37,727 bases of DNA from Gillisia sp. GTDB lineage: Bacteria > Bacteroidota > Bacteroidia > Flavobacteriales > Flavobacteriaceae. The stretch covers positions 1-37,727 of the forward strand of contig JAGXIJ010000116.1 in NCBI GenBank assembly GCA_024635675.1, given 5' to 3'. Shown piece by piece: positions 1 to 37,727 of this stretch (position 1 is its first letter; each line of letters opens with the position of its first letter). The notes under the pieces were generated by a model that ran no database searches, was not told the origin of the DNA, and saw only the letters and a list, made by a program, of their open reading frames with translations. The translations under genes and the position numbers were made by a program.

Positions 1-275
1 TAGCGCCAAAAATTCCTGAAAACGGAAAAGTTATTATCCACGGTTATACCGATGTTATTGGAGAAACAGATAACAATCAAAAATTATCTTTGGCACGTGC
101 AAACGATGTTAAGAGAATTCTTGAAAAAGCAATGTCAAATGCAAAAAGAAGTGATGTGAAATTTGAAGTACACGGATCTGGTGAGGATGAAGGATTAGCT
201 CCTTTTGGAAATAAACTTCCGGAGGAACGCTCTTATAACCGTACGGTTATAATTGATCTTATTCCGGCCAACTAA
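1..275 (+). CDS. OmpA-family protein, C-terminal part (partial at left edge)
   Basis: The reading frame enters from the left edge (first full codon at base 3) and runs 90 codons to a TAA. The visible part matches the OmpA-like peptidoglycan-binding domain: a strand HGYTDVIGE followed by NQKLSLARANDVKRIL, which is the family's pattern of a G(H/Y)TD turn, then LS..RA..V. The end, RSYNRTVIIDL, matches the usual R..NR.V.I. ending. The expected role is non-covalent anchoring of the outer membrane to peptidoglycan. The N-terminal region, often a barrel, repeats or a lipoprotein anchor, is outside the window, so the full architecture is unknown. A strong hairpin terminator follows 38 bases later, so the gene ends its transcription unit. 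Confidence 0.8.
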   Translation, partial: APKIPENGKVIIHGYTDVIGETDNNQKLSLARANDVKRILEKAMSNAKRSDVKFEVHGSGEDEGLAPFGNKLPEERSYNRTVIIDLIPAN

Positions 276-313
276 GTTCCCTTACAGTTAACAGGGAATT
301 TCTTTTAAATTTT

Positions 314-350
314 AAAAAAGGATATGGTGTAAAACCATATCCTTTTTTTT
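314..350 (+). terminator. Rho-independent terminator after the OmpA-like gene
   Basis: A perfect stem pairs bases 314-327 (six A then GGATATGG) with 335-348 (CCATATCC then T). The loop is 7 bases, and the run of eight T ends at 350. The A-rich foot on the left arm means it could also work for transcripts from the other side. It is almost copied by the terminator at 1529-1566. Confidence 0.85.
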
Positions 351-624
351 GTTTCATCTAATTTTTAATTAATCCCATTTCATCCCGAAAATAAGGGATT
401 TTAAAAAAATAGAAAGACATTCATAATAAATCCGAATTACTAAGAATATTTCAATTTAATCTTATAAAATTAGCATTTCATTGTGTTTTTCCTCATTTAA
501 TTCTTAAAATTCAGTTAAAGCAAAATGTAATGTGGGAATTGTATAACAATAAACAATAATTATATAACACTTTCATTCATCGAAATGCTGACTTTCACCA
601 AGTGATAATAAAGTCGCGAAATAA
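351..624. other. AT-rich intergenic leader, no gene seen
   Basis: This is about 270 bases between a terminator and the DUF3494 gene, with stop codons scattered in all frames. It contains a small hairpin, ATCCC/GGGAT at 384-401 with an 8-base loop. No TAnnTTTG promoter element was found, although the downstream gene must be transcribed from within this stretch or by read-through. Confidence 0.5.
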
Positions 625-1455
625 ATGAAATTATTTATGAAACTTAAAATAATATTACCAGCCGTAGCATTAGTATTTGTTGGATTAATGTCCAGTTGTG
701 AAAAGGATGAATTGAATGACAGTTCTGCTGATATGAAAGCATCAGTAGATAATACTGCGGATCTATCTTCAAGTAAGAAAGCAGACGATACAAAACCACA
801 AGGAACATTGAAAGTAGTAAATCTTGGAGTTGCAGGGAATTTTGCAATTCTAACAAAAACAGGAATAACCAGTGTTTATAAATCTTCTATTACCGGAGAT
901 ATTGGAACAAGTCCAATTACCGGTGCAGCGATGGTTTTAGACTGTGGTGAAGTTACAGGAAATGTGTACTCGGTAGATGCCGCAGGTCCTGCTTGTATAA
1001 CTACAAGCGCAAGCATGCTTACAACAGCAATAAGTAATATGCAAACTGCATATACTGACGCTGCCGGACGTACTACCCCGGATTTTGTAAATTTAGGAGC
1101 CGGAAATATCGGAGGAAAAACCCTTACTCCCGGACTGTATAAATTTACAAGTTCAGTAGTTATTCCAACCGATATAGCACTTGCAGGTGGGCCGGATGAT
1201 GTTTGGATATTCCAGGTTTCTGGAAATCTTGATATGAGTTCTGCAGTGAATGTTACCTTGAGTGGTGGTGCACAAGCTAAGAATATCTTCTGGCAAGTTG
1301 CCGGGGCGGTTACTTTTGGAACAACCAGCCATTTTGAAGGAAATGTTTTAGGTCAAACAGCTATTCATTTAAGGACTGGCGCTTCAACAAACGGAAGATT
1401 ATTGGCACAAACTGCTGCAACTCTTCAAAAGAGTACAGTTACTCAGCCACAATAA
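625..1455 (+). CDS. DUF3494 (ice-binding-like) lipoprotein
   Basis: This 276-residue protein starts with a lipoprotein signal (hydrophobic residues 9-22, then LMSSC, with Cys25 the likely lipidated residue). A Ser/Asp/Lys-rich linker follows to about residue 70, and then one DUF3494 domain fills the rest. Domain marks are LGVAGNFAILTKTGI at the start, SSITGDIGTSP, CGEVTGNVY, the PGLYKF turn, VWIFQVSGNL, NIFWQV and the closing GRLLAQTAATL. Members of this family fold as a beta-helix and include ice-binding proteins of polar bacteria, algae and fungi, but many relatives have no shown ice activity. Being lipid-anchored, it probably sits on the outer membrane, possibly at the cell surface. A second ATG at 637 would also keep the signal. 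The gene stands alone between two terminators. Ice binding itself is inference. Confidence 0.85.
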   Translation: MKLFMKLKIILPAVALVFVGLMSSCEKDELNDSSADMKASVDNTADLSSSKKADDTKPQGTLKVVNLGVAGNFAILTKTGITSVYKSSITGDIGTSPITGAAMVLDCGEVTGNVYSVDAAGPACITTSASMLTTAISNMQTAYTDAAGRTTPDFVNLGAGNIGGKTLTPGLYKFTSSVVIPTDIALAGGPDDVWIFQVSGNLDMSSAVNVTLSGGAQAKNIFWQVAGAVTFGTTSHFEGNVLGQTAIHLRTGASTNGRLLAQTAATLQKSTVTQPQ

Positions 1456-1462
1456 ATTATTA

Positions 1463-1516
1463 AGTACTGAAATTCTGGTTGAAATAACAGCTATGAAATC
1501 AGTTTAATTCAGTACT
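1463..1516 (+). repeat. Nine-base inverted repeat after the DUF3494 gene
   Basis: AGTACTGAA at 1463-1471 is the exact reverse complement of TTCAGTACT at 1508-1516, with 36 bases between. It lies between the stop codon and the terminator, so it would form the top of a 3' untranslated hairpin. Any function is unknown. Confidence 0.45.
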
Positions 1517-1528
1517 CTTTTATAATTC

Positions 1529-1566
1529 AAAAAAGGATTTGGCCTAAAAGCCAGATCCTTTTTTTT
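1529..1566 (+). terminator. Rho-independent terminator after the DUF3494 gene
   Basis: The stem pairs A6-GGATTTGGC (1529-1543) with GCCAGATCC-T6 (1550-1564), with one G-T pair and a six-base loop. A run of eight T ends at 1566. Confidence 0.85.
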
Positions 1567-1638
1567 GTTTCAAAAATTTCATCTATTTATCATTGAAATT
1601 TTCAAAGTATAAAGGTCATCTTAAGCTCCATATATTTA

Positions 1639-1673
1639 TTGGACTATTAAAGACTTTCATTTATATATCTTTG
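1639..1673 (+). promoter_or_regulatory. Candidate Bacteroidota promoter for the P450 gene
   Basis: A TATCTTTG element at 1666-1673 fits the Bacteroidota -7 consensus TAnnTTTG. A TTG at 1639-1641 lies 24 bases upstream, slightly longer than the usual 17-23 spacing. The leader to the ATG at 1752 would be about 70 bases. Confidence 0.55.
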
Positions 1674-1751
1674 TATTTCTGAAGGAATCAAAAAAAGTTT
1701 AAACGATCTTAAAAGTTTGAATTCAGAAAATTCATAAATCAAAAAAGAATA

Positions 1752-3083
1752 ATGAGTAAAAAGGAAATTCCTCAAGTTTCATTTTTCAGGTTTTTGAAGC
1801 ATGCTAGTAATATTCTTAAAAATCCGTTGCCTTTTCATCATAAGAATTTTGAAAAGTATGGGGACAGTTTTCGCTTGAATATAGGCCCGGCGAAATCTGT
1901 CATCTTTTCCAGAAATGCTTATTTAGCGGAATATGTGCTTCAGAAAAATCAAAAGAATTACAGTAAATCACCTATCCAAACCAAAGATCTTGCGAAATAT
2001 GTAGGTCGTGGATTATTAACTGCTGAGGGAGAACATTGGAAAAAGCAGCGAAAATTAATCCAGCCTGCATTTCATAAAAAACAACTTGCCTTATTATTGG
2101 AAAGTATTCATACAGCTATTCTAACCGAGCTTAATAAAATTGAAACAGATACAGAAATAGATATATTCCCTGTGTTCAACGATTTGGCTTTTCAAACTGT
2201 GGTAAAGTCCTTATTTAGCAGTGCTGTGGGATCTAAAGAAATTCAACGTTTACAGTACATTACAGAGGCTGCTCAAAAAATGCTGGTTAAGGAACTACGT
2301 CAACCTTATAAAGGCTGGTGGTTTAAATTGGGGGGAGAAATTAAAAAGCACACCAATCTTACCGATGAAGCTCGAATAATTCTCAAGGAATTGGTGAAAG
2401 CAAGAAAAGCAAGTGGCATTAGGGAGAATGATCTTTTGGATATGCTATTAGATGCCCGATATGAAGATGGAAATGAAATGGAGGAAGAGCAATTAATAGA
2501 TGAGATCTTGATCTTGTTTACTGCAGGTCATGAAACCACTTCGAATGCACTCACATTTGCAGCTCAACTTTTGGCTAGAAATCAGGAATCTCAAGATATA
2601 ATCTTAGAGGAAGTTCAAAAAGCAAAAAAGGAAACTCATTCTTTAATGGAATTCATTCAAGCTTGTGGTTATACCAAAAAAGTGGTTGAGGAGACCATGC
2701 GATTATATCCGCCGGCCTATTTTATAGATCGTATCAATAAAGAAGATGATGAATTTGAAGGCACTAAGATCCCAAAAGGTTCTAATTTATTATTCTCTTT
2801 TCACGAGATCCATAAGCATAAAGCTCATTGGGTAGAGCCAGAGAAATTCGATCCTGAACGATTCTCTGAAACCGACCCTTATTTACATACTCCTTTTTAT
2901 GCCCCATTTGGTGCAGGTCCAAGAAAGTGTATAGGTAATAACTTTGCAATGTTCGAAATGATCTTAGCAGTTGCTGAAATGGTTGGGAACTATAAAATTG
3001 AAGAAAAATCGACCCTCATAGAAATTTTGCCATTAATTACTTTGAAGCCGAAAAATGCTGTTTTGACATTCCAAAATAGATAG
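1752..3083 (+). CDS. Cytochrome P450
   Basis: This 443-residue haem-thiolate monooxygenase carries all class marks. The oxygen-binding I-helix reads LFTAGHETTSNAL (about residue 255), the K-helix ExxR is ETMR (about 315), and the haem loop is FGAGPRKCIG with the axial cysteine at position 393. There is no signal peptide or membrane anchor, so it is a soluble cytoplasmic enzyme that would need separate redox partners. No ferredoxin or reductase gene is nearby. Overall look (WKKQRKLIQPAFHKKQL near the N-terminus) recalls the bacterial fatty-acid or hydrocarbon hydroxylase P450s, but the substrate cannot be read from the sequence. It has its own promoter and terminator and appears monocistronic. 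Confidence 0.92.
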   Translation: MSKKEIPQVSFFRFLKHASNILKNPLPFHHKNFEKYGDSFRLNIGPAKSVIFSRNAYLAEYVLQKNQKNYSKSPIQTKDLAKYVGRGLLTAEGEHWKKQRKLIQPAFHKKQLALLLESIHTAILTELNKIETDTEIDIFPVFNDLAFQTVVKSLFSSAVGSKEIQRLQYITEAAQKMLVKELRQPYKGWWFKLGGEIKKHTNLTDEARIILKELVKARKASGIRENDLLDMLLDARYEDGNEMEEEQLIDEILILFTAGHETTSNALTFAAQLLARNQESQDIILEEVQKAKKETHSLMEFIQACGYTKKVVEETMRLYPPAYFIDRINKEDDEFEGTKIPKGSNLLFSFHEIHKHKAHWVEPEKFDPERFSETDPYLHTPFYAPFGAGPRKCIGNNFAMFEMILAVAEMVGNYKIEEKSTLIEILPLITLKPKNAVLTFQNR

Positions 3084-3120
3084 AGATAACCTCACCAAGA
3101 TCAAAATATTCTAAACAACT

Positions 3121-3156
3121 AAAAACCGAAGCCAAAAGCCTCGGTTTTCTCTTTTT
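3121..3156 (+). terminator. Probable terminator after the P450 gene
   Basis: AAAACCGA (3122-3129) pairs with TCGGTTTT (3141-3148) around an 11-base loop and is followed by a C-interrupted T tract to 3156. It is weaker than the terminators around the DUF3494 gene. Confidence 0.6.
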
Positions 3157-3250
3157 CTTAAAACATAAATATGGATTAGAAAGTTAAGAATTAAAGCTTC
3201 TATTTAAAAAAATCACTAACTTTAATTTGTACTATTTAATTGACAATGAG

Positions 3251-6200
3251 ATGCTTATTGATTGTAATATTTATAATTTAAGAAACTCAAAGCAAATTTT
3301 TGTTCAATTATGTTTCTGTATAATTACCCTATCATTTTCTTCAGCTTTTGGTCAGCCTAATAAAAATTCATATAGCATTAAGCACTTCACATTAGAAGAT
3401 GGACTATCACAAGTTTCAACAAATGATCTTTTACTTGATAAATCTGGTTTTGTATGGATTGCTACACAAGACGGGTTAAATAGATTTGATGGAAATGAAT
3501 TCAAACATTTTAAACACACCGAATCAGAGTCTACAACAATTTCAGGAAATCTAACCAATAAATTACTTGAAGATACTAATGGGAATATCTGGGTTGGTAC
3601 TATAGGGAATGGATTAAATAGGTATGATACAAACAAGGATGTTTTTCACCGAATTAAATTAGAAAGTACAAATGATGAAAATGAAATAATTTCTGCTTTA
3701 ACACTAGATAGTGAAGGATCTATTTGGGTGGCATCGCGTATTTCGGGTTTACACAAATTGGTATATAAGGATGATACTATAGTACAAACCAACTATTTAC
3801 ATAATCAACCATTAAGCGCATTGTTACATGATAAACAAGGCACTTTATGGGCAGGTGGATTTGAGGGAAGGCTATATAAACTTAATATAAAGAATCCCGA
3901 AACATTTCAAGAGAATATCGAAACAGGAGCAAAAGGTAATGTACAATCCTTATTTAATACAGGACGACATCTGCTTATTGGAAGTGATTACGGGTTTTTT
4001 ATATATGACTTTAAGAATAAGACAACAGATTTAATTGAGCTTGAAGAATCAGGAATTTTTAAAACAAAACATGTCCTTGCTTTTTTGCAACAAGATTCTG
4101 AAACTGTTTGGATTGGTACGGGAAATGGTCTTTACCTTTTTAATTGGAAGCAAAAAAAAGTATTAAAGAAGATTCAATATTTAGGAAAAGACACTAATGG
4201 ATTGAGCAATAATACAGTTCAAGCATTGCTAAAGCTTTCTAATAAAGTTTTACTTGTTGGCACAGCCAATTCTTTAAACTTAGTAAATTTTAGCCAACCT
4301 TATTTTAAAAATATATCCAAAGACCAACGAGGGAGGCATTTACTTAATGACAATGTCATATTTTCCATTTTTAAGGATGGAAAAGATCTATGGGTTGGGA
4401 CTTCAGATGGTGGACTAAACCTGATAAGAAATGGTAAGGTTTACCATTTAACTGATGATGAGAAAAATCCAAGGAGTATCTCTGGTTCTGTAGTCAGGGC
4501 AATTATTAAAGATGAAAAAAATCAAAGATTGTGGTTGGCTACTACAAGAGGACTTAATATGTTAGATTTAAAAAATTTCAATCCTAACAATCCCAAATTT
4601 GCGGTATTTCACCATGACCCAGAGAAAATCAACAGCATTAATGGAGATTTCCTGAAGGATTTGGCCTTAGATAATGAGAATAACCTTTGGGGAGCTACAT
4701 TTGGACATGGTATTTTCAGACTCGAAATGGATACCAATGCAAATGTCACAATAGTTCAATATCGAAATGAAAGTGGTAATCAGAATTCTCTTAAAAATGA
4801 TTTTACAGCTTGCTTAGAAGTAGATAGCGAAAATAATATTTGGATTGGTTCTCAAGGCGGTCTAACTAAACTTGGTTTTTCCAATGCTAATTATGAGAAC
4901 CCAAAGTTTGAAAATTTCTTTAGAGATCCTGACTCAAAAAGAACAATTTCCCATAATTCCGTTTATGATATATTAATTGATAAAAAACAACGTATTTGGG
5001 TTGCAACAAGACATGGCTTGAACCTCTTTTTAGGAAATAATGAATTTGAATCCTGGAAGGAGCAAGACCAATTTCCAAATGCGGTTGTTTATAGTGTTCA
5101 AGATGATGATAATGGAAATCTTTGGCTAGGTACCAATGATGGACTCATTAAATTTAATCCAGAAAACGAAAATTTTTCTCATTATGATGTTGCAGATGGT
5201 ATACAGAGTAAAGAGTTCGATATTCATGCCAGGTTTAGAGATTCAGATGGCGTAATATATATGGGAGGCATAGGAGGTGTTACCTATTTTCACCCTGAAG
5301 ATCTTATAGATGTGGATAAGCCTAAGCCTCTTTATTTTTCTCAATTGAAAATAAAAGACCAAATAATTAGACCTTCTAATGATGTTCTAACAAACTCACT
5401 ATTTCAAACAAGAGCCCTGGAGTTTAAGCAAAAACAGTTTCCATTTTATCTACAATTCTCTACGATAGATTATCGTCTTCAAAAAAACATAAAATATGGT
5501 TATAAGCTTTTACCTAATGATGAATGGAATATGCTTGACGACACCGAGATTCAATTTTTAAATCTGCCATCTGGAAGTTATACTCTTCAAGTTAATGGCT
5601 TTTCACGTGGCAAAGAATGGGATCAACCCCCTTTAGAAATGAATTTAAAGATTTTACCTCCACTCTTGGCCACATGGTGGGCTTATGTTTTATATGCACT
5701 AGTTTTAGGATACTTGTCTTATCTGTTCTATAATTTCCAATTGTCTAAAAAATTGGCCATTGCAGAGCGCAACAAATTAAAAGACCTCAATACATTAAAA
5801 AGTAAATTATATACTAATATCACACACGAATTTAGAACACCACTCACGGTAATACTAGGTTTAGCGGACACCATTAAAGAGGACCTTGAAGCACAAAACT
5901 ATAAGACCGCAAATGAAGGAATAATTATAATTGAACGTAATGGGAAGGATTTACTAATGCTTGTTAATCAGCTTTTAGGCCTCAGTAAAGCAGAAAGTGG
6001 TACTATGGAGTTAAATCTAATTCAGGCAGATGTAGTTCCTTTTTTAAAATATATCTGCGAAAGTTTTCAATCTTTAGCTAAAGTCTCCAATATTGACCTT
6101 ACTATGTATTTTGAAACTGAAAGTCTTAATATGGATTTTGATGATGGGAATTTGCAAATTATAGTTTCTAATTTACTTTCCAACGCCATTAAATTTTCCC

Positions 6201-7339
6201 ATCCTGGTGAAAAAATAATTTTTCATGTGAAAACCGAAGCTGTAAATGAAGATACATGGCTTGTAATTAAAGTAAAAGATTATGGAGTAGGCATCCCTAA
6301 AAAGGCATTGCCTCATATTTTTGACAGATTTTACCAAGTTGAAAATTCATATTCAAAAATTGGAAAGGGGATTGGAATTGGCTTGGCTTTGACTCAAGAA
6401 TTAGTCAAACTCATGAAAGGGACCATTAGTGCAAAAAGTACCGAAGGAAAAGGGTCTGAGTTTGTAGTAGCAATCCCTATAACTCGAAATGCGGTAACCT
6501 CAACGAAAAATATTATTGGTTTAGTTAATTTAGTTGAGGATGTAAATGTTGAGCAAGAATGGTCCTTGCAACTATTTGATGGTGATATCAATTTACCAAA
6601 AGCTTTAATTATTGAAGATAATAAAGATGTAGCCTATTATTTAAAACTTTGTTTACAGAATAAGTACCATTGTCTATTTGCTGCCAATGGTGATTTAGGA
6701 TTAGAAATGGCGTTCGACAAAATTCCTGATATTATTATTAGCGATATCATGATGCCTGGACAAGATGGTTTTGAGGTTTGCAAAACATTAAAAACAGACG
6801 ATCGAACTGATCACATTCCCGTTATTATGCTCACGGCAAAAACTTTAGAAAAAGACCGACTAAAAGGTTTGAAACATGGTGCAGATGCGTATTTAACCAA
6901 ACCTTTTATAAAAGCCGAATTACTAACGAGATTAGACCAACTTATACTTTTGCGCAAGCGAATAACTCAAGCTTTAGCTAAAAATAAATTCTCTCAAATT
7001 TTAGATTCAACAGAAAGTACTCCTGAAACGAAATTTCTTCAAAAGCTAATTCAAATTATTCAAAGTAATATAGACAATCCAAACTTAGGGTCGAGGCATG
7101 TTGCACAAAAAATGAGTTTGAGCGAATCCCAAATTTATAGAAAACTAAAAGCTATAACGGGAAAATCTACCGCTGTTTATATTCGTTCTGTGCGACTAGA
7201 AAAAGCAAAAGACCTCATTCAAACTACAGATAAATCTATTTCAGAAATTGCTTATGAAGTCGGTTTTAACGATCCATCATGGTTTAGTCGTGCCTTTAAA
7301 GAAGAATTTGGTCACCCTCCCAGCGCAATACACAAATAG
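3251..7339 (+). CDS. Hybrid two-component system sensor/regulator (HTCS)
   Basis: This 1362-residue fusion of sensor kinase and transcription factor is typical of Bacteroidota. In order it has a signal peptide ending near SSAFGQ, about twelve Reg_prop beta-propeller repeats (for example FVWIATQDGLNRF, NIWVGTIGNGLNRY, DLWVGTSDGGLNLI), a Y_Y_Y domain and a membrane helix near residues 803-828. A HisKA domain follows with His859 in THEFRTPL, then an ATPase domain (NLLSNAIKFS, DYGVGIP, GIGLALTQ). The receiver has Asp1165 in ISDIMMPG and TKPF, and a C-terminal AraC helix-turn-helix covers the last ~95 residues. It should sense a periplasmic ligand and bind DNA directly. An in-frame TTG at 3227 would add eight residues; the ATG at 3251 gives a more ordinary signal peptide. 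HTCS proteins usually control polysaccharide loci, yet no SusC/D or glycosidase genes are nearby. The next gene, a methyltransferase, is the obvious candidate target. Confidence 0.93.
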   Translation: MLIDCNIYNLRNSKQIFVQLCFCIITLSFSSAFGQPNKNSYSIKHFTLEDGLSQVSTNDLLLDKSGFVWIATQDGLNRFDGNEFKHFKHTESESTTISGNLTNKLLEDTNGNIWVGTIGNGLNRYDTNKDVFHRIKLESTNDENEIISALTLDSEGSIWVASRISGLHKLVYKDDTIVQTNYLHNQPLSALLHDKQGTLWAGGFEGRLYKLNIKNPETFQENIETGAKGNVQSLFNTGRHLLIGSDYGFFIYDFKNKTTDLIELEESGIFKTKHVLAFLQQDSETVWIGTGNGLYLFNWKQKKVLKKIQYLGKDTNGLSNNTVQALLKLSNKVLLVGTANSLNLVNFSQPYFKNISKDQRGRHLLNDNVIFSIFKDGKDLWVGTSDGGLNLIRNGKVYHLTDDEKNPRSISGSVVRAIIKDEKNQRLWLATTRGLNMLDLKNFNPNNPKFAVFHHDPEKINSINGDFLKDLALDNENNLWGATFGHGIFRLEMDTNANVTIVQYRNESGNQNSLKNDFTACLEVDSENNIWIGSQGGLTKLGFSNANYENPKFENFFRDPDSKRTISHNSVYDILIDKKQRIWVATRHGLNLFLGNNEFESWKEQDQFPNAVVYSVQDDDNGNLWLGTNDGLIKFNPENENFSHYDVADGIQSKEFDIHARFRDSDGVIYMGGIGGVTYFHPEDLIDVDKPKPLYFSQLKIKDQIIRPSNDVLTNSLFQTRALEFKQKQFPFYLQFSTIDYRLQKNIKYGYKLLPNDEWNMLDDTEIQFLNLPSGSYTLQVNGFSRGKEWDQPPLEMNLKILPPLLATWWAYVLYALVLGYLSYLFYNFQLSKKLAIAERNKLKDLNTLKSKLYTNITHEFRTPLTVILGLADTIKEDLEAQNYKTANEGIIIIERNGKDLLMLVNQLLGLSKAESGTMELNLIQADVVPFLKYICESFQSLAKVSNIDLTMYFETESLNMDFDDGNLQIIVSNLLSNAIKFSHPGEKIIFHVKTEAVNEDTWLVIKVKDYGVGIPKKALPHIFDRFYQVENSYSKIGKGIGIGLALTQELVKLMKGTISAKSTEGKGSEFVVAIPITRNAVTSTKNIIGLVNLVEDVNVEQEWSLQLFDGDINLPKALIIEDNKDVAYYLKLCLQNKYHCLFAANGDLGLEMAFDKIPDIIISDIMMPGQDGFEVCKTLKTDDRTDHIPVIMLTAKTLEKDRLKGLKHGADAYLTKPFIKAELLTRLDQLILLRKRITQALAKNKFSQILDSTESTPETKFLQKLIQIIQSNIDNPNLGSRHVAQKMSLSESQIYRKLKAITGKSTAVYIRSVRLEKAKDLIQTTDKSISEIAYEVGFNDPSWFSRAFKEEFGHPPSAIHK

Positions 7340-7394
7340 CTAAAAATCAACTAGTTAACTCCTTTTTAATTGTTTTTTTTTGATAATATAGTGC

Positions 7395-7449
7395 TAGTCA
7401 TTTATGGACTTTCATAAATAGTTATACATAATAATAAAATAGTGAAAGT
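7395..7449 (+). promoter_or_regulatory. Overlapping inverted repeats upstream of the methyltransferase gene
   Basis: ATTTATG (7400-7406) is complementary to CATAAAT (7413-7419), and ACTTTCA (7408-7414) to TGAAAGT (7443-7449). The two hairpins share bases and cannot form together. They lie 58-108 bases before the methyltransferase ATG and just after the regulator gene, so an operator or leader structure is possible. No TAnnTTTG element was found in the same gap. Confidence 0.35.
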
Positions 7450-7507
7450 TATCTCTTTCCCCTATTGCTAGCTTGCCTTCGTTAACTAAACTTAAAATTT
7501 TATTATC

Positions 7508-8563
7508 ATGGAAATCAACGAAAGCAAACTGAATACCTTGCTAGGTAAAATGGTTACTGAAATGGGAGCAGCGGCTATTGGACCACTTATCATCATAGGT
7601 GATAAACTTGGAATATATAAAGCTATGGAAGCAAAAGGGAGTATAACTTCAGTTGAACTTGCCAAAACTGCGGGTGTAAACGAACGCTATTTAAGAGAAT
7701 GGTTATCTGCACATGCAGCATCAGGTTATATAGAATATGATGATGGCAACGAAACATTTTCTTTATCGCCTGAACAAGCTTTTGTATTTAGTAATTCTGA
7801 TAGTCCTGTGCTAATGACAGGAGCCTATTTTGCTATATCATCCATGTATCATGATGTTCCAATTATGGAAAAAGCTTTTAAATCTGGAGAAGGGGTTTCT
7901 TGGGGAGATCATCATAGTTGTTTGTTTTGTGGTACAGAAAAATTCTTTAGACCATCATATGCTACAAATCTGGTTCAAAACTGGTTACCGTCTCTTGATG
8001 GAGTAGTAGAAAAATTAGAAAAAGGTGGAAAAGTGGCAGATGTAGGATGTGGTCATGCCGCTTCTACAATGATGATGGCAAAGGCATTTCCTAATTCAGA
8101 GTTTGTTGGTTTCGATTTTCATCAAGGGTCTATAGATCATGCCGTTTTGCACGCAAAAGATTCTGGTCTAGATAATATTTCGTTTAAAGTAGCAACCGCC
8201 AAAGACTTTCCTGGAAGTGATTATGACCTTGTTACCTTCTTTGATTGTTTACACGATATGGGAGACCCAGTAGGCGCAAGTGTTCACGTAAAGAAATCTT
8301 TAAAACCAGATGGTACCTGTATGATTGTGGAGCCGTTTGCCAACGACACTTTAAAAGACAATATAAACCCTGTTAGTAGAGCGTTTTACTCGTTTTCAAC
8401 ACTATTGTGTACACCCAGTTCTATGAGTCAAGAAGTAGGTTTAGCATTAGGCGCTCAAGCAGGTGAAAAACGTTTGCGTGATGTGGCATTAAATGCTGGT
8501 TTCAATCATTTTAGACGTGCTACAGAAACACCTTTCAATTTAATTTTAGAGGCAAGACCTTAA
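7508..8563 (+). CDS. Class I SAM-dependent methyltransferase with N-terminal winged-helix domain
   Basis: This 351-residue protein has two parts. Residues about 1-100 form a winged-helix dimerisation-type domain (LGIYKAMEAKGSITSVELA, then VNERYLREWLSAHAASGYI). Residues about 160-350 form a Rossmann methyltransferase domain with motif I VADVGCGHAAST near residue 178, an acidic strand-2 end FVGFDF, and the later motifs FFDCLHDMGDP and GTCMIVEP. The layout matches the family of Mycobacterium Rv2258c and other small-molecule O- or C-methyltransferases; the acceptor substrate is unknown. There are no membrane segments, so it is cytoplasmic. It follows the HTCS gene by 168 bases on the same strand, which suggests regulation by it. 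No obvious biosynthetic partners are adjacent. Confidence 0.85.
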   Translation: MEINESKLNTLLGKMVTEMGAAAIGPLIIIGDKLGIYKAMEAKGSITSVELAKTAGVNERYLREWLSAHAASGYIEYDDGNETFSLSPEQAFVFSNSDSPVLMTGAYFAISSMYHDVPIMEKAFKSGEGVSWGDHHSCLFCGTEKFFRPSYATNLVQNWLPSLDGVVEKLEKGGKVADVGCGHAASTMMMAKAFPNSEFVGFDFHQGSIDHAVLHAKDSGLDNISFKVATAKDFPGSDYDLVTFFDCLHDMGDPVGASVHVKKSLKPDGTCMIVEPFANDTLKDNINPVSRAFYSFSTLLCTPSSMSQEVGLALGAQAGEKRLRDVALNAGFNHFRRATETPFNLILEARP

Positions 8564-8682
8564 AATATACTACGTCAAAAAGGCAAAGCTTTGAGCCTTG
8601 ATAAAAATAAGTGCTTTTAAATTTTAAACCTATAATATAATTCAATTTATAGTCAAGAATATTAACCAATTAAATATATATT

Positions 8683-9240
8683 ATGAAAACCAAACTAGTA
8701 TTTACAGTAATTCTAACGTCCTTTTTCTTTTTATACGGGTGTTCAGATAATGAGGACAATGGTCAAGAATCAGAATTGGTAACCCAAGATTTATCTTCAT
8801 CCAAGATTTCATCTGTATCCAAAGGTTCGTCAGTAACTTCCCAAGCTTTTCCGCAAGCAGAGCAAGAGGTCATAGAAACCTTAGAAGCCGTTACACAGAG
8901 TATTATAGACGGCGATTTGGATCTTCTCATCTCTTTTCATGCTTATGGGCCAAAGTTTACCGAATTCAAGAATGGAGAACCAAGAAATGGCGGTGAAGCA
9001 AATGAAGTTTATGAGCGATATCTTTTTGGTGAATTAGTAACCAAAGTAATAAAACTTGATGCCTTGGATTTGAAAGTTGCTGTCTATTATGGGAATGTAG
9101 CTAATGTTACCTTTCACTCAGATTTTCATTTAATGTTTGGAGATGATCTTGTTATTGTTAATAATCAAATAACCTTGTTATTTGTTAAGACAAAAGGTGA
9201 ATGGAAAATAGTTCACGAGCATCATTCTCCATTGAATTGA
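8683..9240 (+). CDS. SnoaL/NTF2-like (DUF4440-type) lipoprotein
   Basis: This 185-residue protein has a lipoprotein signal ending in FLYGC (Cys20 lipidated) and a Ser-rich linker to about residue 60. The remaining ~120 residues look like an NTF2-like fold: a helix EVIETLEAVTQSIIDGDLDLLISF, then strands such as LKVAVYYGNVANVTFHSDFHL and the typical ending FVKTKGEWKIVHEHHSPLN. This ending (W.I.H.H.S) is that of the SnoaL-like/DUF4440 group, whose members bind small hydrophobic molecules or act as small isomerases; no specific reaction can be assigned. It follows the methyltransferase by about 120 bases and precedes a strong terminator, so it may share a transcript with that gene. The linker contains DLSSSK, also seen in the DUF3494 lipoprotein linker. 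Confidence 0.72.
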   Translation: MKTKLVFTVILTSFFFLYGCSDNEDNGQESELVTQDLSSSKISSVSKGSSVTSQAFPQAEQEVIETLEAVTQSIIDGDLDLLISFHAYGPKFTEFKNGEPRNGGEANEVYERYLFGELVTKVIKLDALDLKVAVYYGNVANVTFHSDFHLMFGDDLVIVNNQITLLFVKTKGEWKIVHEHHSPLN

Positions 9241-9277
9241 ACGGCCGGAAATATAAATCGTTAGGACTGATTAAAAG

Positions 9278-9304
9278 CGGATGCATAAATGCATCCGTTT
9301 TTTT
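9278..9304 (+). terminator. Rho-independent terminator after the SnoaL-like lipoprotein
   Basis: CGGATGCA (9278-9285) pairs perfectly with TGCATCCG (9290-9297) around the four-base loop TAAA, followed by seven T. It closes the accessory stretch before queG. Confidence 0.9.
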
Positions 9305-9334
9305 ATATACTTTTAGTCAATCAATATAATTTCA

Positions 9335-10258
9335 TTGAAAGCAAAGACAGAATATACTCAACTCATAAAAGCCGAAGCCAAACGTCTCGGCTTTATGTCT
9401 TGCGGGATTTCCAAAGCCGAATTTTTAGAGCAGGAAGCTCCAAGATTGGAAAATTGGCTAAATCAGAATATGCATGGCGAAATGAGTTACATGGAAAATC
9501 ATTTCGACAAAAGGCTGGACCCTACAAAACTAGTAGATGGCTCCAAAAGCGTGATCTCTTTATTGCTTAATTATTATCCTTCAGAATTTCAAAATAACGA
9601 TTCTTACAAGATCAGTAAATATGCCTACGGCACCGATTATCATTTTGTAATTAAAGAGAAGCTCAAGCATTTATTACAATTTATACAAGATGAAATAGGT
9701 GCGGTAGATGGTCGCGCTTTTGTAGATTCGGCACCTGTGTTGGATAAAGCTTGGGCAGCCAAAAGCGGATTAGGCTGGATAGGGAAGAATTCCAATCTCT
9801 TAACCAAGCAAGTGGGTTCTTTCTATTTTATCGCAGAACTCATCGTAGACCTCGAATTGGAATATGATCTTCCGGTAACAGATCATTGTGGGAGTTGTAC
9901 GGCATGTATAGATGCTTGCCCAACTCAGGCTATAGTAGAACCCTATAAGGTAGACGGCAGTAAATGCATCTCCTACTTTACTATAGAATTAAAGAATGAA
10001 CTGCCAAACTCCTATAAAGGGCAATTTGATGATTGGATGTTCGGCTGTGATATATGTCAGGATGTTTGCCCTTGGAATAAATACTCAAAATCTCATAATG
10101 AACCACTATTCGACCCAAATCCACAAGTTTTGGATTATGACCGGAAAGATTGGGAAGAACTTACAAAAGAAACTTTTAATGAGATTTTTCGAAAATCGGC
10201 TGTAAAGAGAACCAACTTTGAAGGTTTAAAGAGGAATATTAAATTTTTGAAAGATTAA
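9335..10258 (+). CDS. queG: Epoxyqueuosine reductase QueG
   Basis: This cytoplasmic enzyme reduces epoxyqueuosine to queuosine in the wobble position of tRNA, using a cobalamin cofactor and two [4Fe-4S] clusters. The 307-residue length is normal. It shows the cobalamin-domain motif [20 protein letters not shown], with the likely catalytic Asp in VDSAP, and the double ferredoxin cluster [16 protein letters not shown] and [10 protein letters not shown]. The chosen start is TTG at 9335, since no ATG lies before conserved sequence and the residues KAEAKRLGF follow soon after, as in relatives. It begins 31 bases after the terminator of the previous gene, with maeB downstream. Confidence 0.93.
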
Positions 10259-10283
10259 TTTTCTTCAAGCTAGGTACGAATGT

Positions 10284-10291
10284 TACATTTG
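10284..10291 (+). promoter_or_regulatory. Candidate -7 element for maeB
   Basis: TACATTTG fits TAnnTTTG and lies 25 bases before the ATG of maeB. No TTG at the right upstream distance was found, so only half of the promoter is supported. Confidence 0.5.
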
Positions 10292-10315
10292 TGTTTCCGC
10301 CGAAAATTTAATATT

Positions 10316-12607
10316 ATGAGTAAGGATAGCAAGAGAAGAGAGGCACTGGTTTATCATGCAAAGCCAAAACCGGGAAAAATAGAGGTTGTTCCGACCAAGA
10401 AATATGCAACGCAAAGAGATCTTTCTTTAGCATATTCTCCGGGTGTAGCTATTCCCTGTTTAGAAATAGAAAAAGATAAAGAAAACGCTTATAAATATAC
10501 TGCTAAAGGCAATTTGGTTGCCGTGATCTCTAATGGAACCGCGGTGCTAGGACTTGGTGACATCGGGCCGTTAGCATCAAAACCTGTGATGGAAGGAAAA
10601 GGTTTGCTTTTCAAGATTTTTGCTGATATAGATGTATTTGACATCGAAGTAGATACCAAAGATGTAGAATCCTTTATTCAAACAGTAAAAAATATAGCTC
10701 CCACTTTTGGCGGGATCAATCTGGAAGATATCAAGGCTCCGGAAGCGTTTGAAATTGAGCGTCGTTTAAAAGAAGAGCTTGATATTCCAGTAATGCACGA
10801 CGATCAGCATGGAACCGCAATTATATCGGCAGCGGCTCTCTTAAACGCCTTGGAAATAGCCAAAAAGAAGATTGAAAAAGTTAAAATAGTGATAAGCGGG
10901 GCAGGAGCTGCGGCCGTATCATGTACCAAACTATATAAAGCTTTCGGAGCAAAAGCTGAAAATATTGTGATGTTGGATAGCAAGGGAGTTATTCGAGCAG
11001 ATAGGCCTAATTTATCTGTTGAAAAACTTGAATTTGCTACCAAAAGAAAAATAGACACTCTTAAAGAGGCAATGAAAGATGCCGATGTCTTTGTAGGTCT
11101 TTCTATAGCCAATATTGTAGAGCCGGAAATGCTAAAAAGCATGGCTAAACGTCCAATTGTATTCGCCATGGCAAATCCAGATCCGGAAATCGAATATGAC
11201 CTTGCTGTATCTACACGTAAAGATCTTATAATGGCAACCGGTCGTAGTGACCATCCTAACCAGGTGAATAATGTACTAGGATTTCCATTCATTTTTAGAG
11301 GAGCTTTAGATGTTCGTGCTACCAAAATTAACGAAGCTATGAAAATGGCTGCTGTTAAAGCCTTGGCCGAAATGGCCAAAGAACCGGTGCCAGAGCAGGT
11401 AAATATTGCATATGGTGAGACAAAATTGAATTTTGGTCCGGAATATATCATCCCAAAACCTTTTGATCCTCGATTAATTGCACGCGTTCCACCGGCAGTA
11501 GCTAAAGCTGCAATGGAGAGTGGGGTAGCAAAGAATCCAATCTTGGATTGGGAAAAATATGAGGAGGAGCTGTTAAATAGAATGGGGAACGATAATAAAG
11601 TTTCCCGTTTGTTGATGAATCGCGCAAAAATGAACCCTAAGAAGGTGGTTTTTGCCGAAGCAGATCAGTTAGATGTTCTTAAAGCAGCACAGATCACTCA
11701 AGAAGAAGGAATTGCTATTCCAATTCTTTTGGGTAGAAAAGATGTGATTCTTGAATTGATGAATGAAATAGATTTTGATGAAGATCTTGTAACTATCATC
11801 GATCCAAAATCTGATGAGGAGAAAGTTCGTAGAGAAGGTTATGCAGATGTTTATTGGAAAACGCGTTATAGAAATGGGGTTACCAAATACGATGCACAAA
11901 ATTTAATGCGCGAGCGAAATTATTTTGCAGCGATGATGGTGAATGAAGGAGATGCTGATGCACTTTTATCCGGATATTCCAGAGCGTATCCTACAGTTGT
12001 AAAACCAATGTTAGAACTAATTGGAATGGCAAAAGGAGTAGATAGAATTGCAGCGACTAACTTAATGAATACTTCCAGAGGACCACTTTTTATAAGTGAC
12101 ACCTCAATAAATATTGATCCTTCTGCTACAGATCTTGCGAAAATAGCAATGATGACAGCTAAAACCGTAAAATTATTCGGGATGGAACCGGTTATAGCTA
12201 TGATCTCCTATGCCAATTTTGGATCCTCTAAAAATGAGCGAGCCAGAAAAGTAAAACAAGCAGTATCGATATTGCATAGATCCAATCCGGAACTTATAGT
12301 AGATGGAGAGATACAAACAGATTTTGCTTTAAATAAGGAGATGCTTCAAAGTAAATTTCCCTTTTCTAAATTGGTGGGAAAGAAAGTGAATACTTTGATA
12401 TATCCTAATTTGGAATCGGCAAATGGTACCTACAAACTTTTAAAGGAAATGAATAACGCCGACTCTATTGGTCCAATTATGATGGGGATGAATAAACCCG
12501 TTCACATTTTACAGCTTGGAGCAAGTGTAGAGGAGATAGTGAATATGGCAGCCGTTGCGGTTGTGGATGCCCAAGAAAAAGAAAAAAAAAGTAAAATGGC
12601 AAAATAG
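10316..12607 (+). CDS. maeB: NADP-dependent malic enzyme (MaeB-type, with phosphotransacetylase-like domain)
   Basis: The enzyme decarboxylates malate to pyruvate and makes NADPH. The 763-residue protein has a malic enzyme half (about 1-430) with SLAYSPGVA near the N-terminus, the metal-site region HDDQHGTAI, and a Rossmann loop [12 protein letters not shown] phosphotransacetylase-like C-terminal half (about 440-763) follows, with [16 protein letters not shown] and later [11 protein letters not shown]. In this family the C-terminal half usually serves in regulation and oligomerisation rather than acetyl transfer. The ATG at 10316 was chosen because the 12 extra codons upstream overlap the promoter element and are not conserved-looking. 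It ends 77 bases before ruvA. Confidence 0.93.
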
Positions 12608-12632
12608 CAGTGTTTTCAGGTCTTTTAAAGAC

Positions 12633-12662
12633 TTGGAGCTCTGTATTATTTTAGTACATTTG
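12633..12662 (+). promoter_or_regulatory. Promoter for ruvA-sprA
   Basis: TTG (12633-12635), 19 bases, then TACATTTG (12655-12662) is a near-perfect Bacteroidota promoter. The expected start of transcription is a few bases downstream, leaving a leader of about 15 bases before the ruvA ATG. Confidence 0.72.
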
Positions 12663-12684
12663 GATATTAACATTCGAAAATTAC

Positions 12685-13272
12685 ATGATTCATCACCTTA
12701 AAGGGCAGTTAATAGAGAAAAATCCAACGTATGTTGTAGTAGACTGCAATGGCGTAGGATATTTTTTACACATTTCTTTACACACTTTTGCGTTGCTTAG
12801 AAATGCTTCAGAAGCCATAAGCATATTCACACATTTACAGGTAAAAGAAGACTCTCACACCTTATTTGGTTTTATGGAGAAATCTGAAAGGGAACTTTTT
12901 AGATTATTGATCTCGGTGTCTGGAATTGGGGCAAGTACGGCTCGTACGATGTTGTCTTCCTTAGATCCTAAACAAATTATGGATGCAATAGCATCCGGAG
13001 ATGCGGCGACTGTGCAAAGTATTAAAGGGATTGGAGTAAAAACCGCACAACGTGTAATTTTAGACTTAAAGGATAAGGTTTTAAAAGTCTTTGGGGAAGG
13101 GGAAGTTTTTATCTCACAAAGCAATACAAACAAGGAAGAAGCGTTATCTGCTTTAGAGACTTTAGGTTTTGCGAGAAAACCAGCCGAAAAGGTGGTAGAC
13201 CGCATTATGAAAGATTCTACAGAGGACCCTTCCGTAGAAGCAATAATAAAATTGGCATTAAAGAATTTATAA
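12685..13272 (+). CDS. ruvA: Holliday junction branch migration protein RuvA
   Basis: RuvA binds four-way DNA junctions as a tetramer and loads the RuvB motor. The 195-residue protein has the N-terminal OB fold (MIHHLKGQLIEKNPTYVVVD, GVGYFLHIS), then the tandem helix-hairpin-helix motifs VSGIGASTA and IKGIGVKTAQRVI. A short C-terminal domain ends in ETLGFARKPAEKVV, which is the part that contacts RuvB. Length and order are ordinary. It shares a promoter with sprA, which begins 17 bases after its stop; the pairing of ruvA with sprA is common in Flavobacteriaceae. Confidence 0.96.
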   Translation: MIHHLKGQLIEKNPTYVVVDCNGVGYFLHISLHTFALLRNASEAISIFTHLQVKEDSHTLFGFMEKSERELFRLLISVSGIGASTARTMLSSLDPKQIMDAIASGDAATVQSIKGIGVKTAQRVILDLKDKVLKVFGEGEVFISQSNTNKEEALSALETLGFARKPAEKVVDRIMKDSTEDPSVEAIIKLALKNL

Positions 13273-13289
13273 TTTCATACTAACTAATC

Positions 13290-16200
13290 TTGAGGAATAA
13301 TTACTTGAAACTGCAACTAATATCTCTATTTGGGATTTTCTGGTTATTTGTCTCTTCACCAAGTTTATATGCGCAAGACACACCTGTAGCACAGGATTCT
13401 ACCCATACGGGTTATGCAACCGGTACGTTGTCTTTGCCAAACCCTGCCAGTATTGTGGCTGGTTATGAATATGATCCTATTCTAAATAGGTACATATACA
13501 CAGAAAAATTGGGGTCTTACAATTTATCTATACCCTTAATTCTTACTCCAGACGAATATCAGGAATTGGTAATTCAAGAGGAGATCCGTAATTATTTTAA
13601 GGAGAAGAATAATGCAATTTCAGAAAACAGAGAAGGAGATCCTGAAGCCCAACAAGATCTTTTGCCAAGTTATTATGTGAATTCCGGTTTTTTTGAAAGT
13701 GTTTTTGGAGGAAAGGAAATAGAAGTGGTGCCTCAAGGTAGTGTTGCTATGGATCTGGGATTGCTGTACACCAAGCAAGATAATCCCGCATTTTCGCCAA
13801 GGAATAGAAGTAATCTTACCTTCGATTTCGATCAAAGGATCCAGCTTAGCTTACTTGGAAATGTTGGAACAAAATTAAAGGTGATCGCTAATTATGATAC
13901 CGAATCTACTTTCGATTTTCAAAATCAGTTGAAGTTGGAATATACTCCCAACGAGGATGATATTGTGCAAAAGATTGAAATTGGGAATGTAAATATGCCA
14001 CTTAATAGTGCTTTAATTCAAGGAGCGCAGAGCTTATTCGGATTTAAAACCGAATTGCAATTTGGAAAAACCAGAGTTACCGGTGTTTTTTCTGAACAAA
14101 AATCGGAGCGTAGAACAGTAAATGTTGAAGGTGGTGCCACGGTTGAAGAATTTGAGAAATTCGCAATAGATTACGATCAGGACAGGCACTTTTTCTTAGC
14201 TCATTACTTTAGAGATAACTACAACGAAGCGCTTAAAAATTATCCTTTTATTAATAGTAATATTCAAATTCAAAGGATTCAGGTTTGGGTGACAAACCGA
14301 ACTAATAATATTCAGAATTTAAATGATGCCCGAAATATTGTTGCTATCCAGGATCTTGGAGAAACAAATATCCCCGGGAACATCGGATTAAACAATCCTC
14401 CAGGCGGGTTTTTTAACAGACCACCCGGAACCTTTCCTAATAACACAAACAACGATTTTAACCCATTTGGAATAACGGGACCAGGAGAGTCTATTTTAAC
14501 TTCCGCGATCAGGGATATTTCAACAGTACAGAGTGGTTTTGGTGGCGTTACTGTTTCTGAAGGTGAGGATTATGCAAAGCTTGAAAATGCCAGACAACTT
14601 AAGCCTAATGAATTTACTTATGACCAAAAACTTGGGTATATAAGCCTTAATCAAAGACTGAGTAACGATGAGGTTTTAGGGGTTTCTTTTCAATATACGG
14701 TTGGTGGGCAAGTGTATCAGGTTGGAGAATTTGCCAACGATGGGGTAGATGCAAATACCCAAGCTAGTGCAGATGGTGCGAGAATTAATCAGAATTTGGT
14801 GGTTAAATTATTAAAAAGTACTGTTACCAATGTTAGTGAGCCTGTGTGGGACCTTATGATGAAAAACATCTATGCCTTGGGTGCCTATCAATTAGAGCCA
14901 AATGACTTCAGACTGAATATTTTATATACAGATCCGCAGCCACAAAATTATTTGTCTCCGGCACAAGGATCTGCAGTACCATTACCCGAGGATGTTGCAG
15001 AAACTACACTATTGCGGGTATTTAATTTAGATAAATTAAATACGAACAATGATCCGGTGAACGGAGGAGATGGATTCTTTGATTATGTGCCCGGTATTAC
15101 AATTAATCCACAAAACGGGCTGGTAATTTTCACCACGGTAGAACCATTTGGAGAATACTTGTTTGATAAACTCGACAATACTCCTAACGGTGGAGGTGAG
15201 GATTATACTTTGCCGCAAACTTATAACGATAATCAACGAGAGTATGTCTTTAGATCATTATATCGTACTACTAAGATCCAGGCAGAACAAGAAGATGCCG
15301 ATAAGAATAAATTTCAGTTAAAAGGGAGGTATAAATCATCTCAGGTAGATGGAATTCCGGTTGGTTTCAATTTACCGCAAGGCTCGGTGACCGTTACTGC
15401 CGGGGGAAGAGTTTTACAAGAAGGAGTAGATTATGTTGTGAATTATCAGTTGGGGAGAGTGCAAATTATAGACGACGCATTATTGGCTTCCGATATTCCA
15501 ATTCAGGTTTCTACAGAAAACAATGCCTTATTCGGACAGCAATCAAAAAGGTTTACAGGAATTAATATTGAACACCAGTTCAATGATAAATTACTTGTAG
15601 GAGGAACATTTTTAAATTTAAAAGAACGTCCGTTAACCCAAAAAGCAAATTACAGTTACGAGCCGGTTAACAATTCTATTTATGGTTTAAATGCTAATTA
15701 TAGTACAGAAGTGCCATTTTTAACCAGATTGGTAAATAAGTTGCCAAATATAGATACAGATGTTCCTTCTAATTTCTCTATTCGTGGAGAATTTGCCTAT
15801 TTGCAGCCGGGAGCACCACAAGTAAATGCATTCGATCAAAAAGCAACAACCTATATAGACGATTTTGAGGCCTCGCAAACATCCATCTCTATTAATAATC
15901 CATTGAGTTGGGAGCTATCCAGTGTGCCATTGGATTTTGGTGGAGAGTTAGGAAATGGGGATCTGGCATCTGGCTATAAAAGGGCTAATTTGTCATGGTA
16001 TACGGTAGATCCAATATTCTATAGTAGTAGGAGACCGTCAGGAATTACTGATGCCGACCTTTCCGGTTTCGCAACGAGAAGAGTTTTTCTAAATGAAATA
16101 TTCCCAAATACAGATGTGATCCAGGGACAACCACAGGTGATCTATACACTGGACCTTACGTTTTCTCCATCTGTTCGTGGACCCTACAATTTTAATCCTG

Positions 16201-19200
16201 CAGCAGCAGGAGGGAATACATTAGCTAACCCAAAAGAGAATTTTGCAGGTATTTCCAGAGCAATTACCTCTACCAATTTTGAGCAATCCAATGTGGAATT
16301 TATAGAATTCTGGATGATGGATCCTTTTATTTATGCTGAAAATGCCGGGAATACAGGAGGAACTATCAGTTTTAACTTGGGAAATATTTCTGAAGATGTA
16401 CTTAAAGACGGAAGAAAGCAATACGAAAACGGACTTCCAAAGGATGGTGGGACTCAAAATACAGTTAGCTCTGTATTTGGAAAAGTTCCTGCAGATCAAT
16501 CTTTAATATATGCATTCGATTCCCAAGGTCAGGAACGTATTAATCAGGATACAGGTTTTGATGGTTTAGGTGATGCTGAAGAAGCTTTAAAATTTACTGC
16601 TTTTGGAAATTTACCCGATCCATCTGCAGATAATTACGAATACTTTTTGAATAGAACCGGAAGTATTGTAGATCGTTATAGGAGTTATAATGGAATCCAA
16701 GGGAATTCCCCAACAGAATTAAGTGATACCAATAGAGGAAATACCACTTTGCCAACAACAGAGGATCTTAACAGGGATAACACAATGAATACTATTAATA
16801 GTTATTTCCAATACGATGTAAAGATCTTTCCTGGAATGAATGCTACCAATAGCCCTTACATTGCAGATGTGCGGGAATTGGATGCTCCTTTACCAAATGG
16901 GCAGGATATCCCGGTGAGATGGATCCAGTTTAAAGTGCCAATTTTTGAGCCAACCGAAACCAAAGGAGGTATCGCCGATTTTAGATCGATACGTTTTATG
17001 AGACTTTTTCTGTCCGACTTTGCACAAGAAACTGTTTTAAGATTTGGGACTATGGATCTGGTGCGGGGAGATTATAGAAGATACAATCAGAGTTTAGATC
17101 CTGATACGCCAGGGCAGCCTATAGAATCAGGGACTCTATTCGAGGTTTCTGCGGTGAATATAGAAGAAAATGAAAATCGAGAGCCAGTACCTTATGTGTT
17201 GCCTCCGGGAGTGAACCGCGAGGAGTTGTTTAATAACAACACCAATATTCGCCAAAATGAACAATCGCTATCTATTAGAACTTGTGATCTAGAACCACAG
17301 GATGCTCGTGCTGTATATAAGAATTTTCAAGTAGACATGCGACAGTATAAGAATTTGGAAATGTTTTTACATGCCGAATCTTTTGTGAATGAAGTTGCTT
17401 TAAAAGATGGACAGTTAGTAGCATTTGTGAGAATTGGAACCGATTTCACCGATAACTATTACCAAATTGAAGTTCCTCTTACCGCTACCTTACCGGGAGC
17501 AACCAGTGCAGATGAGATATGGCCAGCCGCCAACAGACTTTTATTACGGCTAGATCTATTACAACAGGTAAAAACCAAAGTTTTAGGTGATCCATCTTTA
17601 ATACCATCCCAATTAAATTATTTCAATGAAGATTTAGATCTTGTAGATTCTAATGAGCCATACGAGGTAGGGCAACTGAGGATTGGAGTAAAAGGAAATC
17701 CGAGTTTTGGAAATGTAAGATTATTAATGCTGGGTGTTAAGAATGGAAGCCCAGAAAATTCAGCATCCGATATTTGCGGGGAAGTATGGTTTAACGAATT
17801 GCGATTGTCCGATCTGGATAATCAAGGAGGTTGGGCAGCCATTGTGAATATGGATACCAATATCGCCGATTTTGCTACCATATCTGCAACAGGTAGGAAA
17901 AGCACTATAGGATTTGGCGCCTTGGAAGAAGGTCCCAATCAGAGAAGTAGGGAAGATCTTCAGCAGTATGATGTGGTAACAAATGTGAATGTGGGTCAAT
18001 TATTACCTCAAAAATGGGGAGTGAAAATTCCTTTTAATTATAGTAGAGGAGAAGAGTTGATCACTCCTAAATACGATCAGGAGTTTTTAGATTTGGAGCT
18101 GCAAACGAGATTAGATGAGATCACAGATCCACTGGAAAGAGGTCGAGTTAAAGAACAATCTGAAGCTTACACCAAAAGGCAAAGTGTGAATGTTATTGGT
18201 TTGCGTAAGGAACGAGTAGGGGATAGTAAACCTATGCCTTATGATGTCGAGAATTTCGCATTTTCTACTTCCTACAATCAAATAGATCATCGAGATTTTG
18301 AAATTGAAGATGCCTTGAGCCAAAATGTTCGTGTTGGAGCAACTTACGATTACGGATTTGCACCTTTAACTTTGGAGCCGTTCAAAAATATAACCGCTTT
18401 AGATAGTAGTGATTATTATTCATTAGTGAAAGATTTCAATGTGAATTTGTTACCAACTAATATTTCCTTAGGATCTAATATTTTTAGACAATATAACGAG
18501 CAAAAATTCAGGGAGTTGACCATTAATGAGGGTGATATTGGTATCCCGACATTATACCAACGAAATTTTATGTTCGATTGGCAATATCGTGTGAATTATA
18601 ATTTAACAAAGTCTCTACAATTCAGTTTTAATGCTACCAACAATAGATTGGTTAGAAATTACTTTACTGAAGATAATTTTGTGGACAACAGCATTGGTAT
18701 TTGGGACAACTTTTTTGAGATAGGAACTCCTAATCAGCATTTCCAATCCTTACAAGTAAATTATGAATTACCATTTGCTAAGATCCCAGTCTTAGAATTC
18801 ATAAAAACTACCTACTCCTATACCGGAGATTTTCAATGGCAGAGAGGGTCTCAGATCTTCGCGCAATTAGAGGATATTCCAGACTTAGGAAATTCTGTAC
18901 AGAATTCCAGCATTCATCAAATCAATGCAAATTTGGATATGCAAGGTTTATATAAGTATTTAGGTCTTGTGCCTAAAAAGTCTTCGGCTAATTCTATTAA
19001 AGCTAGAAGTGCTGCAGTGCCTACATCTCCTGGTGCCACAAAGGAAGAGGAGAAAGCAAATCAACCTAAATCTGATAAAGCATATAATACTGTGCTAGGA
19101 TTGGTTACTGCCATAAAGAGGGTGCAATTAACATACAGAGAAAATAGAGGGATCTTTTTGCCGGGTTATACTCCGAGTATAGGATTTTGGGGGACCTTAA

Positions 19201-20426
19201 GACCTACCACAGGCTTTACTTTTGGAAGCCAGAGTGATGTAAGAGGAATAGCCGCTAGAAATGGATATTTAACTCTTTATCAGGAATTCAATCAACAATA
19301 TACTTCGGTTCAAAATAAGCAGTTGGATATGCAAGCTTCGGTAAGTTTTATTCCCGATCTAACAATAGATCTAAATGCCAGCAGAATATATTCAGAAACT
19401 TATAATGAGAATTATAGAATTAGCCCCAGCAGTTTAGAATACCAATCCTTAAGCCCTTATAATTTTGGGAATTTCAATATTTCTACAGTGCTAATTAAAA
19501 GTGCTTTCGATAAGAATGATTCGGAATTTTCAGAGACCTTTGAAAATTTCAGAACTAATAGATTGGAGGTTGCGCAGCGACTGGCATCAGAGAATGGTCG
19601 AGATCTAAATGATGTAGATGAAGATGGGTATCCTGTTGGTTATGGGAAGACGAATCAAGCGGTGTTATTACCGGCATTTATCGCAGCATATACAGGACAA
19701 AGCTCATCTTCAGTAAAACTAGGGGCTTTTAGAGATGTGCCAATTCCAAACTGGGATGTTAAATATACAGGCTTAATGCGATTGGATTGGTTTAAAAAGA
19801 ATTTTAAAAGGTTCTCTTTAAGTCATGGATATCGTGCTGGATATACTATCAATCAGTTTCAATCTAATTTAGATTATAACCCAAACGATCCTTTTGAATT
19901 TAATCAGGCTAATAATTTCAAGAATAAGTTACTGTTTGCAAATATCAATTTAACAGAGCTTTTTAGTCCCTTAGTTCGTATAGATATGGAAACTAAAGAG
20001 GCAATTAGAATATTAGCTGAAATTAAAAAAGATAGGACCATGTCGTTGAGTTTCGATAATAACCTGCTAACAGAGGTTAAAGGGAATGAATATATCTTAG
20101 GCTTGGGTTACAGGATAAAGGACTTTAAGATTGTAACTAACCTTGGAGGAAAGCAACGAGTGCTAAGTAGCGATCTTAACTTTAAAGCCGATGTTGCCTA
20201 CAGAAAAAATATAAACATAATTAGATATTTGGATTTAGATAATAACCAAGTAATAGCGGGACAAGATCTTTGGGCGATAAATTTTGTTGCAGATTATGCG
20301 ATTTCAAAGAATCTAACAGCACTTGTTTATTACGATCATACTTTCTCTGAATATGCTATTTCTACTGCGTTCCCGCAAACAACAATTCGTTCAGGTATCA
20401 CCTTAAGATATAATTTCGGAAATTAA
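13290..20426 (+). CDS. sprA: SprA, outer membrane translocon of the type IX secretion system (gliding motility)
   Basis: SprA is the giant outer membrane beta-barrel that forms the protein-conducting channel of the type IX secretion system and is needed for gliding. The frame encodes 2378 residues, a normal length. It has a signal peptide of about 28 residues cleaved after SLYA, the family's early segment with SLPNPASIVAGYEYDP, and long beta-rich regions. It ends on an aromatic C-terminal strand (SGITLRYNFGN) typical of outer membrane barrels. The start is TTG at 13290, directly before the signal peptide. No break was found in 7.1 kb. It follows ruvA closely and is followed by a new promoter before gcvH, so it ends that transcript. 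The neighbouring tonB and RemB-like genes also act at the outer membrane. Confidence 0.96.
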   Translation: MRNNYLKLQLISLFGIFWLFVSSPSLYAQDTPVAQDSTHTGYATGTLSLPNPASIVAGYEYDPILNRYIYTEKLGSYNLSIPLILTPDEYQELVIQEEIRNYFKEKNNAISENREGDPEAQQDLLPSYYVNSGFFESVFGGKEIEVVPQGSVAMDLGLLYTKQDNPAFSPRNRSNLTFDFDQRIQLSLLGNVGTKLKVIANYDTESTFDFQNQLKLEYTPNEDDIVQKIEIGNVNMPLNSALIQGAQSLFGFKTELQFGKTRVTGVFSEQKSERRTVNVEGGATVEEFEKFAIDYDQDRHFFLAHYFRDNYNEALKNYPFINSNIQIQRIQVWVTNRTNNIQNLNDARNIVAIQDLGETNIPGNIGLNNPPGGFFNRPPGTFPNNTNNDFNPFGITGPGESILTSAIRDISTVQSGFGGVTVSEGEDYAKLENARQLKPNEFTYDQKLGYISLNQRLSNDEVLGVSFQYTVGGQVYQVGEFANDGVDANTQASADGARINQNLVVKLLKSTVTNVSEPVWDLMMKNIYALGAYQLEPNDFRLNILYTDPQPQNYLSPAQGSAVPLPEDVAETTLLRVFNLDKLNTNNDPVNGGDGFFDYVPGITINPQNGLVIFTTVEPFGEYLFDKLDNTPNGGGEDYTLPQTYNDNQREYVFRSLYRTTKIQAEQEDADKNKFQLKGRYKSSQVDGIPVGFNLPQGSVTVTAGGRVLQEGVDYVVNYQLGRVQIIDDALLASDIPIQVSTENNALFGQQSKRFTGINIEHQFNDKLLVGGTFLNLKERPLTQKANYSYEPVNNSIYGLNANYSTEVPFLTRLVNKLPNIDTDVPSNFSIRGEFAYLQPGAPQVNAFDQKATTYIDDFEASQTSISINNPLSWELSSVPLDFGGELGNGDLASGYKRANLSWYTVDPIFYSSRRPSGITDADLSGFATRRVFLNEIFPNTDVIQGQPQVIYTLDLTFSPSVRGPYNFNPAAAGGNTLANPKENFAGISRAITSTNFEQSNVEFIEFWMMDPFIYAENAGNTGGTISFNLGNISEDVLKDGRKQYENGLPKDGGTQNTVSSVFGKVPADQSLIYAFDSQGQERINQDTGFDGLGDAEEALKFTAFGNLPDPSADNYEYFLNRTGSIVDRYRSYNGIQGNSPTELSDTNRGNTTLPTTEDLNRDNTMNTINSYFQYDVKIFPGMNATNSPYIADVRELDAPLPNGQDIPVRWIQFKVPIFEPTETKGGIADFRSIRFMRLFLSDFAQETVLRFGTMDLVRGDYRRYNQSLDPDTPGQPIESGTLFEVSAVNIEENENREPVPYVLPPGVNREELFNNNTNIRQNEQSLSIRTCDLEPQDARAVYKNFQVDMRQYKNLEMFLHAESFVNEVALKDGQLVAFVRIGTDFTDNYYQIEVPLTATLPGATSADEIWPAANRLLLRLDLLQQVKTKVLGDPSLIPSQLNYFNEDLDLVDSNEPYEVGQLRIGVKGNPSFGNVRLLMLGVKNGSPENSASDICGEVWFNELRLSDLDNQGGWAAIVNMDTNIADFATISATGRKSTIGFGALEEGPNQRSREDLQQYDVVTNVNVGQLLPQKWGVKIPFNYSRGEELITPKYDQEFLDLELQTRLDEITDPLERGRVKEQSEAYTKRQSVNVIGLRKERVGDSKPMPYDVENFAFSTSYNQIDHRDFEIEDALSQNVRVGATYDYGFAPLTLEPFKNITALDSSDYYSLVKDFNVNLLPTNISLGSNIFRQYNEQKFRELTINEGDIGIPTLYQRNFMFDWQYRVNYNLTKSLQFSFNATNNRLVRNYFTEDNFVDNSIGIWDNFFEIGTPNQHFQSLQVNYELPFAKIPVLEFIKTTYSYTGDFQWQRGSQIFAQLEDIPDLGNSVQNSSIHQINANLDMQGLYKYLGLVPKKSSANSIKARSAAVPTSPGATKEEEKANQPKSDKAYNTVLGLVTAIKRVQLTYRENRGIFLPGYTPSIGFWGTLRPTTGFTFGSQSDVRGIAARNGYLTLYQEFNQQYTSVQNKQLDMQASVSFIPDLTIDLNASRIYSETYNENYRISPSSLEYQSLSPYNFGNFNISTVLIKSAFDKNDSEFSETFENFRTNRLEVAQRLASENGRDLNDVDEDGYPVGYGKTNQAVLLPAFIAAYTGQSSSSVKLGAFRDVPIPNWDVKYTGLMRLDWFKKNFKRFSLSHGYRAGYTINQFQSNLDYNPNDPFEFNQANNFKNKLLFANINLTELFSPLVRIDMETKEAIRILAEIKKDRTMSLSFDNNLLTEVKGNEYILGLGYRIKDFKIVTNLGGKQRVLSSDLNFKADVAYRKNINIIRYLDLDNNQVIAGQDLWAINFVADYAISKNLTALVYYDHTFSEYAISTAFPQTTIRSGITLRYNFGN

Positions 20427-20437
20427 GTGATAGCTGT

Positions 20438-20467
20438 TTGACCAAACCCAAGAATAAATTAACTTTG
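20438..20467 (+). promoter_or_regulatory. Promoter for gcvH
   Basis: TTG (20438-20440), 19 bases, then TAACTTTG (20460-20467). The same spacing occurs before ruvA and ctaB. The final G overlaps a GTG that could be mistaken for the gcvH start; its position inside the promoter argues for the ATG at 20491. Confidence 0.72.
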
Positions 20468-20490
20468 TGCACCTAGAAAAAAATAAGTTT

Positions 20491-20871
20491 ATGAATATAC
20501 CACAAGAATTAAAGTACACCAAAGATCACGAATGGGTGAAAATTGATGGAAATGTTGCGACAATTGGCGTTACAGATTTTGCCCAAGGAGAACTTGGTGA
20601 TATTGTTTATGTTGAAGTGGAAACAGTAGGAGAGACCATGGAGCGGGAAGAAGTTTTTGGGACTGTAGAAGCTGTAAAGACAGTTTCAGACTTGTTATTA
20701 CCTCTTGCAGGAGAGATTATTGAGTTTAATGAAAGTCTTGAAGATACTCCGGAAAAAGTAAATACAGATCCTTACGGAGATGGTTGGATGGTAAAGATCC
20801 AGATATCAGATGAAGATGAAATAGACGGTTTAATGAGTGCAGAAGAATACAAGGAACTTATTGGGGGCTAG
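20491..20871 (+). CDS. gcvH: Glycine cleavage system H protein
   Basis: GcvH is the small lipoyl carrier that moves the aminomethyl group between the P, T and L proteins of glycine cleavage. The 126-residue protein carries the lipoyl-attachment motif with Lys63 in GTVEAVKTVSD, the opening YTKDHEWV, and the ending YGDGWMVKIQ. Length and motifs are ordinary. No other glycine cleavage genes are in the window. In Flavobacteriaceae gcvH often lies just after sprA. The VanZ-like gene overlaps its end. Confidence 0.96.
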   Translation: MNIPQELKYTKDHEWVKIDGNVATIGVTDFAQGELGDIVYVEVETVGETMEREEVFGTVEAVKTVSDLLLPLAGEIIEFNESLEDTPEKVNTDPYGDGWMVKIQISDEDEIDGLMSAEEYKELIGG

Positions 20872-21265
20872 AATATTATTTATAATTGCGGTACTTTATA
20901 CGCTATTAATCACTTCCTTGTCTTTAATGCAGCTTGGAAAGATCTCCCTGGGAGGTTTTGACCCGACAGATAAAATGATGCATTTAGGGGCTTATTTTGT
21001 TTTGGCAATTTTATGGTTTTTATATTATATTTTCAAAAAACAGGAGGAGTTTATTAATATTAAGGGTTTTTTTAACATTTCAATTTTAATAATACTGTTT
21101 GGTATGTTAATTGAGGTTTTACAAGGAGCTCTAACAGATTATCGAGACCCGGATTGGGCTGATATACTGGCAAATAGTATCGGAGTTTTATTGGCGTTGG
21201 GCTTTTGTCTGGGATTATTTAAATTCTTTATGCGCTTAAAACATAAGATTAATTCATTTTTATGA
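20861..21265 (+). CDS. VanZ-like integral membrane protein
   Basis: This protein of about 134 residues has four hydrophobic helices: residues 3-22, 40-58, 70-90 and 105-125. It carries the VanZ-family marks DKMMHLGAYFVLA (helix 2) and IEVLQGALTDYRDPDWADILANSIG (the D.xD..aN..G segment before helix 4). VanZ gives low-level teicoplanin resistance in enterococci, but the role of these widespread relatives is unknown. The start is uncertain. TTG at 20861 overlaps gcvH by 11 bases and begins right before helix 1; an in-frame GTG at 20837 would overlap by 35. Coupling to gcvH translation is likely. Confidence 0.8.
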   Translation: MGARILFIIAVLYTLLITSLSLMQLGKISLGGFDPTDKMMHLGAYFVLAILWFLYYIFKKQEEFINIKGFFNISILIILFGMLIEVLQGALTDYRDPDWADILANSIGVLLALGFCLGLFKFFMRLKHKINSFL

Positions 21266-21309
21266 AAAAAAATTTTACTTTAGCAACCCTTATTAATTAG
21301 TAACGAATT

Positions 21310-22032
21310 ATGAAACCCAAGAAAAATCCGAAAGCCGATTTAACAAAGCGTAGCGTTCTCTTTCTTCAGCTAGGGCTTATTTTAGTCCTATTTATTGCAT
21401 GGCAAGCTATAGAATGGAAAACATACGATAAAGATGATATAAATCTTGGTCAATTAGACCTAGGTGATTTAGATGATGAAGAAATTCCGATCACGTAAAT
21501 TCTGAACACACCACCACCACCACCACCACCACCACCAGCACCAGAAATTATCGAGGTTGTTGAAGATGAGGAGGAAGTAGAGGAAGATATTATTGAGTCT
21601 ACAGAAACAAATCAAGACGAAATTGTTGAGGTTAAAGAGGTTGTGGAAGCTCCGGTAGAAGAAGTGATTGCAGATGTTCCATTTGCAGTTATTGAAAACG
21701 TGCCAATTTACCCGGGATGTGAGAACTTAAGCAATAACGACCAACGTAAGAAATGTATGAGTGAGAAAGTACAAGAATTTGTACAAAGAAAATTTAATAC
21801 AGATCTAGGTAGTCAATTAGGATTATCGGGAGTTAACCGTGTGATCGTGCAGTTTAAAATAGACAAGAATGGTAATATTACAGATGTTCGTTCTCGTGCT
21901 CCACACCCAAGGTTAGAGCAAGAAGCAGCAAGAGTGATAAATTCTTTACCTAAAATGCAGCCAGGTAGACAGAGAGGTAAGCCAGTAGGGGTTATGTACT
22001 CTTTACCAATTGTATTCCAAGTACAGGATTAA
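21310..22032 (+). pseudogene. tonB: TonB energy transducer with an in-frame TAA stop
   Basis: The frame from the ATG at 21310 encodes a TonB: a cytoplasmic N-terminus, one membrane helix (VLFLQLGLILVLFIAW), then an acidic stretch ending in EEIPIT. A TAA at 21496-21498 interrupts it. The same frame then runs on without another stop through ILNT, nine prolines, an acidic Glu/Val-rich linker and the complete TonB C-terminal domain (ENVPIYPGCE, VQFKIDKNGNITDV, GRQRGKPVGVMYSLPI) to 22032. Without the TAA it would be a normal 240-residue TonB, linking the proton motive force to outer membrane receptors. A GTG at 21643 could start a fragment, but it would lack the membrane anchor. Possible causes are a true nonsense mutation, a base-calling error or stop-codon read-through. 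TonB is usually important for growth, so an error or a second tonB elsewhere should be considered. Confidence 0.85.
21511..21537 (+). repeat. (CCA)9 microsatellite coding nine prolines
   Basis: Nine uninterrupted CCA codons encode the proline run of TonB, 12 bases after the internal TAA. Such a pure repeat is prone to slippage in replication and to sequencing error. Confidence 0.9.
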
Positions 22033-22052
22033 ATACCTTAATTGAAATATAG

Positions 22053-22088
22053 AATTCCCAAATTGCTTAGCAGTTTGGGAATTTTTTT
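22053..22088 (+). terminator. Rho-independent terminator after tonB
   Basis: AATTCCCAAATTGC (22053-22066) pairs with GCAGTTTGGGAATT around the loop TTA, with one G-T pair, leading into a run of seven T. Confidence 0.88.
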
Positions 22089-22105
22089 GTTTAATCTGGT
22101 TTTAT

Positions 22106-22134
22106 TTGCAAGAATAAAAAAATTGGTATCTTTC
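22106..22134 (+). promoter_or_regulatory. Probable promoter for the RemB-like gene
   Basis: TTG (22106-22108), 18 bases, then TATCTTTC (22127-22134), one base off TAnnTTTG. The leader to the ATG at 22169 would be about 28 bases. Confidence 0.6.
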
Positions 22135-22168
22135 GACTGTCTCAAACTATAACATTTGTGCTCCTTCT

Positions 22169-24271
22169 ATGAAATATTTTGGATTTCTACTTCTATATTT
22201 TATTTCCTTCAATACTTTCTCTCAGGATGGATTTTCTGAATTTGAAACTTATCCGGTTTTTTCGGAATGTTCAGAAATGGATTTTAATGCAGAAGAAGCT
22301 TGTTTTAAAAACACCCTGATGAAATTGGTGACTGAAAACTTTCAGTTACCGGCAAAGGTTTCCGAAGAGAATTATAAAGGAGAAGCTGTGGTGTTGTTTG
22401 AAGTAACCAAAGAGGGGACTTTCAAACTTCTTTATGTAGATGCTATTTATTCTGAATTAAAAGATGAGATAAAGCGGGTCTTTAATGAATTACCAACCAT
22501 TTCTCCGGCTACATATAATGGGAAGCCGGCATATGCGCAATTTAGAATGCCACTACCTATTCCTTTAGTATATAATGAATTGGTAGCTCCAGAGGAGAAA
22601 ACAACAATTGCTACACAATCTAAACAGGTAGAAAAGCCAAATGCACTTACAGAATACGATAACATTGTATCTAAACCCTTTGTAAGTAAAGTTTCTTCTA
22701 GTAATTTATTTGTTCCGCTCTCTCATGAGAGGTATAATAGATTTGATGCTGAAATGAATAGAATTGGCAACAACAGTCATACAGCTACCAAGCCATATTT
22801 ATATAGCGAAGTTTCTAAATATTACGATTTTGACTCTGAATTTGAAAAGGGGAAGGAGAGAAGTACTTGGGCTGGCAAGAAAATATGGGATGAGCATTTA
22901 GTTACTTTTCAAGGAGAGAATTACTGGTTTACTGGAGATTTAGTTTTGGATCTTCAACTTGGTAAAGATTTTCAAAGTGATGTGGCATTTACTTATAATA
23001 ATACACGAGGTGCAATTTTTCAGGGAGGACTGGGCGAGAACTTTAACTTTTATACTGTTGTATTTGAAAGTCAAGGAAGATTTGCAGATTATTTTAATAG
23101 ATATGCTGAAAGTATTGGGCCGTTTGGTGGTAACCCGGCGACAGTTCCTGGAAGAGGGATAGCAAAGGAATTTTTAGAAGATGGATATGATTTTCCGGTT
23201 GCTGAAGGATATTTGTCCTATAAAGTTTCAGATTTTTTTAATGTGCAATTTGGGCATGGGAAGAATTTTATAGGTGATGGATACCGTTCTTTATTGATGA
23301 GCGATATTGCTAGTCCGTATCCTTATTTCAAATTAAACACGAGTTTCTGGAAGCTAAAATATACCAACACTTTTATGTCTATTCGCGATGTGAGGGGAGA
23401 GGTAGTCGAGGAAGGTTCTTATAGAACAAAATTTATGGCAAATCATTATTTAAGTTTAAACTTAACTAAGAGATTCAACCTTGGATTGTTCGAATCGGTG
23501 GTTTGGCAAAACGAAAATGGTCGTGGCTTTGATGTAAATTATTTAAATCCTGTTATTTTTTATAGATCTATCGAGTTTTCAACTGGTGCCAGAGGTGGTA
23601 ATGCAATTATTGGGGTTACAGGTAAATATAAATTGAGCGATCAGGTAAATCTTTATGGGCAATGGATCATCGATGAATTTTCAACTGAAAAGATCTTTGG
23701 AGGAAATCAAAGTTGGAAAAATAAGTTGGGGTATCAGTTAGGGGTGAAATATTTTGATGCCTTTAATGTCCCAGATCTTTATTTGCAGGTAGAATACAAT
23801 CAGGTTAGGCCATACACTTATTCGCATAATTCTGTGGTTCTTAATTATGGTCACAATAACCAGTCGCTGGCGCATTTATGGGGAGCTAATTTTAGGGAGA
23901 TCATTGGAATTGCCAGATATAGGCGAGACCGAATTTTTGGAAGTGCTAAATTGATCTATGGGAAACGTGGATTCGATTTTGATGATGGGTCGGACGATAG
24001 GTATTATGGCGGGAATATTTACCGTAATGAACGCGACCGGGCATTCGAAGATGGAGTAAAAATTGGACAGGGAAATACCACTACTACCTTATTTGCTGAA
24101 CTGGAAGCAGGATATATTATAAATCCTGTAACTAATCTTAAGCTTTTTGGAAGCCTCATTTATAGAAATTTTGATCCGCAGGTAAATACCGATCTAGTCT
24201 TTAAAGAAAACACGGTGTGGTTTAATGTTGGGTTGCGAACAGATATATTTAACTGGTATTATGAATATTAG
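22169..24271 (+). CDS. remB: RemB-like outer membrane protein with N-terminal TonB-C-like domain
   Basis: This 700-residue protein has a signal peptide of about 18 residues (cleaved near NTFSQ) and a domain at about 25-135 that looks like the TonB C-terminal domain. That domain shows YPVFSECSE, a second Cys 11 positions on, GEAVVLFEVTKEGTFKLLYV, and YNGKPAYAQFRMPLPI. A linker and a long beta-rich region of the Wzi/capsule-assembly barrel type (about 220-700) follow, ending on alternating aromatic residues. Proteins of this type beside sprA are annotated as gliding motility protein RemB in Flavobacterium; the name here rests on gene order and overall look recalled from memory. The place in the outer membrane is well supported. 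The exact role, in motility or surface polysaccharide, is not shown by sequence. It has its own promoter between the tonB terminator and the start codon. Confidence 0.72.
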   Translation: MKYFGFLLLYFISFNTFSQDGFSEFETYPVFSECSEMDFNAEEACFKNTLMKLVTENFQLPAKVSEENYKGEAVVLFEVTKEGTFKLLYVDAIYSELKDEIKRVFNELPTISPATYNGKPAYAQFRMPLPIPLVYNELVAPEEKTTIATQSKQVEKPNALTEYDNIVSKPFVSKVSSSNLFVPLSHERYNRFDAEMNRIGNNSHTATKPYLYSEVSKYYDFDSEFEKGKERSTWAGKKIWDEHLVTFQGENYWFTGDLVLDLQLGKDFQSDVAFTYNNTRGAIFQGGLGENFNFYTVVFESQGRFADYFNRYAESIGPFGGNPATVPGRGIAKEFLEDGYDFPVAEGYLSYKVSDFFNVQFGHGKNFIGDGYRSLLMSDIASPYPYFKLNTSFWKLKYTNTFMSIRDVRGEVVEEGSYRTKFMANHYLSLNLTKRFNLGLFESVVWQNENGRGFDVNYLNPVIFYRSIEFSTGARGGNAIIGVTGKYKLSDQVNLYGQWIIDEFSTEKIFGGNQSWKNKLGYQLGVKYFDAFNVPDLYLQVEYNQVRPYTYSHNSVVLNYGHNNQSLAHLWGANFREIIGIARYRRDRIFGSAKLIYGKRGFDFDDGSDDRYYGGNIYRNERDRAFEDGVKIGQGNTTTTLFAELEAGYIINPVTNLKLFGSLIYRNFDPQVNTDLVFKENTVWFNVGLRTDIFNWYYEY

Positions 24272-24444
24272 TAATAATGTTACTGTTATCAAATTGAAAT
24301 TATTTCTGTTAGATTGCTCCATTAATTATAGCTAATATCACAAATTACTATAAAGGCTAACCTTCCCATTCTTAATTATTTAAAAGTGCCCTGGCGATAT
24401 ATTTACATGAGAGTTTTCTTTAGAAAATTAACTTTTTCACATTC

Positions 24445-24474
24445 TTGCTAAAACCCAATTAAGAAGTATCTTTG
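24445..24474 (+). promoter_or_regulatory. Promoter for the oxidase assembly cluster
   Basis: TTG (24445-24447), 19 bases, then TATCTTTG (24467-24474), with the ctaB TTG start 22 bases further on. The rest of the 225-base gap after the RemB-like gene shows no gene and no clear terminator. Confidence 0.72.
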
Positions 24475-24496
24475 ACCCAAATTTAAAATTGCTTTT

Positions 24497-25399
24497 TTGA
24501 GTAATACAAGCGTACATACCCCTTCTATATCGATACTTACAGATTTTAAGGAGATCACAAAAATGCGATTGGCCATAAGTGTGGTTTTCTCTTCGGTTGC
24601 AGGATATTTTCTGGGAGCAGAAGTGGTGAATTTTGTTACTGTGTTGTTATTGGCAATTGGTGGATATTGTATGGTTGGGGCTTCTAATGCCTACAATCAA
24701 ATAATAGAACGAGATCTTGATGCTTTGATGGATCGTACCAAGGACAGGCCAATTCCGGCGGGAAGAATGTCTGTGAATACAGCCTTTATAATTGCAAGTA
24801 CGCTTACAATTATTGGGTTAATTGTTCTTTATATTATAAATCCCAAAACAGCCATGTTTGGGGCAATAAGTATCTTTTTATATGTGAGCGTTTATACTCC
24901 GTTAAAAACCAAAACTCCATTAGCTGTTTTCGTAGGAGCATTTCCGGGAGCAATTCCATTTATGTTGGGGTGGGTAGCCGCAACTAACGAATTCAGCATA
25001 GAGCCGGGAACTCTTTTTATGATTCAATTCTTCTGGCAATTCCCGCATTTTTGGGCTATTGGTTGGTGGTTATTCGACGATTATAAAAAAGGTGGATTCT
25101 TTATGCTACCTACTGGAAAAAGGGATAAGGGTACAGCAATTCAAGTGATCTTGTATACGGTTTGGACAATTTTAGTTTCTTTGATTCCTGTTTTTGGGGT
25201 TACGGGTAGATTGTTTCTAACACCTTATGCCGGTGCTATTATTTTAGTCCTTGGTTTGGGAATGTTGTACTATGCATTTAAGTTGTACAAGAATAGGGAT
25301 GCAGTTTCTGCGAAAAAATTAATGTTTGCGAGTGTTTCCTATATCACTCTGTTGCAAATAGTTTATGTATTGGATAAATTTTTAAGAGAATGGATTTAA
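24497..25399 (+). CDS. ctaB: Protoheme IX farnesyltransferase (haem O synthase)
   Basis: This enzyme farnesylates haem B to haem O, the step before haem A, for haem-copper oxidases. The 300-residue polytopic membrane protein has about nine helices. The polyprenyl-diphosphate motif is NAYNQIIERDLDALMDRT followed by KDRPIPAGR, and a second conserved loop is YTPLKTKTPLA. It belongs to the UbiA family; the pairing with oxidase genes decides between haem O synthase and other prenyltransferases. The start is TTG at 24497, 22 bases after a strong promoter. Its last ten bases overlap the next gene (ATGGATTTAA), a sign of translational coupling. Confidence 0.94.
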   Translation: MSNTSVHTPSISILTDFKEITKMRLAISVVFSSVAGYFLGAEVVNFVTVLLLAIGGYCMVGASNAYNQIIERDLDALMDRTKDRPIPAGRMSVNTAFIIASTLTIIGLIVLYIINPKTAMFGAISIFLYVSVYTPLKTKTPLAVFVGAFPGAIPFMLGWVAATNEFSIEPGTLFMIQFFWQFPHFWAIGWWLFDDYKKGGFFMLPTGKRDKGTAIQVILYTVWTILVSLIPVFGVTGRLFLTPYAGAIILVLGLGMLYYAFKLYKNRDAVSAKKLMFASVSYITLLQIVYVLDKFLREWI

Positions 25400-25971
25400 C
25401 ACAGGATACCACAGATCATAGAATTGGCAAAGCCAAAAAAATGATGTTATGGTTTGGGATTGCGAGTATGGTAATGATGTTTGCCGGGATTACAAGTGCT
25501 TATGTGGTAAGTAAGAATAGACCCGATTGGATCACAGATTTTCAATTACCGGAAACCTTATACTGGAGCACCCTAGTGATCGTATTAAGTAGCATTACTT
25601 TTATTTTAGCAAAAAGAGCCGTGCTTAAGGAAAATAGAACGAGCGCAACAGTGCTATTATTAACTACATTAGCTTTGGGAATTACCTTCGTGGATTTGCA
25701 ATTTGAAAGCTTTTCAGAAATTATAGCATCTGGTTATTATTTTACAGGAAGTGAGAGTACAATTACTACTTCGTTTATATACGTGGTGGTTTTATTGCAT
25801 CTTGCCCACCTGGCAGCAGGCTTAATAGTGCTTTCGGTGGTAATTTATAACCATTTTAAACAACGTTATAAAAAAGGTCAAATGCTTGGAATTGAGCTAG
25901 GTGCCACCTTCTGGCACTTCTTGGATATTCTTTGGGTTTACCTGTTTGTGTTTTTATATTTCTTTAGATAA
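25390..25971 (+). CDS. Cytochrome c oxidase subunit III (short paralogue)
   Basis: This 193-residue membrane protein of the haem-copper oxidase subunit III family has five helices: WFGIASMVMMFAGITSAYVV, YWSTLVIVLSSITFIL, ATVLLLTTLALGITFVDLQ, FIYVVVLLHLAHLAAGLIVL and FWHFLDILWVYLFVFLYFF. The final segment with WHFLDILWVYLF is the family's strongest mark. The first helix reads ASM where many subunits III have SE, so the acidic residue linked to the proton-uptake path is missing. It overlaps ctaB by ten bases, and a second, longer subunit III follows. It probably belongs to the same oxidase complex at the cytoplasmic membrane. Confidence 0.88.
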   Translation: MDLTQDTTDHRIGKAKKMMLWFGIASMVMMFAGITSAYVVSKNRPDWITDFQLPETLYWSTLVIVLSSITFILAKRAVLKENRTSATVLLLTTLALGITFVDLQFESFSEIIASGYYFTGSESTITTSFIYVVVLLHLAHLAAGLIVLSVVIYNHFKQRYKKGQMLGIELGATFWHFLDILWVYLFVFLYFFR

Positions 25972-25981
25972 TAAATTTGCG

Positions 25982-25989
25982 TATTTTTG
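25982..25989 (+). promoter_or_regulatory. Candidate -7 element before the second subunit III gene
   Basis: TATTTTTG fits TAnnTTTG and lies 28 bases before the ATG at 26017. No TTG stands at a suitable distance upstream, so support is partial. Confidence 0.4.
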
Positions 25990-26016
25990 CCCATCATATA
26001 AAATCAAATTCTTCAT

Positions 26017-26997
26017 ATGGAAGCTACTGTTATTAGAACAGGTACCGAAGGTAAAACCTGGGGCGGTGGAAATGACCCATTAAGGGCTAGTTATGGTAAA
26101 ATGATGATGTGGTTCTTCATCGTTTCTGATGCCTTAACATTTTCAGGATTCTTAGCTGCTTACGGTTTTTCTAGATTTAAATTCATAGACTCTTGGCCAA
26201 TTGCCGATGAAGTGTTTAATCACTTCCCATTTTTACATGGAGTAGATGCTCCTATGTACTATGTGGCGTTTATGACGTTTATCCTTATTTTTTCATCTGT
26301 AACTATGGTGTTGGCAGTAGATGCCGGACATCACATGAAAAAGGGAAAAGTTACCTTGTATATGTTCTTAACCATTATTGGAGGAGCAATATTCGTAGGT
26401 TCTCAAGCATGGGAATGGAAGAATTTTATTCAAGGTGAATATGGTGCCGTAACTACCAATGGAGGAAATATTCTTCAGTTTGTAGATGGCGAAGGGGAAC
26501 GAGTTGCCATTGCAGATTTTGTAGCAGATTTACCTGTAACCAGAGTTGCTAACCAACGAAATACCGGGATCTGGTTTTCAGATAATGAAACCTTACCAGA
26601 ATATACTATTGAAGAAGTGAAAGCTGGTTTTGCAGCCAATGATAATGTTCTTATTCGAACTAAAATGTTCGATGAGAATGGCGAAAAAACTATACTTTCA
26701 AGAGAGGAATCTATTGAGAAATTAAATACTGAAGCAATTGGTGTAGTACAAGGAGCTAATCTTACTGAAAATGAATATGGTCCGCCTTTATTTGCAGATT
26801 TCTTTTTCTTTATTACAGGGTTTCACGGATTTCACGTGTTCTCTGGAGTAATCATTAACATCATTATTTTCTTTAATGTGATCTTAGGAACTTACGAGCG
26901 AAGAGGAAGTTACGAGATGGTAGAAAAGGTTGGTTTATACTGGCACTTTGTAGATTTAGTTTGGGTATTTGTATTTACATTCTTTTACCTGGTTTAA
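26017..26997 (+). CDS. Cytochrome c oxidase subunit III (long form with internal loop)
   Basis: This 326-residue subunit III paralogue has helices MMWFFIVSDALTFSGFLAAY, YYVAFMTFILIFSSVTMVLA and TLYMFLTIIGGAIFVGSQAWEW. A hydrophilic stretch of about 110 residues (about 140-250) comes next, followed by FFFFITGFHGFHVFSGVIIN and the ending YWHFVDLVWVFVFTFFYLV. The family's acidic position in the first helix is Asp (SDA). The extra loop lies between helices three and four and has no cysteines or obvious cofactor motif. Tandem short and long forms of subunit III are known in Bacteroidota oxidase loci. Subunit IV follows after 17 bases. Catalytic subunits I and II are not in the window. Confidence 0.92.
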   Translation: MEATVIRTGTEGKTWGGGNDPLRASYGKMMMWFFIVSDALTFSGFLAAYGFSRFKFIDSWPIADEVFNHFPFLHGVDAPMYYVAFMTFILIFSSVTMVLAVDAGHHMKKGKVTLYMFLTIIGGAIFVGSQAWEWKNFIQGEYGAVTTNGGNILQFVDGEGERVAIADFVADLPVTRVANQRNTGIWFSDNETLPEYTIEEVKAGFAANDNVLIRTKMFDENGEKTILSREESIEKLNTEAIGVVQGANLTENEYGPPLFADFFFFITGFHGFHVFSGVIINIIIFFNVILGTYERRGSYEMVEKVGLYWHFVDLVWVFVFTFFYLV

Positions 26998-27014
26998 TTC
27001 TGAAATAAATAAAA

Positions 27015-27377
27015 ATGGCACATAGCACTACACATAAACACGAGTCTAATACCAAAAGAATTTGGTTTGTTTTTGCCCTACTTTCTGTAGTTACAGCAGT
27101 AGAGGTATTCTTGGGGATCGTTAAACCTGATTTCTTAGTAGACACAACTTTCCTTGCAATGAAGTTACTTAACTGGATCTTCATTATTCTTACTCTTTAC
27201 AAAGCATATTATATTGCTTGGGCATTTATGCACTTAGAAGGAGAAAGCACGGGCCTACGTAGGGCAGTTGTTTGGACTGCACTCTTTTTAATATGTTACT
27301 TAATGTTTATTTTGTTGACAGAAGGAGATTATATCTTCGATGTTTATAAAAATAATCATGTGGCTTGGGATTTTTAA
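27015..27377 (+). CDS. Cytochrome c oxidase subunit IV family protein
   Basis: This 120-residue protein has three hydrophobic helices (RIWFVFALLSVVTAVEVFLGI, FLAMKLLNWIFIILTLYKAYYIAWAFMHL, AVVWTALFLICYLMFILL). This is the size and layout of the small prokaryotic subunit IV (COX4_pro/CyoD-like), which stabilises the haem-copper oxidase. The signature AYYIAWAFMHLEGE in the second helix agrees with the family. It follows subunit III by 17 bases and is closed by a hairpin terminator, so ctaB through this gene form one unit. Confidence 0.88.
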   Translation: MAHSTTHKHESNTKRIWFVFALLSVVTAVEVFLGIVKPDFLVDTTFLAMKLLNWIFIILTLYKAYYIAWAFMHLEGESTGLRRAVVWTALFLICYLMFILLTEGDYIFDVYKNNHVAWDF

Positions 27378-27403
27378 TATTCTACTTTAGTTAAAAGCAT
27401 AAG

Positions 27404-27432
27404 AAAAGACGGTTATTTAAAACCGTCTTTTT
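27404..27432 (+). terminator. Rho-independent terminator after subunit IV
   Basis: AAAGACGGTT (27405-27414) pairs with AACCGTCTTT (27421-27430) around a six-base loop, leading into a short T run. It directly abuts the next -7 element. Confidence 0.82.
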
Positions 27433-27439
27433 ACTTTTG
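27432..27439 (+). promoter_or_regulatory. Candidate -7 element for the SCO gene group
   Basis: TACTTTTG fits TAnnTTTG and lies 22 bases before the ATG at 27462. The -33 region would fall inside the terminator hairpin and shows no TTG. Confidence 0.5.
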
Positions 27440-27461
27440 TAACCCGTAATAAAACGGATTT

Positions 27462-28106
27462 ATGAAGAAATTTTTAATACTTGGCGTTTTATTCCTACTG
27501 CCCATAGTTGCATATTTATTCTTTTCTTCCGGAATAAATAATTTTGCAAAACTTCCAGTTCTTACTGAAAACGTAAAAGACATAAATCATCTCGAGAATA
27601 ATCGTGATACGATCGTTAGTTTTCAAAACAAAATTAGTATTGTGGCTTTTTTTGGTAACGATCTGGATGCTTTAAAAGGGAATACTTTTAACCTCGATAA
27701 GAAGATCCTGGAAAAATTTTATGAATTCGACGATTTTCAATTTATTATAATACTCCCAAAAGAGGCTAAAGCACAAGCGCAACAGTTTGTAGCTGAATTC
27801 AATAATATTACCAATTCTAATTATTGGAGTTTTGTTTACGGAGAACCAGAAGAGATCAAGAATGTGTTTAATAGTTTTAAAACCAATTTAAAACTAGATG
27901 AAAACCTTCAAACCCCTTATGTGTTTATTATAGATAAAGATTCTAATTTAAGAGGTAGGGACGAGGAAGATGAAGAAATGCTTTATGGGTATGATTCAAG
28001 ATCTGTTTCAGAACTTGGAAATAAGATGAACGATGATATTAAGGTGATCTTGGCGGAATATAGATTAGCCTTGAAAAAGTACAACTCCAAATTAACTAAG
28101 AAGTAA
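27462..28106 (+). CDS. Membrane-anchored SCO/thioredoxin-fold-like protein without cysteines
   Basis: This 214-residue protein has one N-terminal helix (FLILGVLFLLPIVAYLFF) and a periplasmic domain with no cysteine at all. By eye it follows the SCO protein encoded next door. SIVAFFGNDLDAL sits where SCO has VIEFFFTTCPSICP, SNYWSFVYGEPEEI where SCO has NPNWNFLTGEKEKI, and YVFIIDKDSNLRGR where SCO has MFALIDKEGYVRSR. It thus looks like a SCO-type thioredoxin fold that has lost the CxxxC pair and the histidine that bind copper. A structural or chaperone role in oxidase assembly is inference. The gene overlaps the SCO start by one base (TAATG), so the two are translationally coupled. Confidence 0.7.
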   Translation: MKKFLILGVLFLLPIVAYLFFSSGINNFAKLPVLTENVKDINHLENNRDTIVSFQNKISIVAFFGNDLDALKGNTFNLDKKILEKFYEFDDFQFIIILPKEAKAQAQQFVAEFNNITNSNYWSFVYGEPEEIKNVFNSFKTNLKLDENLQTPYVFIIDKDSNLRGRDEEDEEMLYGYDSRSVSELGNKMNDDIKVILAEYRLALKKYNSKLTKK

Positions 28107-28831
28107 TGAATAACAAATCTTATATAGGTATCTCCTTAGTAATATTAGTTTTTGGGATCATCTTTATCCCAAAAATTATCGATAGAATTACTAATGATGA
28201 AGTTGTAGAAAACGATAGATTGAATATTGGTAAAGGTTTTACTAAATCTGAGAAACTTTCGTACATAGAATTGTATGGTGAAAACAAAAAAGTGCCAGAT
28301 TTTCAATTTGTAAATCAAAACGGAGATTCAATTTCAAATAAAGATTATTTAGGGAGGGTATATGTGATAGAGTTTTTCTTCACAACCTGTCCTTCTATTT
28401 GCCCTATTATGAATAAGAATTTAGTTGGGGTTGAAAAGGAATTGGGTAATAACGAGGATTTTGGTATTGTATCTATATCCATAGACCCACAACATGATAC
28501 ACCGGAAGTGCTTAAGCAATATGCAGATAATTATGGGATAGATAATCCTAATTGGAATTTTTTAACCGGGGAAAAAGAAAAGATATACACCTTAGCAAAT
28601 AAAGGATTCGGGATCTTTGCTAATACAGATGAAAGTGTTCCTGGAGGCTTTGCACATTCCGGAATGTTTGCCCTTATAGATAAGGAAGGCTATGTGCGTT
28701 CTCGATCAGATAAGTTTGGTAACCCAATAATCTATTATAAAGGATCTATAGAGCAAGGAAAATCTGTTTTAGAAGGTGAGGAAATTCCGCAAATAGATAT
28801 ACTCATTGAAGACATTAAAAAACTATTATAA
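28106..28831 (+). CDS. SCO1/SenC-type copper chaperone
   Basis: This 241-residue membrane-anchored thioredoxin-fold protein helps load copper into the CuA site of cytochrome oxidase subunit II. It has an N-terminal helix (IGISLVILVFGIIFIPKII), the copper motif TTCPSICP with Cys95 and Cys99, SISIDPQHDTPEVL, and the third ligand His184 in GGFAHSGMFALIDK. All three metal ligands are present. It sits between its cysteine-less look-alike (one-base overlap) and the DUF420 gene, whose ATG directly follows its stop codon. The grouping with ctaB and oxidase subunits supports the assignment. Confidence 0.94.
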   Translation: MNNKSYIGISLVILVFGIIFIPKIIDRITNDEVVENDRLNIGKGFTKSEKLSYIELYGENKKVPDFQFVNQNGDSISNKDYLGRVYVIEFFFTTCPSICPIMNKNLVGVEKELGNNEDFGIVSISIDPQHDTPEVLKQYADNYGIDNPNWNFLTGEKEKIYTLANKGFGIFANTDESVPGGFAHSGMFALIDKEGYVRSRSDKFGNPIIYYKGSIEQGKSVLEGEEIPQIDILIEDIKKLL

Positions 28832-29365
28832 ATGGCAAAAACTAAGACCGATAAAATTGTTGTTCCAATAATTATTGCACTTTCTATATTGGTGCCTATC
28901 CTTGTTGTTGTCTTAATGAATCTGCCAATTCGTTATAATATCTTTGGAACACAATCTGGGACTTTTCCTTTTTTTCATGCGGTTTTAAACGGGAGTACAG
29001 CTATGTTGTTAACAGTTGGTTACTTTCTAATGACTATTAAAGAGTATAAGATGCATAGGAATGTAATGATCACTGCCTTTGGTCTATCTGCCATATTCCT
29101 TGTGAGTTATGTAATTTCAAAAATCAGTAATGATCCTGTGCCTTATGGAGGAGAAGGGATTTTGCGTTATGTATACTTTTTTATACTCATTACTCATATA
29201 GTTCTTTCTACAATTATAATCCCTCTGGTTTTATTTACAATGTATAGCGGTCTTAGCGGTCAGTATGAGAAGCATTCTAAAATTGCTCGTTGGACCTTTC
29301 CAATATGGTTATATGTAGCAGTTACAGGAGTTTTGGTGTATTGTTTTATGTGGCCCTACTATTAA
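28832..29365 (+). CDS. DUF420 family membrane protein (CtaM/YozB-like oxidase assembly factor)
   Basis: This 177-residue protein has five predicted membrane helices, beginning KIVVPIIIALSILVPILVVVL, and conserved histidines in FFHAVLNGS, ITHIVLST and EKHSKIARW. These features match DUF420. As recalled, the Firmicutes members (CtaM/YozB) are needed for haem A-type oxidase maturation. The ATG immediately follows the SCO stop with no gap, so it is part of the same operon. A metal or haem role for the histidines is inference. Confidence 0.85.
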   Translation: MAKTKTDKIVVPIIIALSILVPILVVVLMNLPIRYNIFGTQSGTFPFFHAVLNGSTAMLLTVGYFLMTIKEYKMHRNVMITAFGLSAIFLVSYVISKISNDPVPYGGEGILRYVYFFILITHIVLSTIIIPLVLFTMYSGLSGQYEKHSKIARWTFPIWLYVAVTGVLVYCFMWPYY

Positions 29366-29401
29366 ATTTTAATTCTACTGAATTAATTAAGAAGCTTCAA
29401 A

Positions 29402-29635
29402 ATGAAATTTAAGTCTTTAATTTTATTACTTATAATAGCTTTAATGCCCACTTTGGCAGAAGCTCAATGCGCAATGTGTAGAGCTGTTTTAGAAAGCGAA
29501 GGTTCTGAAGCTGCAGCAAAAGGGATAAATGATGGGATCGTGTATTTAATGATTTTCCCATATGTGCTTATAGGCGGAATTGCATTCTTCATATATAGAT
29601 CCTTCAGAAATAAGGATACAACTGAAAAATCTTAG
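29402..29635 (+). CDS. Small secreted/membrane protein with CAMC motif
   Basis: This 77-residue protein has a signal peptide (FKSLILLLIIALMPTLAEAQ), then CAMC at residues 23-26 right at the mature N-terminus, a short soluble stretch, and a membrane helix YLMIFPYVLIGGIAFFIYRSF (about 48-68) with a charged tail. The residue before the cysteine is Gln, so it is not a standard lipobox. A CxxC on the periplasmic side next to SCO and DUF420 genes suggests metal or thiol chemistry in oxidase assembly, but no characterised family is recognised. It starts 36 bases after the DUF420 gene and is probably co-transcribed. Confidence 0.75.
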   Translation: MKFKSLILLLIIALMPTLAEAQCAMCRAVLESEGSEAAAKGINDGIVYLMIFPYVLIGGIAFFIYRSFRNKDTTEKS

Positions 29636-29761
29636 TTTTCAGTTATAAATTAACAGATCTATTCTAGACAAACTGTAACATTCAAGCTTTATTTTAGTCT
29701 TATCAATATGCCTAGTAGTATTCTTATTGAATATTGAGGGTGTATTTTTAACAATAGAAAT

Positions 29762-30463
29762 ATGATTGAAATTAAGGACTTACACAAATCTTATAAGATG
29801 GGGAGTAATTCCCTTCATGTCCTCAAAGGAATAAATTTTAGTGTTGCCGAAGGGGAGTTAGTTTCTATCATGGGCTCTTCAGGTTCTGGGAAATCTACCC
29901 TTCTAAATATTTTAGGGATGCTCGATGAGGCCGATTCTGGTTCTTATACCTTAGATGGTCTTCCTATCAAGAATTTAAATGAAAAGATAGCCGCGCAATA
30001 CCGCAATAAATTTCTCGGTTTTGTATTTCAATCTTTCAACCTTATAGCATACAAAAATGCTTTGGATAATGTGGCTTTGCCATTATATTATCAAGGAATA
30101 AAGCATAGAGAGCGCACAGATATTGCCATGAGTTACCTGGAAAAGGTAGGTTTGGCAGATTGGGCTTCTCACTTGCCAAACGAACTTTCTGGAGGTCAAA
30201 AACAGCGTGTGGCAATTGCAAGAGCGCTGGCTTCTAATCCAAAAGTATTATTAGCCGATGAACCAACAGGGGCTTTAGATTCTAAAACCTCGTATGAGGT
30301 AATGGATCTTATTCAAGGGATAAACGATGAAGGAAGAACAATATTGGTGGTTACGCATGAGCACGATATCGCTCAAATGACCAAACGGATTGTAAATCTA
30401 AAAGACGGTGTAATTATAGATGATTCTAAAGTAAATCAAGTTAGAGCTTTAAGTAATGTTTAA
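29762..30463 (+). CDS. ABC transporter ATPase (MacB/LolD type)
   Basis: This 233-residue ATPase has Walker A GSSGSGKST, Q-loop FVFQSFNL, signature LSGGQKQR, Walker B LLADEPTGALDS and switch His in VTHEHD. The segment NLIAYKNALDNVALPL and the ADEPTGALDS wording are typical of the MacB/LolD/FtsE group that works with FtsX-type permeases on export of peptides, lipoproteins or drugs across the envelope. Its last eight bases overlap the permease start (ATGTTTAA). It heads an operon of six genes ending at 36783. No clear promoter was found in the 126-base gap upstream. Confidence 0.93.
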   Translation: MIEIKDLHKSYKMGSNSLHVLKGINFSVAEGELVSIMGSSGSGKSTLLNILGMLDEADSGSYTLDGLPIKNLNEKIAAQYRNKFLGFVFQSFNLIAYKNALDNVALPLYYQGIKHRERTDIAMSYLEKVGLADWASHLPNELSGGQKQRVAIARALASNPKVLLADEPTGALDSKTSYEVMDLIQGINDEGRTILVVTHEHDIAQMTKRIVNLKDGVIIDDSKVNQVRALSNV

Positions 30464-31703
30464 TCTGGAAAGATGGCAAGAGATTTTTGAAACGATAGGC
30501 AAAAACAAATTGCGTACGTTTTTAACCGGGCTTTCGGTAGCATCGGGGATCTTTATATTGGTGATTCTCCTAGGAATTGGCGAGGGGATGCAAAATGGTA
30601 TAGCTAAGGAATTCGAACGGGATGCCTCTAATATGTTATTTGTTTGGACCAATGTTACTTCCAAAGAGTATAAAGGACTGAATCCAGGTAGACAGATCAC
30701 TTTAAAAAATGATGACTACAATCAGACCGTAAATAAATACGAGGATCAGCTAGAGTATAAATCTTCTGTATTTAGAATCTGGAGTGGACTTGTGAATTAT
30801 AAGAAGGAGTCTGGCAACTATAGAGTAGAAGGAGTTTGGCCAGATTTTCAATTTCTGGAGAATGCCGACATGACCCAAGGGCGTTTTCTTAATTATAAGG
30901 ATAATGATAACGTAGAAAAGGTAGTTGTTCTTGGGAATAAAGTTAAGAACGATTTGTTTAAGAATGGGGAAGATATAATTGGTGAATATGTGCAGGTATC
31001 CAATATTAATTTTAAAGTTATTGGGGTGTTCTTAGATCCAGGAGGAGAACGAGAAGAGTCACGTGTGTTTATACCAATCTCCACCGCACAAAAAGTATTT
31101 AATGGAGGAAATAATATAAGAAACCTTGCCTTTACACTTCCACAAAGAGAAAGTTTTGAACAAGCATTAGCAGAGTCCGAACAATTTTCTGAGGAATTAG
31201 TTACTTATTTAAAAGAAAAACACAGCGTTGCCCCGGATGATACTCGGGCCATCACTGTTAATAACAGCTTAGATAATATGAAGAGATTCTATGATCTTAA
31301 TAAGATGATCAAGATCTTTTTCTGGGGTGTAGGGATCTGTACTATTATCGCTGGAATTGTGGGAGTTAGTAACATTATGTTAATTATAGTAAAAGAGAGA
31401 ACCAAGGAGATAGGGATAAGAAAAGCTTTGGGAGCACAGCCGCTTAGTATTATAGGAATGATCCTTCACGAATCTATTTTTGTTACAACTATTTCAGGTT
31501 TTATTGGACTCATCTTTAGTTTGGCTCTTTTGGAGTTTGTAGGACCCCTTATAGAGACAGCATACATTGCTAATCCATCTGTAGATTTTAATGTAGCATT
31601 AACAACTGTATTTATTCTAGTGTTGGCGGGAGCCATTGCAGGATTTTTTCCTGCTTGGAGAGCTGCTAGAATTAAACCAATAATCGCTTTAAGAGACGAA
31701 TAA
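30456..31703 (+). CDS. MacB-type ABC permease, first copy
   Basis: This 415-residue permease has four membrane helices: one near residues 22-42 (FLTGLSVASGIFILVILLGIG) and three in the last 140 residues (FFWGVGICTIIAGIVGVSNIM, FVTTISGFIGLIFSLALLEF, VFILVLAGAIAGFFPAWRAAR). A large periplasmic domain of the MacB_PCD type lies between. KERTKEIGIRKALGA is the usual coupling motif of FtsX-like permeases. It overlaps the ATPase gene by eight bases and is followed after one base by a second permease of the same type. Confidence 0.92.
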   Translation: MFNLERWQEIFETIGKNKLRTFLTGLSVASGIFILVILLGIGEGMQNGIAKEFERDASNMLFVWTNVTSKEYKGLNPGRQITLKNDDYNQTVNKYEDQLEYKSSVFRIWSGLVNYKKESGNYRVEGVWPDFQFLENADMTQGRFLNYKDNDNVEKVVVLGNKVKNDLFKNGEDIIGEYVQVSNINFKVIGVFLDPGGEREESRVFIPISTAQKVFNGGNNIRNLAFTLPQRESFEQALAESEQFSEELVTYLKEKHSVAPDDTRAITVNNSLDNMKRFYDLNKMIKIFFWGVGICTIIAGIVGVSNIMLIIVKERTKEIGIRKALGAQPLSIIGMILHESIFVTTISGFIGLIFSLALLEFVGPLIETAYIANPSVDFNVALTTVFILVLAGAIAGFFPAWRAARIKPIIALRDE

Positions 31704-31704
31704 C

Positions 31705-32966
31705 ATGTTTAGTAAAGATAACTGGAGCGAAATAATAGAAGCACTAACCTCTAACTGGTTTAGAACGATTCTCACTGCGTTTGGAGTGCTATGGGGTATC
31801 TTTATATTGGTTATTCTGCTGGCTGCAGGAAAAGGATTGGAGAATGGAGTAAAACAAGGTTTTGGGGGAATTGCTACTAACTCTATGTTCATGTGGGCAC
31901 AAACTCCTTCGAAACCATATAAAGGCTTGCCAAAGGGGCGTAGCTATAATTTTAAGATAAGCGATGTTGAAGCTATTAAGCAAAATGTACCGAATCTTCG
32001 TTTTGTATCACCTAGAAATCAATTAGGAGGTTTTGGGGGAGCAAATAACGTGGTACGTGGACTTAAAACTGGAGCTTTTAATGTTTATGGGGATTATCCT
32101 GAAGTGATTCAGCAAGAACCTATGGATATTACCTCGGGAAGGTTCGTGAATTATTCCGATATAGAACAAAATAGAAAAGTAGCAATTCTTGGGGCGGGTG
32201 TTATAAATGACATGTATGATCCTGGGGAAGAAGTTATAGGCTCTTATATCAAGGTTAATGGAGTAAACTTTATGGTGATTGGGACCTATAAAAAGAAGGG
32301 AAATAACGGAAATCCAGAAGAGAATCAAAAACAGATCTACGTGCCATTCACTGCCTTTTCTCAAGCATTTAATATGGGAGAAACCGTAGGTTGGATGTCT
32401 ATAACTGCCGAGGACGGCTCTTCTATCACCGATTTAAAAACTCAGATTTTCGATGTTATAAAATCCAGACATACTATTCATCCAGAAGATGATAGGGCTA
32501 TTGGTAATTTTGATCTTTTTCAGGAGTTCAGCAAGATCAACGGATTTTTGTGGCCTTAAAAGCGGTTGCTTATTTCGTAGGGATCTTAGTGTTGCTTTCA
32601 GGAATAATCGGGATCTCTAACATCATGCTTATTGTGGTAAAAGAACGAACCAATGAAATAGGAGTTCGAAGGGCATTAGGCGCAACACCTTGGGATATTA
32701 GGGGACAAATATTAATGGAGTCTATATTTTTAACTATTATTTCCGGGATGGCAGGTATTGTACTAGCCACAGGAATTATTGCCTTGGTAAATGGGCAATT
32801 AGAAGGAGTAGACACTTCTGAAATGATGTTCGCTAACCCCAGTGTAGATCTGGGAGTAGTATTTATTGCCCTTAGTATTTTAATTATATCGGGATTATTG
32901 GCTGGGTTAATTCCTGCACAAAATGCAATTAAAGTTCAACCGGTAGATGCGCTTAGAACAGAATAA
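31705..32966 (+). pseudogene. MacB-type ABC permease, second copy, broken by a -1 frameshift
   Basis: The first frame (31705-32559) encodes helix 1 (FRTILTAFGVLWGIFILVILL) and the whole periplasmic domain, then ends at NGFLWP-stop. A second frame (32550-32966) carries on with ALKAVAYFVGILVLLSGIIG, KERTNEIGVRRALGA and the last two helices. Adding one T to the five-T run at 32545-32549 would join them as NGFFVALKAVAYFVG, giving a full permease of about 420 residues like its neighbour. As written, the product would lack three helices and the coupling motif. It may be a real frameshift, a phase-variable tract or an error in a homopolymer. The neighbouring genes are intact. Confidence 0.87.
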
Positions 32967-32992
32967 TTACAACTTGAATAATAACTAAACAA

Positions 32993-34111
32993 ATGAAGAA
33001 AGTATTTACAGTGATAATCCTAATAGTTATCGCCATCAGTTTTGTGGGAGCTTTGTATTATTTATATCAAAAAAATCAGGAAGATCCTATTGTTTACGAA
33101 ACAGAAACTCCAACCCGGCAATCTATTGTTAAGAAAACGGTAGCTACTGGAAGCATAGTTCCACGAGAAGAGGTGCTAATAAAACCAAACATCTCTGGTA
33201 TTATAGATGAGATCTATATTGAAGCCGGTGATGCAATAAAATCTGGGGATCTTATCGCAAAAATCAGGGTAATCCCTAATGTGTCTTCTTTGCAAAGTGG
33301 AAAGGATGCTGTTGCAACTGCTAAGATCAATTTAGATACAGAAAAGAAACTATACGACCGTCAAAAATCACTTTTCGATAAGGGAGTGATCTCTGCAAAC
33401 GATTGGGATAATGCACAAGTTGCTTATCAAAGATCACTTCAGAATTATAAATCGGCACAGCAGAATTACGAGATCGTTAAAACAGGAACAACTAGTGGGC
33501 TTGGTAGTTCTGCAAATACCTTGATACGGTCTACCATAGATGGAATGGTGCTTGATGTTCCCGTGAAAACAGGAAACCAAGTGATTGAGAGTAATAATTT
33601 TAATGATGGTACCACCTTAGCCACGTTGGCAGATGTAAATAATATGATCTTTGAAGGAAAAGTAGATGAGAGTGAAGTTGGAAAGATCAAAGAAAACCTT
33701 CCGTTAGAAATTACTGTGGGAGCCATAGAGAACAAAACATTCGATGCAGTTCTGGATTATATTGCACCAAAAGGAATCAGTGAGAATGGTGCAATTCAAT
33801 TTGATATAAAGGGAACTTTAAATAAGGCTGATACTACATTTATTAGAGCTGGTTTAAGTGCAAATGCCTCTATTATTCTTGCTAAAGTTGTTGATGCCTT
33901 GGCAATTAAGGAAGCATTGGTTCAATTTCACCCAAAAACACAAAAACCATTTGTAGAGGTAATGACTGGCGATCAAGAATTCACAAAAAAAGATATCGAG
34001 TTAGGTGTGAGTGATGGTATATATGTACAGGTTTTAAGCGGAATTTCAGAAGGTGACAAGATCAAAGTCTGGAGCCAACTAAAGCCAGCTCAAGCCATGA
34101 ACAATAACTAG
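32993..34111 (+). CDS. Membrane fusion protein (HlyD/MacA-type adaptor), first copy
   Basis: This 372-residue periplasmic adaptor has an N-terminal helix (VFTVIILIVIAISFVGALYYLY), a biotinyl-lipoyl-like strand pair around VLIKPNISGIIDEIYIEAGDAIKSGDLIAKI, and a helical hairpin (about 100-165, SLFDKGVISANDWDNAQVAY). The second lipoyl half is near STIDGMVLDVPVKTGNQVI, followed by beta-barrel and membrane-proximal domains. It would link the permeases to the TolC-like channel. It starts 26 bases after the broken permease and lies 59 bases before the TolC gene. Confidence 0.92.
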   Translation: MKKVFTVIILIVIAISFVGALYYLYQKNQEDPIVYETETPTRQSIVKKTVATGSIVPREEVLIKPNISGIIDEIYIEAGDAIKSGDLIAKIRVIPNVSSLQSGKDAVATAKINLDTEKKLYDRQKSLFDKGVISANDWDNAQVAYQRSLQNYKSAQQNYEIVKTGTTSGLGSSANTLIRSTIDGMVLDVPVKTGNQVIESNNFNDGTTLATLADVNNMIFEGKVDESEVGKIKENLPLEITVGAIENKTFDAVLDYIAPKGISENGAIQFDIKGTLNKADTTFIRAGLSANASIILAKVVDALAIKEALVQFHPKTQKPFVEVMTGDQEFTKKDIELGVSDGIYVQVLSGISEGDKIKVWSQLKPAQAMNNN

Positions 34112-34170
34112 TTTCATCTTTTGTGTAACAACTTCCTAATTTCTTAGACCAATCCTTCACAATCCTAATT

Positions 34171-35502
34171 ATGAAAAAATCAATTTTACTGGCTTGCCTA
34201 TTTTTAATTTCCGCAGTGGTGACTGCGCAAACTGAAAAATGGACTTTGCAAGAATGCGTAGCATATGCATTAGAAAATAATATATCTGTAAAACAGTCGG
34301 CTTTAGATGTAGAGTCTGCTGAAATTGAACGCTCAGATGCGATCGGAAATTTTATTCCATCTCTTAATGCTAATGCCAACTTATCCAGTAATGGAGGTTT
34401 AAGTATTAATCCTACCAATAACAGATTCGAGAATACCAGATTCACATCGGTATCAGGTGGTGCTTCCACATCTCTAACACTTTTTGATGGCCTTAGGAAC
34501 TTTCGACAGTTAGAGCGATCGAAACTTTCAAAATTAGCAAGTCAATATTCATTAGAACTAATGAAGGATGATATTGCACTTTTTGTAGCAAATTCATACT
34601 TGCAAGTGTTATTCAACAAGCAAAATTTAGAGGTTTTAAGAGCTCAAAGCACTATTACCGAAAATCAATTGAGTAGAACTCAGGATTTAGTAGATGCGGG
34701 AGTATTGCCAAAAGGAGATCTTTTGGAAATTCAGGCTACAGCTGCTAACGAACAACAACGAATAATTGTTGCCGAAAATAATGTTCAAATTTCATTAATC
34801 AGCCTTGCTCAATTATTGCTGATCAAGGATTATCAGAATTTCGACATTGTTGAAAGTGAATATGAAATTGTTGGGAACGAAATATTAGCGAAGTCTCCTT
34901 ACGAACTTATTGAAAAGGCGAAGGAAGAGCGTTATGAGATTAAAATTGCTGAAGAACAGAAACTGATTGCCGAAAAAGATGTGCAAATAGCAAAAGGTGC
35001 TTATTTGCCAACGCTTTCAGCATTTTATAATTACAACACCAGATATTCGGATAATGATGCTTTCAATAGAGATTTCACGCAGCAATTGTATGAGAATGAT
35101 GGAACTTCTTATGGACTTCAACTAAGTGTACCAATCTTAAATGGTTTCGGTACTAGAAATCAGGTGAAGCGAAACATGATAAATGTAGAAAGAGCAGCAT
35201 TTCGTTTGGAACAAGCGGAGTTGGATCTGGAAGCAAATGTATATCAGGCGTATGTAGATGCCCAAGGAGCGTTGAAAGCTTACGAGGCGGCACAAGCAGC
35301 ATTAGATGCGCAAGATCAAGCTTATTTGTACGCTACAGAACGTTTTGATGTGGGACTTACTAATGCATTCGATTTTAGTCAGTCTAAAGTGAGATTGGAA
35401 AATGCACAAACAGAATTATTGCGAACTAAATACGATTATATATTCAAAATAAAGGTGATCGAGTTATATTTTGGAATCCCGGTAACCGATCTTAAATTTT
35501 AA
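34171..35502 (+). CDS. TolC family outer membrane channel
   Basis: This 443-residue outer membrane efflux protein has a signal peptide of about 20 residues ending VVTAQ, then the start WTLQECVAYALENNISVKQS that is typical for the family. Two repeats of long coiled-coil helices follow with the inner YLQVLFNKQNLEVL and the second-half YGLQLSVPILNGFGTRNQVKR. As a trimer it would form the exit duct for the ABC pump encoded around it. The second adaptor begins three bases after its stop. Confidence 0.94.
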   Translation: MKKSILLACLFLISAVVTAQTEKWTLQECVAYALENNISVKQSALDVESAEIERSDAIGNFIPSLNANANLSSNGGLSINPTNNRFENTRFTSVSGGASTSLTLFDGLRNFRQLERSKLSKLASQYSLELMKDDIALFVANSYLQVLFNKQNLEVLRAQSTITENQLSRTQDLVDAGVLPKGDLLEIQATAANEQQRIIVAENNVQISLISLAQLLLIKDYQNFDIVESEYEIVGNEILAKSPYELIEKAKEERYEIKIAEEQKLIAEKDVQIAKGAYLPTLSAFYNYNTRYSDNDAFNRDFTQQLYENDGTSYGLQLSVPILNGFGTRNQVKRNMINVERAAFRLEQAELDLEANVYQAYVDAQGALKAYEAAQAALDAQDQAYLYATERFDVGLTNAFDFSQSKVRLENAQTELLRTKYDYIFKIKVIELYFGIPVTDLKF

Positions 35503-35505
35503 ATC

Positions 35506-36783
35506 ATGAAGAAAAAAACACTTATTATAATTGGTGTAATTGCAGTTTTATTAATTGTTGTTCTACTTGTAGGTAAAAAAGCCGGTTGGTTTGGAGCTTC
35601 AGGAAACCTTAAGGAGATAGAGATCACTAAAATCGAACTATTAGAAATTATTGAAACTGTTTCAGCAACGGGAAAAATTCAACCGGAGATCGAAGTGAAG
35701 CTTTCTTCAGAAGTATCTGGAGAAATTATAGATCTTCCTATTGTTGAAGGGCAAATGGTAGAAAAAGGTGATCTTTTAGTTCGAATTAATCCAGATATTT
35801 ATCAATCTAGTTTGCAACGTTCAAGAGCAGGCCTTCAAAATGTAAAGGCAAACTTTGCACAATCTGAAGCGAGTTTAAAAGAGGCTAAATCTAATTACGA
35901 TAGAAATAAGACCTTATTCGATAAAGGAATAATTTCTAAATCTGAATGGGATCAAATAGTTGCTGCGTACGAACGATCTGAAGCAATGAAAAATGCCAGT
36001 TATTATAGCATGCAAAGTGCTGCGGCAACCGTAACTGAGGCTACCGATAATCTTGCTAGAACAACCATTTATGCGCCTATGAGAGGAACTATCTCTAAGC
36101 TAGATGTAGAATTAGGGGAACGCGTTGTAGGAACTCAACAAATGGCAGGGACAGAGATTATGCGTGTGGCCAACCTTTCCAAGATGGAAGTAGAGGTAGA
36201 TGTAAACGAAAATGATATTGTAAAAGTTTCTGTTGGCGATAGTACCAAAGTAGAAGTGGATGCGTATCTAAAACGTGAATTTAAGGGTGTGGTTACAGAA
36301 ATTTCTAATTCTGCAGTGCAAGGATTAACCGCAGATCAGGTTACAAATTTTAAAGTAAAGGTGAGAATATTGGAATCTTCTTATAATGATCTCTTAGAAT
36401 GGAAAAAGGAAAATTATTCGCCTTTTAGACCTGGAATGACAGCTACGGTTGATATTATAACTCGTAGAAAGAGTAACATTATTGGAGTGCCAATTAGTGC
36501 CATCGTTATAAAAAATGATACTACCACAACAAAATCTTCTAAAAAGAAGGAGGAGGCCATAGAAAATAAGGATCAAAAATTCGAAACTGTTTTTGTAAAA
36601 GACGGAGATAAAGCTAAATTGCGTGTAGTTAAGACCGGAATTCAGGATGATAGAAATATTGAGATTATTTCCGGGTTAAAACCAGGGGAAATTGTGATCA
36701 CCGGACCTTACAACACCGTTACTAAATCCCTAAAATCTGGAGATGAGGTAACCTTGCTTAAAGAAGAAAAACCTACAGAATAA
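35506..36783 (+). CDS. Membrane fusion protein (HlyD/MacA-type adaptor), second copy
   Basis: This 425-residue adaptor has an N-terminal helix (TLIIIGVIAVLLIVVLLVGKKAGW), lipoyl-like halves around VKLSSEVSGEIIDLPIVEGQ and TIYAPMRGTISKLDVELGE, and a helical hairpin (NRNKTLFDKGIISKSEWD region). The beta-barrel includes RPGMTATVDIITRRK. A Lys/Glu-rich insert (about 340-365) interrupts the membrane-proximal domain. It resembles the first adaptor but is longer and clearly a separate paralogue. It lies three bases after the TolC gene and is the last gene of the export operon, with tsaB 10 bases on. Confidence 0.92.
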   Translation: MKKKTLIIIGVIAVLLIVVLLVGKKAGWFGASGNLKEIEITKIELLEIIETVSATGKIQPEIEVKLSSEVSGEIIDLPIVEGQMVEKGDLLVRINPDIYQSSLQRSRAGLQNVKANFAQSEASLKEAKSNYDRNKTLFDKGIISKSEWDQIVAAYERSEAMKNASYYSMQSAAATVTEATDNLARTTIYAPMRGTISKLDVELGERVVGTQQMAGTEIMRVANLSKMEVEVDVNENDIVKVSVGDSTKVEVDAYLKREFKGVVTEISNSAVQGLTADQVTNFKVKVRILESSYNDLLEWKKENYSPFRPGMTATVDIITRRKSNIIGVPISAIVIKNDTTTTKSSKKKEEAIENKDQKFETVFVKDGDKAKLRVVKTGIQDDRNIEIISGLKPGEIVITGPYNTVTKSLKSGDEVTLLKEEKPTE

Positions 36784-36793
36784 ACTTAAAGAT

Positions 36794-37450
36794 TTGTCTA
36801 CAATACTTTGTATAGAAACCGCATCTACCAATTGCTCTGTGGCAATTGGAGTAAATGGAAAGTTACTTGCTTTAAAAGAAGATTATGATTCCAGTTATTC
36901 GCATGCGGAAAGACTACATAACTTTATAAAAGATATACTTGCTGAAAATAAGCTGGAACTTTCAGATTTGGATGCTATTGCAGTAAGCAAAGGCCCAGGA
37001 TCTTATACCGGTTTACGAATTGGTGTTTCTGCAGCCAAAGGCTTGTGTTTTTCCTTAGACCTTCCACTAATTTCTGTGGCAACCCTTACTTCTTTGGCTA
37101 ATCAAGTTGAAAATGAGGGGACTATCATTCCTATGATGGATGCACGACGTATGGAAGTTTATACTGCCGTATTTGATAAGGATAAAAATCAGATTGAAGA
37201 TACATCAGCTAAAATACTAGATGCAGAATCTTATAAGAAATATCTAGATGAACAAATAGTTTATTTTATTGGTAGTGGTGTAGAGAAGTTTAAAAAGATC
37301 TGTGAACATCCAAATGCGCGATATATTGAAGATAAATTGCCCTCGTCCTCTCAGATGGTTTCATTAGCAACTATAAAGCACAAAAAAAGCGACTTTGAAG
37401 ATGTCGCTTATTTTGAACCTTACTATTTGAAAGATTTTATGATGGGTTAA
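36794..37450 (+). CDS. tsaB: tRNA threonylcarbamoyladenosine biosynthesis protein TsaB
   Basis: TsaB is the non-catalytic partner of TsaD in making t6A at position 37 of ANN-decoding tRNAs. The 218-residue protein has the ASKHA-fold start ILCIETASTNCSVAIG, the family signature SKGPGSYTGLRIGVSAAKGL, and MMDARRMEVYTAVF. The start is TTG at 36794, which leads straight into the conserved first strand. It lies only 10 bases after the second adaptor gene and may be read from the export operon promoter. It ends three bases before the end of a convergent gene. Confidence 0.94.
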   Translation: MSTILCIETASTNCSVAIGVNGKLLALKEDYDSSYSHAERLHNFIKDILAENKLELSDLDAIAVSKGPGSYTGLRIGVSAAKGLCFSLDLPLISVATLTSLANQVENEGTIIPMMDARRMEVYTAVFDKDKNQIEDTSAKILDAESYKKYLDEQIVYFIGSGVEKFKKICEHPNARYIEDKLPSSSQMVSLATIKHKKSDFEDVAYFEPYYLKDFMMG

Positions 37451-37453
37451 CTT

Positions 37454-37727
37454 CTAGTTATCCTCCTCAATATCTTCCTCATTATTTTCCTCTTTATTTT
37501 CCTCTTTCTTATTCTCTACTTTATCACCTTCCTTGTTATCTTTTTTATTCTCTTCCTTAGTGTTTTCTGAATGATTATAGAAATGCACATCTCTTTGTGG
37601 GAATGGAATTCCTACTCCAGCAGCTTCTAATCTTGTTTTTGCTTCTTCGATAGTATACCAATGACAATCCCAGAAATCTTCATTGGTTGCCCAAAATCTT
37701 AAAGATAGATTTACAGCGCTGTCGGCA
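37454..37727 (-). CDS. MscS-type mechanosensitive channel, C-terminal part (partial at right edge)
   Basis: On the minus strand a frame of 90 codons runs from the right edge to a TAG at 37456-37454. The first half matches the C-terminal domain of small-conductance channels: VNLSLRFWATNEDFWD, then EEAKTRLEAAGVGIPFPQRD with the conserved IPFPQRDVH end. After that comes a tail of about 40 residues made almost only of Glu, Lys, Asn and Asp. The pore region lies outside the window. The gene is convergent with tsaB with a three-base gap and no visible terminator between. Confidence 0.85.
   Translation of the reverse strand, partial: ADSAVNLSLRFWATNEDFWDCHWYTIEEAKTRLEAAGVGIPFPQRDVHFYNHSENTKEENKKDNKEGDKVENKKEENKEENNEEDIEEDN

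Follow-up and report, generated by a model that had tools for sequence, protein, structure and literature searches.

The tonB gene of the window (the whole stretch of 37,727 nucleotides that was analysed) carries a single in-frame TAA, which we interpret as a wrong base in a fragmentary draft assembly or as a minority variant, the gene of the population being intact (probability about three in four). Such an error or variant would have entered the draft at a Glu codon of tonB and turned it into TAA, tonB remaining whole in the source population. Judged by alignment, none of the other sequences compared carries the stop, and the split gene most likely represents no biological novelty.

The translated tonB frame lies on the forward strand (21310–22032), starting with the ATG at 21310 and ending at a natural TAA at 22030–22032. 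The interrupting TAA is flanked by EEIPIT and ILNT-(P)9, and the parts on either side of it are listed in Table 1, the membrane anchor having been read off the sequence by eye and not with a prediction tool. The post-stop part scores 44 bits against Pfam TonB_C (PF03544), above the cut-off of 24.6, and 24.7 bits against NCBIfam TIGR01352, below the cut-off of 27.1; no solved structure was matched by sequence to the C-terminal part at E 0.01, and no paper on the locus was seen among those listed in a literature search. The description of the split gene given by the first-pass annotation was right in its coordinates, the TAA, its flanks, the 177 sense codons and the natural stop all being recovered on re-reading, and the TonB domain that it placed after the stop is borne out by the Pfam match. 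Anchor, linker and C-terminal domain are not found in a single product of the assembled gene, due to the TAA at codon 63; they are joined in one product in each of the 15 same-genus orthologues, although the C-terminal end of one (G014) is shifted. With these 15 copies 81–97% identical to it residue by residue, the frame can be taken as a real gene, and it is an ordinary flavobacterial tonB of a Gillisia-type bacterium.

Table 1. Positions in the window of the split tonB and of the second broken gene
Feature	Coordinates	Strand	Description	Basis
tonB, pre-stop part	21310..21495	+	62 codons; cytoplasmic tail, membrane anchor, short periplasmic stub	translation; relatives collinear
In-frame TAA, codon 63	21496..21498	+	Glu codon (GAA/GAG) in 15/15 same-genus relatives	
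tonB, post-stop part	21499..22032	+	proline-rich linker and TonB C-terminal domain, 177 codons and natural stop	
MacB-type ABC permease, second broken window gene	31705..32966	+	1-base indel near 32544; ORFs 31705–32559 and 32550–32966	

TonB was searched for in 60 genomes, including that of the window, and a match was obtained in 57. Each of the same-genus genomes (G001–G015) has a collinear tonB copy, none of the 15 with an internal stop, and the gene is open throughout in all of them except G014. The GAA or GAG that these relatives carry at the site supports the origin by a single substitution proposed earlier, and the alignment with tonB of related Flavobacteriaceae, which the first-pass annotation had suggested as a check, leaves the stop confined to the window. 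Among named relatives, the window TonB is closest to those of Gillisia sp. CAL575, G. mitskevichiae and G. lutea, which on the strength of this one gene makes Gillisia (Flavobacteriaceae) the probable genus. A residue survey at the stop column covered 110 loci, which gave 106 usable sequences, some of them possibly from duplicated genomes; Glu occurs in 57, Gln in 41, Asp in 4 and Asn in 1, two sequences give no reading, and the only stop is that of the window, so that none of the 103 other sequences read has one. The sprA-linked TonB of Flavobacteriaceae (Gillisia and, by sequence, Christiangramia, Salegentibacter, Zunongwangia and others) has the same length, order of parts, proline run and C-terminal domain as that of the window, with best-match identities of 51–72% across the family's 21 other-genus genomes, one of these matches being of partial length. 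The window gene differs from them in the in-frame TAA, where the relatives mostly have Glu or Gln. Compared with seven close relatives, the private changes of tonB amount to two non-synonymous and no synonymous before the stop and to one non-synonymous and five synonymous after it; in these small numbers the part after the stop appears to show no sign of decay. In G014, tonB (G014:C1:3857823-3858509) has a frameshift near the C-terminus and finds its normal ending in the next frame; this may be a further error or may indicate that damage to the gene can occur.

The window is the whole of contig C12 of a 2.2 Mb draft (2,209,458 bases in 160 contigs, 66.49% complete), and tonB is not its only damaged gene. 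In a 21-gene block around tonB compared with seven relatives, of which G013 covers only part, the draft of the window has two broken genes, tonB and the MacB-type permease, the latter whole in the six relatives with covering stretches (G002, G004, G006, G007, G009 and G015). The same block has no broken gene in G002, G006, G007 and G015, and one gene in two frames in each of G004 (COX3-like) and G009 (sprA). Genes outside the shared block were dropped, and so were those mechanical ORFs, short or in reverse frame, that several genomes have in interrupted or partial form (for example G006_+29298_118, G006_-15708_138 and G007_+15178_101). Stops in a 785-aa ORF of G004 and G009 were not counted either, being located within the first 20 residues, ahead of the Met shared by the relatives.

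A further stop, a TGA at C160:1208, lies inside leuS, the only leucyl-tRNA synthetase gene found in the incomplete draft; the other synthetase matches fall under the LeuRS family cut-off and were taken to be the enzymes for Val, Met and Ile. No stop occurs in the leuS matches of G001–G008, and G009 gave no match above the cut-off. The gene spans two contigs whose ends have exactly 141 bases in common, the sole such pair among the 70 contig ends inspected, and this overlap is probably the mark of short-read graph assembly at an unresolved branch, the assembler being named nowhere. A cell could not work with leuS interrupted mid-gene by a TGA, unless the missing third of the genome supplies a second copy. 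Since a broken sole leuS is impossible in living cells, false or minority-variant lesions are very probably present in the draft. The leuS stop is a lesion of the same kind in a gene that must be intact, accompanied by indels in the permease and in a PBP1A-family gene, and we infer that the tonB stop is to be classed with these other single-base lesions. The first-pass annotation had called the stop recent or an artefact, which stands, and the broken permease in the window together with the broken leuS moves the weight toward an artefact or minority variant.

The lesions were also counted in a wider sample of 40 contigs or parts of contigs of the draft, window included, comprising 568,191 of the 2,209,458 bases (26%), against a reference of 1016 mechanical ORFs from 1,236,499 bases of the relative G015. 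Matches were obtained for 183 of these ORFs, on 17 of the 40 contigs or parts: 157 intact, 16 at a contig edge, 8 with a stop, 1 with a frameshift and 1 partial. The count excludes the edge rows and also the partial row, which is a paralogue matching tonB itself. On inspection, four of the nine flagged interruptions were judged real lesions, all in conserved genes: the tonB TAA, the leuS TGA, the permease indel and a 1-base indel near C105:8595, close to the N-terminus of the PBP1A-family penicillin-binding gene (490 bits, family cut-off 509). The rest were rejected by eye, four stops (C105:7912, C105:18397, C118:18211 and C113:22545) as located in the N-termini of extended ORFs, before the likely start, and one (C113:25048) as located in a short ORF taken for antisense. 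In the reverse control, ORFs of the draft against G015, 177 were matched, three were flagged and one more was partial; two of the three flags are N-terminal extensions, and the third is a likely pseudogene in G015, the homologue of ORF C34:2496, with two in-frame stops (near G015:C1:127651-128022). The lesion rate is 4/161 in the draft versus 1/174 in G015, a difference that is not significant (Fisher p = 0.20), and the result is the same with the rejected rows scored as intact. A search of the draft for rpoB and rpoC gave no match.

Regarding the error load, private substitutions were counted in the same 21 genes, over 8628 codon columns shared by seven genomes. The window has 144 non-synonymous and 265 synonymous ones, a ratio of 0.54, the six relatives ranging from 0.28 to 0.69, and its private substitutions are not enriched in G-to-T or C-to-A. 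The load is thus modest, there being neither a private non-synonymous excess nor a G-to-T excess. Stop-creating changes make up 4.4% of the single substitutions in the tonB frame (95/2151). In the CAMI II study (PMC9007738), the assembler with the fewest mismatches on the marine data has 67 per 100 kb, and 548 and 486 mismatches per 100 kb are given for unique and common marine genomes, respectively. At 67 per 100 kb and 4.4% stop-making, by simple arithmetic, about one false stop would be expected in a fully coding window of this size; this equals the number seen and, as far as the figure holds, would be too few to shift the non-synonymous/synonymous ratio. The single-base lesions of short-read metagenome assemblies are likewise private and isolated, lie in an undecayed frame and come with further lesions in conserved genes, here including leuS. 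The window differs from them in having no overall private non-synonymous excess, and this, like the non-significant difference in lesion rate, speaks against the preferred reading.

The first-pass annotation had also proposed looking for other tonB genes, and an intact one was found. There are four TonB_C matches in the draft. Besides the window tonB, these are a full-length TonB of 237 aa at C3:5956-6666, 51% identical to that of the window; a weaker match on C34, which at 22.5 bits stays under the cut-off; and, on C113, a short protein whose start resembles a signal peptide. The latter was considered as a second broken TonB and rejected, the listed TAA being the small protein's own natural stop. 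Among the matches listed, a full-length TonB paralogue of 50–60% identity is present in at least 8 of the 15 same-genus genomes (G003–G008, G011 and G015). Several TonB copies per Bacteroidota genome are nothing unusual; multiple Ton systems are described for Bacteroides thetaiotaomicron in one report (PMC12204202). The G009 paralogue (G009:C1:187946-188590; 51% identical) has one TAG and two TAA in the matched stretch. The draft has eleven TonB-dependent receptor barrels above the Pfam cut-off and one below it, and since eleven remain, some TonB presumably works.

These copies bear on the main rival reading, which we consider rather unlikely, in which the stop is a real and very recent null allele, tonB being lost and the C3 paralogue energising the outer-membrane receptors. 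The 62-residue product would then anchor in the inner membrane without the linker and the C-terminal domain. A single substitution is enough for this, and the intact second TonB, the paralogues of the same-genus genomes and the remaining receptors all fit it; so does the TonB damage in the assemblies of relatives, where the G014 frameshift and the stops of the G009 paralogue can be read either way. The openness of the gene in 14 of the 15 same-genus genomes, the undecayed sequence 3' of the stop and the leuS lesion of the draft, which no living cell could have without a second copy of the gene, argue against it. A recent nonsense pseudogene has the same single substitution and the same intact remaining frame, and here looks identical to an artefact. 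That a fixed nonsense mutation has just deprived a natural Gillisia population of its sprA-linked TonB, leaving it to live on the paralogue, is, in our estimate, quite improbable. The first-pass annotation had held that a real stop would make the cell dependent on another TonB, on read-through or on suppression; of these, another TonB is possible with the C3 gene, and read-through and suppression are unsupported.

Read-through or suppression of UAA would yield a full-length TonB from the gene as assembled, which would account for the undecayed frame beyond the stop; we regard it as very remote. A conserved stop at the column is seen in none of the 15 same-genus relatives, the other sequences read having E, Q, D or N instead, a UUA anticodon is found in none of the 19 tRNA hits of the incomplete draft, and TAA terminates 17 of the 24 window ORFs counted. 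Scarcely credible is a two-part TonB with the C-terminal half made separately from an internal start. A GTG-started ORF of 129 codons (21643–22032) is available for it, but its product, as read from the sequence, would have no membrane anchor or signal peptide, and the gene is split in no same-genus relative.

The preferred reading, an assembly error or a minority variant, matters mainly as a warning: when an incomplete draft shows a single in-frame stop, the condition of the essential genes in the same draft should be considered before any claim of loss, read-through or recoding. A real and fixed stop would amount to a natural knock-out of a TonB present in 15/15 same-genus genomes examined, and such a loss, if true, would show that the conserved sprA-linked TonB is dispensable in the wild.

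Upstream of tonB are ruvA, sprA (2794 bits against NCBIfam TIGR04189), gcvH and a VanZ-like gene (28.3 bits, under its cut-off). Downstream there is a 700-aa gene, followed by UbiA and COX3. The placement of tonB beside sprA, from which the first-pass annotation had suggested that it may serve envelope machinery, is common to the seven same-genus relatives with compared stretches, and the genes flanking tonB on either side are intact in the draft. The 700-aa gene, directly 3' of tonB (22169–24271), has no Pfam or NCBIfam match and is found in all seven same-genus relatives compared; read by eye, its N-terminal part resembles a TonB_C-type domain.
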